In this document: positions 1-64,000 of the stretch, piece by piece | How positions within the stretch are numbered: position 1 is the stretch's first letter | Layout: each line of letters opens with the position of its first letter | Source: Planotetraspora mira | GTDB taxonomy: Bacteria; Actinomycetota; Actinomycetes; Streptosporangiales; Streptosporangiaceae | Direction of reading: 5' to 3' | Length of the DNA stretch: 64,000 nt | Assembly: GCF_016863275.1 (NCBI RefSeq) | Contig: NZ_BOOO01000004.1 | Span: 434,001 to 498,000, forward strand | The notes under the pieces: generated by a model | Databases searched by the model: none | What the model saw: only the letters and a program-made list of their open reading frames with translations | Told to the model about the DNA's origin: nothing | Translations under genes and position numbers: made by a program

Positions 1-608
1 ACTACTGGGGCGGCCTGGTCAAGGAGGGGGTCATCGACGGCCAGCCGTACTTCACCCCCGAATGGAACAAGGCGCTCAACGACGGCACCCTGCTGACCTG
101 GCCCTCGGCCGTCTGGGGTCCGGGAGTCCTGTCGAGCAACGCTCCCAAGGGCAAGGGGAAGTGGGCGATCGCGCCGCTTCCGCAGTGGTCCGCCGGTGAG
201 AAGGCCACCGGCTTCTGGGGCGGCTCGTCCACCGCCGTCGCCCAGAAGTCGCCCAACCAGGCGGCCGCCACGCAATTCGCCACCTGGCTGAACACCGACC
301 CCGAGGCGCTGTCCCTGCTGGTCACGGAAGGCGCGGTCTACCCGGCGGCGACGAAGGGCGGCGCCGCGCTGACCAGCGCCCCCGACTACTTCTCCAACCA
401 GCCGGACTTCTGGCAGCAGACCGCCGACATCTCCGCGACGGCCCGGGGCTTCACCTTCGGACCGGACGTCAACGTGACCTACAACGCCTTCAAGGACGCC
501 TTCGACAAGGCCGTGCAGGGCACGTCCTCGTTCTCCGACGCCGTGAAGGTGATGCAGGAGACGACCGTGGCGGACATGCAGAAGTCCGGATTCCAGCTCG
601 CGCAATGA
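1..608 (+). CDS. ABC transporter sugar-binding protein, C-terminal part (5' end outside window)
   Basis: The open frame runs from base 3 to a TGA at 606-608 and gives the last 201 residues of an extracellular solute-binding protein. The signal peptide and N-terminal lobe lie upstream of the window. The C-terminal lobe has the look of the MalE/UgpB class: an early WPSAVWGPG stretch, then GFWGGSSTAVAQKSPNQAAA and repeated helices with aromatic residues. Such lipoproteins capture a sugar outside the cell and deliver it to the permease pair. The stop codon overlaps the ATG of the next gene (ATGA), so it is translationally coupled to the two permeases. The sugar cannot be told from this fragment. 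Confidence 0.85.
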   Translation, partial: YWGGLVKEGVIDGQPYFTPEWNKALNDGTLLTWPSAVWGPGVLSSNAPKGKGKWAIAPLPQWSAGEKATGFWGGSSTAVAQKSPNQAAATQFATWLNTDPEALSLLVTEGAVYPAATKGGAALTSAPDYFSNQPDFWQQTADISATARGFTFGPDVNVTYNAFKDAFDKAVQGTSSFSDAVKVMQETTVADMQKSGFQLAQ

Positions 609-1510
609 GAGCACACCGGCCGAGCGGCGCCCGCGGTGCGGGCGCCGCCCCCTACCTGTTCCTGGCGCCGGCCGTGGTGCTGTTCACGCTCTTCACCGCG
701 GTCCCCATCGTGTACACCGCCTACCTCAGCCTCCGCAGGACGAAGGTCTCGGGACTCGGCCTCGGCCGCGGGGCACGCAGAGAGGTCTTCGCGGGCCTCG
801 ACAACTACAGCGCGGCGGTCGGAGACGGCGAGTTGTGGGCGGGCTGGCTGCGCGTGCTCGGGTACGGCGCGATCGTGCTGACCGTCATGCTCGGCCTGGC
901 GCTGCTGTTCGCGCTGCTGCTCGACTCGGCGCACGTACGGCTCGCCCGGTTCTCGAGGATCGCCCTGTTCCTTCCGTACGCCGTGCCGGGTGTGGTGGCG
1001 ACGTTGTTGTGGGGCTTCCTCTACCTGCCCAGCGTCACGCCACTGCGCGACCTCGGCATCGACGCCGTCCTGCTCGGCCCGGGGACCGTGACGTTCTCGA
1101 TGGCCAACATCGCGGTCTGGGGAGGCACGGGCTTCAACATGCTGGTCCTGTACACCGCACTCCGGGCGGTCCCCCGGACCTACTACGAGGCCGCCCGCAT
1201 CGACGGCGCGAGCGAGCGCCAGATCGCGCTGCGGATCAAGATCCCGATCCTGATGCCGGCGATCATCCTGACGACCGTCTTCTCCGTCATCGCCACGATC
1301 CAGGTGTTCACCGAGCCGACCGCACTGCGGCCGCTGACGAACACGATCAGCTCCACGTGGAGTCCGCTCATGAAGGTCTACCGGGACGCGTTCGTCAACG
1401 GCGACCTGTACTCGGCCGCCGCCACGTCGATCGTCATCGCGGCGATCTCCCTCGTCCTGTCGTTCGGTTTCCTGCGCGTCGTCCGCGACCGCGCGTTCCA
1501 GGAGGGCTGA
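605..1510 (+). CDS. ABC sugar transporter permease, MalF/UgpA type
   Basis: A 301-residue integral membrane protein. It starts with a short basic tail and a first helix around residues 15-40, followed by about five more hydrophobic segments. The EAA loop that contacts the ATPase is visible as YYEAARIDGASERQIALRIK near residues 195-215, with the conserved EAA...G spacing. It overlaps the binding-protein gene by 4 bases and the second permease by one base (TGATG), so the three form one operon. No ATPase gene follows. Actinomycete sugar importers of this class usually share one MsiK ATPase encoded elsewhere, so this is expected. Confidence 0.93.
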   Translation: MRAHRPSGARGAGAAPYLFLAPAVVLFTLFTAVPIVYTAYLSLRRTKVSGLGLGRGARREVFAGLDNYSAAVGDGELWAGWLRVLGYGAIVLTVMLGLALLFALLLDSAHVRLARFSRIALFLPYAVPGVVATLLWGFLYLPSVTPLRDLGIDAVLLGPGTVTFSMANIAVWGGTGFNMLVLYTALRAVPRTYYEAARIDGASERQIALRIKIPILMPAIILTTVFSVIATIQVFTEPTALRPLTNTISSTWSPLMKVYRDAFVNGDLYSAAATSIVIAAISLVLSFGFLRVVRDRAFQEG

Positions 1511-2391
1511 TGGCCGTCACCACCGGAACCGTCGCGAGGCAACGCACGCTCAGGAGACCGCTCCGGCCGTACGGTGTGGCTCCGACGGCGATCCTCCTGC
1601 TGGGCGCCGTCTACTGCCTCCTCCCGGTGAGCTGGGTGCTGATCGCCGCCACCAAGTCGAAGGCCGAGTTGTTCTCGACGGCGACCTTCGCCCCCGGCAC
1701 GGGCCTGGCCGCCAACATCGCCGACCTGGCCGCCTACCGGGGCGGCGTGTTCTGGTTGTGGATGCTCAACACGCTGATCTACGCGGGCGGCGGCGCGTTG
1801 TTGTCGACCGCGGTCTCGGCCGTTTCCGGCTACACCCTCGCGAAGTACCGCTTCCGGGGCAGAAACGCGATCTTCAACGTGCTGATCGGCGGCATCCTCG
1901 TTCCGTCCGTGGTTCTGGCGATCCCCCAGTACGTGCTGTTCTCCTCGATCGGGCTGGCCGGCTCCTACTGGTCGGTCCTGCTGCCCCAGATCCTGCATCC
2001 GTACAGCATCTATCTGGCGCGGGTCTACGCCGGCGCCGCGATCCCCGACTCGCTCCTCGAGGCGGGCCGCATCGACGGCGCGGGGCACTGGCTGCTGCTG
2101 CGCCGGGTCGCGCTGCCGCTCATGTTGCCGGGCATGGTCACGATCTTCCTGTTCCAGTTCGTCGCCATCTGGAACAACTTCCTGCTGCCCTTCATCATGC
2201 TCGGCGACGACCACACGTTCCCGCTCACGGTCGGGCTCTACACGCTGCTCGCGGCGGGCTCCAATCAGCCGGCGCTCTACAACCTGATCATCACAGGCGC
2301 GCTGGTCTCGCTCATCCCGCTCATCGCGCTCTTCCTCACGATGCAGCGATACTGGCGTACCGACCTGTCCAGCGGCGCCGTCAAGAGCTGA
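1510..2391 (+). CDS. ABC sugar transporter permease, MalG/UgpE type
   Basis: A 293-residue permease. The start is the ATG that overlaps the stop of the previous gene. Open frame exists further upstream, but that part is out-of-frame shadow of the first permease. The protein has six predicted membrane helices. Its EAA loop reads LLEAGRIDGAGHWLLLRRVA near residues 180-200. It would form the heterodimeric channel with the upstream permease for uptake of a mono- or oligosaccharide. The operon ends here and a LacI-type gene starts 14 bases downstream in the same direction. Confidence 0.93.
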   Translation: MAVTTGTVARQRTLRRPLRPYGVAPTAILLLGAVYCLLPVSWVLIAATKSKAELFSTATFAPGTGLAANIADLAAYRGGVFWLWMLNTLIYAGGGALLSTAVSAVSGYTLAKYRFRGRNAIFNVLIGGILVPSVVLAIPQYVLFSSIGLAGSYWSVLLPQILHPYSIYLARVYAGAAIPDSLLEAGRIDGAGHWLLLRRVALPLMLPGMVTIFLFQFVAIWNNFLLPFIMLGDDHTFPLTVGLYTLLAAGSNQPALYNLIITGALVSLIPLIALFLTMQRYWRTDLSSGAVKS

Positions 2392-2405
2392 GTGACAATA
2401 CCGGC

Positions 2406-3407
2406 ATGGCAAAGCGTCCGACCATTCACGATGTCGCGGCGGTCGCGGGCGTCTCCCGCGGCACCGTCTCCCGCGTGCTGAACGACGATCGGTACGTCAG
2501 CCCCGCAGCCCACGCCGCCGTCCGGCGGGCGATCGCCGAGATCGGCTACATCGTCAACCGCAACGCGCGCAGCCTCGTCACGCAGCGGACCGGTTCGATC
2601 GTCATGGTCCTGTCCGAGCCCCACGAGAAGCTGTTCGAGGACCCCAACTACAGCGTGACGATCCGCACGGCGGTCCGGCGGCTGGCCGATCGGGACATGT
2701 CGCTGGTGATGATGGTGGCGGGCGACGACGGCGATCGCGACCGGGTGATCCGTTACGTCAGGGGCGGCCACGCCGACGGCGTGTTCCTGCTGTCCACCCA
2801 CGCCGGTGACCGGATGGTGGACGCGCTGGTCGACATCGCGATTCCGGCCGTGGCCCTCGGCGCGGTCATCGGCAGGGAGAGCGTGATCCCCCACGCCGCG
2901 GCCGACGACCGGGAGGGCGCCCGCCAGATGACCCGCCACCTGATCGAGGCGGGCCGCAAGAAGATCGCGACCATCACCGGGCCGATGGACACGCCGGGCG
3001 GCATCCAGCGACTTGAGGGATTCGCGGACGTCCTCGGCCGCAAGGCGTCCAGGAAGCTGATCGAGCACGGCGACTGGACCCGGCTGAGCGGCGAGAGCGG
3101 GATGGCCCGGCTCCTGGAGCGCACGCCGGATCTCGACGCCGTCTTCGTGGCCTCCGACCTGATGGCCGCCGGCGCGCTGGCGACCCTGCGCGCCGCCGGG
3201 CGGCGGGTGCCGGACGACGTGGCGGTCGGCGGGTTCGACGACTCGTCCGTCGCCCTGTCCACCCATCCCCCGCTCACCACGATCCGCCAACCGCTCGCCG
3301 ACGTCGCGGAGGAGACCGTACGGCTCCTGCTGGCGCTCATCGACGGCGCGGAGCACGTGGAATCCGTCATCCTCCCCACCCGGCTGATCGTCCGGGAATC
3401 CGCCTGA
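2406..3407 (+). CDS. LacI-family transcriptional regulator
   Basis: A 333-residue repressor of the LacI/GalR family. The N-terminal helix-turn-helix and hinge are clear: VAAVAGVSRGTVSRVLN near residues 9-25, then the NRNARSLVTQRTG hinge. The rest is a periplasmic-binding-protein-like sensor domain with the family hallmarks VAVGGFDDSSVA and THPPLTTIRQP near the C terminus. It starts 14 bases after the second permease and is probably co-transcribed with the importer. By analogy with other actinomycete sugar clusters it is the local repressor, released by the transported sugar or a derivative. The operator should lie upstream of the window start. Confidence 0.93.
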   Translation: MAKRPTIHDVAAVAGVSRGTVSRVLNDDRYVSPAAHAAVRRAIAEIGYIVNRNARSLVTQRTGSIVMVLSEPHEKLFEDPNYSVTIRTAVRRLADRDMSLVMMVAGDDGDRDRVIRYVRGGHADGVFLLSTHAGDRMVDALVDIAIPAVALGAVIGRESVIPHAAADDREGARQMTRHLIEAGRKKIATITGPMDTPGGIQRLEGFADVLGRKASRKLIEHGDWTRLSGESGMARLLERTPDLDAVFVASDLMAAGALATLRAAGRRVPDDVAVGGFDDSSVALSTHPPLTTIRQPLADVAEETVRLLLALIDGAEHVESVILPTRLIVRESA

Positions 3408-3540
3408 CATCTCGCCTGACGCCGCCCCCGTCGGCGCGCCGTGTCAGGACGGCGGCGTCACAGATCGGGGCCTGGGTCCCGTCGTTCTGCACCGCGGGTA
3501 CAGACCCGAAAAGGATGACGCGGATGACAAGGGGATAATT

Positions 3541-3990
3541 ATGCAGAGGATGAACGTCGCTGCGGCGGCTCCCAAGGCCTATCAGTCGCTCTACGGCCTG
3601 GAGCGCTTCCTTCGCGAGAGCGCACTGCCCCAGCGCACACTCCACCTGATCAAGCTACGGGCCAGCCAGATCAACGGATGCGCCTTCTGCGTCGAGATGC
3701 ACAGTCACGAGGCCAAGAAGGAAGGGGAGACCGACGAGCGCCTCTTCACTGTGGCGGCCTGGCGGGACGCGCCCTTCTACACCGACGCCGAGCGGGCGGC
3801 GCTCGCGCTCACCGAGGCGTCCACCCGGTTGAGCGATCGGCCCGACCCGGTGCCGGACGAGGTCTGGCAGGAGGCGGCCGAGCACTACGACGAGGAGTCC
3901 CTCGCCGCTCTCGTGGTGGCGATCGCGACGATCAACGCCTGGAACAGGATCTCCGTGACCACCCGTATGGTCCCGGGCTCCCACGGCTGA
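3541..3990 (+). CDS. Carboxymuconolactone decarboxylase / AhpD-like protein
   Basis: A 149-residue member of the AhpD-like family. The redox-active CxxC is present in the family context CAFCVEMH near residues 49-56, preceded by LIKLRASQING. Proteins of this type with CxxC and downstream His usually have alkylhydroperoxidase or thiol-peroxidase activity, or act as disulfide oxidoreductases; true decarboxylases lack the Cys pair. The gene stands alone with a 133-base leader. The ATG follows an AAGGGG stretch that can serve as ribosome site. The physiological substrate is not evident. Confidence 0.88.
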   Translation: MQRMNVAAAAPKAYQSLYGLERFLRESALPQRTLHLIKLRASQINGCAFCVEMHSHEAKKEGETDERLFTVAAWRDAPFYTDAERAALALTEASTRLSDRPDPVPDEVWQEAAEHYDEESLAALVVAIATINAWNRISVTTRMVPGSHG

Positions 3991-4069
3991 CGCTGCAAGC
4001 GGAAAACAAGGGGACCGCAAGCGAGAGGGAGCATAGTCTGCTCACCATCGTCGCAAGGAGGCACGGACC

Positions 4070-4171
4070 ATGAGACGCATAAGGATCTCCCGGCCACGCC
4101 ACTCCCGCCGCGTGAGCGGCCTCTACGACCTCGACCTGCGCTCGCCCTCCGGCCGCCGCCTGCCTTACTGA
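4070..4171 (+). CDS. Possible small ORF, 33 residues, basic peptide
   Basis: A 34-codon frame with an excellent ribosome site (AAGGAGG, 4055-4061, nine bases before ATG) and strongly GC-biased third positions. The product is rich in Arg and Ser and ends LYDLDLRSPSGRRLPY. There is no Cys and no clear membrane segment. YDLDLR faintly recalls the FxLD motif of some actinomycete lanthipeptide leaders, but no core with Cys or modification genes follow, so I do not claim that. It could also be a leader peptide for the second small frame downstream. It is short and unconfirmed. Confidence 0.4.
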   Translation: MRRIRISRPRHSRRVSGLYDLDLRSPSGRRLPY

Positions 4172-4248
4172 CCTTTTACGCTTGCTTTACGCCATCACCT
4201 GTATCTATCGGGGACGGATAACGGAATCATCACGGTCGGGGGGTCTAC

Positions 4249-4410
4249 ATGCTCAAGGTGGTGCCGTCACTCGCCAAGGTCAGGGACATCGGACCGGCTC
4301 TGCGCCGAAGGCCGATCCGGCCGAGCCGCAAGGTCGTCGATCTGCGGGCGTACACCGGAGGCAACGTCATCCGTTTCCCCCGCACCTCGGGACCGACCTC
4401 GGCGGCATGA
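4249..4410 (+). CDS. Possible small ORF, 53 residues, unknown
   Basis: A 53-residue frame beginning MLKVVPSLAKVRDIGPALRR, with about 83 percent G or C in third positions and a G-run (4237-4243) just upstream of the ATG. The peptide is basic, with a VVDLRAYTGG stretch in the middle. No family is recognised. A longer overlapping frame (4182-4430) has a less coding-like composition, so I prefer this one. The 467 bases between the AhpD-like gene and the flavin-binding gene hold only this and the preceding small frame. Confidence 0.35.
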   Translation: MLKVVPSLAKVRDIGPALRRRPIRPSRKVVDLRAYTGGNVIRFPRTSGPTSAA

Positions 4411-4457
4411 CATCGGAGGCTTCCGGCTAGGGCTGCTGTTGGGTTAGATGTCACCTT

Positions 4458-5093
4458 ATGAGTGATCTGTCGGCTACGAGCCGAACCCGTCATCGGCGGC
4501 TACGGGAGCAGGGCCGTACCGACCGTGAGGATCTGTTCGCGGTGCTCCGCGCCGGGTTCGTCTGCCATCTGGGAGTGGTCGCCGACGGTGACCCGATGGT
4601 CGTGCCGACGGTCTACGGTTTCGACTCCGACCACATCTATGTGCACGGATCGGTCGCCAGCCGCAGCCTCGCCCAGGGTGCCACGGTCTGCGTGACGATC
4701 ACTCACATCGACGGCCTGGTGCTCGCCCGTTCGGTGTTCGAGCACGGGGTGAACTACCGCAGCGCCATGATCTACGGCGTTCCGCGCGCTCTGGAGGACG
4801 AGGAGAAGCTGGCCGCGCTCGAATGCCTGACCGAGCACGTCGCCCCCGGCCAGTGGGACTACGCCCGCCGCCCCAACCGCAAGGAACTGGCCGCCACGAC
4901 CATCCTGGCGATCTCCCTGGAGGAGGCCTCGGTCAAGGTACGGCAGGGCCCGCCGGAAGACGCCGACGATCCGCATGACGTCTGGGCGGGCGTGCTGCCG
5001 CTCGCGACCTCGTGGCGCCGGCCGGTGACCGATCCCCTGGCGACCCGCCCGATCCCCGACCACGTCATGCGCCGCGCGGAGACGCCCCTCTGA
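4458..5093 (+). CDS. Pyridoxamine 5'-phosphate oxidase-like flavin-binding protein
   Basis: A 211-residue protein of the PNPOx-like split-barrel superfamily. The pattern FVCHLGVVADGDPMVVPTVY near residues 34-53 is the typical first strand pair. It is followed by IYVHGSVASRSL, where the FMN phosphate is usually bound, and by an R-S-A-M-I-YG segment near residue 100. Family members bind FMN, F420 or haem and act as small reductases. It is monocistronic, with divergent spacing from its neighbours. Substrate is unknown. Confidence 0.87.
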   Translation: MSDLSATSRTRHRRLREQGRTDREDLFAVLRAGFVCHLGVVADGDPMVVPTVYGFDSDHIYVHGSVASRSLAQGATVCVTITHIDGLVLARSVFEHGVNYRSAMIYGVPRALEDEEKLAALECLTEHVAPGQWDYARRPNRKELAATTILAISLEEASVKVRQGPPEDADDPHDVWAGVLPLATSWRRPVTDPLATRPIPDHVMRRAETPL

Positions 5094-5151
5094 GCGCTCG
5101 GCGAACTCCCGGCGCCCACCCGACCGTCCAGCGCCCACCCGAGCCCGGCGC

Positions 5152-5946
5152 CTATCCGAGCGCCTGGCGGATGAGATCGTCGCTGAGTTCGCGCAGACGG
5201 GCGCGCGCCTCGGCGTCGTACGCCTGGGAGTCGGCGCGGGCTTCGCGGGTGCCGTTGAAGTAGCGGCCGCTCGGGACGTCCTCGTCGATGAGGCGCAGGG
5301 TCGCGTCGCCCCCCTCCTTCACGGGGGTGAGAACGGGAACGCCCGACTGGCGGACCATCGTGGTGTCCATGTAGGTCGCCGGGTGCAGGGCCGTGACCGA
5401 CACTCCCGCGCCGGCCAGTTCATCCGCCAGATCGACGGTGAACATGATCTGCGCCAGTTTGCTCTGGGAGTACGCCCGCTGCCTGCCGTACTCCTTGGTG
5501 AGCAGGGGATCGCCGAAGTCGATCGCCTGCTGGCCCGCCGACGCCACGTTCACGATGCGGGCGGGCGCCGACCTGACCAGCAGCGGGGCGAGGCGCCGGG
5601 CCAGGTGGTAGCCGGCCAGGTAGTTCACCGCGAACCTGAGCTCTATTCCGTCGCGGCTCTCCTGCCTGCCCGACCCCGGCGTCCCACCGCCGACTCCCGC
5701 GTTGTTCACGAGCACGTCCAGCCGGTCGAACCGCTCCCCGACCTCGGTGGCCATGCGGTCGACCTGCCGCAGGTCGGCCAGGTCCGCCAGCACGCTCTCG
5801 GTGGCGCCGCCGATCTCCTCCCGCACCCGTCGCACCCGGTCCGCGTCCCGCCCATGGACGATCACCCGGTCGCCCCTGGAGGCGAGGCGCCCGGCGAGAT
5901 GACGGCCCAGGCCGTCTGTGGCGCCGGTGATGAGAATCGTCCTCAT
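5152..5946 (-). CDS. Short-chain dehydrogenase/reductase
   Basis: A 264-residue SDR enzyme. I chose the ATG at 5946 because a GCAGGAGT ribosome site precedes it and the Rossmann motif TGATDGLGRHLA begins eight residues in. NNAG is seen near residue 88, and the catalytic Ser/Tyr/Lys set appears as NVASAGQQ and YGRQRAYSQSKLAQ. This is the classical NAD(P)(H)-dependent reductase arrangement. It is divergent from a TetR gene with two operator-like sites between them, so it is very probably the main target of that regulator. Substrate unknown. Confidence 0.92.
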   Translation of the reverse strand: MRTILITGATDGLGRHLAGRLASRGDRVIVHGRDADRVRRVREEIGGATESVLADLADLRQVDRMATEVGERFDRLDVLVNNAGVGGGTPGSGRQESRDGIELRFAVNYLAGYHLARRLAPLLVRSAPARIVNVASAGQQAIDFGDPLLTKEYGRQRAYSQSKLAQIMFTVDLADELAGAGVSVTALHPATYMDTTMVRQSGVPVLTPVKEGGDATLRLIDEDVPSGRYFNGTREARADSQAYDAEARARLRELSDDLIRQALG

Positions 5947-5965
5947 GCCGTACTCCTGCTTAAAT

Positions 5966-6012
5966 CGAGACATTGTGCCTCGTAAATGCTAAAACGAGAC
6001 ACGGTGTCCTGT
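5966..6012. promoter_or_regulatory. Two tandem TetR operator sites between SDR and TetR genes
   Basis: Two related imperfect palindromes, CGAGACATTGTGCCTCGT (5966-5983) and CGAGACACGGTGTCCTGT (5995-6012), lie 29 bases apart in the 77-base gap between the divergent SDR and TetR genes. Both carry the half site GAGACA followed by an inverted TG(T/C)C. This is the usual layout of an autoregulated TetR repressor. Confidence 0.7.
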
Positions 6013-6023
6013 AAAGTGGCCGC

Positions 6024-6557
6024 ATGGTCGGCAGGCCGCGCAGCGAAGAGTCCCGCAGGGCCATCCTCCAGGCCGCCCTGCGGTTGTGTGAGCGCGACGG
6101 CTATCCGAACGTGACGCTCAAGGCCATCGCCGCGGAGGCCGGCACCGGGCGGCAGACGCTCTACCGGTGGTGGAACACGAAGGCCGACGTGCTCCTGGAG
6201 GCGATGACCGCCGTCGTCGCCCCCGGGCTTCCGCCGTCGCCGCCGGACCTCGGATCGTTTCTGCGGGAGACCTTCGCCCTGACCGACGGGGTCGCCGGGC
6301 GGGTGGTCGTGGGGCTCATGGCCGAGGCCCAGAGCGATCCGGATCTGGCGGAACGGCTCCGCACCCGGCTCATCGGCCCTCGGCGGGCCGCGCTGAGGGA
6401 AGTGCTGGAGCGCGACTCGGCGCCTTCCCACGCGGACCTCGACCTCATCGTCGACATGATCTTCGGAGCCATGTGGTACCGGCTGCTCAACCGGCACGCG
6501 CCCGTCGACGCCCTCCTCGCCGAGGAGATCACGGTGCTGGTGAGAAGCCTGACGTGA
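6024..6557 (+). CDS. TetR-family transcriptional regulator
   Basis: A 177-residue TetR regulator. The N-terminal DNA-binding domain shows the family pattern: IAAEAGTGRQTLYRWWNTKA near residues 36-55, with the conserved TLYRWW recognition helix seen in a large actinobacterial subgroup. The C-terminal ligand domain begins near residue 75 and is of the short TetR_C type. It is divergent from an SDR gene and most likely represses it and itself through the two sites at 5966-6012. The inducer cannot be inferred. Confidence 0.93.
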   Translation: MVGRPRSEESRRAILQAALRLCERDGYPNVTLKAIAAEAGTGRQTLYRWWNTKADVLLEAMTAVVAPGLPPSPPDLGSFLRETFALTDGVAGRVVVGLMAEAQSDPDLAERLRTRLIGPRRAALREVLERDSAPSHADLDLIVDMIFGAMWYRLLNRHAPVDALLAEEITVLVRSLT

Positions 6558-6645
6558 GAATCGCCGTTCTCTCAGACATGGGCCGGGCTCTCAGGCGGAG
6601 ACACGTGCGCCGTGCAGTGGGTGACCCGAACCAGGTGTCAGCGCT

Positions 6646-7245
6646 TCATGGAGCCCTAGGTGTGTCCGGCCTCTCGTCCAAGCCTTCAATCCGCAGCTGA
6701 AGCGGCGGGAATCCTGGAGCCTCGAAGCCGAGGGACCGGTACAGGTTCATGCCGTCCTCAGTGGCGTTGAGGCTGACCACCCCGGCCGCCGTCTCGTCGC
6801 GGAACCAGCCGAGCAGCGCGACCAGACATGCCCTCGCGTGACCCAGTCGCCGGCGGCGGACGTCCGTGCTGATGTTGAAGACATGGCCGTGGAACCCGCT
6901 GACATTCGTCGGGCTCGGTGCGCGGTCCTCACACATCCCCGCGGCGCAGCTCACGAGTCCCAGCTCGGGATCGTCGGCCACGAACACCGCGAACCGCGAC
7001 GTGTCCCGCAGTCGCCGCTCGAACCAGGTCCCGGCGCCGTGTCGCCATTCGGCGTCCTGATCCCCGATAACGAGCCCCATCTCCTGAAGCATGAGCGCGC
7101 GGAGCCGTACCAGGGCGGGGACATCTGCCGCGACGGCCCGCCGGATCAGCGGATCGGCGGGAGACCCGGCCCCATACCCGCTGATCGAGCCGGGGCCTGT
7201 GCCCGTCGCGTCCCGGCCGCCCGCGTCGTCACCTGAGATCGACAT
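6646..7245 (-). CDS. GNAT-family N-acetyltransferase
   Basis: A 199-residue protein with a GNAT acetyltransferase fold. The acetyl-CoA binding segment is RRRRLGHARA near residues 132-141, a close form of the R/Q-x-x-G-x-G/A motif A, and is followed by LNATEDGMNLYRSLGF, the usual C-terminal motif B (N...Y...GF). The first 30 residues are Gly/Ser-rich and poorly conserved in type. It lies convergent to the TetR gene and downstream of the membrane protein at 7289 on the same strand. Acceptor substrate unknown. Confidence 0.87.
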   Translation of the reverse strand: MSISGDDAGGRDATGTGPGSISGYGAGSPADPLIRRAVAADVPALVRLRALMLQEMGLVIGDQDAEWRHGAGTWFERRLRDTSRFAVFVADDPELGLVSCAAGMCEDRAPSPTNVSGFHGHVFNISTDVRRRRLGHARACLVALLGWFRDETAAGVVSLNATEDGMNLYRSLGFEAPGFPPLQLRIEGLDERPDTPRAP

Positions 7246-7288
7246 GCTCCCATCGTCGGCCCACCCTCTCCCGGCACGACAACCGGAG

Positions 7289-7753
7289 TCACCACCGGTG
7301 CGAACCGTTCCGCGGGGTCCGCAGCAGTCCGTACAGGAGCAGGGCCGGGACGATGACGCTGATCCCCAGAGTGATCACCTGGCCCGCCACGTCGACCGGC
7401 GTGTAATGGGCGAGGTGACCGACGTGGAAGAGCAGGTGGGGCACCGAGTAGATCAGGTACCCGAGCAGCGTCACCCACCCAACCGTGTGGTTCAACGTGA
7501 TCGCCGCGATCACGAGCATGACCCCCATGCCCGTGTTGAGACCACCGAGATCCCGCATCAGGTGCTCGTTGTACGCGGGCAACATCGAGACCCACGGATG
7601 CCCGGGCAGGGGGAAGTCGTCGTAGAACGAGCGCGGCGCCGACATCTGCCACAACCCGATGACGAGTTCCGTGAACGCCAGATAGGCGAATCCGACACGA
7701 AGCCATACGGCACGGCCACCCACAGTCGGCCGCGGAGCGGAGACGGTGTCCAT
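7289..7753 (-). CDS. Four-helix integral membrane protein (DoxX-like size)
   Basis: A 154-residue protein with four hydrophobic helices and a conserved-looking polar loop containing YDDFPLPGHPWVSMLPAYNEH between helices 1 and 2. Residues such as HLLFHVGHLAHY give helix 3 several histidines. I cannot place it firmly in a named family; it resembles small DoxX-type or DUF-type actinobacterial membrane proteins. It follows the NAD(P)-binding gene by only 8 bases and has a good GGGGGAG ribosome site, so it is probably in the ECF41-controlled transcript. Confidence 0.82.
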   Translation of the reverse strand: MDTVSAPRPTVGGRAVWLRVGFAYLAFTELVIGLWQMSAPRSFYDDFPLPGHPWVSMLPAYNEHLMRDLGGLNTGMGVMLVIAAITLNHTVGWVTLLGYLIYSVPHLLFHVGHLAHYTPVDVAGQVITLGISVIVPALLLYGLLRTPRNGSHRW

Positions 7754-7761
7754 GACTCCCC

Positions 7762-8547
7762 CTACCTTCCCACCGGTTGGCCCGGCTTGACCCGATCAGC
7801 AAGGAACGCGCCATACGTTCGGCGGCCTCCACCGTCTCCCTCCACGAGTTGCACACCCCGGCGGAACGCCGCCGAGATCCTCCCGGGGATCGGGACCGGC
7901 ACGAGCGTGCGCCGCCACCCCGCGGCGGCGAGATAGCGGTTCATCAGCTCGCGGAACGTGAAGATCTCGGGTCCGCCCATGTCCGGAACACGGCCGGCGG
8001 CGCCTCCTGCGGCGAGTGCGGTCATCCGCTCCCCCACCTCCCCGGTGTCGATCGGCTGGAATCGCCATCCCATCGGAACGGGCATGACGGGACGACGGGC
8101 CAGTTTCCGGGTCACGTAAAGGACTAAATCGTGGAACTGGGTCGTCCGCAGGATCGTGTACGGCAGGCCCGAGGCCTCGATCACCCGCTCGGCCGCGTGC
8201 TTGGCCCGGTAGTAGAAGTACGGATTCCGGTCGACGCCCACGATCGAGATGAAGACGAGGTGCGCCGTCCCGGCCCGGCGGGCGGCCTCGACCAACCGGC
8301 GGGTCCCCTCGAGGTCGGCGCCCATGACCATGGGGTCGGTCGCGAGGTGCATGATCGTGTCCGCGCCGGCGACGGCCTCGTCCACTCCGGCGCCGCTGGT
8401 CAGGTCACCGGCCACCACCGTGTACGGAGTGTCGAGGCGGGGCGACCGGGTCAGCACCCGGACGAGATGCCCGGCCTCCAGGAGCCGGCCGACGACATGG
8501 ACGCCGAGCGTGCCGGTGCCCCCCGTGACGAGTATGGATTGGCTCAT
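7762..8547 (-). CDS. NmrA/YcfA-like NAD(P)H-binding protein (atypical SDR), probable ECF41 target
   Basis: A 261-residue atypical SDR of the NmrA/COG0702 kind. It begins with ILVTGGTGTLGVHVVGRLLE, a full GxxGxxG dinucleotide site at residues 5-24. There is no Tyr-x-x-x-Lys pair in standard spacing, although YYRAKHAAERVIE near residue 110 may substitute. Such proteins serve as sugar-nucleotide epimerase-like reductases or redox sensors. ECF41 sigma genes are typically beside just this kind of gene, and an ECF41-type promoter sits directly upstream, so control by the neighbouring sigma factor is a strong inference. Confidence 0.9.
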   Translation of the reverse strand: MSQSILVTGGTGTLGVHVVGRLLEAGHLVRVLTRSPRLDTPYTVVAGDLTSGAGVDEAVAGADTIMHLATDPMVMGADLEGTRRLVEAARRAGTAHLVFISIVGVDRNPYFYYRAKHAAERVIEASGLPYTILRTTQFHDLVLYVTRKLARRPVMPVPMGWRFQPIDTGEVGERMTALAAGGAAGRVPDMGGPEIFTFRELMNRYLAAAGWRRTLVPVPIPGRISAAFRRGVQLVEGDGGGRRTYGAFLADRVKPGQPVGR

Positions 8548-8556
8548 ACTCCTACG

Positions 8557-8583
8557 AACGGGATAGGCCTCCGGATTGTGACA
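8557..8583 (-). promoter_or_regulatory. ECF41-type promoter
   Basis: Reading on the minus strand, TGTCACA (8583-8577) is followed after 16 bases by CGTT (8560-8557). The known ECF41 recognition pattern is TGTCACA, about 16 bases, then CGTC, so only one base differs. The site is just upstream of the NmrA-like gene. The -10 element is only nine bases from the ATG, so the transcript would start at or within a few bases of the start codon. Confidence 0.78.
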
Positions 8584-8587
8584 ACCC

Positions 8588-9451
8588 TCAGCGGCGAGCC
8601 AATTGGCCGGCGAGATAGTCGAGCTTCTCGGGGTTGAGGACGCTGCGGAGGCCGTGGATCCGTTCCCCGTCCGTCTCGATGACGAATACCGCGAGAAGCC
8701 GGTCCTCGATCGACGCGATGAGCGCGGCCTCGCCGTTGACCTCGGCGTAGAGCAGGCGGACGTCGACCTCGCGGTACTTCTCGGCGATCCCGGTCACGTA
8801 CCGGCCGACCTTGACGGCTCCGGACACCGGGCGCAGGGCCGCGCTGACCCTGCCTCCGCCGTCGGCCCAGGCGACGACGTCGGCGGCGAGAATCTGCTCC
8901 AGACCGGCGAGGTCGCCGTTCGTGGCCGCGGTGAGGAAGCGCTCGACGATCAGCCGCCGCGACTCGGCGGAGGCGTCGAACCTCCGCTCACCCGACACCC
9001 GCTGCAGCGCCCTGTGGTGCACCTGACGGCAGTTCGCCTCGGACAGGTCGAGCACGTCGGCGATCTCGCGATAGCCGTACGAGAACGCCTCGCGCAGAAC
9101 GAGGACCGCCCGCTCGGCAGGCGTGAGCCGTTCGAGCAGGACGAGGAACGCCATCGAGATCGACTCGGACCGTTCCGCGGTCTCAGCCGGCTCGTCGGTG
9201 AGGACGGGCTCGGGGAGCCATGGCCCGATGTACTGCTCCCGCCGGGCACGGGCCGAGGTGAGCCGGTCGAGGCACAGATTGGTCAGGACCTTCGCCAGCC
9301 AGCCCTCGGGGGACGCGATCAACGCGCGATCGGCGGCGTACCAGCGCAGGTAGGCGTCCTGCACGGCGTCCTCGGCCTCGGCCCCCGAGCCGAGCAGCCG
9401 GTAGGCGAGCCCGAACAGCCGCTGACGGTGCCCCTCGAATTCCTCTGCCAC
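8588..9451 (-). CDS. ECF41-family RNA polymerase sigma factor with SnoaL-like C-terminal extension
   Basis: A 287-residue ECF sigma factor. Region 2 is at residues 8-75 (AYRLLGSGAEAEDAVQDAYL) and region 4 at 100-155 (REIADVLDLSEANCRQVHHR). The signature motifs of the ECF41 group are present: WLPEPV at 78-83, DGGGR at 197-201 and NPEKL (family NPDKL) at 273-277. The 130-residue C-terminal extension is SnoaL-like and in studied members modulates activity in place of an anti-sigma factor. The start is a GTG. The promoter it should recognise lies 5-30 bases downstream of its stop codon, in front of the NmrA-like gene. Confidence 0.94.
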   Translation of the reverse strand: MAEEFEGHRQRLFGLAYRLLGSGAEAEDAVQDAYLRWYAADRALIASPEGWLAKVLTNLCLDRLTSARARREQYIGPWLPEPVLTDEPAETAERSESISMAFLVLLERLTPAERAVLVLREAFSYGYREIADVLDLSEANCRQVHHRALQRVSGERRFDASAESRRLIVERFLTAATNGDLAGLEQILAADVVAWADGGGRVSAALRPVSGAVKVGRYVTGIAEKYREVDVRLLYAEVNGEAALIASIEDRLLAVFVIETDGERIHGLRSVLNPEKLDYLAGQLARR

Positions 9452-9494
9452 GACCCCCAGCCTATTGACGGCCGCATGGTGCAGGATGGTTGGT

Positions 9495-9929
9495 GTGACC
9501 CCTTCGCCAGCGGTCGTCCAGCCGGATCAGGAGCTCATCACAGAGATCCTCGACGAGCTGGATCTCGAGCACACCGTCGACTCCGAGGGGGATCTCGCGA
9601 TCTCCACCTCGGAGCTGACCGTCTTCTTCCTGTTCGGCTCGGAGGGCGATCTCTTCACGATCCGGACCTTCTATGACCGGCACTACTCGGTCGATGAGAA
9701 ACCGATGTTGCTCACGGCGCTGAACGAGTGGAACGCGGACACCATGTGGCCGAAGGTCTACGCGTTCACCCCGGACAGCGGCGTGATCCGGGTCATCGGC
9801 GACGCGCAGTTGTACATCGGCGCGGGCGTCACCCGGGAGCACCTGACCACGGTCATCGCCCACTGGGTCAGGTTCGCGATCAAGTTCCACCGCTGGCTCG
9901 CCGACCGCCTCGCCTTCGAGGCGGGCTAG
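9495..9929 (+). CDS. YbjN-domain protein
   Basis: About 144 residues, with the fold pattern of the YbjN family: an N-terminal helix, ISTSELTVFFLFGSEGDLF, a WNADTMWPKVY stretch and a long C-terminal helix around WVRFAIKFHRWLADR. Family members are thought to act as adaptor or chaperone-like proteins; no enzymatic motif is seen. In-frame starts exist at ATG 9465, ATG 9486 and GTG 9495. I prefer 9495 because AGGA ends eight bases before it. It is divergent from the ECF41 gene and abuts the next gene tail to tail. Confidence 0.78.
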   Translation: MTPSPAVVQPDQELITEILDELDLEHTVDSEGDLAISTSELTVFFLFGSEGDLFTIRTFYDRHYSVDEKPMLLTALNEWNADTMWPKVYAFTPDSGVIRVIGDAQLYIGAGVTREHLTTVIAHWVRFAIKFHRWLADRLAFEAG

Positions 9930-9930
9930 C

Positions 9931-10557
9931 TCAGCCCTGGGCCAGGGCGTCCTTCAGCGTCTCGACCGTGAAGCGCGGGCCGTAGGCGGGCTTGTCCCGC
10001 TGGAACCGGCGGCCCTCGGCGAGCGGCCCGGCGTCGACCACGTCGAAGCCGAAGGAGTCGATCAGGTCGGTCACGGCCTTCTTGGCGTCCGCGTCGTCAC
10101 CCGCGATGGGCAGCGCGCGCCGGTCCTCGGTTCCGCTGGGCACCCCCTGGTCCCCCAGTTGCGCGTAGTGGATCGAGTTGAACGCCTTGACCACCCGTGA
10201 CGTGGGAAGGTGCGCGGCGAGCGTCTCACTGTCCGACGTCTCGCCCGAGTCGATGTCCGGGAAGCGCCCGTCGCGCTCGTGGTAGTAGTTGTTCGTGTCG
10301 ATCACGATCTTGCCGGCGAGCGGCTCGACCGGGACCTCGCGGTAGCGGCCGAACGGGATCGTCACCACGACGATGTCTCCGGCGGCCGCCGCCTCGGCCG
10401 CGGTCGCCGCGCGGGCGCCGGGGCCGAGTTGCGCGACCAGTTCCGACAGCGTCTCCGGGCCTCGGGAGTTGCTGACGACCACCGAGTGCCCGGCGCCGAG
10501 CGCCAGCTTCGCGATTGTGCCGCCGATGTGCCCGCTGCCGATCAGTCCAATAACCAT
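9931..10557 (-). CDS. NAD(P)-binding oxidoreductase, F420-dependent NADP reductase-like (COG2085)
   Basis: A 208-residue Rossmann protein beginning MVIGLIGSGHIGGTIAKLAL, with GxGxxG at residues 7-12. It continues VVVSNSRGPETLSEL, which fits NADP selection. The body has the COG2085 pattern: VVVTIPFG, DTNNYY, VVKAFNSIHYAQL. Relatives include F420H2:NADP oxidoreductase and predicted dinucleotide-binding enzymes; I cannot decide which cofactor it uses. It starts 40 bases after the epoxide hydrolase stop on the same strand and is probably in that operon. Confidence 0.86.
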   Translation of the reverse strand: MVIGLIGSGHIGGTIAKLALGAGHSVVVSNSRGPETLSELVAQLGPGARAATAAEAAAAGDIVVVTIPFGRYREVPVEPLAGKIVIDTNNYYHERDGRFPDIDSGETSDSETLAAHLPTSRVVKAFNSIHYAQLGDQGVPSGTEDRRALPIAGDDADAKKAVTDLIDSFGFDVVDAGPLAEGRRFQRDKPAYGPRFTVETLKDALAQG

Positions 10558-10597
10558 GGCCGGTGAAACGCGCCGCCGACGGCCCTCATTCCCCAGC

Positions 10598-11785
10598 TCA
10601 CCGCAGTGAGCGGAAGAACTCACGCACGTCGGCGATCAGCAGGCCGGGCGTCTCCATGGCCGGGAAGTGGCCGCCCGTGTCGAACTCCGACCAGTGCGTG
10701 ATCGCGTTATCGGGGTCGAGCAGGCTCCGGATGCCGTTGTCCGCGGCGAAGACCGCCACTCCGGTCGGCCGGGGCGAGCCCACCCGGCCGTGCGAGCCGT
10801 TTCCACCGGACCGGGCGACGACCTCCCTGAAGGCCTTCATCCCCTCGTAACCGAAGTTGGCCGATGAGGCGCCCGACCCCGTGAACCAGTACAGGCTCAC
10901 GCCGGTGAGCAGGTGATCGCGGTCGACGGCGTCCTCCGGAAGCTCGGCCGCCGGGTCGGTCCATTCCCTGAACTTCTCGACGATCCAGGCCAGTTGCCCG
11001 GCCGGTGAGTCGTTGAGCGAATAGGCGAGGGTCTGCGGCCGGGTGGACTGGATCCCCAGGTATCCCATGCCTTCCGACTGGAAGCGGTTGAACCGTTCGG
11101 CGCGGACCTTGTCGGCCCCGCCGAACTGATCCACCTGCAGGGAAGGCCCGAACGGGACCGGCCCCGGCCCGTTGATGTGCACACCGGCGACGCGATCGGG
11201 CGCGAGGGTCGCCAACAGCCCCGACACGCCGGACCCGATGTCGCCGCCCTGCGCGGCGAACCGGTCGTATCCGAGCCGGTCCATCAGCTCGATGAACGCC
11301 CCCGCGACCCGGAAGATGTTCCCCCAGCCCTGCTCGCGGACCGGGTTGGAGAACCCGAACCCCGGCAGCGAGGGGACCACCACGTGGAAGGCGTCCGCGG
11401 GGTCGCCGCCGTACGCCCGCGGGTCGGACAGGGGGCCGATGACCTTGGCGAAGTCCACGAACGATCCGGGCCACCCGTGCGTGAGGACCAGCGGCAGGGC
11501 GTCCGGCTCGGGCGAGCGGGCGTGGACGAAGTGGAAGTCCTGGCCGTCGATCGTGGTCATGAATTGCGGAAGCTTGTTCAGCTCTGCCTCGTTCTCCCGC
11601 CAGCTGTAGCCGTCGCGCCAGTACGCGGCCAGTCCTTTCAGGTACTCCAGGGGTACGCCGCGGGTCCAGCCGACGCCGGGGATCTCCCCGGGCCAGCGCG
11701 TACGGCCGAGCCGATCGTCGAGGTCGTCGAGGTCGGCCTGCGGGATGTCGATGCGGAACGGGCGGATGTCGGTGTTGTTCTCCAT
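10598..11785 (-). CDS. Epoxide hydrolase (alpha/beta hydrolase with EHN domain)
   Basis: A 395-residue enzyme, taking the ATG at 11785. Residues 6-110 form the epoxide hydrolase N-terminal domain ([15 protein letters not shown]...[10 protein letters not shown]). The oxyanion motif HGWPGS is at 103-108. The nucleophile Asp182 sits in QGGDIGSG, and the catalytic His is in [10 protein letters not shown] near the C terminus. This is the microsomal-type epoxide hydrolase arrangement that opens epoxides to diols through an ester intermediate. It is divergent from a WYL-domain regulator with 62 bases between starts, which probably controls it together with the downstream reductase gene. Confidence 0.93.
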
Positions 11786-11847
11786 GACGACGACGTTGTC
11801 ATCCCATGCGGAAAGCTTCGTTCCGCGTTTGATGGAATCATCGAAGA

Positions 11848-12792
11848 ATGCTGGAAACCTCGGCACGTCTCCTGCGCCTGCTGTCGCTGCTGCAGACCCC
11901 GCGTGACTGGACGGGCCCGCAACTCGCCGAACGGCTCGGCGTGACCACGCGGACCATCCGCAACGACGTGGAGCGGCTGCGTTCCCTCGGCTATCCCGTC
12001 CACGCGAGCCCGGGCGTCACCGGCGGCTACCGGCTGGGCGCCGGCGCCTCCCTGCCGCCGCTGCTGCTCGACGACGAGGAGGCCGTCGCGGTCGCGGTCG
12101 GACTCCGGACGGCGGCGGGCGGCAGCGTGTCCGGAATCGAGGAGACCTCCCTGCGTGCGCTGGCCAAGCTCGAACAGGTCCTGCCCGCGCGGCTGCGCCA
12201 CCGGGTCAGCACGGTGCAGAGCCAGACGGTCACCATCCCCGGGTCTGGCCCCACGGTGGACGCCTCGGTCCTGACCGCCCTCGCCGGAGCCGCGCGCGAC
12301 CATCAGCGACTGCGGTTCGACTACATCGGCCATGACGGTACGGCAGGCCGTCGCGAGGTCGAGCCGCACCGCCTCGTGCACACCCGCGGCCGCTGGTACC
12401 TCGTCGCCTGGGACATCGACCGGCAGGACTGGCGGACGTTCCGGGCCGACCGGATCGAGCCCAGGACGCCCACCGGCCCGCGCTTCACCCCCAGGGAACT
12501 GCCCGACCTGGAGACGTACGTCATGGCCGGGCTGGGGCAGGCCACCTGGAGGTTCCGCGCCCGGGTGACCGTGCACGCGCCCGCGGAGGTCATCGCCGGA
12601 CGACTGCCGCCCGCCATAACCGTAGAGGCGGTCGACGAGCACACCTGCGTGATCACCGCGGGCTCGGACACCCCGCACATGCTCGCCCTCTACCTGGGCA
12701 TGCTCGACGCCGACTTCGAGGTCACGGAGCCGCCCGAGCTCGTGAAGCACATCCGCCGGCTCGGCGAGCGGTACTCCCGTGCGACGTCGTGA
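11848..12792 (+). CDS. HTH/WYL-domain transcriptional regulator
   Basis: A 314-residue regulator. An N-terminal winged helix of the HTH_11 kind is at residues 5-60 ([21 protein letters not shown]), followed by a WYL domain at about 140-215 that contains [12 protein letters not shown] and a C-terminal WCX-type extension. WYL regulators sense ligands such as nucleotides or DNA ends and often control stress or detoxification genes. This one diverges from an epoxide hydrolase gene, the probable target, and ends directly against the stop of the next convergent gene. Confidence 0.93.
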
Positions 12793-13650
12793 TCACGCCT
12801 CGGGGCGGCGCAGGAGGTCGTTGAGCTCGCCGTAGTCGAGCGCCCCTGCGAGGGTTCCGTACGTGCCGGTGGTGAGCACCTCTCGCGCACCGCGCCGGAC
12901 GACGGCGTAGGCGGCCTCGGCGATGGAGGAGCCCAGGCTGACGCGGGCCACCCCCAGCCGGGCCAGGTCCCCGACGGTGCTCGCCCCCGGACCGGCGAGC
13001 ACGTTCAGCGGCGCCCTCACGCCCTCGGCCAGAGCCGACACGATCGCGGGGTCCGTGACCCCGGGCACGAAGATCCCGTCCGCGCCGGCGGCGACGTAGG
13101 CCTCGGCCCGGTTCAGGGTGTCCGCCAGGCGGGTCGCGGGGTCCCCGGCGGCGAGCAGGTAGGTGTCGATCCTGGCGTTGATGAACAGCGCGTCCGGATC
13201 GGCGGCCTGCCGGGCCGCCGCCATCCGTTCCGCCTGCTCCCCCACCGGCCGCAGTGCCGCCGCCGGCCCGGCGTGACGGGCGTCTTCGAGGTTGATCCCC
13301 ACGGCTCCGGCGGCGACCACGTCCCGGACGGTCACCGCGACCCCGTCGGGATCGTCCGCGTAGCCGCCTTCGATGTCCGCGGTGACCGGGAGCCTCACCG
13401 CCGCACAGACGCGGGCGACGAGGCCGACGGCGAGGTCGCGGCTGAGGTGGTCGCCGTCGGCGGCGCCGAGACTCCATGAGACCCCCGCGCTGGTCGTGGC
13501 GATCGCGGCGGCGCCCGCGTCCTCCACCACGCGGGCGCCGGCGACGTCCCACACGTTGGGCAGCACGAGCGGGCGGCCGCTCGTGTGCAGGGCGCGGAAC
13601 AGCCGGGCGCGGTCGGTCGAGAACGCGGTCTGAGTGTGAGAGATGGACAT
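12793..13650 (-). CDS. Isocitrate lyase/PEP mutase-family protein
   Basis: A 285-residue TIM-barrel enzyme of the isocitrate lyase/PEP mutase superfamily. The start at ATG 13650 gives the short N terminus normal for the family; further upstream open frame lies antisense to the Ada-AlkA gene. Typical segments are PLVLPNVWDVAGARVVEDAGAA, the metal site VTADIEGGYADD near residue 90, GINLEDA and FINARIDTYL. Members cleave or form C-C or C-P bonds next to a carboxylate (2-methylisocitrate lyase, carboxyphosphonoenolpyruvate mutase-like); specificity cannot be assigned. It is divergent from the Ada-AlkA gene. Confidence 0.88.
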   Translation of the reverse strand: MSISHTQTAFSTDRARLFRALHTSGRPLVLPNVWDVAGARVVEDAGAAAIATTSAGVSWSLGAADGDHLSRDLAVGLVARVCAAVRLPVTADIEGGYADDPDGVAVTVRDVVAAGAVGINLEDARHAGPAAALRPVGEQAERMAAARQAADPDALFINARIDTYLLAAGDPATRLADTLNRAEAYVAAGADGIFVPGVTDPAIVSALAEGVRAPLNVLAGPGASTVGDLARLGVARVSLGSSIAEAAYAVVRRGAREVLTTGTYGTLAGALDYGELNDLLRRPEA

Positions 13651-13693
13651 ACGAGCATTCCAGCGGCACCGGCGGTCCGGGGTCTGGCGAGAT

Positions 13694-13739
13694 TCCGACA
13701 TCAACGTCACCCGAGGGCCGTGTCGACGTTGATGTCGGA
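13694..13739. promoter_or_regulatory. Perfect 15-bp inverted repeat in a divergent promoter region
   Basis: TCCGACATCAACGTC (13694-13708) is repeated exactly in inverted form at 13725-13739, with a 16-base spacer. It lies between the starts of the PEP mutase-like gene and the Ada-AlkA gene. Centre-to-centre spacing of the arms is 31 bases, three helical turns. It is a strong candidate operator, possibly for the Ada-type activator itself. Confidence 0.6.
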
Positions 13740-13758
13740 TTTCCGCTAGCTTGCGCGG

Positions 13759-15309
13759 ATGGCTGGGCGCACAGTTGTCGACATGCATGATGACCGGGAC
13801 CGATGCGTGCGAGCCGTGCAGTCCAAGGACGCCCGGTTCGACGGATGGTTCTTCACCGCGGTCGTCACCACGGGCATCTACTGCCGGCCGAGTTGTCCGG
13901 GGGTGCCGCCCAAGCCGGAGAACATGCGGTTCTATCCCACCGCGGCCGCGGCGCAGCAGGCCGGCTTCCGGGCGTGCAAACGGTGCCGGCCGGACGCCAG
14001 CCCCGGGTCTCCCCGATGGAACGAGCGCGCCGACGTCGTGTCCCGGGCGATGCGCCTGATCGCCGACGGCGTCGTGGACCGCGACGGCGTCTCCGGTCTC
14101 GCGACCCGGCTCGGGTACAGCACCCGGCAGATCGAACGGCAACTGCTCGCCGAAATGGGAGCCGGCCCGCTGGCGCTCGCACGTGCCCAGCGCGCCCAGA
14201 CGGCCCGGATCCTGATCGAGACGAGTTCCCTGCCCATGAGCGACGTCGCCCACGGCGCGGGGTTCGGCAGCGTGCGGGCCTTCAACGACACGGTCCGTGA
14301 GGTCTTCGCCCTGACCCCGAGCGAACTCCGGGCCCGCGCGGCCCGCGGGCATCAGGCCGCGGCCCCCGGAGTCCTCTCCCTGCGCCTGCCGTTCCGGGCG
14401 CCGCTGTGCCCCGGCAATCTCTTCGGCCATCTCGCCGCGACCGCCGTCCCGGGGGTGGAGGAATGGCGGGACGGCGCGTACCGGCGGACTCTTCGCCTGC
14501 CCCGTGGCCATGGCGTGGTCGCGTTGCGGCCGGAACACGATCACATCGCCTGTGTGCTGACCCTGACCGACCTGCGCGATCTGTCGACCGCCATCACGAG
14601 GTGCCGCCAGTTGCTCGACCTGGACGCCGATCCCGTCGCCGTCGACGACCTGCTCCGCCGCGACCCGGTCCTCGCCCCGCTCGTGGAAAAGGAGCCCGGA
14701 CGGCGAGTGCCCCGCACCGTCGACGCGGACGAGTTCGCGGTGCGTGCGGTGCTCGGCCAGCAGGTGTCCACGGCGGCGGCCCGCACCCATGCCGGACGGC
14801 TCGCCGCCGCGTACGGCCAGGCGGTCGCGGACCCGGGAGGAGGGCTCACCCACCTGTTCCCCGACTCGGCGGCCCTGGCCGAGTTGGACCCGGCCGGGCT
14901 CGCCCTTCCACGAGCACGCCGCGACGCCGTCGTCTCGCTGGTCGCGGCCCTGGCCGCCGGGGACGTCGACCTCGGCGCGGGCAACGACTGGCAGCGGGCC
15001 CGCGCCCAGCTGGCGGCCCTGCCCGGACTGGGACCGTGGACGGTCGAGACCATCGCGATGCGCGCTCTCGGCGATCCGGACGCGTTCGTGCCCGGCGACC
15101 TCGGCGTCCGCGTCGCCGCTCGCGAGCTGGGCCTGCCCGCGACGCCCGCCGCCCTGAGCCGGCACTCCGCCGCCTGGCGGCCCTGGCGCGCCTATGCCGT
15201 ACAACATCTGTGGGCCACCGGCGATCACCCGATCAACCGCATGCCGGAGGCGCACGCGGATCGCGAATCGACGACAGCCGGCCGACCGGCGGGAAGGGAT
15301 CTTCGATGA
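13759..15309 (+). CDS. Ada-AlkA fusion: methylphosphotriester-responsive activator plus DNA-3-methyladenine glycosylase II
   Basis: A 516-residue fusion. The Ada zinc domain (about 10-80) has its four Cys at 42, 46, 73 and 76 (GIYCRPSC, ACKRC); Cys42 matches the methyl-acceptor Cys38 of E. coli Ada. An AraC-type helix-turn-helix follows at about 88-175. The C-terminal half is an AlkA glycosylase with the helix-hairpin-helix LPGLGPWTVETIAMRALGD and the catalytic Asp in FVPGDLGVR. It senses methylated phosphate in DNA, switches on the adaptive response and excises alkylated bases. The gene overlaps ogt by four bases, a common actinomycete pair. A later ATG at 13783 is possible. Confidence 0.94.
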   Translation: MAGRTVVDMHDDRDRCVRAVQSKDARFDGWFFTAVVTTGIYCRPSCPGVPPKPENMRFYPTAAAAQQAGFRACKRCRPDASPGSPRWNERADVVSRAMRLIADGVVDRDGVSGLATRLGYSTRQIERQLLAEMGAGPLALARAQRAQTARILIETSSLPMSDVAHGAGFGSVRAFNDTVREVFALTPSELRARAARGHQAAAPGVLSLRLPFRAPLCPGNLFGHLAATAVPGVEEWRDGAYRRTLRLPRGHGVVALRPEHDHIACVLTLTDLRDLSTAITRCRQLLDLDADPVAVDDLLRRDPVLAPLVEKEPGRRVPRTVDADEFAVRAVLGQQVSTAAARTHAGRLAAAYGQAVADPGGGLTHLFPDSAALAELDPAGLALPRARRDAVVSLVAALAAGDVDLGAGNDWQRARAQLAALPGLGPWTVETIAMRALGDPDAFVPGDLGVRVAARELGLPATPAALSRHSAAWRPWRAYAVQHLWATGDHPINRMPEAHADRESTTAGRPAGRDLR

Positions 15310-15821
15310 CCAGGGAAGCCCGAACGGGGCACCGGACGCACACCGTGGTGGACAGCCCGGTGGGCCCGCTCACCCTCGTGGCGCTGGACGGCGTCCTGGC
15401 CGGCCTCTACATGGAACGCCAGCGCCACCGACCGGCGGAGGAGACCTTCGGCGAGCCGGACGACACTCCGTTCGCCGAGGTCGGCGACCAGCTCGCGGAC
15501 TACTTCGCCGGGCGGCGCACGACGTTCGACCTCCCGATGAGGCTGGTCGGCACCCCGTTCCAGCAGCGGGTCTGGGCCGGCCTTCGCGAGATCCCCCACG
15601 GCGAGACGATCTCGTACGGGCAGCTCGCCGAGCGGATCGGGCAGCCGGCCGCCGTCCGGGCCGTGGGCCTGGCCAACGGCAAGAACCCGATCGGCATCAT
15701 CGTGCCCTGCCATCGTGTCGTCGGCTCCTCGGGCAGCCTGGTGGGCTACGGGGGCGGGTTGGACCGTAAACGCCATCTGCTCGCCTTCGAGCGCCAGGTC
15801 AGCGGGAGCACGCTCTTCTGA
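15306..15821 (+). CDS. ogt: Methylated-DNA-[protein]-cysteine S-methyltransferase
   Basis: A 171-residue O6-alkylguanine-DNA alkyltransferase. The acceptor Cys135 is in IVPCHRVVGSSG, with the arginine finger helix at YGQLAERIGQPAAVRAVGLA and the asparagine hinge at ANGKNP. The protein transfers the methyl group from O6-methylguanine to its own Cys in a suicide reaction. The ATG overlaps the stop of the Ada-AlkA gene (ATGA), so the two are co-translated as an adaptive-response unit. It lacks an N-terminal Ada zinc domain, which is supplied by the upstream gene. Confidence 0.96.
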   Translation: MTREARTGHRTHTVVDSPVGPLTLVALDGVLAGLYMERQRHRPAEETFGEPDDTPFAEVGDQLADYFAGRRTTFDLPMRLVGTPFQQRVWAGLREIPHGETISYGQLAERIGQPAAVRAVGLANGKNPIGIIVPCHRVVGSSGSLVGYGGGLDRKRHLLAFERQVSGSTLF

Positions 15822-15909
15822 TCCCGGCCGTCTTCTGTGCCATATCGCCTGTTAAGCCGGGGTGAAATCGGGAGGCGCCGACGCGAACCCGATCACTAGC
15901 CTGTCCGCC

Positions 15910-16491
15910 ATGGAGCCGTTCGGACGCTTCCTCAACGTGATCGACGTGGAGGCCACCTGCTGGGAGGGCCGTCCGCCACCGGGCCAGACCAGCGAGATCA
16001 TCGAGATCGGGCTCTGCGTCGTGGACCTGGAGTCGATGGAACGGGTGTCGCGCCACCGGCTGCTGGTCCGCCCGGCGCGGTCGACGGTCGGCGATTTCTG
16101 CACCGAGCTGACCGGCCTGACCCAGAAGGAGGTCGACGGCGGCGTCGGATTCCCGGAGGCATGCGACATCCTCAGGCGCGACCACTACGCGTGGTACCGG
16201 ACCTGGGCGAGCTGGGGCGATTACGACCGGCGGCAGTTCGAGCGGCAGTGCGCACCTGGCGGCTACCCGTTCGGCGCGCGGCATGTCAACGCCAAGGCGG
16301 TGTTCCGCGAGGTCTACGGCCTGACCCGGAGACTGGGCATGAAGGCCGCCCTGGATCACGCCGGGCTCCCGTTGGAAGGGCGCCACCACAGCGGAGCGGA
16401 CGACGCCTGGAACATCGGCGCACTCGTCCTGCGGATGGCGACCGCTCAGCGAGGACGGCCGGACGACCCCTGGGGCCGGCCGCACAGGTGA
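15910..16491 (+). CDS. DEDDh 3'-5' exonuclease, ERI1/KapD-like
   Basis: About 193 residues. The exonuclease motifs are in order: ExoI is NVIDVEATCWE, ExoII has W-A-S-W-G-D-Y-D-R near residue 100, and ExoIII is HHSGADDAWN (H...D with five residues between). This pattern, with the Trp after the first acidic pair (EATCW), is the ERI1/KapD branch that trims RNA or DNA 3' ends. I take ATG 15910 because the fold begins four residues later; an in-frame GTG at 15862 is the alternative. It stands alone, followed by a strong terminator. Confidence 0.87.
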   Translation: MEPFGRFLNVIDVEATCWEGRPPPGQTSEIIEIGLCVVDLESMERVSRHRLLVRPARSTVGDFCTELTGLTQKEVDGGVGFPEACDILRRDHYAWYRTWASWGDYDRRQFERQCAPGGYPFGARHVNAKAVFREVYGLTRRLGMKAALDHAGLPLEGRHHSGADDAWNIGALVLRMATAQRGRPDDPWGRPHR

Positions 16492-16532
16492 ACGAATTCG
16501 AATCGCTCCGCACCCGGGGCGCCTGGCACGCA

Positions 16533-16564
16533 GAAGGGGGAACGGCCGGAGCCGTTCCCCCTTC
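16533..16564. terminator. Bidirectional hairpin terminator between exonuclease gene and nrdJ
   Basis: A perfect 14-bp stem, GAAGGGGGAACGGC (16533-16546) with its complement at 16551-16564, closed by a CGGA tetraloop. It lies between two convergent genes. Actinomycete terminators often lack a T-tract, as here. Confidence 0.85.
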
Positions 16565-16621
16565 AGAGTCGCCGTTTCAGCCGGAGCCGATCAGGTGCGC
16601 CGGATGCGTCTGCACCCGATC

Positions 16622-19504
16622 TCAGCTGCAGCCGCTGGTGCTGCCGCAACCCTCGCAGACGTAGCAGCTTCCCGCAGGCCGCATCTTCGTCCCGCAGGTC
16701 ATGCACAGCGGGGCGTCCGCCGTACGGCCCGCGTGGCTCTCCAGCGACGGGATGAGCTCGAGTTCCGGACGTGAGGCGGGCGGGGTGACGGCCACGGCCT
16801 TGCCCTCAGCCGCCTTGCCCTCGATCGGCTTCTCCTCGATCGGCGCCGACTGGGCCAGCGCGGCGGTGTCCACGACGTCCTGCAGCGCGGCCGGGTCCTC
16901 ACCGCGTGCCTGAGCCGTACGCTCGGCGGCCGAGTAGATGCCGAGCGCCGCGCGGTCCTCGTACGGCAGGTAGTCGAGGGCCAGCCGCCGGAAGATGTAG
17001 TCCATGACGGACTGCGCCATCCGGACGTCCGGGTCGTCGGTCATCCCGGCCGGCTCGAACCGCATGTTGACGAACTTCTGGACGTAGGTGTCCAGCGGCA
17101 CGCCGTACTGCAGGCCGATCGAGATGGCCACGGAGAACGCGTCCATGACGCCGGCGAGAGTGGATCCCTGCTTCGACATCTTGAGGAAGACCTCACCGAC
17201 GCCGTCGTCGGGGTAGGAGGACGCCGTCATGTAGCCCTTGGCGCCGCCGACCGTGAAGCGCGTGGTCAGACTCGGCCGCTGGTTCGGCATCCGGCGGCGC
17301 GTCGGCCGCGGCACCTCGATGACCTGGACGGCGGGCGTCTCGGCCTGCGCCTCTTCCGCGGGCTTCTTGGCCACGGAGAGCGGCTGGCCCACCTTGCAGT
17401 TGTCGCGGTAGACGGCCAGCGCCTTCAGGCCGAGCTTCCAGCCCTGCTGGTAGACCTGCTCGATGTCGTCGATCGTGGCCGACTCCGGCAGGTTGACCGT
17501 CTTGGAGATCGCGCCGGACAGGAACGGCTGGGTGGCCGCCATCATCCGGACGTGTCCCATCGGGGCGATGGCCCGCTCACCCATCGCGCAGTCGAACACC
17601 TCGTAGTGCTCGGGCCGCAGACCGGGGGCGTCGACCACGTGACTGTGCTCGCCGATGTACTCGACGATCGCCTCGACCTGCTCCTCCTGGTAGCCGAGCT
17701 GCCGCAGGGCCCGCGGGATGGTCTGGTTGACGATCTGCATGGAGCCGCCGCCGACGAGCTTCTTGAACTTGACCAGAGCCAGGTCGGGCTCGATGCCGGT
17801 GGTGTCGCAGTCCATCATCAGGCCGATGGTGCCGGTCGGCGCGAGGAGCGAGGCCTGGGCGTTGCGGTAGCCGTGCTTCTCACCGAGCTTGAGGCACTCC
17901 TGCCACTGCCGGGTCGCCTCGGCGTGGATGGCCCCGTCGATCGCGTCGATCGTGCGGAGGTCGTCGTTGGCCGCCGCGTGCTTGCGCATGACCCGCTTGT
18001 GCGGCTCGGCGTTGCGCTGGTAGCCGTCGTACGGTCCGACGATCGCGGCCAGTTCGGCCGAGCGGCGGTAGGAGGTGCCGGTCATCAGCGAAGTGATCGC
18101 TCCGGCGATGGCCCGCCCGCCGTCGGAGTCGTAGGCGTGGCCGGTGGCCATGAGCAGCGCGCCGAGGTTGGCGTAGCCGATCCCGAGCTGGCGGTACGCG
18201 CGGGTCGTCTCACCGATCTTCTCGGTCGGGAAGTCCGCGAAGGTGATCGAGATGTCCATCGCGGTGATGATCAGCTCGGTCAGCTTGACGAAGTTCGGCA
18301 CGTCGAAGGTGTCGTCGTCGCGCAGGAACTTCAGCAGGTTGATCGACGCGAGGTTGCAGGACGAGTTGTCCAGGTGGAGGTACTCCGAGCACGGGTTGCT
18401 GGCGGTGATGCGCCCGGTCTCCGGGCAGGTGTGCCAGTCGTTGATCGTGTCGTCGTACTGCAGGCCGGGGTCGGCGCACTCCCAGGCGGCCTTGGCCATC
18501 TTGCGGAAGAGCGACTTCGCGTCGACCTCCTCGATGACCTCGCCGGTCAGTCGCGCCCGCAGGCCGAACTTGCCGCCGGCCTCGAGGACGCGCATGAACT
18601 CGTCGGAGACGCGGACCGAGTTGTTGGCGTTCTGGTACTGCACGGACACGATGTCCTTGCCGCCCAGGTCCATGTCGAACCCGGCGTCGCGCAGGGCGCG
18701 GATCTTGTCCTCTTCGCGCGCCTTGGTCTCGATGAACTCCTCGATGTCGGGGTGGTCGACGTCGAGCACGACCATCTTGGCGGCCCGGCGGGTCGCACCG
18801 CCCGACTTGATCGTCCCGGCCGAGGCGTCGGCGCCGCGCATGAAGGAGACGGGGCCGCTGGCCGTGCCACCGCTGGACAGCAGTTCCTTGGACGAGCGGA
18901 TGCGGGACAGGTTGATGCCCGAGCCGGAACCGCCCTTGAAGATCACACCCTCTTCCTTGTACCAGTCGAGGATCGCTTCCATGGTGTCGTCCACGGCGAG
19001 GATGAAACAGGCCGACACCTGCTGCGGAGACAGCGTGCCGACGTTGAACCAAACGGGCGAGTTGAAGCTGAAGATCTGGTGGATCAACGAGTGCTTGAGC
19101 TCGTGGTCGAAGATCTCGGCGTCCTCTTCGGTGGCGAAGTAGCCGTGCTCCACGCCGGTCTTGGTGTAGACGCCCACCACCCGGTCGACGAGTTGCTTCA
19201 GGCTCCACTCGCGTTGCGGCGTGCCGACGGCACCCCGGAAGTACTTCGTCGTCACGATGTTGGCGGCGTTCACGGACCAGAACTCAGGGAACTCGACGCC
19301 GTGCTGTTCGAAGTTGACCGAGCCGTCGCGCCAGTTCGTCATCACGACGTCGCGGCGCTCCCAGCGGACCTCGTCGTAGGGATGAACCCCCGGGGTGGTG
19401 AAGATGCGCTTCATCTTGAGGCCCTTGCGCGGACGCCTGCCCCCACGGCCTCCGCCGGCCGTCCCCCCGGTCCCCGTCGCGGTGCCGTTCACGATCTCCG
19501 TCAT
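16622..19504 (-). CDS. nrdJ: Vitamin B12-dependent (class II) ribonucleoside-diphosphate reductase
   Basis: A 960-residue adenosylcobalamin-dependent ribonucleotide reductase. The start is ATG 19504, which has an AAGGGGGAAG ribosome site. The ten-stranded barrel shows SACFILAVDDTMEAI, GSGSGINLSRIRSS and ASNPCSEYLHLDNSSCNLAS with active-site Cys residues. The C-terminal tail carries the redox Cys cluster CMTCGTKMRPAGSCYVCEGC and ends SGCS. It makes deoxyribonucleotides with or without oxygen. nrdR is 99 bases upstream in the same direction, so the pair is an operon controlled through the NrdR boxes at 20095-20141. Confidence 0.97.
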   Translation of the reverse strand: MTEIVNGTATGTGGTAGGGRGGRRPRKGLKMKRIFTTPGVHPYDEVRWERRDVVMTNWRDGSVNFEQHGVEFPEFWSVNAANIVTTKYFRGAVGTPQREWSLKQLVDRVVGVYTKTGVEHGYFATEEDAEIFDHELKHSLIHQIFSFNSPVWFNVGTLSPQQVSACFILAVDDTMEAILDWYKEEGVIFKGGSGSGINLSRIRSSKELLSSGGTASGPVSFMRGADASAGTIKSGGATRRAAKMVVLDVDHPDIEEFIETKAREEDKIRALRDAGFDMDLGGKDIVSVQYQNANNSVRVSDEFMRVLEAGGKFGLRARLTGEVIEEVDAKSLFRKMAKAAWECADPGLQYDDTINDWHTCPETGRITASNPCSEYLHLDNSSCNLASINLLKFLRDDDTFDVPNFVKLTELIITAMDISITFADFPTEKIGETTRAYRQLGIGYANLGALLMATGHAYDSDGGRAIAGAITSLMTGTSYRRSAELAAIVGPYDGYQRNAEPHKRVMRKHAAANDDLRTIDAIDGAIHAEATRQWQECLKLGEKHGYRNAQASLLAPTGTIGLMMDCDTTGIEPDLALVKFKKLVGGGSMQIVNQTIPRALRQLGYQEEQVEAIVEYIGEHSHVVDAPGLRPEHYEVFDCAMGERAIAPMGHVRMMAATQPFLSGAISKTVNLPESATIDDIEQVYQQGWKLGLKALAVYRDNCKVGQPLSVAKKPAEEAQAETPAVQVIEVPRPTRRRMPNQRPSLTTRFTVGGAKGYMTASSYPDDGVGEVFLKMSKQGSTLAGVMDAFSVAISIGLQYGVPLDTYVQKFVNMRFEPAGMTDDPDVRMAQSVMDYIFRRLALDYLPYEDRAALGIYSAAERTAQARGEDPAALQDVVDTAALAQSAPIEEKPIEGKAAEGKAVAVTPPASRPELELIPSLESHAGRTADAPLCMTCGTKMRPAGSCYVCEGCGSTSGCS

Positions 19505-19603
19505 GACTTCCCCCTTCAAGGGCCCGGTGGGAGCCCCTTGTCGGACCACATGTTCTATAACCACACCGACGTGCCGGCCGGTACCCGGCACGGGGGCGGG
19601 CTG

Positions 19604-20065
19604 CTACTGATCGGCCGGGGCCCGAGCCACCCTGAGCTGCTCGATCTCGGCCTCGAAGTCGGCCAGCGTCTCGAAGCCCCGGTACACCGAGGCGAATCGC
19701 AGGTAGGCGACCTCGTCGAGATCCCGCAGCGGGCCCAGGATGGCGAGACCGACCTCATGAGAGGCGATCTCCGCCGATCCGGTGCCCCGGATGGTCTCCT
19801 CCACACGCTGCCCCAGTTGCGCGAGCGAGTCCTCGCTGACCGGCCGGCCCTGACAGGCCCGCCGGACACCGGCGATGACCTTGTCTCGGGAGAACGGCTC
19901 GGTCACGCCGCTGCGCTTGCTCACCATGAGGAGCACGGTCTCCTGGGTGGTGAACCTGCGTCCGCATTCGGAGCAGGTCCGCCTGCGGCGGATCGCCGCC
20001 CCGTCCTCGGTCGACCGGCTGTCCACGACTCGCGTGTCCGGATGACGACAGAACGGACAGTACAT
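19604..20065 (-). CDS. nrdR: Transcriptional repressor NrdR
   Basis: A 153-residue repressor of ribonucleotide reductase genes. The zinc ribbon uses Cys3, Cys6, Cys31 and Cys34 ([14 protein letters not shown]). The ATP-cone domain at about 46-136 senses the ATP/dATP balance ([20 protein letters not shown]). It begins the nrdR-nrdJ operon, and its own leader contains two NrdR-box palindromes, so autoregulation is expected. Length and order match the Streptomyces nrdRJ arrangement. Confidence 0.97.
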
Positions 20066-20094
20066 GTCATCACCTCCCGGGACCGCACACCGTA

Positions 20095-20141
20095 ACCACT
20101 AGGTGTGGTGAACTTACATCGGTGTGACTACTAGATGTTGT
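20095..20141. promoter_or_regulatory. Two NrdR boxes upstream of nrdR-nrdJ
   Basis: Two 15-base sites of one pattern, ACCACTAGGTGTGGT (20095-20109) and ACTACTAGATGTTGT (20127-20141), lie 32 bases apart, three helical turns. They match the AC-x-ACW...WGT type of NrdR box in sequence, number and spacing, and sit directly in front of nrdR. Confidence 0.82.
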
Positions 20142-20252
20142 GGTCCAACCGTAGAAGTGCCCGACCATGAACGCAAGTCGACCCGCCCCGCCACACCGAA
20201 GTCGCTGTTCAGCCCGCGTGTCACAGGAGTATCCCCGCGCGTCACGGAAGGT

Positions 20253-21146
20253 TCAGCGCGGCATCCCGCTCGGGACGTACAGCCGGGTGCCCGGCTGGAT
20301 GAGCGAGCCGGACAGGCCGTTGAGGTTCATGATCTGGCGGACCATCGGAGCCGGATCGCCACCGTCACCCACCGCGCTCGCGATCTTCCACAGCGTGTCG
20401 CCCCGCTGGACGTCCACGTACGGCAGGCCGTCATGGGCGGGAGACGCGGGGCCGGTCGAAGCGGTCACCGCGGCGAGAGTACCCAACCACAGGACTCCGA
20501 GAGCCAGCATCGTGACGACCGTGACCAAGACCACCTTGCCCCGCCGGGTCAGCCGCAGCGGCGGGTCGGACCGGCGCACGCCAGTGCGGGGGTGTACCCC
20601 GGGGCGGGAGGCGTTCGCAGGGCCGGGGACACGCGCGACGGCGCGGGAGCGCGCTCCGGGACGGGAGGCGTTCGGCGGGCCAGGGACACGCGCGACGGCG
20701 CGGGGGTGGGCCCCGGGGCGGGAGGCACCTTCGGGCGCCGGCGTCGCGCGCGCGGCATCGGCGGGGCCAGGCACCGTGCCCCCCCGTGCCACCGTGCCGT
20801 CCACACGGGGGCGGCCACCGAGCACTCCGGCGCCGATGTCGATCACGGGCCCAGCGCCGGCGCCGGTGTCGGTCTCTGCGCCGACCCCGGAGCGGGGCGG
20901 CCCACCGCGCGGACGCGCCGTCTGTCGTCTGGAACGCGACGCCGGCCGGACGAACTCCCGCACATTACTCGGAAGCTCCGGCCGGGCATGCGCACGGGCG
21001 TCAGGGGAACCGTGCATATCGGTGGCACCCTCACGGATTTCGCAAGCGTGTTCCCGAGTGCCGCGGACCCGTTCACGGGTCTCGCGAGGCCGTGAAACGT
21101 CAGAACTAATACGGACAATACGGGGGACGTTGGGCTCCGGCCTCAT
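20253..21146 (-). CDS. Membrane-anchored LysM protein, ChiZ/DivS-like SOS cell-division suppressor (probable)
   Basis: A 297-residue protein. Residues 1-203 are a basic, Pro/Arg-rich cytoplasmic region holding about two and a half copies of a 19-residue repeat (ASRPGAHPRAVARVPGPPN type, 141-190). One membrane helix spans 204-230. A LysM peptidoglycan-binding domain (242-292, YVDVQRGDTLWKIASAVG) is outside. The gene is divergent from lexA and next to nrdR, exactly the position of Mycobacterium tuberculosis Rv2719c (ChiZ), a LysM protein that is SOS-induced and blocks division. The LexA boxes at 21223-21290 support the same role here. Function is inferred from position and architecture. Confidence 0.85.
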   Translation of the reverse strand: MRPEPNVPRIVRISSDVSRPRETRERVRGTREHACEIREGATDMHGSPDARAHARPELPSNVREFVRPASRSRRQTARPRGGPPRSGVGAETDTGAGAGPVIDIGAGVLGGRPRVDGTVARGGTVPGPADAARATPAPEGASRPGAHPRAVARVPGPPNASRPGARSRAVARVPGPANASRPGVHPRTGVRRSDPPLRLTRRGKVVLVTVVTMLALGVLWLGTLAAVTASTGPASPAHDGLPYVDVQRGDTLWKIASAVGDGGDPAPMVRQIMNLNGLSGSLIQPGTRLYVPSGMPR

Positions 21147-21222
21147 GACTGCCTCCCTTAACTGTTCCTGAGCTGCGTGGACACAGTTGAAAAGAAGATC
21201 GGAAAATCGAACACGATGTCGA

Positions 21223-21290
21223 TCGAACTCCCGTACGATGTTGTACACCACGGCACCGACGATTTCGAGGACTATCGAACAATTGTTTGA
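21223..21290. promoter_or_regulatory. Two LexA (SOS) boxes between the LysM gene and lexA
   Basis: TCGAACTCCCGTACGA (21223-21238) and TCGAACAATTGTTTGA (21275-21290) each differ by one base from the actinobacterial SOS box TCGAAC-N4-GTTCGA. They are 52 bases apart, five helical turns, in the 211-base divergent region. One would serve lexA autoregulation and the other the LysM gene. Confidence 0.85.
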
Positions 21291-21357
21291 TATTGATCTT
21301 GAATCGAGGTACCGTCGCTCTGTGCGACTTGAGGAACACGGATTGAGAGGTGGCATC

Positions 21358-22071
21358 GTGAGCGACCGAATTGAGCAGGCGGAAAGTGTCAGCGATCTCG
21401 CGGTTCGCAGGCGTGACTCGCTTGGTCTCACCCCGAGGCAGCGCAAGATCCTTGAGGTGATCCGCGACTCGGTCCAGCAGCGGGGCTACCCGCCGTCCAT
21501 GCGGGAGATCGGTGAGGCGGTCCAGCTGACCAGCACCTCGAGTGTGTCCCACCAGCTGACGGCACTTCAGCGCAAGGGCTACCTGCGGCGCGACCCGCAC
21601 CGGCCCCGGGCGCTCGAGGTCCGGCTGCCGGGTGAGCCGGTTTTGTGGGTGGATCCCGACGCGTCGGAGGATGAGGAGGCCGGGTTCAACCGGCCCACGG
21701 CGGCCTACGTGCCGCTGGTCGGCCGCATCGCCGCCGGTGGGCCGATCCTGGCCGAGCAGAGCATCGAAGACGTCTTCGCGCTGCCCAAGCAACTCGTGGG
21801 CGAGGGCACACTGTTCCTGCTGCAGGTCACCGGCGACTCGATGATCGAGGCGGCGATCGCCGACGGCGACTGGGTGGTCGTCCGGCAGCAGCCGGTGGCG
21901 GACAACGGCGACATCGTGGCGGCCATGATCGACGGCGAGGCCACGGTCAAGACGTTCAAGCGCAAGGACGGGCACGTGTGGCTGGTGCCGCACAACCCGA
22001 GCTACGAGCCGATCCCCGGCGACGAGGCGACCGTGCTCGGCAAGGTCACCGCGGTCCTGCGCAAGCTCTAG
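21358..22071 (+). CDS. lexA: LexA repressor (SOS regulator)
   Basis: A 237-residue LexA. The start is GTG 21358 with a GAGAGG ribosome site; open frame upstream covers the promoter. The winged helix is at 24-90 ([20 protein letters not shown], then [10 protein letters not shown]). The self-cleavage site Ala126-Gly127 is in GRIAAGGP, the nucleophile is Ser161 (GDSM) and the general base Lys198 (ATVKTF). RecA filaments on damaged DNA trigger its autoproteolysis and induce SOS genes. It probably represses itself and the divergent LysM gene through the two boxes upstream. Confidence 0.97.
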
Positions 22072-22160
22072 AGAGGCACCTGCGCTCCGCGGCGTCGGTC
22101 GGCACTGCGGAGCGACGGGTCCGCCCTTGCGCCCAGAACCGGTGCAAATAGGGTGAGGGC

Positions 22161-23261
22161 GTGCTCAACGATCTCGACTCCCTCACTCTTGAAGACGCTC
22201 GTATCCGCGACGGGATCAAATGGGCGTCCACTCCGCCCGGCGTGATCCCGGCCTGGGTCGCGGACATGGACTTTCCCGTGCCCGACGCGGTGCGGGAGGC
22301 CGTCATCAGGCGCGTCGAGACCGACCTGGGCTACCCGACGTGGGTGGACGATGCCCACGTTCCTCCGCTCGCCGAGGCGTTCGCCGAGCGCATGGCGGAC
22401 AGGTACCGCTGGCAGCTCGATCCCGGCCACGTCTGGTCGTTCACGGACATCGCCCAGGCGCTTCAAGTGGTGCTGCGGCTGACCACCCGGCCCGGAGACG
22501 CCGTGGCGATGCACGTGCCGGCCTACGACCCCTTCTTCGGGACGCTCCAGGCCATGGGCCTGCGGCTGCTGCCCATCCCGATCGGGCCCGACGGCCGGTT
22601 CGAGATGCCGGACGAGCCCGCTCCCGTGGTCCTCCTGGTCAACCCCCAGAATCCGACGGGCCGCTCGTTCACCCGTGCGGAGCTGGCGGAGGTCGCCGAA
22701 TACGCCGAGCGGCATGACGCCCTGGTGATCTCCGACGAGATCCACGCCGAGCTCGTCTACGCTCCGGCGGTGCACATCCCCTTCGCCACGATTCTCCCGA
22801 CGCGCACCGTCACGCTCACATCGGCGAGCAAGGCCTTCAACATGGGGGGCCTGCACTGTTCCGTCGCCCATGTCGGGGCCGCGGCCGTACGTGACGCGCT
22901 GGCCGAGGAGCCACCGAACATCTACGGCTCGCCGAGCGTGCTGGGCGTCGACGTCACGATCGCGGCCTGGAGGCACGGTGACGCGTGGCAGCGTGAAGTG
23001 CTCACGATCCTGGACCGCAACCGGGAGCTGATCGCCAAGCGGCTGACACCCAAGGTCGGCTATCGGGTCCCTGAGGCCACCTACCTCGCGTGGCTGGACT
23101 TCGGCATCACTGACGCCGCCGCGTTCGTCGAGCGGGAGGCACAGGTGCGGCTCAACCCCGGTCCGATATACGGCGGCGCCGACACACACGCCCGCCTCAA
23201 CTTCGCCACCTCGGGTCCCATCCTCGAGGAGATGCTCTCCCGCATCACGCGAGCACTCTGA
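22161..23261 (+). CDS. MalY/PatB-type PLP-dependent C-S lyase (cystathionine beta-lyase)
   Basis: A 366-residue fold-type I PLP enzyme starting at GTG. The opening GIKWASTPPGVIPAWVADMD is the hallmark of the MalY/PatB group rather than of ordinary aminotransferases. Substrate-binding NPQNPTG is at 161-167, Asp192 in ISDEIHAELVY pairs with the pyridine nitrogen, and the Schiff-base Lys224 is in SASKAFNMGG. Members cleave cystathionine or cysteine conjugates to homocysteine or thiols, pyruvate and ammonia. It follows lexA by 89 bases but has its own start region and ends at a strong terminator. Confidence 0.91.
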   Translation: MLNDLDSLTLEDARIRDGIKWASTPPGVIPAWVADMDFPVPDAVREAVIRRVETDLGYPTWVDDAHVPPLAEAFAERMADRYRWQLDPGHVWSFTDIAQALQVVLRLTTRPGDAVAMHVPAYDPFFGTLQAMGLRLLPIPIGPDGRFEMPDEPAPVVLLVNPQNPTGRSFTRAELAEVAEYAERHDALVISDEIHAELVYAPAVHIPFATILPTRTVTLTSASKAFNMGGLHCSVAHVGAAAVRDALAEEPPNIYGSPSVLGVDVTIAAWRHGDAWQREVLTILDRNRELIAKRLTPKVGYRVPEATYLAWLDFGITDAAAFVEREAQVRLNPGPIYGGADTHARLNFATSGPILEEMLSRITRAL

Positions 23262-23340
23262 CCAGTCGGCCGCCGGGCGCCGTCGCGTCCGGCGGCACGG
23301 CGGCCGTCAACGGCCGTGTCCGGCGGCACGGCGACGGCTG

Positions 23341-23386
23341 CGGCCGTCGACGCTCTCATCGCCGATACGGCGAGCGTCGACGGCCG
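23341..23386. terminator. Large hairpin terminator between beta-lyase gene and leuS
   Basis: A perfect 15-bp inverted repeat, CGGCCGTCGACGCTC (23341-23355) with its complement at 23372-23386, encloses a 16-base loop. It lies between convergent genes. Just before it, a 16-bp direct repeat (GTCCGGCGGCACGGCG at 23287 and 23318) adds further GC-rich structure. Confidence 0.75.
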
Positions 23387-23402
23387 CCCCGTAGCCCGAG
23401 TG

Positions 23403-25871
<2,469 letters not shown>

Positions 25872-26146
25872 TCCTCGCCAGGCGGCTGATCACTGATGAT
25901 GAAGACGCCTGCTCATGACGGAGCCCCCCGCTCCACACGAGGGGCAGCCTGCGTTTCCGCATATCGTGCCGACATCGGAACAGCTGCCTGATAAGCAGGG
26001 TCGCGACACGCGAGTCCAGCGTAGCGCAGACGACAAGGCGGTCGCCGACGGATATTCGGGGGCTGACGGTGTCAGTCAACCCACGATGCCTGATGGAGAC
26101 AGATCCGTAGTGACCTCTTATGTCCCTTTAGTCTACTGTCTTCGCT

Positions 26147-28078
26147 GTGGCTGACCCATTCCCGGACCTGCCCATGCAGGATCCGCCAACCGATCCCACA
26201 GGGGAGCAGTTTCGTGGGGCATTCTCCAGTTTCGCTGCGGCACCCCCCACGGCGCATGAGAACATGCCAGGCACCCCCAATCCGGGCATGAATTCGGGAG
26301 GTAGCGTGCCCTCGGACCGCAATGAGCCACACCGGTCGAACGCCTGGCCGGAGATTCCACCGGCGTGGCCAGAGGTACCCGGCACCTCCCCCTCGTTCAC
26401 CGACCCCGTGCCACCGTTCGGTGAGAACGGCCCTGCGACCGCGGCGATGCCCCCCATTCCCGCCGCGCCCGACGCCTCCTACCCCCGGCACTCCTCCCCG
26501 GCGCCCACGCCCGGCTGGGGCCCGTCGGACACCCCCGAATCGCGCTGGTCCGGGTCCGGCGGCTCCGACACCGCATGGTCGTCGCAGCAGCAGAGGAGCA
26601 CGGAAGTACGGTCGCCGTTCACCCCGGTCACCAACCCCGTGCCCGGCACGGAACCCTCGGACATCGCGTGGTCGCCGTCCAACCCCTTCGACCCCAGGCC
26701 CGCCTCCACCGGGCCTTTCGAGGCCTCCCGGGCGACACCGCCGGGGCCCTTCGACTCCCTCCGGCCCGGTCCGGCGCCGTCGGAGCCCTCGGAGCCCGCC
26801 TGGTCCCAGCCGGGCCAGGGCGACACCGGCTCGTGGTCCCAGCCGATCCAGAGCGACACCCCCTCGTGGTCCCAGCCAGGCCAAGGCGACACCGGCTCGT
26901 GGTCCCAGCCGGGCCAGGGCGACACCGCGTCATGGCCCGCGCCCGCCGCCGCGTCCGCACCGTCCGCGCCTGCGCCCGCCACACCGGCATGGTCGACTCC
27001 CGCGCCCTCCTCACCCACTGAGACCCCCTGGGGCGCGACCGGGGCCGGTGGCACGGACACGGCCTGGCCCGCGAACGGAGCGGGAGGCTCCGACACGGCA
27101 TGGGGCGCCGCGCCCACCCAGGCAGGCCCCCAGGCCGGCCCGCAGGCGAGCCCTCCTTGGCCCGGACCGCCCGCCGACGTCACGCAGCAGGCTTCCCCCG
27201 CCGGCCCCAGGGGCGAGGATCCGTACAAGCCGTTCGTGACGGCAGGGCAGATCAGCGGACCCAAGACCCCCCCGGCACACCGGCAGCAGGAGTTGTGGGA
27301 CACGGTCTTCGGGGACAGCTCGCAGACGATGGACGACTACGACGACGAGCGCGGCCGTCCCGTCTGGATCTTCGCGCTGGTGACCACGGTGATCGTGGCG
27401 CTCATCGGCGCCCTGGTGTGGGCCTTCGTCGCGGGGCCGCTCAGCTCCGGCGACACCGAGAAGAGTTCCGCCCCGCCGGTGGATCCGACCCCGTCGTCCG
27501 CGGCCAAGCCGGTGGTGCTGTTCCCGGCCCTGGCGGCCTACAAGGGCACGCCTTCTCCCGTGAAGGGCACGGTGTCCGACGCGGACGCCGCCCTCTCACT
27601 GCCGCGGCTCCGCGGCCCGTGGAAGGTCGACACCAACGCGGCCTCCGTCCGCTCGAAGTACGGATTCTCGACGCGCCAGTACGTGCCCGCCGGGATGACG
27701 ACGCGCGGCAAGCCTGAGTTCGCCCAGGTGATGTCGGGCCCGTTGCCGGAGTCGCTGTCCGCGAAGTACACCACCCCGAGCAAGCTCTCCCCCGTGGTCG
27801 CCGCCGTGATGACCACCGCACGGCAGACGCTCTTCCCCAAGGGCAACACGGCCACGAAGGTCGCTTCCCAGCGCTACTCGCACAACGGCCTCACCGGCAT
27901 GCTCGTCACCTACAAGGTCACGGCCGACCACGAGAACACGACGGTCGCCGTGGCGGCGCTCAACACCGGCGGCGACCTGCCCGCGATCGTCTACGTGGCC
28001 GTCCCCGAACTCAAGGACGATCTGCTCCCCGACATCAACTCGGTCTTCAAGTCGACGCGCAAGCTCAAGGCGAGCTAG
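26147..28078 (+). CDS. Proline-rich membrane-anchored protein with extracytoplasmic C-terminal domain, unknown function
   Basis: A 643-residue protein starting at GTG. Residues 1-400 are disordered, rich in Pro, Ser, Gly and Trp, with four copies of an 11-residue unit (WSQPGQGDTGS type) at 219-262. One membrane helix lies near 408-430. A folded domain of about 200 residues follows outside, with YKGTPSPVKGT, a DAALSLPRLRGPW segment and a C-terminal VYVAVPELKDDLLPDINSVF. The last part resembles the end of the protein at 49777-50688, so both belong to one unnamed family. The layout recalls proteins that tether a sensor or cell-wall domain. No enzymatic motif is visible. Confidence 0.88.
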   Translation: MADPFPDLPMQDPPTDPTGEQFRGAFSSFAAAPPTAHENMPGTPNPGMNSGGSVPSDRNEPHRSNAWPEIPPAWPEVPGTSPSFTDPVPPFGENGPATAAMPPIPAAPDASYPRHSSPAPTPGWGPSDTPESRWSGSGGSDTAWSSQQQRSTEVRSPFTPVTNPVPGTEPSDIAWSPSNPFDPRPASTGPFEASRATPPGPFDSLRPGPAPSEPSEPAWSQPGQGDTGSWSQPIQSDTPSWSQPGQGDTGSWSQPGQGDTASWPAPAAASAPSAPAPATPAWSTPAPSSPTETPWGATGAGGTDTAWPANGAGGSDTAWGAAPTQAGPQAGPQASPPWPGPPADVTQQASPAGPRGEDPYKPFVTAGQISGPKTPPAHRQQELWDTVFGDSSQTMDDYDDERGRPVWIFALVTTVIVALIGALVWAFVAGPLSSGDTEKSSAPPVDPTPSSAAKPVVLFPALAAYKGTPSPVKGTVSDADAALSLPRLRGPWKVDTNAASVRSKYGFSTRQYVPAGMTTRGKPEFAQVMSGPLPESLSAKYTTPSKLSPVVAAVMTTARQTLFPKGNTATKVASQRYSHNGLTGMLVTYKVTADHENTTVAVAALNTGGDLPAIVYVAVPELKDDLLPDINSVFKSTRKLKAS

Positions 28079-28091
28079 TCGCCGGAGCCGT

Positions 28092-29366
28092 TCAGAAGGT
28101 GCACTCCATGTGCTTGGTGCCGTTGATGAAGCTGGAGAACAGGCGCTCGGGCTCCCCCGCCTCGATCTGAGGCACCCGCCGGAGCAACTCGCGGAACATC
28201 ACGGTGATCTCCCGCCTGGCCAGGTGAGCGCCGAGGCAGAAGTGCGGGCCGGGGCCACCGAAGCCGACATGCGGGTTGGGGTTGCGGGCGATGTCGAACC
28301 GGAGCGAGTCGTCGAAGATGCTCTCGTCCCGGTTCGCCGACCAGTAGTAGAGGACGACCTTCTCGCCTTGGCGGTACAGGTTGCCGTTCATCTCGTGGTC
28401 CCGGGTCACCTTGCGCCGCATGTAGTTGACCGGGGAGGCCATCCGTACGATCTCCTCCACGGCGCCGGGCGCCCGGCCGTCGATGTCCTCGAGCCACGAC
28501 CGCTTCTGGTCGGGGTTGAGCGTCAGCAGGCGCATGCCGTACGAGATGGCGTTGCGCGTGGTCTCGTTGCCGGCGACGACGAGCAGGATGAAGAACGAGC
28601 CCAGCTCCTGGGCGGTCAGCCTCTCGCCGTCGATGTTGGCGTTGACCAGCGAGGACGTCAGGTCGTTCGTGGGGTTTTCGACCCTGTCGGCCGCGAGCCT
28701 CTGCACGAGCTCCTGGAGCTCCATCCCGGCGGTGAGCAGCGCGGTGCCGATCGACTCGACGTCGGAGACGTATTCGGGGTCGGACCCGCCCAAAATGATG
28801 TTCGACCGGTCGAAGACGAAGCCGTAGTCGCTCTCGGGGATCCCCATCATGTCGCAGATGATCTTCAGCGGCAGCCGCGCGGCGACCTCGGTGACGAAGT
28901 CACAACCGGAGCCGGTCTCCAGAAGCTCGTCGACGATCTGGCTGGCGGCGACGTCCACGTCGGACTCGAACTGCTTGATCATCTTGGGGGTGAACGCACG
29001 GGAGACGATGCGCCGCAGGCGGGCGTGACGAGGGTCGTCCATGCTGATCATGGAGCCGAAGTACTCGGCGAACTCCGCAGGCATGTCGATGATGCTGGTG
29101 GCCCCGCCCAGGCCCGAGGCGAAGATCTCAGGGTTCCGGCTGGCCTCGAGGATGTCGGCGTGCCGGACGAGCGCGTGGTAGCCGAGACCCTTCTCCGCGA
29201 TGTACGGGACGTCGGGCTCGGCGAAGAAGGCCGGCTTGTCGAGATCGCGGAGCAGGCGGAAGGCGTGCTCCCTCTCGTCGGCCGGGCGCAACCAGAAGGC
29301 GTGATCGGACAGGTCGACGTCCGCGGCCGATTTGATGGGAGAACTCTCCACTGGCTGAGTCGTCAC
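28092..29366 (-). CDS. Cytochrome P450 (CYP124/125-like group)
   Basis: A 424-residue soluble P450. GTG 29366 is chosen for its AAGGGA ribosome site; a TTG at 29393 is an upstream alternative. Visible are DDPRHARLRRIVSRAFTP, the I-helix oxygen site VAGNETTRNA, and the haem loop GFGGPGPHFCLGAHLARRE with Cys377 as axial ligand. This form of the haem loop and NRDESIF is common in actinobacterial CYP124/125/142 enzymes that hydroxylate methyl-branched lipids or sterol side chains. It is 54 percent or so alike by eye to the second P450 upstream, so a duplication is likely. No ferredoxin gene is adjacent. A perfect palindrome precedes it. Confidence 0.94.
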   Translation of the reverse strand: MTTQPVESSPIKSAADVDLSDHAFWLRPADEREHAFRLLRDLDKPAFFAEPDVPYIAEKGLGYHALVRHADILEASRNPEIFASGLGGATSIIDMPAEFAEYFGSMISMDDPRHARLRRIVSRAFTPKMIKQFESDVDVAASQIVDELLETGSGCDFVTEVAARLPLKIICDMMGIPESDYGFVFDRSNIILGGSDPEYVSDVESIGTALLTAGMELQELVQRLAADRVENPTNDLTSSLVNANIDGERLTAQELGSFFILLVVAGNETTRNAISYGMRLLTLNPDQKRSWLEDIDGRAPGAVEEIVRMASPVNYMRRKVTRDHEMNGNLYRQGEKVVLYYWSANRDESIFDDSLRFDIARNPNPHVGFGGPGPHFCLGAHLARREITVMFRELLRRVPQIEAGEPERLFSSFINGTKHMECTF

Positions 29367-29391
29367 GGCCGGTTCCCTTCTGGCGATACTC

Positions 29392-29412
29392 AAACAGAAT
29401 CAGATTCTGTTT
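29392..29412. promoter_or_regulatory. Perfect 21-bp palindrome upstream of P450 gene
   Basis: Ten-base arms AAACAGAATC (29392-29401) and GATTCTGTTT (29403-29412) flank a single A. It sits 26 bases before the GTG of the P450 gene, where a TetR-type repressor would block the promoter. No regulator gene is adjacent, so the binding protein is encoded elsewhere. Confidence 0.7.
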
Positions 29413-29482
29413 CATCCTGCCACAGACCACCCCGACTCCGGAGATCTACCAGAAAGTTATCCACCCCCCACCCCTCCCCCGC

Positions 29483-29706
29483 GTGATCATGCACACATTC
29501 GGTGATCAGGCCGCCGAGCTGCACAAACCCCGGGCGTGATCATGCACAAGTTCGCGGACAGCCGGCCTGACATGCGCAAACGCAACGCGTGATCATGCAC
29601 AGGTTCGGCGACAGCCGCCCCGACCTGCCCAGACACAGTTCGTGATCATGCGCAGATTCGGCGCCAGCACCCCCGACCTGCGCGAAAGCCGTACGCGATC
29701 ATGCAG
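29483..29706 (+). repeat. 53-bp tandem repeat array A (4 units plus a partial)
   Basis: Units start at 29483, 29536, 29589 and 29642, each exactly 53 bases, and a truncated unit starts at 29695. Each opens GTGATCATGC(A/G)CA, followed by (G/A)TTCG and, mid-unit, TGAC(A/C)TG or GACCTGC-like blocks; the bases between vary. The array fills the gap between the two P450 genes and ends one base before the stop codon of the upstream P450. Apart from the palindrome at 29392-29412 the 340-base gap holds nothing else. The same unit recurs inverted at 31031 and 37956. Confidence 0.9.
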
Positions 29707-30981
29707 TCAGAAGCGGTAGCTCAGGTGCTTGATCCCGTTGATGAAGTTGGAGAGCAGGTAGGACGGCTCGCCTTCGGCACGGATCTCGGGCATCCGGGTG
29801 AACAGTTCGCGGAACATCACGGTGATCTCCCGCCTGGCCAGGTGGGCGCCGAGGCAGTAGTGCGGACCCGGTCCGCCGAAGCCGACATGCGGGTTCGGCG
29901 TGCGCGTGATGTCGAAAACATCCGGATCCGTGAACACGCTCTCGTCCCTGTTGGCCGAGTTGTAGAACAGCAGGACCTTGTCGCCCTTCTTGTACTCCAT
30001 GCCGTTCATGACGTGATCACCGGTGAGCGTCCGGCGGAACTGGATGACAGGGGTCGAATAGCGGATGATCTCCTCGACCGCGCCCGCGATGTGCCCCTCG
30101 AAGTCATCGGTCAGCAGCGCGCGCTGCTCGGGATTGTCGGTGAGCGCCTTGAGGCCGTGACTGATCGCGTTACGCGTCGTCTCACTGCCGGCGACCACGA
30201 GCAGGATGAAGAACGAGCCGAGTTCCTGGGTGGTGAGCCGCTCCTCACCGTTGACGAGCAGGCTGGTCAGGTCGCCGGTGGGGTTGCGGCGGCGCTCGCG
30301 CCCGAGTCGCTGCGCCAGCGAGCTGAGCTCATGGCCCGCCCGCAGCAGTTTGATCAGGCCGCGGGCCGTCGTCCAGCGGCCGGCGACCTCGTCAGGACGT
30401 GCGGAGTCCGCGCCGAATCCTGAATACTCCGAGTCCGCGTTTGCCAGGATCGTGTTCGTACGGCTGAGCACCATGTCATGAAATTTCGCCGGAATGCCGA
30501 TTATGTCGCAGATGACCTGGACGGGAAGCCGTGCGGCGATCTGCGGAACGAAGTCGCCGGCCCCCTCCTTCACGGCCCGGTCGACGATCTCCTCCGCGGC
30601 CCGCTGGAGATCCTCCTCCATCTTGGCGAGGACGCGCGGCGTGAAGGCACGGGACACGATTCGCCGGAGCCTCGCATGCCGGGGATCGTCCATGTTGATC
30701 ATCGAGCCGAAGTAGACCGCCAACCAGCGCGGCATGTCCGGAATGCTGTTGGACGTCGGCTCACTGCTGAAGATCCCGGCGTTCCTACTGGCCTCGGTCA
30801 CGTCCGCGTGCCGTACGAGCGCGTAATAACCGGCCCCCTGCGGAATGAAGGGGATCTTGCTCTCGGTGAGGAAGACCGGCCGGTCCAGCTCGCGCAGCCG
30901 CCGGAAGGCCTCCAGCCGTTCGGCTCGAGGCAGCGCCCAGAACGGAATCCGCGACAGGTCGAGCTCTGGCGCCACGCTCAT
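29707..30981 (-). CDS. Cytochrome P450, paralogue of the downstream P450
   Basis: A 424-residue P450 with the start at ATG 30981. Key parts are DDPRHARLRRIVSRAFTP, the I-helix VAGSETTRNAISHG, NSANRDESVF and the haem loop GFGGPGPHYCLGAHLARRE with Cys376. It shares length and most motifs with the P450 at 28092-29366, which lies downstream on the same strand, so the two arose by duplication. They are not one tight operon, since 340 bases with a palindrome and a repeat array separate them. The CYP124/125-like motifs and the nearby methyl-branched fatty acid genes suggest a lipid substrate (inference). Confidence 0.94.
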   Translation of the reverse strand: MSVAPELDLSRIPFWALPRAERLEAFRRLRELDRPVFLTESKIPFIPQGAGYYALVRHADVTEASRNAGIFSSEPTSNSIPDMPRWLAVYFGSMINMDDPRHARLRRIVSRAFTPRVLAKMEEDLQRAAEEIVDRAVKEGAGDFVPQIAARLPVQVICDIIGIPAKFHDMVLSRTNTILANADSEYSGFGADSARPDEVAGRWTTARGLIKLLRAGHELSSLAQRLGRERRRNPTGDLTSLLVNGEERLTTQELGSFFILLVVAGSETTRNAISHGLKALTDNPEQRALLTDDFEGHIAGAVEEIIRYSTPVIQFRRTLTGDHVMNGMEYKKGDKVLLFYNSANRDESVFTDPDVFDITRTPNPHVGFGGPGPHYCLGAHLARREITVMFRELFTRMPEIRAEGEPSYLLSNFINGIKHLSYRF

Positions 30982-30995
30982 GCCGCCAATCTTGT

Positions 30996-31011
30996 GCAAG
31001 CGACCGCTTGC
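30996..31011. promoter_or_regulatory. Palindromic operator upstream of second P450
   Basis: Seven-base arms GCAAGCG (30996-31002) and CGCTTGC (31005-31011) around AC, 14 bases before the P450 start codon. The CAAGCG/CGCTTG form is typical of TetR-family sites in actinomycetes. It differs from the palindrome of the other P450, so the two paralogues have diverged in control. Confidence 0.6.
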
Positions 31012-31030
31012 GTCAAGACCTCGCCCTCAC

Positions 31031-31258
31031 TGCATGATCACGTACGGCTTTCGCCCAGCTCAGAGCTGCCGCCGCCGAATCCGTGCATGATCACGAATCA
31101 TGTCTGCGCAGGTCAGGCCAGCCATCACCGAACCTGCGCATGATCACGAGTCGCGTTCGCGCACGTCACACCGACCGTCCACGAATGTGTGCATGATCAC
31201 GCCCAGTGATCGCCCAGCTCAACCGCGTGATCACCGAATCTGTGCATGATCACGCGGA
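31031..31258 (-). repeat. 53-bp tandem repeat array B (4 units plus a partial), inverted relative to array A
   Basis: Units on the plus strand begin (T/C)GCATGATCACG at 31031, 31084, 31137, 31190 and 31243, exactly 53 bases apart. Blocks near GCGCA(G/C)GTCA and CGAA(T/C)C(C/T)G recur within units. This is the reverse complement of the array A unit, so arrays A and B face each other across the P450 gene. The array and the palindrome before it account for most of the 333 bases between the P450 and the methyltransferase gene. Confidence 0.9.
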
Positions 31259-31314
31259 GAGCGCGGCGAGCGAGGAGAGCCTGGAGAGATCAACCGGGGG
31301 CGAAGGGGGTGGGA

Positions 31315-32574
31315 TCAGGGCCAGTCGAGGCTGGGGCGGAGGGGGACGTGCGCGTCGGCGTGCTCGTCGAGGCGAACGCCGAGAACCTGGTGGAGCTGGA
31401 TCTTGTTGCGTTCGAAACCGACCACGCACCCCGCCATGTAGAGGCGCCAGACCCGGGCGGTGCCCTCGCCCACTTCGGCGACGGCCTCGTCCCAGTGGGC
31501 GTCGAGGTTGGCGCACCACTCGCGGAGCGTCAGGGCGTAGTGCTCGCGCAGGTTCTCCTCGTGGCGGATCTCGTAGCCGATGTCCTCCATCTGGCGGACC
31601 AGATAGCCGACCGACTCGAGCTCACCGTCGGGGAAGACGTAACGGTTGATGAAACCGCCCTTGTTGATCGTCTTCTCGGTGCCCGTCGGGCGCGTGATGC
31701 AGTGGTTCAGGAGCCGCCCGCCCGGCTTGAGCTTGCCGTACAGGAAGGAGAAGTACGAGGGGAGCTGCTCCTTGCCGATGTGCTCCGTCAGGCCGATCGA
31801 GCTGACCCGGTCGAAGCCGGTCTCCGGGACGTCGCGGTAGTCCATGTAGCGGACCTCGGCGAGCTCGGAGAGACCCGCCTCGGCGATCGCCTTCTGGGCC
31901 CACTCCGCCTGCTGGCGGGAGAGCGTCACGCCGAGGCCCTTCACGCCGTACTCGCGGGCGGCGTGCATCACCATGCCGCCCCAGCCGCACCCGACGTCGA
32001 GCAGGCGCATGCCGGGCTGCAGGTCGAGCTTCTTGGCCACCAGGTCGAATTTGGCGTACTGCGCCTCCTCGAGCGTCGCGTCCGCCGACGGGAAGACCGC
32101 GCAGGTGTAGGCCATCGAGGGGCCGAGCACCCACTCGTAGAACTTGTTGGAGACGTCGTAGTGGTGGTGGATCGCCTCCGCGTCACGCTGCTTGGCGTGG
32201 CGGCTGCCGAGCCTGGCCATCGCGCTGCGGCGCATCTCCTGCGGGGGCGGCGTCGCACGCATCAGCAGCGGCTTGGTCCCCAGAGAGCGGATCGCGGCGA
32301 CCTTCTCACTGAGCGGCAGGTCGTTGAGCGTCAGCGACCACATGCGGTCGAGCAGCGTGTACATGTCACCGTGCACATCGAGGTGCCCGGAGATGTACGC
32401 CCTGGCAAGGCCGAGCTCCCCCGGCGCCTTGGCGAGGTAGGCCACCGCCGCGGGTGACTTGACCTCGATGCGGATGTCCGCGTCGGATGAGCCGGCCTTG
32501 CTGCCGTCGTAGGCCTCGAACTGCACACCCGCGTCGCTTCCGACGACTTTCTCGAAAATCTCGGCAAGAGTCAT
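31315..32574 (-). CDS. Cyclopropane-fatty-acid-synthase-family methyltransferase, TmsB/BfaB-like (10-methylene fatty acid synthesis)
   Basis: A 419-residue SAM-dependent enzyme of the CFA synthase family. The SAM site is LLDVGCGWGGM near residue 195. Family residues for the bicarbonate and lipid site are seen in HHYDVSNKFYEWVLG, YTCAVF and EHIGKEQLPSY. The gene directly upstream is the FAD-linked partner. The two-gene unit is that of the tmsB-tmsA/bfaB-bfaA pair, which methylates the double bond of oleoyl phospholipids to a 10-methylene chain and then reduces it to 10-methylstearate (tuberculostearate). 10-Methyl acids are typical of Streptosporangiaceae membranes. A plain cyclopropane synthase is the alternative. 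Confidence 0.88.
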   Translation of the reverse strand: MTLAEIFEKVVGSDAGVQFEAYDGSKAGSSDADIRIEVKSPAAVAYLAKAPGELGLARAYISGHLDVHGDMYTLLDRMWSLTLNDLPLSEKVAAIRSLGTKPLLMRATPPPQEMRRSAMARLGSRHAKQRDAEAIHHHYDVSNKFYEWVLGPSMAYTCAVFPSADATLEEAQYAKFDLVAKKLDLQPGMRLLDVGCGWGGMVMHAAREYGVKGLGVTLSRQQAEWAQKAIAEAGLSELAEVRYMDYRDVPETGFDRVSSIGLTEHIGKEQLPSYFSFLYGKLKPGGRLLNHCITRPTGTEKTINKGGFINRYVFPDGELESVGYLVRQMEDIGYEIRHEENLREHYALTLREWCANLDAHWDEAVAEVGEGTARVWRLYMAGCVVGFERNKIQLHQVLGVRLDEHADAHVPLRPSLDWP

Positions 32575-32628
32575 GTCAACCTCTCCCCACGTACGAAATC
32601 ACGTACGCAATCCACACGTAGGAACTGC

Positions 32629-34002
32629 CTACCTGGCCCGGACACACTTGTCGTACAGATCGAGCAGTCGCCCGCCCGGGTCGTACGCATGTTTGACCGG
32701 CCAGTACGAGTCCCCGTTGTACAGCCGCCAGAATTCCTCCCGCTCGTAATACGAGCTGGAGTAGAGCGACTTGTGGCCACCGAGCCTGTGCACGGCATGC
32801 TCGATGAGACGGTTGTAGTAGCCGTCCTGCTGACCACGCGGCAGCGGGACCATGCCCCAGAAGCCGAAGTTGATGTAGAGCTTGCCCGGCTCCAGCGGGT
32901 AGATGGGCCAGTCGCGGGTCGCCTTCAGCGGGCACATCCAGACCGGCGTCATGCCGACCTCGCTCTGGAAGATCTCGAGGAACTCCGCGCCCCGCTCGAC
33001 CGGCACCTCGACGTCCTGGATGACCGACTCCTGCACCGGCCTGTTCCGCCAGCGGTCGAGCCGGGCCGTCACGCCGTGTTTCTGGTCGAACCCGACCAGC
33101 TTGCGGTAGACGTCCGAGCGCAGCCACCGGCGCGGCACCAGCGACCGGACCAGCGGCTGCTGCACGCCGAAGGCGCGCGAGCACCAGAACCAGTCGGTGT
33201 CCCAGCGCCACAGGTAGTCGCGGATGGTGAGCCAGTCACGCGGCCGGGTCTGGATCGACTGGTAGTAGATGCGCATCCCGGTGTAGTCGGACGCGTAGGG
33301 CGCCTTGTCGGAGAACGTTCCGACGGTGACGTACAGCTCGCCGGGACCGAAGTACGTCCCGTCGACGAAGTCGATCGGCTCGCCCTCGTGCGTACGGCTC
33401 TCGCAGATCTCGGTCAGGGCGAGCATGCACTTGTCGGCGTCGGTGAACCGGATGTGCGTCAGCCGCACGAACGGTTTGACCGGCGCCAGCTTGATGCGGA
33501 TCCGCAGCGCGTAGCCGAGCGTGCCGTACGAGTTCGGGAAGGCGTTGAAGAGGTCGGCGTGCTCGTTGTCGGGCCGCGCGACCAGGATCTGCCCGTCCCC
33601 CGTCAGGATCTCGAGCTCCTCGACCGACTCGTGCGGCAGGCCGTCCCTGAAGCTGGACGACTCGATGCCGAGGCCGGTGACCGCGCCTCCGAGGGTGATG
33701 GTCTTGAGCTGCGGCACGACGTACGGCATGAGCCCGTAGGGCAGCGTCGCGTCCACCAGGTGCTCGTACGTCGTCATGCCCTGGACCTCGGCCGTCATGG
33801 TCTCGGGGTCCACCTGGATCACCTGGTCCAGGTCGCGGGCCGACAGCGACGCCGTCTTGGTCGGCTCGCGGAATCGGAAGAGGTTCGTGGTGGCCTTCGC
33901 CAGCCGGGGGGCGGCGTCGTCAGGGATCGCCGCGTAGGACTCCCTGATCTGCTCAACCGCCTTTTGGTGGGCGGTCATACTGGTCGTGCTGCGCGTGGGC
34001 AT
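32629..34002 (-). CDS. FAD-binding oxidoreductase, TmsA/BfaA-like (10-methylene to 10-methyl reduction)
   Basis: About 457 residues. An FAD-binding PCMH domain occupies the first 190 residues: VIQVDPETMTAEVQGMTTYE, VVPQLKTITLGGAVTGLGIE and GTLGYALRIRIKL. The C-terminal half, with W-rich segments, resembles DHCR24-type reductases. It begins just upstream of the methyltransferase gene (54-base gap) and runs the same way. In mycobacteria the equivalent flavoprotein reduces the 10-methylene group made by the methyltransferase, using NADPH. ATG 34002 has GGGGGTGG before it; ATG 34023 is also possible. Confidence 0.88.
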   Translation of the reverse strand: MPTRSTTSMTAHQKAVEQIRESYAAIPDDAAPRLAKATTNLFRFREPTKTASLSARDLDQVIQVDPETMTAEVQGMTTYEHLVDATLPYGLMPYVVPQLKTITLGGAVTGLGIESSSFRDGLPHESVEELEILTGDGQILVARPDNEHADLFNAFPNSYGTLGYALRIRIKLAPVKPFVRLTHIRFTDADKCMLALTEICESRTHEGEPIDFVDGTYFGPGELYVTVGTFSDKAPYASDYTGMRIYYQSIQTRPRDWLTIRDYLWRWDTDWFWCSRAFGVQQPLVRSLVPRRWLRSDVYRKLVGFDQKHGVTARLDRWRNRPVQESVIQDVEVPVERGAEFLEIFQSEVGMTPVWMCPLKATRDWPIYPLEPGKLYINFGFWGMVPLPRGQQDGYYNRLIEHAVHRLGGHKSLYSSSYYEREEFWRLYNGDSYWPVKHAYDPGGRLLDLYDKCVRAR

Positions 34003-34228
34003 GGCACCACCCCCATGGATCATTGAGACCGCCTCTAGGCACGTTATCCTTCGAAAACACCGCAGACCAGATTAGACACGTTACGGCTGCGAAAACCATC
34101 GGGGTATGCCCTAGCGAACGGCAAGACGCGCACTCCGACCGAGGTTGTCAGATAGCCGCAGGTCAGACGGTAGGCACCCGGATAAACCCATGGACGACGC
34201 GGGTGGTCTGCGGCCAGGATGACGACTC

Positions 34229-34963
34229 GTGGACCTGCGAACGAGCACCCTGGCGGAGCGCCCCCACCTCGCCGGCGAAGTGGGGAACATGCCCACCGCC
34301 TGGCCCGAGTTCATGCTCAACGATCCGATCGCCGACCTGTATTACACGGTGGCCACGACGGCCTATCCCGAGTTCGTGGTCGTCGCCACCGTCGACGGAC
34401 GACTCGCCGCGAAGGCGATGTCCGTCCCTCTGCTGCTCGACGACGGCCCGCTTCCCGCGAACGGCTGGGACGGCGTCGTCATGCGCGCCTGGCGGACCCG
34501 GCTGCGCGGTGACCGTCCCAACGCCGTCTCCGCACTCGAGATCTCGATCCGGCCCGACCTGCTCGGGCGAGGGCTCTCCGGAGTGATGCTCGAAGCCCTG
34601 CGCGAGCAGGCGGCCGGACTCGGGTTCGCCGAACTCATCGCCCCGGTGCGCCCCAACGCCAAGCATCTCGAGCAGTCGACGCCGATGTCCGAGTACGCCT
34701 TCAGGACGCGCGACGACGGCCTCCCGCACGATCCGTGGCTTCGCGTGCACGTCCGGGCGGGCGGCACGATCGACAGCGTCGCCCCGAGGTCGATGGCCAT
34801 CCCCGGCACTCTGGACCAGTGGCGCAGGTGGACGGGCCTCCCGTTCGACCGGACGGGCAGCACCGAGGTCCCCAAGGCGCTGAACCCCGTGCACGTCGCC
34901 GTCGAGGAGGACCACGCCGTCTACGTCGAGCCCAACGTCTGGGTACGGCACGCCCTCCGGTGA
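34229..34963 (+). CDS. GNAT-like acyltransferase family protein
   Basis: A 244-residue protein starting at GTG. It shows a GNAT pattern: a first strand region YPEFVVVATVDGRLAAKAM, then LEISIRPDLLGRGLSGVMLEALRE near residues 105-130, which holds the acetyl-CoA loop RxxGxG in the form LLGRGLS. The C-terminal 80 residues with DPWLRVHVRAGG are longer than usual for GNATs. It stands alone between the divergent BfaA-like gene and a convergent dehydrogenase gene. Acceptor unknown. Confidence 0.82.
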   Translation: MDLRTSTLAERPHLAGEVGNMPTAWPEFMLNDPIADLYYTVATTAYPEFVVVATVDGRLAAKAMSVPLLLDDGPLPANGWDGVVMRAWRTRLRGDRPNAVSALEISIRPDLLGRGLSGVMLEALREQAAGLGFAELIAPVRPNAKHLEQSTPMSEYAFRTRDDGLPHDPWLRVHVRAGGTIDSVAPRSMAIPGTLDQWRRWTGLPFDRTGSTEVPKALNPVHVAVEEDHAVYVEPNVWVRHALR

Positions 34964-34968
34964 CGACC

Positions 34969-34998
34969 TGCTCGAACACGACGTGCTCGAACACGATG
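34969..34998. repeat. 15-bp tandem repeat between convergent genes
   Basis: TGCTCGAACACGACG (34969-34983) and TGCTCGAACACGATG (34984-34998) are tandem copies, followed by the first five bases of a third. They lie between the convergent GNAT and dehydrogenase genes, with no clear role. Confidence 0.6.
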
Positions 34999-35029
34999 TG
35001 CTCACGTGCGTCGGCTCAAGCACGACGGC

Positions 35030-36010
35030 TCAGGTGCGACGGCGGATCACGGGGTCTGCGCCGTTGACGACGTTGACGACGGGACGGCCGGCGACCGCCG
35101 CCGCGAGGTTGTCGAGCACGCACTGGATGAGACGGCCGCTCGCCTCCGGTGTCACGGCGGCGGCGTGCGGAGACAGCAGGACCTTCTCCGACGCGCGCAG
35201 CGGGTCCGCCGCGCCGAGCGGCTCGGTGTCGTAGACGTCGAGTGCGGCCCCGGCGAGATGGCCGGAGTCCAGCGCGGCCAGCAGCGCGTCGCCGTCCACG
35301 ATCGGGCCCCGGGCCGCGTTGACGAGCACGGACCCCCGGGGCATCCGCGACAGCCGTACGGCATCGAAGAGCCCGCGTGTCTCGTCGGCGAGCGCGATGG
35401 CGAGCACCAGCACGTCACTGGAGGCGGTCAGCTCGTCGAGGTCGAGGTAGACGGCGCCGTGCGAATCGGGCCTGGGCGTGCGCGACCAGTAGGACACCCG
35501 GCACCCCAGCGCGCCGAACATGCGCGCGCACGCGGCCCCGACCGGTCCGAAGCCGACGACGCCGACACGGGCGCCCGCGAGTTCGCGCCGCTGGAAGGTG
35601 AACTGCGGCCAGCCTCCGGCCCGCATCTCGCGATCGGCGTCCGGCAGATGCCGCAGCAACGCCAGCGACGCGGCGAGGCACCATTCGGCGACCGCGTCGG
35701 CGTTGACACCGGCCGTGTTGGACACCGGCACACCGGCCTTCGCCAGCGCCTCCAGGTCGTGGCCGTCCACGCCGACCGAGGGCTGCTGCACGAACGCCAG
35801 CCTCGGGGCATGCCGTACGGCCTCCGCGTCGAGCACGAGCGCGCCGCTCCAGTCGCCGACGACGATGTCGGCCTCGGGCAGCGCGTCCAGCAGGGCGGCC
35901 CGGTCACGGCGGGCGGGTACGGCGAGCTCCGCATGGTCGCCGAGGCCCCCGAGCAGGTCCCGAAGGGCGTCCTCCGGGAGTGGGGGCAGCGCAAGGATCT
36001 TCCACGTCAC
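35030..36010 (-). CDS. D-2-hydroxyacid dehydrogenase family protein
   Basis: A 326-residue NAD(P)-dependent 2-hydroxyacid dehydrogenase. The Rossmann site is GVVGFGPVGAACARMFG. The catalytic Arg is in NAARGPIVD, the Glu in LDVYDTEPL and the His in LLSPHAAAVTPEA. Family members interconvert 2-keto and D-2-hydroxy acids such as glyoxylate, hydroxypyruvate or phosphoglycerate; the lack of a C-terminal ACT domain excludes full SerA. GTG 36010 is chosen, giving a start at VTWKILALPP. It is divergent from the racemase gene with 74 bases between them. Confidence 0.92.
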   Translation of the reverse strand: MTWKILALPPLPEDALRDLLGGLGDHAELAVPARRDRAALLDALPEADIVVGDWSGALVLDAEAVRHAPRLAFVQQPSVGVDGHDLEALAKAGVPVSNTAGVNADAVAEWCLAASLALLRHLPDADREMRAGGWPQFTFQRRELAGARVGVVGFGPVGAACARMFGALGCRVSYWSRTPRPDSHGAVYLDLDELTASSDVLVLAIALADETRGLFDAVRLSRMPRGSVLVNAARGPIVDGDALLAALDSGHLAGAALDVYDTEPLGAADPLRASEKVLLSPHAAAVTPEASGRLIQCVLDNLAAAVAGRPVVNVVNGADPVIRRRT

Positions 36011-36084
36011 GGTCGGAGTCTCGCACGCTCCAGAAACATGTTCTACTGGGCGCAGCAAATGTAGGACCCACCGAGGAGAGTGGA

Positions 36085-37206
36085 ATGGAACAGCCCCGGA
36101 AGGGCCCTCTGGCCGGGGTACGCGTGCTGGAGCTGGCCGGACTCGCGCCCGGGCCGTTCGCCGGGATGATGCTCGCCGATCACGGTGCCGAGGTGTTGCG
36201 CGTCGACCGCGTCACCGCCGTGACCGACCGACCGCGCCCCGACGTCATGGACCGCGGCAAGCACACCATCGGCATCGACCTCAAGTCGCCCGCGGGCGTC
36301 GAGGCGTTCAAGAAGCTGGCGGCCGGAGCCGACGTCGTGATCGAGGTCTTCCGCCCGGGCGTCGCGGAGCGGCTCGGCATCGGACCCGACGACCTGCGCG
36401 CGGACAACGAGAGGCTGATCTACGGCCGGATGACCGGATGGGGCCAGGACGGCCCGCTGGCTACGGCGGCGGGGCACGACATCGACTACATCGCGATCGC
36501 CGGCGTCCTGTCGATGCTCGGCCGCGCGGGCGGCAAGCCCACTCCCCCGATCAACATCCTCGGCGACTTCGCCGGCGGCGGCCTCATGCTGGCGTACGGC
36601 GTGCTGCTCGCCCTGTTCGAGCGGGAGCGCACCGGGAAGGGCCAGGTCATCGACGCCGCGATGGTGGACGGCGCGGCACTGCTGTTCTCGATGTTCTACC
36701 AGGGCGTCCAGAGCGGCGGGTGGGGCGACCGCGGCACGAACCTGCTGGACACGGGCGCCCCGATGTACGACACGTACGAGACGGCCGACGGGGGGTTCCT
36801 CGCGGTCGGGCCGCTGGAGCCGCAGTTCTGGGCCGAGATGATCACCCGGATGGGCCTTGAGGACATGCCGAGCCGGGGCGACCAGGCCAACTGGCCGGCG
36901 ATCCGGGACCGGTTGGCCGCCGAGTTCCGGTCCAAGACCCGGGCGGAGTGGGAGGAGATCTTCGACGGCTCCGACGCCTGCGTCTCCCCCGTGTTGTCGA
37001 TGGGCGAGGCCGCCCGGCATCCGCACAACCAGGCCCGCGGGACGTTCGTCGAGGTCGAGGGTGTGGTGCAGCCGGTTCCCGCGCCCCGCCTGCTGGGGAG
37101 TGGCAGAGGTGACCTGTCCCCCGCCACCCGTCTGCGCGACCTCGGCGCCTGGGGCCTCCCCGAGGCGGAGGCCAAGGCGTACCGCGACGCGGGCGTCCTG
37201 ATCTGA
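36085..37206 (+). CDS. Alpha-methylacyl-CoA racemase (CaiB/BaiF family)
   Basis: A 373-residue family III CoA-transferase-fold protein, with a GAGGAGAG ribosome site. Within this family the catalytic set of alpha-methylacyl-CoA racemase is recognisable: His131 in AAGHDIDYIAIAG, Asp161 in ILGDFAGGG (30 residues apart, as in the mycobacterial enzyme's His126/Asp156) and Glu245 in VGPLEPQFW. The enzyme converts (2R)- to (2S)-2-methylacyl-CoA so that methyl-branched acids can enter beta-oxidation. This fits the neighbouring 10-methyl fatty acid and P450 genes. Confidence 0.92.
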   Translation: MEQPRKGPLAGVRVLELAGLAPGPFAGMMLADHGAEVLRVDRVTAVTDRPRPDVMDRGKHTIGIDLKSPAGVEAFKKLAAGADVVIEVFRPGVAERLGIGPDDLRADNERLIYGRMTGWGQDGPLATAAGHDIDYIAIAGVLSMLGRAGGKPTPPINILGDFAGGGLMLAYGVLLALFERERTGKGQVIDAAMVDGAALLFSMFYQGVQSGGWGDRGTNLLDTGAPMYDTYETADGGFLAVGPLEPQFWAEMITRMGLEDMPSRGDQANWPAIRDRLAAEFRSKTRAEWEEIFDGSDACVSPVLSMGEAARHPHNQARGTFVEVEGVVQPVPAPRLLGSGRGDLSPATRLRDLGAWGLPEAEAKAYRDAGVLI

Positions 37207-37293
37207 GCGTCTCGAGCCCCGTGACCCCCCGAGAGACCGACCAGACCGCGGCGCCCAGGCGCCGGAAGACCGTGAGCGAGGTATGAACGGCCG

Positions 37294-37962
37294 ATGAGCA
37301 TGGACCTCTTCGAGGCGCTGTACACGACGCGCGCGATGCGCCGGGTGAAGCCCGACCCGATCCCCCAGGAGATCCAGGAGCGGATTCTCGACGCCGCGGT
37401 CCGGGCGCCGAGCGGCGGCAACACGCAGGGCTGGCGCTTCATGCTGGTGGACGACCCGTCGGTGAAGGCCCAGCTCGGGCCGCTCTACCGCGACGCGCTC
37501 GGCACCCTGTACGACGGGCACTACAAGGCCGCGCGGGAGCGGGCCGAGGCCGCCGGGGACACCAGGACGCTGAGCGTGATGAAGTCCTCCATGCACCTGG
37601 CGGAGCACTTCGAGGGCTACCCGCTGCTCCTGTTCGCCTTCACCAGGAACGACCCGAGCGGCGGCTCGATCTACCCCTCGGTGTGGAGCGCGCAACTCGC
37701 CGCCCGCGGCTTCGGCGTCGGCAGCGCGCTGACGACGGTGCTGGGGCTCTTCCACGGCGCCGAGGCGATGCGGATCCTCGGCGTCCCGGAGGGCAAGGGC
37801 TGGGAGATGGCCTGCACGGTCACCTTCGGGTACCCGACCGGCCGGTGGGGCGTGGCGCCGCGCAGGCCGGCACACGAGGTGAGCTACCGCAACCAGTGGG
37901 GCGAGCCGGTCGGCTTCGAGATCCCCGAGCCGCTCTGGCCCGCCGACGAGACGAGTGCATGA
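37294..37962 (+). CDS. Nitroreductase-family FMN oxidoreductase
   Basis: A 222-residue nitroreductase-fold protein. FMN contacts are expected at TTRAMRRVKPD near residue 11, RAPSGGNTQGWRF near 37-49 and the C-terminal GYPTGRWG. Members reduce nitro groups, quinones or enones with NAD(P)H. It follows the racemase gene by 87 bases on the same strand and may be co-transcribed. The last two codons and the stop (AGT GCA TGA) overlap the first unit of repeat array C, so the array now defines its C terminus. Confidence 0.91.
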   Translation: MSMDLFEALYTTRAMRRVKPDPIPQEIQERILDAAVRAPSGGNTQGWRFMLVDDPSVKAQLGPLYRDALGTLYDGHYKAARERAEAAGDTRTLSVMKSSMHLAEHFEGYPLLLFAFTRNDPSGGSIYPSVWSAQLAARGFGVGSALTTVLGLFHGAEAMRILGVPEGKGWEMACTVTFGYPTGRWGVAPRRPAHEVSYRNQWGEPVGFEIPEPLWPADETSA

Positions 37963-38211
37963 TCACGGACGGCGAAGTCGCAGGTGAGAGCGGCCGTGGC
38001 CGAATCCGTGCATGATCACGGACGGCGAAGTCGCAGGTGAGAGCGGCCGTGGCCGAATCCGCGCATGATCACGAACGGTGAGTCCGCAGGTCAGGACGGA
38101 CGCGGCCGAATCCGTGCATGATCACGCGGGATGAAGGCGCAGGCCGGGGCGGGGGTCGCCGAACCTGCGCATGATCACGCGGGAGATGAGGGGGTGGGGC
38201 GGGGGTCGCCG
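37956..38211 (-). repeat. 53-bp tandem repeat array C (4 units plus a diverged fifth)
   Basis: Units begin (T/C)GCATGATCACG at 37956, 38009, 38062, 38115 and 38168. The first two units are identical over all 53 bases, which shows recent duplication; the third and fourth keep the head, the GCGCAGG/CGCAGGT block and the CCGAA(T/C)C tail. The fifth has a 3-base deletion and runs into coding sequence to about 38211. Its orientation equals array B. The array sits between two convergent genes, and both have stop codons inside it. Confidence 0.92.
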
Positions 38212-38672
38212 TAGGAGGGCATGACGGCGACGTAGAGGTCCGCCCCTCCCCGGTGGTGGACCTCGAGGTCGGTGGTGAACGCCCTCGGGGGCGCCCCGCC
38301 CGACTCGGTGTGCTTCCACACCTGCTGCCAGGCCTCGATCAGCGCGCCCGGCATGGGGCCGCGCGCCTCGACCTGCATGGCCGGAACGCCGGGCACGCGG
38401 ACGGCGACCATTCCCTCGGGCAGCCGGGCGGCGCTGTGCACCGCGATCCCCACGACCTGCGTGTACGCCCCGTAATGATCGCCCTCGTAGTCGGTCAGCA
38501 CCGCATAGAGGTTCTCATCGACACGGCTCGGCACGTGCGCGAAGGCGCCGGGTGAGCCCGCCCGCGCCCACAAGGCCGGCAACTGCGCGCGGGACGGATC
38601 GGCCTCCGCGGCGTTGGTCGTCCTTACGGCATGGCCGACGATGAGCAGTTCAGGCCGGTCGACGATGACCAC
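38175..38672 (-). CDS. GyrI-like/Cass2-type effector-binding protein
   Basis: A 165-residue protein with the GyrI-like small-molecule-binding fold found alone in Cass2-type proteins and at the end of AraC regulators. Typical stretches are VGHAVRTTNAAEADPS, LYAVLTDYEGDHYGAY, VVGIAVHS and AFTTDLEVHH. There is no DNA-binding domain, so it probably binds a small cationic or aromatic ligand. GTG 38672 is preceded by GAGGAGG. The final residues (GDPRPTPSSPA) and the stop are encoded inside repeat array C, suggesting that its original end was replaced. Confidence 0.85.
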   Translation of the reverse strand: MVIVDRPELLIVGHAVRTTNAAEADPSRAQLPALWARAGSPGAFAHVPSRVDENLYAVLTDYEGDHYGAYTQVVGIAVHSAARLPEGMVAVRVPGVPAMQVEARGPMPGALIEAWQQVWKHTESGGAPPRAFTTDLEVHHRGGADLYVAVMPSYGDPRPTPSSPA

Positions 38673-38695
38673 GGCTCCTCCTCTCAACCGAGTAA

Positions 38696-40219
<1,524 letters not shown>

Positions 40220-40289
40220 GGACGCGCATATCAGGCCACCGTCGGGTAGGGCCGTGTCGTCACGACCGCACAACCCGACGGAGGCGAAG

Positions 40290-41012
40290 ATGTTCGGTTC
40301 TCCCGCCAGTGGGACGGTCGCACCCATGGTCGACATGCGCCCGCTGGCCAGTTACCACGACTACGCGTCGGCGCAGCGGACGGTCGACGCCCTCTCCGAC
40401 ATCGGCTTCCCGGTGGAGCAGTCCGCGATCGTCGGCAGCGACCTCCGGCTCGAAGAGCGGGTCACCGGCAGGCTGACCTCCGGCAGGGCGGCCCTGCGCG
40501 GGCTGGGCAACGGCGCCGTCATCGGCCTCGTCATCGGTCTGTTCCTGGGGTTGTTCACCGCCACCACGATCTCGTTCATCGGCATCGTGGTGTGGTCCAT
40601 CATCTGGGCCGCCATCGTCGGCGCGATCTTCGGATACGTGGCCCACGCCCTGAGCCGTGGAGCGCGTGACTTCTCGTCCAGGAGTTCGATCGTCGCGGGC
40701 CGCTACGACGTGCTCGTGGCGGCACCCATGGTCGACCAGGCCCGGGCGGCGCTGGCCGACTCCGGCGCCATGACGAGCGGCCCCGGCCAGGGCGGGACCG
40801 CACAGGGCCCCGGCACCATGCACATGCCGGGCGGTGCCGGACAGGGCGGCGGCATGCAGGCGCCGTCCGGTCAGGACCGGATGGGCATGCCGGGCAGGCC
40901 GTCGATGGAGCGGCCGGAGGCGCGCCGCACGGATACGAGCAGGACCGAGTCCGGCCGGCCGGACATGGAGCACGGACCCGGGGCCGACAGCCGCCGGAAC
41001 CGTCCGCAGTAA
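40290..41012 (+). CDS. GSP17M-domain general stress membrane protein
   Basis: A 240-residue protein with a GGAGG ribosome site. Residues 20-75 match the general stress protein 17M-like N-terminal domain (YHDYASAQRTVDALSDIGFP, then IVGSDLRLEERVTGRLT). Two Gly-rich helices at about 72-120 follow (GNGAVIGLVIGLFLGLFTAT and a second). The C-terminal 90 residues are disordered, Gly/Met/Gln-rich and then charged. The family is widespread in actinomycetes, with a presumed stress role but no known activity. Confidence 0.83.
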   Translation: MFGSPASGTVAPMVDMRPLASYHDYASAQRTVDALSDIGFPVEQSAIVGSDLRLEERVTGRLTSGRAALRGLGNGAVIGLVIGLFLGLFTATTISFIGIVVWSIIWAAIVGAIFGYVAHALSRGARDFSSRSSIVAGRYDVLVAAPMVDQARAALADSGAMTSGPGQGGTAQGPGTMHMPGGAGQGGGMQAPSGQDRMGMPGRPSMERPEARRTDTSRTESGRPDMEHGPGADSRRNRPQ

Positions 41013-41188
41013 ACCATCTTCAACCGCGACAATCCGGACTGCCACCCCGGTTTCGGAGGCAGGTCCGTCGTGCCGCTGACCACGCCCTTTCCACCAGACT
41101 CGGGGAGGGCGTCGGTCGTCTGGGCGATCTTCGGTAGAGTCGTTCGGTCGGCCGGAAACATCCGGCGCGGATAGAACAGGAGACCCAC

Positions 41189-41563
41189 GTGGCACTCGAG
41201 AAGCCCGAGATCGACTTCCCGGAGGGCGCGCCTCCGGCGGACCTCGAGATCGTCGACCTCGTCGAGGGGGACGGACCGGAGGCCAAGCCGGGGCACACCG
41301 TGACCGTGCACTACGTCGGCGTCGCGTTCTCCACGGGCGAAGAGTTCGACGCGTCCTGGAACCGCGGGACGCCCTTCCAATTCCCGCTCGGCGGCGGCCG
41401 GGTCATCGCCGGCTGGGACCGCGGGGTCGCAGGCATGAAGGTCGGCGGGCGTCGCCGGCTCACGATCCCGGCCCACCTGGGGTACGGCAACCGCGGCGCG
41501 GGCAACGCCATCAAGCCGGGTGAGACGCTCATCTTCGTCGTCGACCTGCTCGGCGTCGGCTGA
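41189..41563 (+). CDS. FKBP-type peptidyl-prolyl cis-trans isomerase
   Basis: A 124-residue single-domain FKBP, starting at GTG with AGGAGA upstream. The isomerase core is complete: VTVHYVGVAFSTGEEFDASW, FPLGGGRVIAGWDRGVAGMK and IPAHLGYGNRGAGNAI, with conserved pocket residues Tyr, Phe, Asp, Val-Ile, Trp and Tyr. There is no signal peptide, so it acts in the cytoplasm as a folding helper. A hairpin follows the stop. Confidence 0.95.
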   Translation: MALEKPEIDFPEGAPPADLEIVDLVEGDGPEAKPGHTVTVHYVGVAFSTGEEFDASWNRGTPFQFPLGGGRVIAGWDRGVAGMKVGGRRRLTIPAHLGYGNRGAGNAIKPGETLIFVVDLLGVG

Positions 41564-41596
41564 TCGCTTCATTCGGCGCACTCGGCGCGCCGATCG

Positions 41597-41634
41597 CCGG
41601 GGCCGCCCCCCGGGGGGTGGTGCGGGCGGCCCGG
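41597..41634 (+). terminator. GC-rich hairpin after the FKBP gene
   Basis: GGGCCGCCC (41600-41608) pairs with GGGCGGCCC (41624-41632), extended on both sides with a one-base bulge, over a 15-base loop that is itself C- then G-rich. It starts 34 bases after the FKBP stop and ends before the ligase gene. Confidence 0.6.
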
Positions 41635-41714
41635 TGACACGACGACGGCCCCGTGTGGCGGCGACGTGACGGCCCACCGTGGGCAAACGCCGGTGCGTAG
41701 GGCAGGATTACGAT

Positions 41715-43241
41715 GTGTTGCTGATTGACGTCGCCAGGACGTCCGCGGCGGTCGCGTCCGACGCCGCCCGCCTGGCCAAGATCGCGCATCTGGCCGAGCT
41801 CCTGAGCCGGGTGGGGCCCGACGAGGCCGAGATCGCGGTCGCCTACCTTTCGGGAGAGCTGCCGCAGCGCCAGATCGGCGTCGGCTGGCGCACTCTCCAG
41901 GACGTTCCTGAGCCGCGCCAGGTTGCCGTCGCCACCCTGACCGAGATCGACTCGCTGCTGCAGCGGATCAAGGCGCAGTCGGGGGCAGGCTCTCAGGCCG
42001 CGCGCAAGGCGCTGCTGGCCGACCTGTTCGGCGCGGTGACACGGCAGGAGCAGTCGTTCCTGCAGCGGCTGCTGACCGGGGAGCTGAGGCAGGGCGCGCT
42101 CGACGGCGTGATGATCGAGGCGATCGCGAAGGCCTCCGGCGCCCCTTCCGCGGAGGTCCGCAGAGCGCTGACACTGCGCGGATGGCTGCCCGCCGTCGGG
42201 GCGGCGGCGTTGCGCGGCGGCGTCGAGGAACTGCGCGCGTTCAGGCTGGAGGTCGGCCGTCCCGTCGCCCCGATGCTCGCGCAGAGCGCCCCGAACGTCA
42301 CCGCCGCACTGGAGAAGATCGGCGGACCGGCGGCCGTGGAGTGGAAGCTCGACGGCGTGCGGGTCCAGGCGCATCGCTCCGGCGAGCACGTGGGCGTCTT
42401 CACCCGCACCCTGGACGACATCACCGCGCAGGTGCCCGAACTGGTCGAGGCCGTCCTCGCGCTGCCGTCGGACGATCTCGTCCTCGACGGCGAGGTGATC
42501 GCGCTGCGACCCGACGGCCGGCCGGAGCCCTTCCAGGTCACCGGTGGGCGAGTGGCCAGCAAGACCGACGTCGCGGTGCTGCGGGAGACCGTTCCGCTCA
42601 GCGTCTTCTTCTTCGACGCCCTCCGGGCCGGCGGCGCCGACCTGCTCGACCTTCCCGACGAGGAGCGTCACGCCGCACTGGAGGCGGCCGTCCCCCCTGA
42701 GCTGGTCACTCCCCGGTTGGTCACCGCCGACGCCGAGGAGGGCGAGGCGTTCTTCGCCGACGCCGTACGGCGGGGCCACGAGGGCGTCGTGGTCAAGTCG
42801 CCGTCGACGCCGTACGCCGCGGGCCGGCGGGGCGCCGGATGGATCAAGGTGAAGCCGCGGCACACCCTCGACCTGGTCGTGCTGGCAGCCGAGTGGGGCA
42901 GCGGGCGGCGCAACGGCTGGCTGTCCAACCTTCATCTGGGCGCGCTCGACCCGGAGACCGGCGGGTTCGTGATGCTCGGCAAGACCTTCAAGGGCCTGAC
43001 CGACGAGTTGTTGACCTGGCAGACCGAGCAGTTCCTGCGCCTGGCGGCGGGACCGACGGAGGACTGGGTCGTCTCCGTCAAGCCCGAACTGGTGGTGGAG
43101 ATCGCCTTCGACGGCGTCCAGCGGTCCACCCGCTATCCGGGCGGCATGGCGCTGCGGTTCGCCCGCGTCCTTCGCTACCGGCCCGACAAGCGGGCCGAGG
43201 AGGCCGACACGGTGGCCGCGGTCCGTGCGCTCATGCCCTGA
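41715..43241 (+). CDS. ligB: ATP-dependent DNA ligase, LigB type
   Basis: About 508 residues, like the 507-residue LigB of Mycobacterium tuberculosis. An N-terminal DNA-binding domain fills residues 1-170. The adenylation motif I is EWKLDGVRVQAHR with nucleophile Lys211; motif III (VFFFDAL), motif IV (HEGVVVKSPS) and motif V (GWIKVKPRHTLDLVVL) follow, and the OB-fold domain ends the protein. It seals nicks using ATP. It lacks the polymerase and nuclease parts of LigD, so it is a repair or backup ligase beside NAD-dependent LigA. GTG 41715 is favoured. Confidence 0.94.
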   Translation: MLLIDVARTSAAVASDAARLAKIAHLAELLSRVGPDEAEIAVAYLSGELPQRQIGVGWRTLQDVPEPRQVAVATLTEIDSLLQRIKAQSGAGSQAARKALLADLFGAVTRQEQSFLQRLLTGELRQGALDGVMIEAIAKASGAPSAEVRRALTLRGWLPAVGAAALRGGVEELRAFRLEVGRPVAPMLAQSAPNVTAALEKIGGPAAVEWKLDGVRVQAHRSGEHVGVFTRTLDDITAQVPELVEAVLALPSDDLVLDGEVIALRPDGRPEPFQVTGGRVASKTDVAVLRETVPLSVFFFDALRAGGADLLDLPDEERHAALEAAVPPELVTPRLVTADAEEGEAFFADAVRRGHEGVVVKSPSTPYAAGRRGAGWIKVKPRHTLDLVVLAAEWGSGRRNGWLSNLHLGALDPETGGFVMLGKTFKGLTDELLTWQTEQFLRLAAGPTEDWVVSVKPELVVEIAFDGVQRSTRYPGGMALRFARVLRYRPDKRAEEADTVAAVRALMP

Positions 43242-43257
43242 CTTCAGGCTCGCCCCG

Positions 43258-43800
43258 TCACTTCACCAATCGGACCGTCAGCGGGTAGCGGAACCGGCCG
43301 TCCGCGAGGGCGGCGACGCCGCCGACGACGGACAACACGAACCCCAGAATCCAGATGAACGGCAGCAGGACCACGCCGATCACGGTGAACGGCAGCAGCA
43401 GGGTCGCGCCCAGCACGGTGAGGTGGAAGTTGAGCGCCTCAAGCGCGTGCCGCCTGATGTAGGGCGAGGTGCGTCCCCCCGCGAGCAGCATGATCAAGGG
43501 ACCGATGACGAAGAGCCCGCACAGGGTGAGCAGGTGGGCGGCCGCCCCGCCGACGCGTTCCCCGGCGTCCGGCTCCGGATCGGCCGCGGCCGACGGCGGA
43601 CTCGGCTCGAACTCCGCGCGGGCGCCGTACAGGTCGTTCATGATCGGCAGGAGGTCGGCGTGGGTACGGGCGGTCATCGCGAGATGCAGCCGCTCGTCCA
43701 TCTCGTCCTTGTCCAGCCTGCCCTCGGCGAAGGCCGCCTGGACATGCTCGACCACCCGCTCGCGGTCCTGGTTGGTCACCCTCAGCCCCGGGTGGGGCAT
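43258..43800 (-). CDS. DUF1707 and DUF4870 domain membrane protein
   Basis: About 180 residues. An N-terminal DUF1707 domain begins almost at the start (LRVTNQDRERVVEHVQAAFAEGRLDKDEMDERL), which is why I prefer ATG 43800 over upstream starts. A Pro/Ala linker follows, and then a DUF4870/Tic20-like membrane part with about three helices (LLTLCGLFVIGPLIMLLAGG and others). DUF1707 is a small helical domain frequent in actinobacterial membrane proteins, of unknown role. It is convergent with ligB, 16 bases apart. Confidence 0.87.
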   Translation of the reverse strand: MPHPGLRVTNQDRERVVEHVQAAFAEGRLDKDEMDERLHLAMTARTHADLLPIMNDLYGARAEFEPSPPSAAADPEPDAGERVGGAAAHLLTLCGLFVIGPLIMLLAGGRTSPYIRRHALEALNFHLTVLGATLLLPFTVIGVVLLPFIWILGFVLSVVGGVAALADGRFRYPLTVRLVK

Positions 43801-44001
43801 CGGTGCCCGCCCCTGCCACGGTGGTGTCACTGCCGCCGGCATCACACCATGCCTTCCGTCGGTGGAATCACCCGCGCTGCGCCGGGTCTCCTTCCATCTT
43901 GCGCGGCGAATCGCCATTCGGTCCATCGGGGACTTCCCTTACCTGGCCCCGAGAAGACCCTCTTAACACCAACGTGATAATCGGAACGGTATACAAGGCA
44001 T

Positions 44002-44352
44002 ATGAAATGGCGCGATCGCTACGGGATCCGGCGGCTTCGAGGCCCGCGGATCGCCAAATTCGACCGTGAGGCCACGAACTCCGACATCGAAACCCTCATC
44101 GACTTCGCCAAGTCACGACGCGGCGTGGAGTTCTTCGTGGAACCGGAGACGTTCGCGACCGACACCACCGCGGTCGCAGTGGCCCACGACGGGGAGTGGA
44201 CGCGCCGCCGCGTCGGGTCGCCCGCCGTCATCAGGAAGGTCGCCAGGGATCTGGCCCTGCCTGTGTACGACGTCCAGCTCACCGGTTACCCGGCGCGGAT
44301 GCGCGCCTACAACGAGCGGCGCCGCCAGGCCGAGAGCGGCGAGCACGCCTGA
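44002..44352 (+). CDS. Conserved hypothetical protein, 116 residues
   Basis: A small basic protein beginning MKWRDRYGIRRLRGPR. Its centre contains FFVEPETFATDTTAVAVAHDGEWTRR and a GSPAVIRKVARDLALPVYDVQLTGYP tail, which looks like a small alpha/beta fold. I recognise it only as a type of short protein frequent in actinomycetes; no function is known to me. It ends 27 bases before the convergent DUF4192 gene. Confidence 0.75.
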   Translation: MKWRDRYGIRRLRGPRIAKFDREATNSDIETLIDFAKSRRGVEFFVEPETFATDTTAVAVAHDGEWTRRRVGSPAVIRKVARDLALPVYDVQLTGYPARMRAYNERRRQAESGEHA

Positions 44353-44379
44353 CCCCCAGCCCCGATCCCTCCTCCCCCG

Positions 44380-45447
44380 TCAGCCCGCCCGCGCGGACGG
44401 CTCGCCGGACAACCACGTGACGAGGGGGCCGAGCCAGCATCCCCTGGGCGGCCCCATCTCGGCGTCCAGGTCCTCCGGCGTGGGCATCCGGTCCAGGAGC
44501 GAGCCGGGCGACAGCATATGGACCAGCGCCTCCCGGAGGAGGTGGGCCATCGAGTAGGCGCCGTCCGCCTCCAGTGCGCGCTCGACCGCCATGCCCGCCA
44601 GAGCGCAGTCTCCCGACCGCCAGGCCGCGGCGGCGAGCAGTGAGGCCGCGGGCGCGACGTGAAGGGGATCCAGCCGCCGGGTCAGGTCCTTCCACAGAGC
44701 CAGGTGGGCGTCCCGGTCGTCGAGCAGGGCCCACGCCTCGTCGCGCACCCGGATGATCGCGAGGTCGAACCCGAGGCGCGCCGCGGCGCGATCGTCCAGA
44801 CGCCCGCCCGAGCCGTAGAGGTCGATCGCGGCGCGGACTCTCGCCAGACCGCCCGCCACGAACTCCGCCGCGACCGCGTCGCTCACCTGCCCCGGCGGCC
44901 GGGCCAGCCTCGCCCGCAGGTCGGCCGCCACGCGCCGTGACGCCTCCCGCATCGCGCCTCCCGCACTCGGCTCGACGGTCCTGCGCAGGCTGCCGCGGTC
45001 GGGCAGCGCGACGAGCCCGTGCACGACCGCCTCTGCCGCCACCGGGCTGGACACCGGGTCGTACGGCAGCCCCTCGTCGGGGCAGCACACGATGGTCGGG
45101 CACGCGTAGGACCAGTAGCGCCCGTCCTCGGCGCGCAGCGCCTCGGTCACGCGGACGCCGGCTTCCTCCAGCAGCCGGCCGGCCTCCAGGACGGCGGAAT
45201 CCACGACCGGCTCCGGGCCGTACCCGACGAGGACGGCCATGGTGACCCCCTCCCGCACGAACAACGGGGCGAGGCGATCGAGGTCGCCGGGCTCCGGCGG
45301 CAGATCCCACCGTGTGCTCAGCTGGAGCGCCGCCCCGGCGAAGCCGATCACGACGAGGCTGTCGGCAGGGTGGAACCCGACCAGGTAGGGAACGGCGGCG
45401 AGGATGTCCGCCGGGCTGGAGAGCACGAGCTTCGGGGTGGTGGTCAT
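44380..45447 (-). CDS. DUF4192 domain protein
   Basis: A 355-residue protein matching DUF4192, an actinobacterial family. It starts TTTPKLVLSSPADILAAVPYLVGFHPADSLVVIG, the characteristic N terminus, and has VLVGYGPEPVVDSAVLEA and the Cys pair ACPTIVCCPDEGLPYDP near residue 118-134. The last 90 residues form helical repeats (ASLLAAAAWRSGDCALAGMA). The function of the family is unknown. ATG 45447 is chosen because the domain starts at once. Confidence 0.85.
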   Translation of the reverse strand: MTTTPKLVLSSPADILAAVPYLVGFHPADSLVVIGFAGAALQLSTRWDLPPEPGDLDRLAPLFVREGVTMAVLVGYGPEPVVDSAVLEAGRLLEEAGVRVTEALRAEDGRYWSYACPTIVCCPDEGLPYDPVSSPVAAEAVVHGLVALPDRGSLRRTVEPSAGGAMREASRRVAADLRARLARPPGQVSDAVAAEFVAGGLARVRAAIDLYGSGGRLDDRAAARLGFDLAIIRVRDEAWALLDDRDAHLALWKDLTRRLDPLHVAPAASLLAAAAWRSGDCALAGMAVERALEADGAYSMAHLLREALVHMLSPGSLLDRMPTPEDLDAEMGPPRGCWLGPLVTWLSGEPSARAG

Positions 45448-45625
45448 GGCCGAGAGCCTCGCCGAGGCACCCGCGGCGATCGGACGCTTAACGCTGTTCT
45501 GTGGAGGAGAGCGGTTGTCCACAGGACCACACGCGTGCCTGCCTGCGGCCGGGCGCCCAGGGTGGGTGTCGCACGGTCACCTTTGGGGTGGGACGTCTCG
45601 TCCAGCGCGGGGAACGGTGGCCGGT

Positions 45626-46423
45626 ATGGAACTGGACGGAAAGCATGTGGTGGTGACGGGCGGGGGCAGCGGCATCGGCCGCGCGATGGCGGCGCGGTTC
45701 GCCACGGTCGCCGCGGGGGTCGTCGTCGTGGACCGCGACGGCGCGGCGGCCAGGAAGGTGGCGGACGAGGTGGGAGGCGTGGCGATCGCCGCCGACGTGA
45801 GCCGGGAGCGGGAGATCCTGCGAGTGATCGCGGAGGCGGAGCGGGTCTACGGCCCCATCGACCTCTTCTGTTCCAACGCGGGCCAGGCGCAGCCCCTCGG
45901 CGCCCTGGACGCGGCGGACGAGGGCTGGCTGACGCAGTGGAACGTGCACGTCATGGCACATGTCTGGGCGGCTCGCGCGCTCGTTCCCGCCATGGTCCGG
46001 CGGGGTGGCGGTCATCTGCTCAGCACGGTCTCCGCGGTCGGCCTGCTGATGGTCCCCGGCGCCGTCCCCTACACCGTCACCAAGCACGCCGCGCTGGCCC
46101 TGGCCGAGTCGCTGGCCGTGCTCTATCGGGGGTCGGGGGTCGGTTTCTCGTGCCTGTGCCCCGCCTTCGTGGACACGCCGCTGACCGCAGGGGTGCACGA
46201 CACACCGGTCGGCCGGTTCCTGCGTCTCAACGGTGAGTCCATCGAGCCCGCGGCGGTCGCCGACATCGTCGTCGAAGGGTTGCGGGAGGAGCGCTTCCTG
46301 ATCTTCACCCATCCGGAGACGGAGTCGGCCATGCGCCTTCGGGCCACCGACCACGAGCGGTTCCTGGATTTCACGGCGGACGTCTGGGCGGCGGCGAACA
46401 CCGCCGAGAGACCGGCGGGGTGA
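45626..46423 (+). CDS. Short-chain dehydrogenase/reductase
   Basis: A 265-residue classical SDR. TGGGSGIGRAMAARFA is the cofactor site, then LFCSNAGQAQPLG, and the catalytic residues lie in LLSTVSAVGLL (Ser) and VPYTVTKHAALALAE (Tyr-x-x-x-Lys). The C terminus with IFTHPETESAMRLRATDHER is shared with the SDR at 57513-58307, so they are paralogues of one subgroup. The start is ATG 45626. It is divergent from DUF4192. Substrate unknown. Confidence 0.92.
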   Translation: MELDGKHVVVTGGGSGIGRAMAARFATVAAGVVVVDRDGAAARKVADEVGGVAIAADVSREREILRVIAEAERVYGPIDLFCSNAGQAQPLGALDAADEGWLTQWNVHVMAHVWAARALVPAMVRRGGGHLLSTVSAVGLLMVPGAVPYTVTKHAALALAESLAVLYRGSGVGFSCLCPAFVDTPLTAGVHDTPVGRFLRLNGESIEPAAVADIVVEGLREERFLIFTHPETESAMRLRATDHERFLDFTADVWAAANTAERPAG

Positions 46424-46472
46424 TCCATCACGAGCGGTCCGCCATCGTGCACCGGCCGGCCGCCCGGCGCGT

Positions 46473-47237
46473 TCACGACGGCGAAACGGCCAGCCGTCCC
46501 CTGACCATCATGGCGGCCCCCGCCACGGCCCCCGGCATCGCGACGACGACGACCAGCGGCACGAGGAAGGCCAGGAAGACGGGGATGCCGAAGCCCAGCG
46601 ACATGGCCAGGTTGGAGCGGAGCAGGGCGAACCGCTCCTTGCGCGCGACGCCCCGCCGCTCCAGGGCGAGGGCCGTCAACTCCACGGTGAGGAAGAACCC
46701 GGAGACGATCGCGCCGAGTACCGGGACGACCGTCTGCCCGATGACCGGAACGAAGCCCAGCACGAACAGGGGAACGGTGAACATCAGGACGTAGACGAGC
46801 GTGATGAGGCTGTCGCGGATCGACCGGAAGAACGTCCGCCAGAAGGGCAGGTCCACCCCACCGGGAAGGCCGCCGAGATCCTCCTCGACCTTCTCCGACA
46901 ACTTCTCGTAGAAGGGCTCCCCGATGGCCAGGGCCACCGCCGTGAAGGTCACGACGGCGAGCGCGAGCCCGCCCACGAAGATCATGATGCCGACGAGGGT
47001 GCGGAAGACGTCACGCCAGCCCCAGTCGTCGGCGAACGGGGTGACCCACTCCGCCACATCGGACGCGTGCGTGCCGATCCATATCAGTGCGAAAACGTAG
47101 AGCACCAGGGCGATCAACGCCGGGATCAGCCCGAACAACCACCACCGTGGATGCCTGGCCACCCAGCCGGCTCCCTTGAGCACGAAGCCGATGCCGTCGG
47201 CGAAACCGCCGACTCCCCGCCGTCCGATGCCGCTCAT
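46473..47237 (-). CDS. EI24/CysZ-like membrane protein
   Basis: A 254-residue integral membrane protein of the EI24 superfamily. It opens GFADGIGFVLKGAGWVARHP, then has four or more long hydrophobic segments and the central amphipathic region EPFYEKLSEKVEEDLGG that is typical of the family, and NLAMSLGFGIP near the end. CysZ relatives import sulfate in enterobacteria, but the role of the actinobacterial branch is open. It starts 10 bases after the maf stop and is co-transcribed with it. Confidence 0.87.
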   Translation of the reverse strand: MSGIGRRGVGGFADGIGFVLKGAGWVARHPRWWLFGLIPALIALVLYVFALIWIGTHASDVAEWVTPFADDWGWRDVFRTLVGIMIFVGGLALAVVTFTAVALAIGEPFYEKLSEKVEEDLGGLPGGVDLPFWRTFFRSIRDSLITLVYVLMFTVPLFVLGFVPVIGQTVVPVLGAIVSGFFLTVELTALALERRGVARKERFALLRSNLAMSLGFGIPVFLAFLVPLVVVVAMPGAVAGAAMMVRGRLAVSPS

Positions 47238-47247
47238 GCCCGGCAGG

Positions 47248-47835
47248 CTAGCGCCACAGGCTCGTGACGGACACACCCAATTCACCGAAAAGACGGCGCA
47301 GCAGCGGAAGCGAGATGCCGAGGACGTTTCCGTGGTCGCCGTCGATGCCGTCGATGAACCAGCCGCCCAGTCCGTCGAGGGTGAACGCCCCGGCGACCCG
47401 CAGAGGCTCCCCGCTCGCCGCATAGGCGGAGATCTCCTCGTCGGTCGGCGAGCCGAACCGGACGACCGTGGCGCCGACCTCGGAGATCGCGCGGCCGGCC
47501 TCGACATCGATGACGCAGTGGCCGGTCAGGAGCCGCCCATGCCTGCCCCGCATCGCCCGCCACCGCTCGATCGCCTCCTTGGGCGATCCCGGCTTGCCGT
47601 ACGCGACTCCGTCGAGTTCGAGCACCGAGTCACAGCCGATGACGATCCCCGACTTCAGGGATTTCGCCACAACGGACGCCTTGGCCTCGGCGAGGGCCCG
47701 GCAGAGGCGCTCGGGCGAGTCGGCCACGACGGCCTCCTCGTCGAACCCGCTGACGATCACCTTCGGGTCGAGGCCGGCCCCGCGCAGCACACCGAGACGA
47801 GCAGGGGAAGCGGATGCCAGAACAAGCTGAGTCAC
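47248..47835 (-). CDS. maf: Maf-family nucleotide pyrophosphatase
   Basis: A 195-residue Maf protein. Signature parts are [18 protein letters not shown] at the N terminus (SxSPRR-type, here SPARLGVL), [12 protein letters not shown] with the catalytic Asp, GKPGSPKEA and [23 protein letters not shown]. It hydrolyses non-canonical or excess nucleoside triphosphates (dTTP, UTP, modified bases) to monophosphates. It heads a two-gene unit with the EI24-like membrane protein and is divergent from the ion channel gene. Confidence 0.94.
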
Positions 47836-47903
47836 ACCACCAGAGCCTAGTGGCCCCTAATATGAGTCGATCAATGATCGTATTTGTCCGGAGGAGCTGT
47901 CTT

Positions 47904-49769
47904 TTGTCGAGGGCGACTGTCAGGGAACGCCTGAGGTACTGGTTCGACAACACCATGGCGAAGGGCACGGGTGCCCTCATCGGCTGGCTGGCCCTTCTGT
48001 CGGTCACCCTGATCCTGGCCGTCAGCGGGCTGGTCCTGTGGCTGACGCCAGGCGAGGTGAACGCCCACGAGGGCTGGACCGGCGTGTTGTGGATGACGCT
48101 GATGCGCGCCCTGAGCCCCGGCAAGATCGCCAGTGATACCGGCACCGCCCCGTTCCTCGGCCTGATGCTCGTCGCGTCACTCGGTGGCATCTTCATCGTG
48201 AGCATCCTGGTCGGCGTGCTCTCCACCGGTCTCAAGGGCAAGATCGAGGAGTTGCGCAAGGGCCGCTCGCGGATCATCGAGAGCGGCCACACCGTGATCC
48301 TCGGCTGGTCCGAGCAGGTCTTCACGATCGTCTCCGAACTCGTGAAGGCGCACGCCAGTCAGCGGGGGTCGGTCATCGCGATCCTCGCGGACATGGACAA
48401 GCCCGCGATGGAGGACGCCATCCGCACGCGGGTCGGCGACACCGGTAAGACGCGCCTGGTCTGCCGCACCGGGCGGCCGACCGAGCCCGCCGACCTCGAC
48501 CTGATGAACCTCGACGCGGCGCGTTCCGTCGTCGTCCTGTCCCCGCAGAGCGAGGAGCCGGACGCCCATGTCATCAAGACGCTGCTCGCGCTGGCCAAGC
48601 GGGCCGGCGACCATCCGCCGGTGGTGGCCGCCATCGCCGCCTCCGGCAACATGGCGGCCGCCCGCCTCGCCGGCGGCCCGGGGGTCCACCTGGTCGACTC
48701 CGTCGACACCGTCTCCCGGCTGATCGTGCAGTCGTCCCGGCAGTCCGGCATGTCGGTCGTGTGCATGGACCTGCTGAACTTCGACGGCGGCGAGATCTAC
48801 CTCCGTTCCGACCCGGCGCTCGCGGGCCAGCCGTACGGGAAGACGCTGGGGGCCTACGCCTCCGCGACCGTCATCGGCCTGCGCACGGCCGGGGGCGTCA
48901 TGCTCAACCCGCCGATGGACACCCTGCTGGGCACCTCCGACCAGATCATCGTGATCGCCCAGGACGACTCCCTCATCCGGCTGGCGGGAGACGCCGCCGC
49001 GATCGATGAGGAGCACATCCGCGACCACGAACGCGCGCGGCCGGGACCCGGGCGGACCCTGCTGCTCGGCTGGAACGCACGGGCGGCCCAGATCGTGCGC
49101 TACCTCGACGGGTACGTCCCCGCCGGGTCGGTCCTCGACGTCGCGAGCGACCACCCCGGAGCCGGTGACGGACTGGTCGGCCTGCACAACCTCACGGTCA
49201 GCGTCAAGGACTGCGAGACCACCGACAGGTACGCCCTGGAGTCGCTGGAGGTCGGGCTCTACCAGCACGTGATCGTGTTGTCGGACGACCGGCACCATCC
49301 CCACCATGCGGACACCCGCACGCTGATGACCCTGCTGCAGCTTCGCGACATGCAGGCGACCCTGGGCGAGCGGTACTCGATCGTGAGCGAGATGCACGAC
49401 GAGAACAACCGCACGCTGGCGGAGGTGACCGAGGCCGACGACATCGTGATCAGCGACACGGTCGTCGGTCTGCTGCTCGCGCAACTCGCCGAGAGCCCGC
49501 ACCTGAGCGAGGTGTTCGGCTACCTCTTCGACTCCCGCGGATCGGAGATCTACCCGCGCCCGGCGGACGACTACGTCACCGGGGGTGCGCCGGTCGCCTT
49601 CCCCACCGTGGTCGAGGCGGCCCGCCGGAGGGGAGAGACCGCGATCGGGTATCGCCTGGCCGCGGGATCGGGCGAGGCACCGCACTTCGGCGTCGTCCTC
49701 AACCCGGACAGGTCACGCCTTGTGGTGCTCGGGCCCGGCGACTCGGTGATCGTGCTCGCGGAGCGCTGA
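47904..49769 (+). CDS. CASTOR/POLLUX-like ion channel with RCK domains
   Basis: About 621 residues. Two membrane helices (near 15-40 and 85-110) flank a pore region with VLWMTLMRALSPGKIASDTG, and the rest is cytoplasmic. RCK/TrkA-N-like domains follow: HTVILGWSEQVFTIVSELV, then a second GRTLLLGWNARAAQIVRYLD. This is the architecture of plant CASTOR/POLLUX and their bacterial relatives, which are ligand-gated (Ca2+ or nucleotide) K+ channels. I favour TTG 47904 because GGAGGAG ends seven bases before it; ATG 47862 or 47874 would add 14 or 10 residues. Confidence 0.88.
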   Translation: MSRATVRERLRYWFDNTMAKGTGALIGWLALLSVTLILAVSGLVLWLTPGEVNAHEGWTGVLWMTLMRALSPGKIASDTGTAPFLGLMLVASLGGIFIVSILVGVLSTGLKGKIEELRKGRSRIIESGHTVILGWSEQVFTIVSELVKAHASQRGSVIAILADMDKPAMEDAIRTRVGDTGKTRLVCRTGRPTEPADLDLMNLDAARSVVVLSPQSEEPDAHVIKTLLALAKRAGDHPPVVAAIAASGNMAAARLAGGPGVHLVDSVDTVSRLIVQSSRQSGMSVVCMDLLNFDGGEIYLRSDPALAGQPYGKTLGAYASATVIGLRTAGGVMLNPPMDTLLGTSDQIIVIAQDDSLIRLAGDAAAIDEEHIRDHERARPGPGRTLLLGWNARAAQIVRYLDGYVPAGSVLDVASDHPGAGDGLVGLHNLTVSVKDCETTDRYALESLEVGLYQHVIVLSDDRHHPHHADTRTLMTLLQLRDMQATLGERYSIVSEMHDENNRTLAEVTEADDIVISDTVVGLLLAQLAESPHLSEVFGYLFDSRGSEIYPRPADDYVTGGAPVAFPTVVEAARRRGETAIGYRLAAGSGEAPHFGVVLNPDRSRLVVLGPGDSVIVLAER

Positions 49770-49776
49770 CCCCGCG

Positions 49777-50688
49777 TCAGGGCACCTTGATCCCGGACAC
49801 CACACTGTTGATGTCGCGCCAGGCCTTCTTCTGCGTGTCCGGGATGACGGCGTACACCAGGGCGGGCTTCTTGTTCGGGACGTCGATCACGACGACCGCG
49901 GCCGACGAGGTCCGCTTCTTGCCCTTGACCTTGTAGTGCGCGTTGAAGCCGAGCACGACGGCGTCCCTCTTGCCGATGGTGAGGTCGTCCATCGCCGTCC
50001 AGGTCAGCGTGGTGCCCTTCGGCTGGTACTTCAGCGTCCACCGGGCGGCCAGCAGGGCGGTGTCGCGCATGTCGTCCTGCGCCGCGACGGGCAGGGGGCA
50101 GGAGATGACCATGCCGCGGACCGGTGACCCCTTCACCTGGGGGAGATCCTGCCGCGAGCCGAAGGCCTTGGTCTTCACGGGCCGCCAGACCTTGGTGAAC
50201 TTCGGGACGGAGACGCCCGACCGGCGGTCCTTGAGCACCCCGTGCCTGGGGGCGGGCTTCCCCGGCAGCCGGCCCAGCTTCTTCTCGGTGTCGGGCAGTT
50301 CCTGCAGTCGCGAGTCGGCGAACGCCGCCGCCAGCACCGCCGGGATCGTCGGTGTGGGGGTCGGTGTGGGAGTCGGCGACGGGCTCAGGGTCGGAGTCGC
50401 CGTGGCCATCAGCGGGGAGTGCGCCGGCTTCGCGGCGGCCGCGTGAGGAGGCTCGGATCCGGTCTTGCCGAGGACCACGATGGTCGCCACCGTGCCCACC
50501 CCCACGACCGCGGCGGCGCCGGCGATGATCCGGTAGATCACCCGCATCGGGAGGTCGCCGAGCCCCTTGCGCCCGCCCGGAGGAGCCGGCGGAGCCAGCG
50601 GAACCGTGATCTTCGGGAGGGGGGTCGTCTCCGCCTCGGCCGCAACATAAGTGGGAACAGCTTTCGTCCCATAGTCCCCAGGTGCCAC
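49777..50688 (-). CDS. Membrane-anchored protein with extracytoplasmic domain, paralogue of 26147-28078
   Basis: A 303-residue protein starting at GTG. A Pro-rich cytoplasmic tail of 47 residues leads to a membrane helix at about 48-72, a Pro/Thr linker (SPSPTPTPTPTPT) and a folded domain of about 180 residues outside. That domain contains GVSVPKFTKVWRPVKT and ends ALVYAVIPDTQKKAWRDINSVV, which aligns by eye with the end of the larger protein at 26147-28078. No enzyme motif is visible. It is convergent with the channel gene (7 bases) and its role is unknown. Confidence 0.82.
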   Translation of the reverse strand: MAPGDYGTKAVPTYVAAEAETTPLPKITVPLAPPAPPGGRKGLGDLPMRVIYRIIAGAAAVVGVGTVATIVVLGKTGSEPPHAAAAKPAHSPLMATATPTLSPSPTPTPTPTPTIPAVLAAAFADSRLQELPDTEKKLGRLPGKPAPRHGVLKDRRSGVSVPKFTKVWRPVKTKAFGSRQDLPQVKGSPVRGMVISCPLPVAAQDDMRDTALLAARWTLKYQPKGTTLTWTAMDDLTIGKRDAVVLGFNAHYKVKGKKRTSSAAVVVIDVPNKKPALVYAVIPDTQKKAWRDINSVVSGIKVP

Positions 50689-50734
50689 GGATCGGAGCGT
50701 ACGGCATATCCCGGTATTTCGTGTCCGATCTCGA

Positions 50735-51397
50735 TCACACTTCGAAAACGCCCAGCCGCAGCCAGGGGGCGTCGGCGACCACCGTCGCGGAGCCCGGTTC
50801 GATCTCCGTGAAGCCGGCGTCCCTGACGATCGGGAGGCCGCTGTCCACCAGCGTGGACCACCTGTCCGGACCCGCCGTCCGCACGGCCGTCGCGAACCCG
50901 CGGTCCCTCCACGCGGCCCGGGCGGACTCGTCGGATCCCCACCACGCGAGCTGCGCGCCGTGCCCCGCCTGAGCCATCGCCTTGCCGGCGGTCATGTCAA
51001 GGTGCGGGTTGATCCAGAGCACCGGCCCGTCCGCGGCCGACGGCGGCGGCGCGGAGTCGGCGAGATCGGTGCCGGAGACCTGCAGGCGCGACAGGTCCTT
51101 GGGCCAGTCGTCCAGGGGCACCGGCGGATGGACGCGGACCTCCGCGGTGCGCACCGTCACGGTGATGCCGGGCAGCGCCAGCACGCGCCGCCACTCCGCG
51201 CCCCGCGCCCGTCTGACCACCTTCCGGATCCGGTGGTCCTCCCATTCGGTGATGGCCTCGTCCCAGGCGTCCCTCTGCTCCTGGAGGGGGTCGAGCAGGC
51301 TCAGCACGGCCGTCGCCGCGGCCTCGAGCGCGTCGGTGCGCTCCGGTGGGGCGGCGCGCTCGATCCTGACCACGAGGGGAAGTACACGTTCGGTCAC
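50735..51397 (-). CDS. Peptidyl-tRNA hydrolase Pth2-family protein
   Basis: A 220-residue protein starting at GTG 51397. The C-terminal 120 residues carry the Pth2 signature: TAGKAMAQAGHGAQLAWWG, with the GxG and Gln-Ala-Gly-His-Gly pattern. The N-terminal half with VLALPGITVTVRTAEVRVHPP is an extra domain found in actinobacterial members. Pth2 enzymes release peptides from stalled peptidyl-tRNA, a backup to Pth1. The start overlaps the stop of the upstream MFS gene by four bases, so it is translationally coupled to it, an odd pairing. Confidence 0.85.
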   Translation of the reverse strand: MTERVLPLVVRIERAAPPERTDALEAAATAVLSLLDPLQEQRDAWDEAITEWEDHRIRKVVRRARGAEWRRVLALPGITVTVRTAEVRVHPPVPLDDWPKDLSRLQVSGTDLADSAPPPSAADGPVLWINPHLDMTAGKAMAQAGHGAQLAWWGSDESARAAWRDRGFATAVRTAGPDRWSTLVDSGLPIVRDAGFTEIEPGSATVVADAPWLRLGVFEV

Positions 51398-52653
51398 CCG
51401 ACCAGGATCGCAGCCTTCCGGCTCTGCCCCGTCCCGGTGATGACGCGGAACGACATCAGCGCGGCGAACAGGCACAACACTCCCGCGCCGTACCACGCGA
51501 GGTCGTAGTTGCCGAGGTGGTCCCTGGTCACACCGGCCACGCTCGCCGCGATGGCCGCGCCGACCTGATGCGAGGCGAACACCCAGCCGAAGACCACCGA
51601 CCCCTCCTGACCGAAGATCTTGCGGCACAGGGCCACCGTCGGAGGCACGGTCGCCACCCAGTCGAGGCCGTAGAAGATGATGAACACCAGCATGCTCGGC
51701 TGGGTCGTCGCGGCGAACAGCTGCGGCAGGACCAGCAGCGACAGACCACGCAGCGTGTAGTAGAAGGTGAGCAGGATCCGCGAGTCGACCCGGTCGCTCA
51801 GCCAGCCGGAGGCGACGGTTCCCACGATGTCGAAGACGCCGATGACCGCGAGCAGCGACGCGGCCGCGGTCTCGCCCATGCCGTGGTCGTGCGCCGCCGG
51901 GATGAAGTGGGTGCCCACCAGCCCGTTCGTGCTGGCCCCGCAGATCGCGAAGCCGCCCACGAGGTACCAGAACTGCCTGCGCCGCGCCGCCTGGCCCAGC
52001 ACCCTGATCGCCCGCGCGGCCGCTCCCCCGCCGGCGGGCCGTACGGCCGGCTCGGTGGCGCCGAGCGCGGTCAGGCCGACCTCCTCCGGAGTGTCGCGGA
52101 GCAGGAACCACACGAGCGGGACGACGGCGAGGGCTGCGGCCGACACGGTCAGCGCCGCGGTCCGCCAGCCCTGCATCTCGGCCATGTGCGCGAGCACCGG
52201 AAGGAAGACGAGCTGACCCGTGGCGCCGCCGGCCGTCAGCACCCCGGTGACGAGGCCGCGATGGCTGACGAACCACCGGTCGGTGAGCGTGGCCGCGAAG
52301 ACGAGCGCCATCGAGCCCGTTCCCGCCCCGACCAGCACCCCCCACAGGGCGATGAGCTGCCAACTCGCGGTCATGTAGACGGTGAGGCCGCTGCCCGCCG
52401 CGACCAGCAGCAGGGCGAGGGTCACCACCCGCCGCATCCCGAACCGGTCCATCAGAGCCGCCGCGAAGGGCGCGAAGAGGCCGTAGAACATCAGGTTGAC
52501 CGAGACCGCGAGCGAGATCGTGCCCCTCGTCCACCCGAACTCGTCCTGAAGCGGCGTGATCAACACGCCGGGGGTGGCCCGGAAGCCCGCGGCCCCGATG
52601 ATGGCCACGAAGGCGACGGCGGCCACGATCCAGGCGCGATGCAGAGATCTCAT
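51394..52653 (-). CDS. MFS transporter
   Basis: A 419-residue major facilitator protein with 12 predicted helices. It begins AWIVAAVAFVAIIGAAGFRA and has the motif-A-like loop ALMDRFGMRRVVTLALLL between helices 2 and 3 and a second copy GWLSDRVDSRILLTFYY after helix 8. This form resembles the monocarboxylate/oxalate-formate antiporter group. It is divergent from a GlxA-type regulator with 72 bases between starts, which is the likely control pair, and is coupled downstream to the Pth2-like gene. Confidence 0.9.
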   Translation of the reverse strand: MRSLHRAWIVAAVAFVAIIGAAGFRATPGVLITPLQDEFGWTRGTISLAVSVNLMFYGLFAPFAAALMDRFGMRRVVTLALLLVAAGSGLTVYMTASWQLIALWGVLVGAGTGSMALVFAATLTDRWFVSHRGLVTGVLTAGGATGQLVFLPVLAHMAEMQGWRTAALTVSAAALAVVPLVWFLLRDTPEEVGLTALGATEPAVRPAGGGAAARAIRVLGQAARRRQFWYLVGGFAICGASTNGLVGTHFIPAAHDHGMGETAAASLLAVIGVFDIVGTVASGWLSDRVDSRILLTFYYTLRGLSLLVLPQLFAATTQPSMLVFIIFYGLDWVATVPPTVALCRKIFGQEGSVVFGWVFASHQVGAAIAASVAGVTRDHLGNYDLAWYGAGVLCLFAALMSFRVITGTGQSRKAAILVG

Positions 52654-52725
52654 GGGCCCCAATCCTGAACGGCGCCGCTCCGCCCGGCCAGTGGCCGGAT
52701 GGCCAATATGTGAAAGAATCAGGCC

Positions 52726-53721
52726 ATGCATCGCATCGCCGTAGTGGTCCTGGATGACTTCGCGACTCTCGACGTCGGCATTCCGGGCCAGGTGTTCTGG
52801 TGCGCCGTCGATCCGGACCCCCTCTACGAGGTGGTCACCTGCACGCCCGGCGGGCTGCCGGTGCGGACCTCGGCCGCGGGATTCAGCGTGGTGCCCGACC
52901 ACGACCTCGGGGTGCTGACGAGCGCCGACACGGTGGTGATCCCGGGGGTCCACAGCGGCTCGGTCATGACCGACGGCACCATCGACCCCGACCTGCGGGA
53001 CGCGCTGCGGGAGGCGGCGCGGCGCAGCCGGATCCTGTCCATCTGCACCGGCGCGTTCGTGCTGGCCGCCGCGGGCCTGCTCGACGACCGTCCCGCGACG
53101 ACGCACTGGCGCAACGCCGACCTGTTCCGCGCCCTCTACCCGCGTGTACGGCTCACGCCGGATGTGCTGTTCGTCGACGACGGGGACATCCTGACCTCGG
53201 CGGGCGTCTCCTCGGGGATCGACCTGTGCCTGCACGTCATCCGCCGCGACCACGGCAGCGGGGTCGCCAACCGGACGGCCAGGCGCTGCGTGACCGCACC
53301 GTTCAGAGAGGGAGGCCAGGCGCAGTACATCGAGCGCCCGCTCCCCGACCCGGCGGGCACGAGCACGGCCGCCACCCGCGCCTGGATGCTGGAGAACCTG
53401 CAGGACCCGCTGGACCTGGCCGTCCTGGCGTCACACGCCCGGATGAGCGTCCGGACGTTCACGCGGCGGTTCCGGGAGGAGACCGGCCTGAGTCCAGCCA
53501 GGTGGCTGACCCGGCTACGGGTGGAGCACGCCCGCCATCTGCTGGAGACGACGGACCTCCCCGTGGACGTGATCGCCCGGCAGGCCGGTTTCGGCACGGC
53601 CGTCTCGTTGCGGCAGCACCTCCACACGGCCGTGGGAGTCTCGCCCCTGGCCTACCGTCAGACCTTCCGCACGCCGTTCGCCGACGTGGTCCCCTCTACC
53701 GGCTCCCCAGCCCTTCGATGA
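52726..53721 (+). CDS. GlxA-family AraC-type transcriptional regulator
   Basis: A 331-residue regulator with an N-terminal DJ-1/PfpI domain (residues 1-185) and a C-terminal AraC helix-turn-helix pair (about 220-315: LASHARMSVRTFTRRFREET, then VDVIARQAGFGTAVSLRQH). The nucleophile elbow position reads LSICTGAFVLAAAG, with the Cys kept. GlxA/FtrA-like activators sense small metabolites, often amines or thiols. It is divergent from an MFS transporter gene, its probable target, and overlaps the end of the convergent TetR gene by 26 bases. Confidence 0.93.
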   Translation: MHRIAVVVLDDFATLDVGIPGQVFWCAVDPDPLYEVVTCTPGGLPVRTSAAGFSVVPDHDLGVLTSADTVVIPGVHSGSVMTDGTIDPDLRDALREAARRSRILSICTGAFVLAAAGLLDDRPATTHWRNADLFRALYPRVRLTPDVLFVDDGDILTSAGVSSGIDLCLHVIRRDHGSGVANRTARRCVTAPFREGGQAQYIERPLPDPAGTSTAATRAWMLENLQDPLDLAVLASHARMSVRTFTRRFREETGLSPARWLTRLRVEHARHLLETTDLPVDVIARQAGFGTAVSLRQHLHTAVGVSPLAYRQTFRTPFADVVPSTGSPALR

Positions 53722-54247
53722 ACAACGTGATCATGCGGTCGGCGAGCTCGGGTGACCGCTCCGTCGCGACCGACAGGGCGTGGATCACCTTGAACAGCTC
53801 CGCGACCTCCAGGTCCTCGCGTACGGCTCCCACCTCCTGTGCCCTGCCGAGCAGGAGACCGGCGGCCCGGTAGAGCATTTCACGGCAGGTGGCGAACAAC
53901 TCCGACTCCGGGCCGAGCGTGGCCACGAGCGCCGTGTTGAGCCCGCGCTTGGCGACGGAGTGGGCCAGGGTCGAGTGCAGCCACGTGACCAGCGCCTCCC
54001 CCTGATCCGGGTGCGAGGCGAGCTCCTCCGCCTCCGCGGCGAGGATCTCTATCTGGTCCCGGTAGACCGCCTCCTGGAGTGCCTGACGTGTCGGGAAGTG
54101 CCGGTAGAGCGTCCCGATCCCCACACCCGCGCGGCGGGCGACCTCCTCCATCGGCGCGTCGGGACCGTCCTGCCCGAACAGCTCCCGGGCCTGCTCCAGC
54201 AGACGGTCGTAGTTGCGGCGCGCGTCGGCGCGCATGGGCCTGCTCAT
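53696..54247 (-). CDS. TetR-family regulator of the adjacent MFS efflux gene
   Basis: A 183-residue TetR regulator. The DNA-binding domain is at residues 10-60 (VARRAGVGIGTLYRHFPTRQALQEAV). The C-terminal domain with LATLGPESELFATCREML is of the SbtR-like TetR_C type. It is divergent from a DHA2-type MFS exporter gene, and two matching palindromes lie between the two starts, so it very likely represses both. Its 3' end overlaps the GlxA-type gene. Confidence 0.93.
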   Translation of the reverse strand: MSRPMRADARRNYDRLLEQARELFGQDGPDAPMEEVARRAGVGIGTLYRHFPTRQALQEAVYRDQIEILAAEAEELASHPDQGEALVTWLHSTLAHSVAKRGLNTALVATLGPESELFATCREMLYRAAGLLLGRAQEVGAVREDLEVAELFKVIHALSVATERSPELADRMITLFIEGLGSR

Positions 54248-54266
54248 AGTCGACACCCTTGCAAAG

Positions 54267-54307
54267 CGGAGGTAGCCTCCGTATATTGCGATTCGGAGGC
54301 TTCCTCC
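54267..54307. promoter_or_regulatory. Two operator palindromes between TetR and MFS efflux genes
   Basis: CGGAGG-TAG-CCTCCG (54267-54281) and GGAGG-CTT-CCTCC (54295-54307) share the half site GGAGG around a three-base centre and are 27 bases apart. They occupy the 82-base gap between the divergent TetR and MFS genes, the expected place for TetR binding. Confidence 0.75.
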
Positions 54308-54329
54308 ACTTAATCTCCTGGAGGCTCGT

Positions 54330-55715
54330 TTGTCGACGCTCACCGTATCCCCTCGTACGGCGGCGCACCCCCGCGTAGCCCTGGCGATCGTCGTGACCTG
54401 CCAGCTCATGATCGGCCTGGACTCCACGATCGTCACCATCGCGTTGCCCGAGATCAAGCAGGACATCGGCTTCTCCCCCACCGGCCTGTCATGGGTCATG
54501 AACGCGTACCTGCTCGCGTTCGGCGGCCTGCTCCTCCTCGGCGGGCGGGCCGGTGACATCCTCGGCCGGCGCAGGGTGTTCACCGCCGGAGTGACCGTCT
54601 TCACCCTCGGCTCCCTGCTGGGCGGCCTGGCGACCGCCGAATGGGGTCTGCTCGCGGCCAGGGCCGTACAGGGCGTGGGCGCCGCGATCGCCGCGCCGAG
54701 CATCCTCGCCCTGATCGCCACCACGTTCACGGAGGGAGCCGCGCGGAACCGCGCGATCAGCGTCTACTCCGCCGTGACCGGCGCGGGAGGGGCGATCGGG
54801 CTCATCCTCGGCGGCGTGCTCACCGACGCCGCGTCCTGGCGCTGGGTGTTCTTCGTGAACGTCCCGATCGGGATGGCGGTCGTCGTGCTGGCCCCCCGGT
54901 TCATCGCCCGTTCGGGCACGCATCCCGGCCGGTTCGACCTCGCCGGGGCGGCCACCGTGACGGGCGGCATGGTGTCGCTGGTGTACGCGCTGATCACCGC
55001 CGCCGACAGCGGGTGGCGCGAGGCGCTGCCGGGCCTGGCCGCCGCGCTCGTGCTCCTCGGGGCGTTCGTCGCGGTGGAGACCCGGGCACGGCAGCCGATC
55101 ATGCCTCTGCGCCTGCTGGCGGACCGTGCCCGCTCGGCCGCCTATCTGATCGAGTTGCTCCTGGCGGCGGGCATGTTCGGTTTCTTCTTCTTCATGACCC
55201 AGTTCGTCCAGTGGGTGCTCCACATGGACCCGCTGGCGGCGGGGCTCGCGTTCCTGCCGATGGCGGTCACCCAGTTCTCGGTCGTCCGGGTCGTTCCGCG
55301 CCTGCTGCCGCGTTTCGGGGCCAGGCGGATCGTCCTCGCGGGCGTCACCGTGAGCCTCGCCGGGATGGCGTGGCTGACTCAGGTCTCCGCCGGCACGGGC
55401 TACCTCGGCGGCCTGTTCGGCCCGATGGTCCTGCTCGGGCTCGGCGGCGGCCTCAGCTTCATGCCGCTCAACGCCACCATCCTCACGGGAGTCGCCCCTC
55501 AGGAGTCCGGCGCGGCCTCCGGACTGGCGCAGACGACGGTCTGGGCCGGTGGGGCGCTGGGCTCCGCGGCGCTCGTAACCGTGTACGGCTCGGCCGTACA
55601 ACACGGGCCCCTCGTCCACGGCATCGCGGTCGCCTTCGGCGGCGGCGCGGTGTTCGCCGCGCTCGCCCTGGTCACGGCGGCCCTCGCCCTCAGACCGCCG
55701 CGCCCGGTTAGCTGA
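54330..55715 (+). CDS. MFS multidrug exporter, DHA2/EmrB-QacA type
   Basis: A 461-residue transporter beginning at TTG, with CTCCTGGAGG upstream. Helix 1 has LMIGLDSTIVTIALPEIKQD, the D1 motif of 14-helix DHA2 exporters. Motif A is GGRAGDILGRRRVF and motif C is VTGAGGAIGLILGGVLTDAA. It should export toxic or antibiotic-like compounds using the proton gradient. Control by the divergent TetR gene through the operators at 54267-54307 is a strong inference. Confidence 0.93.
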   Translation: MSTLTVSPRTAAHPRVALAIVVTCQLMIGLDSTIVTIALPEIKQDIGFSPTGLSWVMNAYLLAFGGLLLLGGRAGDILGRRRVFTAGVTVFTLGSLLGGLATAEWGLLAARAVQGVGAAIAAPSILALIATTFTEGAARNRAISVYSAVTGAGGAIGLILGGVLTDAASWRWVFFVNVPIGMAVVVLAPRFIARSGTHPGRFDLAGAATVTGGMVSLVYALITAADSGWREALPGLAAALVLLGAFVAVETRARQPIMPLRLLADRARSAAYLIELLLAAGMFGFFFFMTQFVQWVLHMDPLAAGLAFLPMAVTQFSVVRVVPRLLPRFGARRIVLAGVTVSLAGMAWLTQVSAGTGYLGGLFGPMVLLGLGGGLSFMPLNATILTGVAPQESGAASGLAQTTVWAGGALGSAALVTVYGSAVQHGPLVHGIAVAFGGGAVFAALALVTAALALRPPRPVS

Positions 55716-55923
55716 CCCGCGACCTGCGTCGGCCGCGGTCGGACGGCCCCCGGTACATGGAGGGGTCGCGAGGCCTGCGGCCCGGCTCACGCATGCCGGG
55801 GGCCCGTCCCTCACGGTCCGCGCGCCTCTTCCGCATGATCCACCAGCCGATGCCGAGAAGGATGAGGCCCAGAGGCGTGCGGGCCAGCCAGCGGGTGACG
55901 AAGAGCTGAAGTATCCGCTTCAT
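55708..55923 (-). CDS. Small single-pass membrane protein, unknown
   Basis: About 71 residues, from ATG 55923 (an ATG at 55956 would add 11). It starts MKRILQLFVTRWLARTPLGL, has one hydrophobic helix (LGLILLGIGWWIM) and then a very basic, Arg/Pro-rich tail. It overlaps the end of the MFS gene by eight bases in convergent orientation. I do not recognise a characterised family; similar short proteins occur in related actinomycetes. Confidence 0.65.
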   Translation of the reverse strand: MKRILQLFVTRWLARTPLGLILLGIGWWIMRKRRADREGRAPGMREPGRRPRDPSMYRGPSDRGRRRSRVS

Positions 55924-55963
55924 ATCGGTTCGACTACCCGTGGCCTGCCCTTTCATGTGGCCG

Positions 55964-56422
55964 TCAGCAGTCGCAGGCGATGCCGCCGACGGGAGCGGTC
56001 AGGGGGTCGGCCGGCCGACGTTCCACGCCGTGGTCGGTCTCGACGGGGAATCCCTCCCGTGCCCAGTACTCGAAGCCGCCGATCATCTCCTTGACGGGAT
56101 AGCCGAGCCTGGCGAACTCCAGCGCGGCCCGGGTCGCGCCGTTGCAGCCGGGTCCCCAGCAGTACGTCACCACGGTGACGTCCCGGGGGATGATCGAGGC
56201 GGCCCGCTCGGCGATCTGAGCGGTGGGCAGGTGCACGGCCCCCTTGATCCGGCCCTGCCGCCAACTCTCGTCCCCGCGGGAGTCCACGACGACGATGCCG
56301 GGCTCGCCCGCGGCGAGGTCGGCGTGCACGTCGGAAACATCCGCCTCATGCGACAGGCGCCCGGAGAAGTGCGCGACCGCGGCTGCGGCGACGGCGGCCG
56401 GAGTGCTCGTGACGAAGGACAT
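55964..56422 (-). CDS. Rhodanese-domain protein
   Basis: A 152-residue single-domain rhodanese. VVVDSRGDESWRQGRIKGAVHLP is the conserved CH2A-like region. The active loop is TYCWGPGCNGATRAA with the persulfide Cys near residue 90, and GYPVKEMIGGFEYWAREG is the usual end. It transfers sulfane sulfur to thiol or cyanide acceptors. ATG 56422 has GGGAGCGGAAG before it. It is divergent from a GlxA-family regulator, 100 bases away, which is the likely controller. The very end ACDC adds a second Cys pair. Confidence 0.93.
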   Translation of the reverse strand: MSFVTSTPAAVAAAAVAHFSGRLSHEADVSDVHADLAAGEPGIVVVDSRGDESWRQGRIKGAVHLPTAQIAERAASIIPRDVTVVTYCWGPGCNGATRAALEFARLGYPVKEMIGGFEYWAREGFPVETDHGVERRPADPLTAPVGGIACDC

Positions 56423-56522
56423 CTTCCGCTCCCAGATCTCGGTTCGTTCTGGAAGCAAGGATCCCGGGCGGGGCCCCGGCCCGAGGAGTGGCGTGAATGC
56501 CCTATATCGCTAATATCCAGCC

Positions 56523-57542
56523 ATGCTCGAGCGCCGCGGCAACCGTACGGTCTCGGTCCTGGCCTTCGACGGGATGAGCCCCTTCGAACTGGGCTGTGTG
56601 GTCGAACTGTTCGGCCTGCCCCGGCCGGAACTGGGCATCGCGTGGTACGACCTGGAGGTCTGCGCCGAGTCCGCCGGGCCGCTCAGAGCCGTCGGAGGCT
56701 TCACGATCCAGGCGGCCCGCGACCTGGAGGACTTCGCCGCGGCCCGGACCGTCATCGTCCCCGGCGTGCCCGACGTCCGCGGCGAGGTCTCCCCCGGCCT
56801 CATCGCGGCGTTGCGGACGGCGCACGATCGCGGAGCCCGGATCGTCTCGATCTGCTCGGGGGCCTTCGCCCTCGCCGCGGCGGGGCTGCTCGACGGCAGG
56901 GAGGCGACGACCCACTGGAAGTACGCCGGCCTCCTCCAGGAACGTTTTCCCGAGGTCAGGGTCAACCCCGGCGTGCTCTACGTGGACGGCGGGGACGTCC
57001 TGACGAGCGCGGGCAGCGCCGCCGGGATCGACCTGCTGATCCACCTCGTCCGGCGGGACCACGGGCCGAGCGTGGCCAACGCGGTCGCCCGGCGGATGGT
57101 CGTCCCGCCGCACCGCGAAGGCGGTCAGGCCCAGTTCATCGAGGCCGCGGTCACCCCGATACAGGAGGACGACGCCGTCGGCCGGGCGATGGAGTGGGCC
57201 CTGGCCCATCTCGCCGAGCCGATCACGGTGGCCGTGCTCGCCGGAGTGGCGCGGATGTCGCCGCGGAGCTTCGTCCGCCATTTCAACCGCCAGACCGGGA
57301 CCAGCCCGCTCCGGTGGGTCATCTCGCAGCGGATCACCGCCAGCCTGCCCCTGCTGGAGACGACGGCGGTACCGGTAGAGGAGATCGCGACCGCCGTCGG
57401 CTTCGAGAGCCCGGTGACGTTTCGCCACCACTTCACCCGTTCGATGCGCACGTCGCCCTCGGCATACCGGCGGGCGTTCGGCCGCCGGTCTCCCCGGGAC
57501 GGGCACCCCGTCTCAGCGGGCGAGCGACTCCACGAAGCGTGA
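56523..57542 (+). CDS. GlxA-family AraC-type transcriptional regulator
   Basis: A 339-residue regulator of the same architecture as the one at 52726-53721: DJ-1/PfpI domain (1-190, with VSICSGAFALAAAG) and AraC helices (about 220-320, with LAGVARMSPRSFVRHFNRQ and VEEIATAVGFESPVTFRHHF). It is of the FtrA-like branch. It is divergent from a rhodanese gene, suggesting that the pair handles a sulfur- or cyanide-related signal. It overlaps the convergent SDR gene by 30 bases. Confidence 0.93.
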   Translation: MLERRGNRTVSVLAFDGMSPFELGCVVELFGLPRPELGIAWYDLEVCAESAGPLRAVGGFTIQAARDLEDFAAARTVIVPGVPDVRGEVSPGLIAALRTAHDRGARIVSICSGAFALAAAGLLDGREATTHWKYAGLLQERFPEVRVNPGVLYVDGGDVLTSAGSAAGIDLLIHLVRRDHGPSVANAVARRMVVPPHREGGQAQFIEAAVTPIQEDDAVGRAMEWALAHLAEPITVAVLAGVARMSPRSFVRHFNRQTGTSPLRWVISQRITASLPLLETTAVPVEEIATAVGFESPVTFRHHFTRSMRTSPSAYRRAFGRRSPRDGHPVSAGERLHEA

Positions 57543-58307
57543 CATCCCGCTGAGCCAGCGGTCGGGGTCGCCGGCCTTCATCTGGAAGAAGCCGGCCACC
57601 TCCGGATGGGGGAGGATGTAGAACCGCTCCGCGTCCAGGCCGTCGACCACGTGGCCGGCGACCTCCTCGGGTTCGAGCAGGGCTCCGGAGGAGATGACGG
57701 CACGGGCCGTGAGGTTCTCCTCCAGCAGGTCCTCGCGCATCATCCCGGTGCGCACACCCTGCGGGCACAACACGCTGACCCCGATGCCCTTGGCCCGGTA
57801 GTGGATGGCCACCCACTCGGCGAAGGAGATCGCCGCGGCCTTGCTCACGGCGTACGGCGCATCGCCCGGGCAGCTCACCAGGCCCGCGGCCGAGCAGGTG
57901 TTGAGCAGGTAACCGCCGCCGCGCTCCACCATGGCGGGGATCACGGCGCGGGCCGCGTAGACGTGGGCGAGGGTGTTGACCGCGAGGGTGCGCGACCACT
58001 CCTCGTCGGACGCCTCCTCCACGCCGTGGCCGGTGATGATCCCGGCGTTGGAGCAGAACAGGCCGATCGGGCCGAGGGACCGCTCCGCGGTGTCGACGAT
58101 CGCCCGGACGTCGTCCTCGACGCTCACGTCGGCCCTGAATGCCAGCGCGCGCTCGCCGATCCGCTCGGCGACGGCGGCCGCGCCCGCCTCGTCGAGGTCG
58201 GCCACGAGGATTCCGGCTGCGCCCTCTTCGGCGAACCGCAGCGCCATGGCGCGGCCGATCCCGCTCGCCGCGCCGGTCACGACGACCACTTTGTCCTGAA
58301 CTCGCAT
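57513..58307 (-). CDS. Short-chain dehydrogenase/reductase, paralogue of 45626-46423
   Basis: A 264-residue classical SDR with a GGAGGGG ribosome site. The cofactor site is TGAASGIGRAMALRFAE, then LFCSNAGIITG, LLNTCSAAGLV (Ser) and APYAVSKAAAISFAE (Tyr-x-x-x-Lys). The C terminus FYILPHPEVAGFFQMKAGD parallels the SDR at 45626, so the two share a subgroup. A short palindrome at 58321-58334 lies just upstream and suggests TetR control; no TetR gene is adjacent. Confidence 0.93.
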   Translation of the reverse strand: MRVQDKVVVVTGAASGIGRAMALRFAEEGAAGILVADLDEAGAAAVAERIGERALAFRADVSVEDDVRAIVDTAERSLGPIGLFCSNAGIITGHGVEEASDEEWSRTLAVNTLAHVYAARAVIPAMVERGGGYLLNTCSAAGLVSCPGDAPYAVSKAAAISFAEWVAIHYRAKGIGVSVLCPQGVRTGMMREDLLEENLTARAVISSGALLEPEEVAGHVVDGLDAERFYILPHPEVAGFFQMKAGDPDRWLSGMSRFVESLAR

Positions 58308-58320
58308 GCGACCCCTCCGA

Positions 58321-58334
58321 ACCGACCAGTCGGT
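58321..58334. promoter_or_regulatory. TetR-type palindrome upstream of SDR gene
   Basis: ACCGAC-CA-GTCGGT, two perfect six-base arms, 14 bases before the SDR start codon and just past the ribosome site. The form ACCGAC-N2-GTCGGT is common for TetR-family operators in actinomycetes. Confidence 0.6.
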
Positions 58335-58365
58335 ATCGGAACCTACGCGCCCGCCACGCCGGGCG

Positions 58366-59835
58366 TCAACGCGTCCGGCCGTCGGGGATGGGCAGGGAGA
58401 ACCAGACCGTCTTGCCTCCCGCCACCCGGCTGGTCCCCCACCGGTCGGCGAGCTGGCTGACGACGTAGAGCCCGCGGCCGTCCTCGTCGAGGACGCCGGG
58501 CTCCCGCATGATCGGCATGCGGTGGTCGTCGTCGCTGACCTCGCACAACAGGACGTCGGTCCGCATCAACCTGATGGTGATCGGCCGGGGCGTCTGGCGG
58601 ACGGCGTTGGTCACGAGCTCCGAGGTGAGCAGTTGCGCGATCGGGATCATCGCCTCGAGCCCCCACATGGCGAGCGTCCTGCGGACCAGGCGGCGCACGC
58701 GTCCCGGCGTCATGGGCTGCGGCTCGACGAGCCACTGGGCGACGTCGTCGCTCGGGATGCCCTTGAACCTGATCGCGAGGAGCGTGACGTCGTCGGACCT
58801 GGCCGGCGGAAGCACGCCGTCGCACAACTCCTCCATGGGCGCGCCGGTGGACAACTTGCGGCACAACGCGTCGACGCTCTGCCCGATGTCCTGCCCGCGC
58901 TCCTCCACCAGGCCGTCGGTGTAGAGGACGAGCATGCTGTCGTCGTCCGCGGCGATCTCCATCGTCTCGAACGGGGTGCACCCGAGGCCGATCGGCGGGC
59001 AGCGAGGCGGCGTGAGCACCTCCGCCTTGCCGTCCGCCCTGACGAGGACCGGCGGCAGGTGGCCCGCGTTGGCGATCGTGCAACGCCGGAGCACCGGGTC
59101 GTACACGCAGTAGACGCAGGTCGTCAGCGTCTGGGCGGCCAGCCGCTGCGCCATCTCGTCCAGCGAGTGGAGCACCTGCTCGGCCGGCAGGTCGAGGGAG
59201 GCGAGCGTCTGGACGGCCGTGCGGAGCTGGCCCATCACCGCGGCGGCCGCGAGGCCGTGGCCCATCACGTCGCCCACGACCAGCGCGACCCGGCTGCCGG
59301 GCAGCGGGATGACGTCGAACCAGTCGCCGCCGACCCGTTCCGCCGCGGGCTGGTACCGGAAGGAGATCTCCAGCCCGGGCAGGTCGGGCGGGCTCCCGGG
59401 CCGCATGCCCCGCTGCAGGGTCTCGACCGTCTCGAGCTGCCGGCCGTGGAAGACGGTCAGGGCAGCCGGCACGCCGAGCTGCCGGGCGGCGAGCAGGTCC
59501 ACCTCGGCGAACGGCGACCGTTCCCGGTCCCGCGCGAGCATGGCGGAGCCGACCGGCCTGCCGTACGCACGGAGGGGCACCACGATCAGGCGCTCGTCCA
59601 CCAACTCCGGGACGCCCGCCCGGTCACCGGTCCATCGCGGCGGCAGCCGCCCACCGGGGTCGACCCGGTGCTGCGCGCCTCCGTCGAGGTAGACCGCGGC
59701 GGCGTCGGCCAGCCGGGGCACCGCCGCCTCACAGAAGCGCCTGGTGGCCTGCTCCGGCTCGGGGCTGTCCCCGATCGCCTGCACGGCGTCGCTCATGAAG
59801 CTGAGGAACGCGAGCGACTCTCCGTCCCAGGACAC
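58366..59835 (-). CDS. GAF-SpoIIE phosphatase-HATPase fusion (RsbU/RsbW-type regulator)
   Basis: A 489-residue three-domain protein. Residues 5-130 are a GAF sensor. A SpoIIE/PP2C phosphatase follows at 150-356 with metal sites GGDWFDV (169-175), VGDVMGHG (187-194), YTDGLVE (305-311) and SDDVTLLAIR (347-356). The HATPase_c anti-sigma-kinase domain is at 370-485, with N-box LLTSELVTNAV and G-box DEDGRGLYVV. Joining phosphatase and kinase in one chain gives a switch that both removes and adds phosphate on an anti-anti-sigma (STAS) partner, encoded elsewhere. The upstream gene, 12 bases away, is a methyltransferase. Confidence 0.94.
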   Translation of the reverse strand: MSWDGESLAFLSFMSDAVQAIGDSPEPEQATRRFCEAAVPRLADAAAVYLDGGAQHRVDPGGRLPPRWTGDRAGVPELVDERLIVVPLRAYGRPVGSAMLARDRERSPFAEVDLLAARQLGVPAALTVFHGRQLETVETLQRGMRPGSPPDLPGLEISFRYQPAAERVGGDWFDVIPLPGSRVALVVGDVMGHGLAAAAVMGQLRTAVQTLASLDLPAEQVLHSLDEMAQRLAAQTLTTCVYCVYDPVLRRCTIANAGHLPPVLVRADGKAEVLTPPRCPPIGLGCTPFETMEIAADDDSMLVLYTDGLVEERGQDIGQSVDALCRKLSTGAPMEELCDGVLPPARSDDVTLLAIRFKGIPSDDVAQWLVEPQPMTPGRVRRLVRRTLAMWGLEAMIPIAQLLTSELVTNAVRQTPRPITIRLMRTDVLLCEVSDDDHRMPIMREPGVLDEDGRGLYVVSQLADRWGTSRVAGGKTVWFSLPIPDGRTR

Positions 59836-59847
59836 GGGTGCTGCCGC

Positions 59848-60513
59848 TCAGAACTGCTCGCGCCGGCAGTTGAAGAACAGCTGGATCTCCGGTGGGGCCT
59901 GGGTGGTCGCCGGAGCGTAGGAGATGTGGTTCTCGGTCAGGACGGTGAAACCGGCGTCCTCGACCGCCGCGCGCATCTCGTCGCGCAGGTAGCCCGTCAC
60001 CCGCACCGGCGCCCCGAGGAACTGGAAGGGAACGTCGTCGAGGTCGATCTCCACCATGCTGAGCGAGAACAGCCCGCCGGGCGCGAGCGCCGCGTGGATC
60101 TTGCCGAGGGCGGCGGTGATGTCGGCCCGGGGCAACATCAGCAGGGCGAAGAACGCGGTCACCGCGTCGAAGGTGCCGAGCGAGCCGTCCAGTTCGAGCA
60201 CGTCGAGCTCCAGGAACGTGCCTCCGGGAACGTTCTCCCGCGCGATCTCGAGCATGACCGGGGAGATGTCGATGCCGGTCACCTCACACCCGGCCTGGGC
60301 GAATTGCTGAGCGGTGGGGGCGCCGGTTCCACAACCCACGTCGAGGACACGCGAGCCGGGCTTGAGCTGCTTGATCAACCACTCCCCGGCGGCAACTTGT
60401 CCCTCTTTATGGGGAAATGCGTCGTCGTATCGAACGCCGATGCGGTTGAACGCCTCGGCTTGCAGTGCGCGGTACTCCTGCCGGGCGTTACCCGAACCAG
60501 ATTCGATTGTCAT
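59848..60513 (-). CDS. Class I SAM-dependent methyltransferase
   Basis: A 221-residue methyltransferase. Motif I is VLDVGCGTGAPTAQQFA near residue 56, motif II GIDISPVMLEIA, and motif IV/post-IV LPRADITAALGKIHAALAPGG. The C-terminal PVRVTGYLRDEMRAAVEDAGF is usual for small-molecule methylases. It is the first gene of a unit with the SpoIIE-type phosphatase. The acceptor is not evident; a link to a signalling or secondary metabolite is possible. A perfect palindrome lies 41 bases upstream of its ATG. Confidence 0.9.
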   Translation of the reverse strand: MTIESGSGNARQEYRALQAEAFNRIGVRYDDAFPHKEGQVAAGEWLIKQLKPGSRVLDVGCGTGAPTAQQFAQAGCEVTGIDISPVMLEIARENVPGGTFLELDVLELDGSLGTFDAVTAFFALLMLPRADITAALGKIHAALAPGGLFSLSMVEIDLDDVPFQFLGAPVRVTGYLRDEMRAAVEDAGFTVLTENHISYAPATTQAPPEIQLFFNCRREQF

Positions 60514-60553
60514 CTATGCCACCAATGGTGCTCAGCCGTCTCCGCCTTCTCTT

Positions 60554-60575
60554 GAATAGGGGGTGGCCCCTATTC
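60554..60575. promoter_or_regulatory. Perfect inverted repeat upstream of the methyltransferase-phosphatase unit
   Basis: GAATAGGGG (60554-60562) and CCCCTATTC (60567-60575) are perfect nine-base arms around GTGG, in an AT-richer stretch of the 227-base divergent region before the LtrA gene. It may be an operator or a leader hairpin for the methyltransferase-phosphatase transcript. Confidence 0.55.
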
Positions 60576-60740
60576 CAGTCAAGTTATTTCACCATAAATT
60601 CAGCATTATCCCAGTTCTGCGCCGTCAAGACCCTTTGTCAATGCGCTCTGTTCGCACGAATACCGGCATTCGAGAGATACAGCCCTTAACGTGAAGATAA
60701 CCCCCATCCACTTCCGTTTCGTACGGAAGATCCCTAACGT

Positions 60741-61907
60741 GTGATCGTGACGACGGACACGGGCCTGCTGCGCTCACGTGCCACAGGCGGCCGCGTCACC
60801 TTCCCCGAGCTCTTCTTCGACCTCGTGTACGTCTTCGCGGTCACACAGCTCTCGCACCTGCTGCTCGCTCATCTGACGTGGCACGGCGCGGCCCAGACCG
60901 GGCTGTTGCTGCTCGCCGTCTGGTGGGCCTGGGTCTACACGGCATGGCACACCAACTGGTTCGACCCCGAACGTTCCTCCGTCCGGCTGGTGCTCGGCGG
61001 CGTCATGCTGGTCAGCCTCATCATGTCCGCCGCGCTGCCCGACGCCTTCGGCCGGCACGGCCTGCTGTTCGCCTGCGCGTACGTCGCGATCCAGATCGGC
61101 CGCACCGCCCATTCGGTGATCGCCGCACCCCGGAACACTCCCCTGCGCCGCAATCTCGCCCGGGTGCTGGCCTGGGCGCTCCTGTCCGGCGTCTTCTGGA
61201 TCACCGGCGGCCTGACGGAGGCGACGGCACGCGAGCTGCTGTGGGCGGCCGCCGTCGGAGCGGACCTGGTGGCCCCCTGGGTGGGGTTCGTGACGCCGGG
61301 GCTCGGCAGGTCGGCGACGACGGACTGGTCCATCGACGGCGCGCACATGGCCGAACGCTGCCAGCTGTTCCTGATCATCGCGTTCGGGGAGTCGATCCTG
61401 GTCACCGGATCGACCTTCGGGCAGGCGATGTCCCCGTCCTCGGCGGCGGCCTTCGCGGTCTCGTTCGCGGGAAGCGCCGGCCTGTGGTGGGTCTACTTCG
61501 GGCGCAGCGCCGAGGCGGGCAGCCGCGTGATCTCCTCCGCCGACGATCCCGGCAGGCTGGCCCGCTCCGCCTACACCTTCCTCCACCTGCCCATGGTCGC
61601 GGGCATCGTCGTGTCCGCGGTCGGCGACGAGCTGGTCATCAGCCATCCAGGCGAGACCGGCGTCGAGGTCACCCTGACCGTGCTGGGCGGGCCGGCGCTC
61701 TTCCTCGCCGGGCACGCCCTGTTCAAGCGCGTGCTCTGGGGGCGATTCCCCGCGTCCCATCTCGCCGGACTGGCGGCCCTGATCGCCCTCGCTCCCGCCG
61801 GGCTCGTCGTGCCGCCCCTCGCGGTGGCCGCCGCCGCGATGGCGGTCGTCATCGCTGTCGCGCTCTGGGACTCCGTCGGCCGCAGACGCGCGGCCCGCCC
61901 AGAGTGA
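60741..61907 (+). CDS. Low-temperature-requirement protein A (LtrA) family membrane protein
   Basis: A 388-residue polytopic membrane protein of the LtrA family, starting at GTG. The signature FPELFFDLVYVFAVTQLSHLL is near residues 21-41, with WWAWVYTAWHTNWFDPE and the central AERCQLFLIIAFGESILVTG, which is strongly conserved in the family. About ten helices are predicted. The family was named from a Listeria cold-growth gene; its transport or sensing activity is unknown. It is divergent from the methyltransferase gene. Confidence 0.92.
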   Translation: MIVTTDTGLLRSRATGGRVTFPELFFDLVYVFAVTQLSHLLLAHLTWHGAAQTGLLLLAVWWAWVYTAWHTNWFDPERSSVRLVLGGVMLVSLIMSAALPDAFGRHGLLFACAYVAIQIGRTAHSVIAAPRNTPLRRNLARVLAWALLSGVFWITGGLTEATARELLWAAAVGADLVAPWVGFVTPGLGRSATTDWSIDGAHMAERCQLFLIIAFGESILVTGSTFGQAMSPSSAAAFAVSFAGSAGLWWVYFGRSAEAGSRVISSADDPGRLARSAYTFLHLPMVAGIVVSAVGDELVISHPGETGVEVTLTVLGGPALFLAGHALFKRVLWGRFPASHLAGLAALIALAPAGLVVPPLAVAAAAMAVVIAVALWDSVGRRRAARPE

Positions 61908-61984
61908 CCTGACAAGCCAGATTTTTTCCACCTTTCTCATGACTTGACCAGATCCTGACTCTCGATCTACCGTAGCCGCCAATT

Positions 61985-62003
61985 GTTAGTAAGGCTTCCT
62001 AAC
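61985..62003. promoter_or_regulatory. Palindromic operator in front of the chitosanase gene
   Basis: GTTAGTAAG-G-CTTCCTAAC, nine-base arms with one mismatch, ends 15 bases before the chitosanase ATG. Similar TTAG...CTAA palindromes precede chitosanase and other secreted hydrolase genes in Streptomyces, where the ROK-family repressor CsnR acts. Binding here by such a regulator is an inference. Confidence 0.6.
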
Positions 62004-62018
62004 TTCTGGAGGTGAGCG

Positions 62019-63098
62019 ATGCGAAGGACCCCCCGCTTCGCATCAGCGCTGGTGACGCTGGGTCTCGTGGCCGCCGGCCTGTTCATCGGCGGTTCCGCGA
62101 ACGCGGCGACCAACCGGCTGGAGGCGGAGAACGCCGTCGTCTCCCAGGGCGTGGTCGAGTCGAACCACGCCGGCTACTCCGGCAGCGGCTTCGTCAACGG
62201 CGACAACGCCTCGGGCAGCTACACCGAGTGGACCGTGAACGCGGCCACAGCCGGCAGCTCCACCCTGGCGATCCGCTACTCCAACGGGACGAGCCCGACC
62301 CGCACCGCGAACGTCGCGGTCAACGGCACCGTCGTCTCCGCCAATCGCGCGTTCAACAGCACCGGCAACTGGGACACCTGGGCCACCGTCTCGATCACCA
62401 CGAACCTCAACGCGGGCGCCAACAAGGTGCGGATCACCGCCACGACCGCCGACGGCAACCCGAACTTCGACTACATCGACGCCACCACGCCCGGTGGAGG
62501 CGGCGGCACCGTCACCGCCGACCAACTGCTGGCCAAGGTGACGTCGTGCTCGCAGATCTCCAACGGCAAGTACAAGACCGACGAGGACGTCAGCACGGCG
62601 ACGGTGTCGGTGTGCCAGAAGACCGGCGCGGTGTTCTGGAAGGCCGACATGGACATCGACTGCGACGGCGTCCGCACCACCCAGTGCAACGAGAACACCG
62701 ACTGCTGCTTCTACCCCGACACCGCCTGCCACACGACGGGTGACTCCCCGCTCAACTCCGCGACCCTTCCGTACGTCGTGGTGCCGAGTTCGAGCAGCAT
62801 CTGGAACTACACGTCGAAGGGAATCGGCTGCGGCACGGTGGTCGCCGTAATCTACAACGGCAAGATCGAGTACGCGGTCGTCGGCGACACGGGACCCACG
62901 CAGATCATCGGGGAGGCGTCCCACAAGACGGCCTCCGACCTGGGCATCGACCCCGACCCCAGCACCGGCGGCACCGACGGCCCAGTGACGTACATCGTCT
63001 TCACCGGCTCGGGCACCAAGGTCTCGGCCGTCGAGAACCACCAGCAGGCCGTCACCCTCGGCCAGCAACTCTCCCAGCAGTTCGTCTCCACCAACTGA
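62019..63098 (+). CDS. Secreted GH75 chitosanase with N-terminal carbohydrate-binding module
   Basis: A 359-residue secreted enzyme with a GGAGG ribosome site. The signal peptide is residues 1-30 (ends GSANAA). A CBM35/CBM6-type beta-sandwich is at 33-156 (LEAENAVVSQGVVESNH to FDYIDATT), a PGGGGG linker at 158-163 and the GH75 domain at about 168-357. The proposed acidic pair is Asp290 and Glu299 in VVGDTGPTQIIGEAS, nine residues apart as in the Fusarium enzyme. It hydrolyses chitosan outside the cell. Several Cys residues in the GH75 part suggest disulfides. Confidence 0.94.
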   Translation: MRRTPRFASALVTLGLVAAGLFIGGSANAATNRLEAENAVVSQGVVESNHAGYSGSGFVNGDNASGSYTEWTVNAATAGSSTLAIRYSNGTSPTRTANVAVNGTVVSANRAFNSTGNWDTWATVSITTNLNAGANKVRITATTADGNPNFDYIDATTPGGGGGTVTADQLLAKVTSCSQISNGKYKTDEDVSTATVSVCQKTGAVFWKADMDIDCDGVRTTQCNENTDCCFYPDTACHTTGDSPLNSATLPYVVVPSSSSIWNYTSKGIGCGTVVAVIYNGKIEYAVVGDTGPTQIIGEASHKTASDLGIDPDPSTGGTDGPVTYIVFTGSGTKVSAVENHQQAVTLGQQLSQQFVSTN

Positions 63099-63108
63099 GC
63101 ACGCGAGT

Positions 63109-63144
63109 CGTGCCCGCCCCCGGTGCGGCGTGGGGGCGGGCACG
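63109..63144. terminator. Hairpin terminator between chitosanase and DUF1772 genes
   Basis: A perfect 13-bp stem, CGTGCCCGCCCCC (63109-63121) with its complement at 63132-63144, over a 10-base loop, between two convergent genes. Confidence 0.85.
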
Positions 63145-63161
63145 TCCGCGTCCGCGGGCGT

Positions 63162-63638
63162 TCACAAGGCGAGCGCCCAGATCAGGAAGCCGAACGCCAC
63201 CACGTTGAGGAGGGTGCGGGCGAGGTTCCAGCGCACCCACTTCGTTTCGAACCGCTCGCGCGCCGCCGCGTGCTCGGCCGCGGGGCCGGCCTCGTCGACC
63301 TTGTCGAGCGCGACGTTGAGCGGGATGTTGACGGAGAACGTGAGGACGAGGACCAGGCCGTAGGAAACGAAGGCGGCCCCCAACCAGGGCAACTCGGGCT
63401 CGCCGAGGTGCAGCAGGGCCGCCGCGAGGGTCAGCAGCAGCGACCCGGCGAAGGCGATCCCGAACCATCCGTTCTGGATCGCGATGTTGATCCGCCGCAT
63501 CGCCACCACGTAGGTACGGTCGTCGGACGCGGCCAGCCCCGGCATGACCGCGACCGTGAACGTGTAGAAGAGTCCCGCCATCAGGCCCGTGGCCATCGTG
63601 GCGGCGAACAGGGCCAGGTCGCCCAGCACCGGGGACAT
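63162..63638 (-). CDS. Anthrone oxygenase-like DUF1772 membrane protein
   Basis: A 158-residue membrane protein of the DUF1772/anthrone oxygenase family, with four helices. Typical parts are GLMAGLFYTFTVAVMPGLAASDDRTYV, MRRINIAIQNGWF near residues 47-59 and FSVNIPLNVALDKV with the conserved Asn-x-Pro-x-Asn. Some members oxidise anthrones in polyketide pathways, but most stand outside them. The start codon overlaps the stop of the upstream NmrA-like gene (TGATG), so they are translationally coupled. Confidence 0.9.
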   Translation of the reverse strand: MSPVLGDLALFAATMATGLMAGLFYTFTVAVMPGLAASDDRTYVVAMRRINIAIQNGWFGIAFAGSLLLTLAAALLHLGEPELPWLGAAFVSYGLVLVLTFSVNIPLNVALDKVDEAGPAAEHAAARERFETKWVRWNLARTLLNVVAFGFLIWALAL

Positions 63639-64000
63639 CAGGCCTCCCAGACGCCGGTGGCGGCGGTGTCGGGAGCGAAGTCCGCGAAGTCGCGGGGCGG
63701 CCGGCCCAGCGCCCGGCGGACGCCGTCGGACAGATGGGCGTTGCGGCCGTCCAGCACACTGGCGAACAGGTCGGTGAGCAGCCTCGCCTCGTCCGCGGGC
63801 ATGTGCTCGGCCAGCGCGGTCGCGTACTCCTCCGCGGAGACCGGCACATAGGCGATGTCCCGGCCGGCCGCCTCGCCGATCTCGGCGGCCGCGTCGGCGA
63901 AGGTCAGCAACCGGGGGCCGGTCAGCTCGTAGACCTCGCCGATGTGGCGGTCGTCCGTCAGCGCGGCGACGGCGACGTCGGCGACGTCCTCGGCGTCGAC
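63638..64000 (-). CDS. NmrA-like NAD(P)-binding protein, C-terminal part (5' end outside window)
   Basis: The last 120 residues of an atypical SDR; the frame is open to the window edge. It begins VDAEDVADVAVAALTDD and HIGEVYELTGPRLLTFADAA, the standard second half of NmrA/YtfG-like NAD(P)H-binding proteins, and ends DFAPDTAATGVWEA. The dinucleotide site lies beyond the window. Its pairing with a DUF1772 gene is a frequent actinomycete arrangement, often under ECF or TetR control. Confidence 0.88.
   Translation of the reverse strand, partial: VDAEDVADVAVAALTDDRHIGEVYELTGPRLLTFADAAAEIGEAAGRDIAYVPVSAEEYATALAEHMPADEARLLTDLFASVLDGRNAHLSDGVRRALGRPPRDFADFAPDTAATGVWEA

Follow-up and report, generated by a model that had tools for sequence, protein, structure and literature searches.

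Arrays of a 53-bp repeat near gene 3' ends across Planotetraspora and their possible role in protein docking

Three intergenic arrays of a 53-bp unit, found in a 64,000-nucleotide stretch of the Planotetraspora mira genome (the window), belong to a family of such arrays that extends across the genus Planotetraspora. The reading favored here, with a probability of roughly 0.4, is that the three are docking arrays for a putative sequence-specific DNA-binding protein aligned on one face of the helix, a proposal that draws on the sequences and on how they change among relatives.

The first-pass annotation had described fifteen copies in three arrays with a head motif recurring every 53 bases, and this description is borne out: the window contains 15 heads, with the common sequence GCATGATCACG, and all 12 of the steps within arrays are exactly 53 bp. 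Each array has five heads and four full 53-bp units. Array 1 (29482..29704, minus strand) has heads at 29482, 29535, 29588, 29641 and 29694, the last with one mismatch; array 2 (31032..31254, plus strand) has heads at 31032, 31085, 31138, 31191 and 31244; and array 3 (37957..38179, plus strand) has heads at 37957, 38010, 38063, 38116 and 38169. Tandem Repeats Finder called a period of 53 for arrays 1 and 3, with array 2 missing from its output for the window. Array 1 is oriented opposite to arrays 2 and 3, and arrays 1 and 2 match each other in inverted orientation over their full length (81% identity), neither of which had been recorded in the first-pass annotation; also absent from it was the setting of array 3, which lies between convergent genes and holds both of their stop codons inside its end heads.

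Gene positions come from a home-made gene caller. Arrays 1 and 2 lie on the two flanks of a cytochrome P450 gene (29707..30981, minus strand; Pfam p450 and a gene call), the stop codon of which is 2 bp from the start of array 1; array 2 separates the start of that gene from the 3' end of a cyclopropane/mycolic acid synthase-like (CMAS) gene (31315..32574, minus strand; Pfam CMAS). At array 3, the TGA stop of a nitroreductase-family gene (37294..37962, plus strand; Pfam Nitroreductase) falls within the first head and the stop of a Cass2/GyrI-like gene (38175..38672, minus strand; Pfam Cass2) within the last. A G-rich tract, which is a family-wide feature, lies on the far side of array 1's outermost head (29461..29479, minus strand, C-rich on the plus strand) and beyond the final head of array 3 (38180..38211, plus strand). 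No Rfam RNAs were found in the window at gathering thresholds.

The three-block unit proposed from the window alone is real. Across 165 units of a P. mira sample, the high-information columns fall in the head, in a middle block close to GCAGGTCA and in a tail resembling CGAAyCTG, and 30 of these units were the source of a profile model. In this 1.17-Mb sample, 165 of the 167 steps among chained heads are 53 bp and the other two are 52, as counted by an array finder that links heads solely at steps of 51-55 or 106 bp and requires at least one exact head. Repeated exact 11-mers, tallied inside arrays with no step limit, give 633 at lag 53, six each at lags 52 and 50, and none at lags 51 and 54; outside arrays there are only four such repeats at period 53. 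The period is looser in Planotetraspora sp. A-T 1434, where 74 steps comprise 47 of 53 bp, 20 of 52, three of 54 and two each of 51 and 106. Within its 52-bp units, the middle block keeps its offset from the head in seven of eight pattern hits. The suggestion that 53 bases place every head on the same side of the DNA is thus consistent with the data, and 52 bp is still near five turns, but it gains nothing from base composition: the A/T content of the unit has no standout 10.6-bp peak, and helical A/T periodicity was set aside as evidence because its power at k=5 (15.6) is below that at k=17 (25.9) and k=19 (17.7). The TGATCA palindrome noted earlier is not invariant, as the outermost heads of a sister genus have ACAAGATCACG or CCAAGATCACG instead. 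The strongest coupling between columns involves adjacent ones (TT/TC/AA at columns 19-20), as is expected of DNA shape rather than pairing.

A search of the genome and of related Streptosporangiales, which the first-pass annotation had recommended, revealed the extent of the family. The 9.03-Mb P. mira genome contains 876 exact heads, as against none for a reversed-pattern control, and a chance origin is therefore excluded. The sample carries about 167 exact heads per Mb compared to 97 genome-wide, so its counts do not scale to the genome. An exact two-head pattern is present in 9 of 345 genomes of the order, a patchy distribution. Carriers include five Planotetraspora species, A-T 1434 and three species of a third genus, which also has non-carriers. 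Exact two-head pairs number 92 in P. phitsanulokensis versus 556, and 3 of 14 compared loci in that species are without any head. Of 80 named loci that hold a relative of the P450 gene, arrays lie alongside in all five from Planotetraspora and in none of the other 75. Synteny was followed for two elements in eight other genomes, and also in one pair of stretches from Planobispora siamensis and Microbispora corallina; the intervening DNA was unrelated or held other genes, with no heads at up to one mismatch. Five named species and one strain differ in copy number and in tails, making them a natural comparison set. No protein with a distribution matching that of the arrays was found, in comparisons of less than whole proteomes.

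Loci are common across species, and unit number at them differs by whole units. For all 14 of the P. mira elements that could be compared (20 of 34, lacking one or both flanks in the stretches fetched from relatives, were dropped), P. silvatica has an array at the matching place, in a tally made from the P. mira side. The claim of conserved blocks in a drifting background also holds between species. Over one P. mira contig (C1), with BLAST pieces below 1500 bases left out, heads differ from those of P. silvatica by 1.2% and variable unit columns by 18.6%, the latter possibly inflated by BLAST columns that align non-matching units; the same comparison gives 1.5% for codon positions 1 and 2, 7.1% for fourfold sites and 4.8% for other intergenic DNA. 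Unit-by-unit matching of 56 unit pairs, leaving out terminal units and pairs with fewer than 40 of 53 positions identical, gives 3.7% for blocks and 15.9% for other columns. The spaces between blocks thus diverge by 16-19%, exceeding fourfold sites, and slow blocks amid fast spaces argue against plain slippage. The earlier preference for selection on binding or structure over slippage is upheld in part, by the conserved blocks; RNA-level pairing between middle and tail, which shows no covariation, is not supported. Tails have changed species by species: the block reads CGAA in 153 of 167 P. mira units, GGAA in 64 of 74 units of A-T 1434 (CGAA in none), and has switched to CTTCT ahead of the head in 15 of the 16 P. 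thailandica units read.

Placement relative to genes, the mapping of which had also been advised, follows a pattern that recurs in three genomes. Elements are intergenic, mostly close to gene 3' ends, and rare between divergent genes. Divergent gaps make up 159 of the 482 P. mira gaps longer than 100 bp and house 3 of 34 elements (p=0.002), and convergent ones make up 60 of 482 and house 10 of 34 (p=0.016); with every pair of neighboring genes as the reference and no 100-bp cutoff, neither test is significant (p=0.18 each). Within tandem gaps the element is closer to the 3' end in 15 of 21 cases, and like trends are found in A-T 1434 (19 of 20) and P. kaengkrachanensis (6 of 7). Adjoining arrays are oriented outward in all 37 pairs from sampled parts of four genomes (18, 13, 5 and 1), with no inward-facing pair among them. 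Both arms are present in 18 of the 34 P. mira elements. The 30 nt past the last head contain 809 G and 285 C and are therefore C-rich for the transcript of the incoming gene, and 43 of 52 arrays have GGGG in that stretch, compared to 191 of 1001 gene ends overall.

If the arrays do serve as docking sites, the protein would read head, middle block and tail as a single site per five helical turns. A filled array would then form a nucleoprotein block between transcription units, one that might stop or insulate transcription leaving a gene, and filled arrays may also organise the nucleoid. Fixed spacing, slow blocks, outward pairs, post-stop placement, shared loci and species-specific tails all support docking, and the lack of support for RNA pairing between middle and tail favors a constraint at the DNA level. 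Against it, gene conversion among copies could keep the blocks uniform while propagating a new tail, and P. phitsanulokensis has far fewer units as well as empty loci. It is possible, though doubtful, that the family amounts to a chromosome punctuation system, in which a dedicated putative protein would occupy five-turn-phased sites in outward-facing pairs at gene ends. Were this so, protein and motif would co-evolve across hundreds of sites simultaneously.

A rather unlikely alternative is an old palindromic MITE-like repeat, whose inverted arms were once spread by a transposase reading terminal and subterminal heads and whose elements are now fixed, decaying or altering unit number through recombination. 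Three elements picked from the matches in one sister-genus genome (G168) have the expected look, being discrete, 237-239 bp long and near-palindromic at the center, with 22-bp inverted ends identical at 22, 21 and 21 positions; no clear target duplications accompany them. At one locus the P. phitsanulokensis site is empty and bears CGCG once, whereas the element in P. mira has a CGCG on either side, and the patchy distribution among genomes would also fit. Yet randomly chosen units have a mean likeness of only 0.383 in the spaces between blocks, which speaks against a recent burst and near-identical copies, and arrays stand at the same places in P. silvatica in 14 of 14 cases. Nor has the P450 gene between arrays 1 and 2 moved, since its neighbors are syntenic in the family; as transposon cargo with array ends it was rejected, its neighborhood being syntenic in relatives without arrays, although several of the relatives have extra genes at the junctions that hold arrays in P. 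mira. The transposase search for this alternative covered PF01797.

The remaining explanations dispense with docking in other ways. The arrays may have a role at the RNA level, although it is unlikely that they act mainly as a 3'-end element in which a C-rich stretch after the stop codon, followed by repeats, leads either to Rho termination of the transcript or to its protection by a two-arm hairpin. The C-rich sequence and GGGG enrichment past the last head suit such an element, as do the strong folding of paired elements (values not set against shuffles) and that of the three window arrays, which modestly outdo their shuffles (z of -2.7, -1.4 and -1.8). That said, a hairpin between middle and tail was rejected for want of covariation, a T at column 26 being unanswered at column 51, and the listed P. 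thailandica units have the changed tail with what reads as the usual middle block. Only 2 of 52 arrays have four or more consecutive Ts in the 40 nt next to the last head, 16 of 34 elements are single-armed, and Rho sites are not known to require a fixed 53-bp period. Quite improbable is the proposal that the arrays have no function and owe their regularity to unit duplication and gene conversion between heads. It is favored by gains and losses of whole units at shared loci, by the fast change of spaces, faster in paired arrays (249 of 1157 sites) than in single ones (89 of 659) over contig C1 with the 1500-base BLAST limit, and by the arms of P. mira pairs, which are alike at equal rank beyond rank shuffles (0 of 2000 reach the value); in A-T 1434 there is no such likeness beyond the shuffle (0.346 versus 0.348). 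However, conversion tracts would need to end at block edges, heads change as slowly as codon positions 1 and 2, and the 3'-end placement and scarcity in divergent gaps are seen in three genomes. Finally, a MIRU-like reading, in which 18-codon mini-ORFs are chained through ATGA overlaps, is scarcely credible. Each of the window's 12 full units is open from an ATG to the TGA of the next head, because 53 is 2 modulo 3, but in-frame stops interrupt 33 of 165 P. mira units, compared to 26.5 in column shuffles, and it is another frame that is poor in stops (10 versus 23.1). This excess over 165 units rules out the chain as a general function, and the elements lie mostly at 3' ends, not at start codons.

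The docking proposal also bears on known repeats. The statement in the first-pass annotation that no named actinomycete repeat has this unit stands insofar as none was found in the actinomycete literature searched, but a very similar class has been published from Bacillus, and these constant-size 52-nt repeats are the closest known kind (Subirana and Messeguer 2021; PMC8161180). According to the available part of that paper, they have a constant unit of 51-53 nt with variable sequence and 2-5 conserved, species-specific short signals, form short non-coding arrays numbering from tens to about a hundred per genome, and have a protein needing constant size or a small RNA as candidate functions; Firmicutes are the sole reported range, and positions are only partly conserved between strains. 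The Planotetraspora repeats share the unit length (165 of 167 steps being 53) and the variable sequence with conserved short signals per species. The minimum of four repeats per array is reached in P. mira, with four or more heads in 43 of 52 arrays; arrays are shorter in A-T 1434 (two or three heads in 40 of 44) and in P. phitsanulokensis (two or three heads). Planotetraspora, an actinomycete, falls outside the Firmicutes range, which is a statement of range rather than structure. The orientation rule, gene-end rule, outward pairs and substitution test belong to Planotetraspora and are not among the Firmicutes features in the part of PMC8161180 available. If the punctuation reading were true, the Firmicutes repeats would be an independent counterpart and five turns a step on which bacterial nucleoprotein filaments are generally built. 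With a second phylum showing clear rules of pair orientation (outward), placement (at gene 3' ends), substitution (slow in blocks, fast in spaces) and tail (species-wide differences), the protein-docking idea becomes directly testable.

In TIGR-Tas systems Tas is linked to a Nop domain, and REP/BIME elements are linked to RAYT and located at gene 3' ends. The P. mira genome contains no match to PF01798, the Nop-domain marker (control matches in 4 of 14), and none to PF01797, the Y1-type transposase of the RAYT family, which is matched in 5 of 12 genomes searched, including two carriers of the repeats (G077 and G119). None of seven carrier genomes has a match to Cas1 (control matches in 9 of 14). 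CRISPR, TIGR-Tas and REP/RAYT identities were thus rejected, their marker families being without a match in P. mira. REP elements, 20-40 bp palindromes in the portion of PMC3733652 available, resemble the Planotetraspora repeats, together with BIMEs, in being numerous, intergenic, near 3' ends and arranged in inverted pairs, but differ from this 53-bp multi-block unit without a pairing signal. Mycobacterial MIRUs, as far as the accessible parts of PMC12548453 and PMC4213456 go, insert at start codons with a coupled ORF; they too are actinobacterial, intergenic and tandem, a 53-bp unit exists among them, and the ATGA overlap can be read in Planotetraspora as well, but units there do not avoid stops and sit mostly at gene 3' ends. 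MITE-like terminal inverted repeats are found in all three G168 elements and near-identical recent copies are not. A constant repeat with a variable spacer recalls CRISPRs, from which the family differs in its many arrays and in a 'spacer' that holds a conserved middle block. Genome annotation may count such arrays as CRISPRs, and this CRISPR-like build may explain the odd Planotetraspora counts in Table 1 of PMC11431748, the part of that source considered.

The window holds three arrays of the 53-bp unit, as the first-pass annotation had claimed, at 29482-29704 (array 1, minus strand), 31032-31254 (array 2, plus) and 37957-38179 (array 3, plus). Each consists of five copies of the fixed 11-bp start of the unit, the head GCATGATCACG, and every step is exactly 53 bp. 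Tandem Repeats Finder calls the period of 53 for arrays 1 and 3 and not for array 2; two other tandem repeats that it reports in the window, at 20586-20726 (57 bp x2.5) and 26801-26927 (33 bp x3.8), have units different from those of this family. The arrays are flanked by genes for two P450s, a CMAS-type (cyclopropane/mycolic acid) synthase, a nitroreductase and a Cass2/GyrI-like protein, and both the nitroreductase gene and the Cass2/GyrI-like gene have their stop codon within an end head of array 3. Arrays 1 and 2 lie 1.3 kb apart around a P450 gene and are inverted relatives unit by unit, their variable columns showing likenesses of 0.85, 0.67, 0.63 and 0.67 at equal rank versus 0.33-0.56 at other ranks. 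No tRNA, and no Rfam family at its gathering score, was found in the window. A solitary exact head at 53726-53736 (minus), where two convergent genes overlap, is perhaps a worn-down array.

The arrays belong to a large family of narrow range. A search of the genome and its relatives for 53-spaced units, which the first-pass annotation had proposed, gave 876 exact heads in the 9.03-Mb window genome (reversed control, 0) and 556 head pairs 53 bp apart. Of 150 genomes drawn from the taxonomic family, 7 have at least one such pair, and a slightly looser pattern occurs in 9 of 345 genomes of the order: all five Planotetraspora (P. silvatica, P. phitsanulokensis, P. kaengkrachanensis and P. thailandica besides the window genome), a genome taken to be P. 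sp. A-T 1434 (284 copies) and three species of a third genus (2, 6 and 7 copies). A sequence-only profile built from 30 units and run on 30 chosen genomes matched seven, namely two Planotetraspora, A-T 1434, the three third-genus genomes (76, 31 and 20 matches) and a seventh genome, where the two hits were weaker.

Sampling of 1.17 Mb of the window genome yielded 52 arrays, of which 42 have 4 or 5 heads. Steps within arrays are 53 bp in 165 of 167 cases and 52 bp in the other two, with a finder that allows only 51-55 or 106; exact 11-mers recurring inside arrays, counted with no step limit, give counts of 633 for lag 53 and 6 for each of lags 50 and 52. The proposed three-block unit is borne out by the conserved columns, which comprise the 11-bp head, C(A/T)GGTC(A/G)G at 25-32, CGAA at 45-48, and T, G and T-or-C at 51-53. 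Past the last head runs a G-rich tract (809 G versus 285 C in 30 nt in the window genome), present in A-T 1434 too. The window-genome arrays group into 34 intergenic elements, 16 single arrays and 18 pairs, and all 18 pairs point outward, the left-hand array being minus and the right-hand one plus. Sampled stretches of A-T 1434, P. kaengkrachanensis and P. phitsanulokensis hold 13, 5 and 1 outward pairs, among which loci common by descent are not independent; again none is inward.

The tail differs by species across whole genomes. CGAA is found in 153 of 167 units in the window genome, 60 of 65 in P. silvatica, 40 of 51 in P. kaengkrachanensis and 10 of 11 in P. phitsanulokensis, while A-T 1434 has GGAA in 64 of 74 units and CGAA in none. 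In P. thailandica the head is preceded by CTTCT in 15 of 16 units read, those at the shared P450 locus included.

None of 36 arrays (two sampled contigs plus the window) lies inside a called gene, and array ends overlap genes by at most 36 bp. The 34 elements occupy 10 convergent, 21 tandem and 3 divergent gaps; against all gaps >100 bp (60, 263 and 159, respectively), convergent gaps are enriched (p=0.016) and divergent gaps depleted (p=0.002). Both tests lose significance (p=0.18 each) when all adjacent gene pairs serve as the background. In tandem gaps the 3' end of the upstream gene is the nearer in 15 of 21 (median 19 versus 71 bp). The corresponding counts are 10 convergent, 20 tandem and 1 divergent in A-T 1434 (3' end nearer in 19/20 tandem gaps) and 6, 7 and 0 in P. 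kaengkrachanensis (6/7). In the window genome 41 gene 3' ends face an element: the distance is at most 30 nt for 33 of them, and for 9 the stop codon falls within the end head.

Elements are stable in position and variable in length. An array stands at the same place in P. silvatica for all 14 elements with both flanks found, one of them (L105:6750-6960, the counterpart of G000 C2:7577 in the window genome) being partly inverted within itself, and in P. kaengkrachanensis for 13 of 14. P. phitsanulokensis keeps at least one head at 11 of 14; at one empty locus, convergent stops are ~16 bp apart. At shared loci, units are gained or lost whole: arrays 1 and 2 comprise 5+5 heads in the window genome and P. 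silvatica, 3+4 in P. kaengkrachanensis, 4+5 in P. thailandica and 2+2 in P. phitsanulokensis. Among 80 named loci with a P450 relative, arrays flank the gene in all five Planotetraspora loci and in none of the other 75, one of which has a single head elsewhere. Several array-less relatives carry extra genes (families F10, F5/F9) at the junctions corresponding to 29352-29706 and 30982-31314, so the array positions may mark sites of gene loss. The P450 as transposon cargo was rejected.

The first-pass annotation's picture of conserved blocks in a drifting background also held. Between contig C1 of the window genome and P. silvatica, heads differ at 1.2% of sites, the middle block at 8.8%, CGAA at 4.6% and variable columns at 18.6%, all in BLAST-aligned columns that may pair non-matching units; fourfold sites differ at 7.1% and other intergenic DNA at 4.8%. 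When 56 unit pairs were matched one by one, the blocks differed at 3.7% and the rest at 15.9%. Of the site classes measured, the spaces therefore change the fastest, at two to three times the fourfold-site rate, perhaps through exchange between arms, through template switching or through selection for change. Change in the spaces is higher in paired arrays (249/1157) than in single ones (89/659). When units of equal rank are compared, the two arms of a window-genome pair have a likeness of 0.479, a value that none of 2000 rank shuffles reached (mean 0.420) and that points to exchange between the arms; A-T 1434 showed no such excess in 9 comparisons.

Three conserved blocks, a five-turn repeat, a place just past stop codons, outward pairs and a genome-wide, species-specific tail together make a DNA-level site best explained by docking of a dedicated, putative protein. 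On the arrays, this predicted protein would block or insulate transcription, or organise the nucleoid. One main rival is an old palindromic mobile repeat. Three elements read in a third-genus genome (G168) are compact, 237-239 bp with three heads per side and inner heads 4 nt apart, and their 22-bp ends match at 22, 21 and 21 positions; the window genome lacks any match to the Y1-type transposase family PF01797, which 5 of 12 genomes searched do have. The other main rival is an RNA-level 3'-end element. The window arrays have a modest folding advantage over shuffles (z -2.7, -1.4 and -1.8), and paired elements fold strongly (a figure without shuffle control) because the heads contain a palindrome and the arms are inverted. 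A stem of the middle block with the tail was rejected, there being no compensating changes; the strongest column coupling is between neighbouring columns.

Read in another way, the units would form a chain of 18-codon ORFs joined by ATGA; this frame is not kept, as stops interrupt it in 33 of 165 units (mean of 26.5 in shuffles). A different frame, the one from the head TGA, is short of stops, with 10 of 165 units versus 23.1 in column shuffles. Nop, the marker domain sought for TIGR-Tas, has no match in the window genome.

The first-pass annotation knew of no named actinomycete repeat with this unit, and we found no description of the arrays in the open-licence library searched; in the passages searched of the Planotetraspora genome paper, the terms 'tandem repeat', 'repeats' and 'intergenic' are absent (PMC11431748). 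Its Table 1 lists DFAST CRISPR counts of 64 for P. thailandica, 18 for P. silvatica, 15 for P. mira, 4 for P. kaengkrachanensis and 3 for P. phitsanulokensis. These may be miscalled 53-bp arrays, since Cas1 had no match in any of seven genomes searched. Other known repeats compared include the MIRUs (PMC12548453, PMC4213456). Among published repeats the 52-nt constant-size class of Bacillus comes closest, and its authors state that it is found only in Firmicutes (PMC8161180). The 53-nt consensus of Bacillus pseudalcaliphilus family 26_53_11 (Table 1 of that paper) has CATGATCA and GAACCTGT, words also in the Planotetraspora unit but otherwise placed, possibly by chance.
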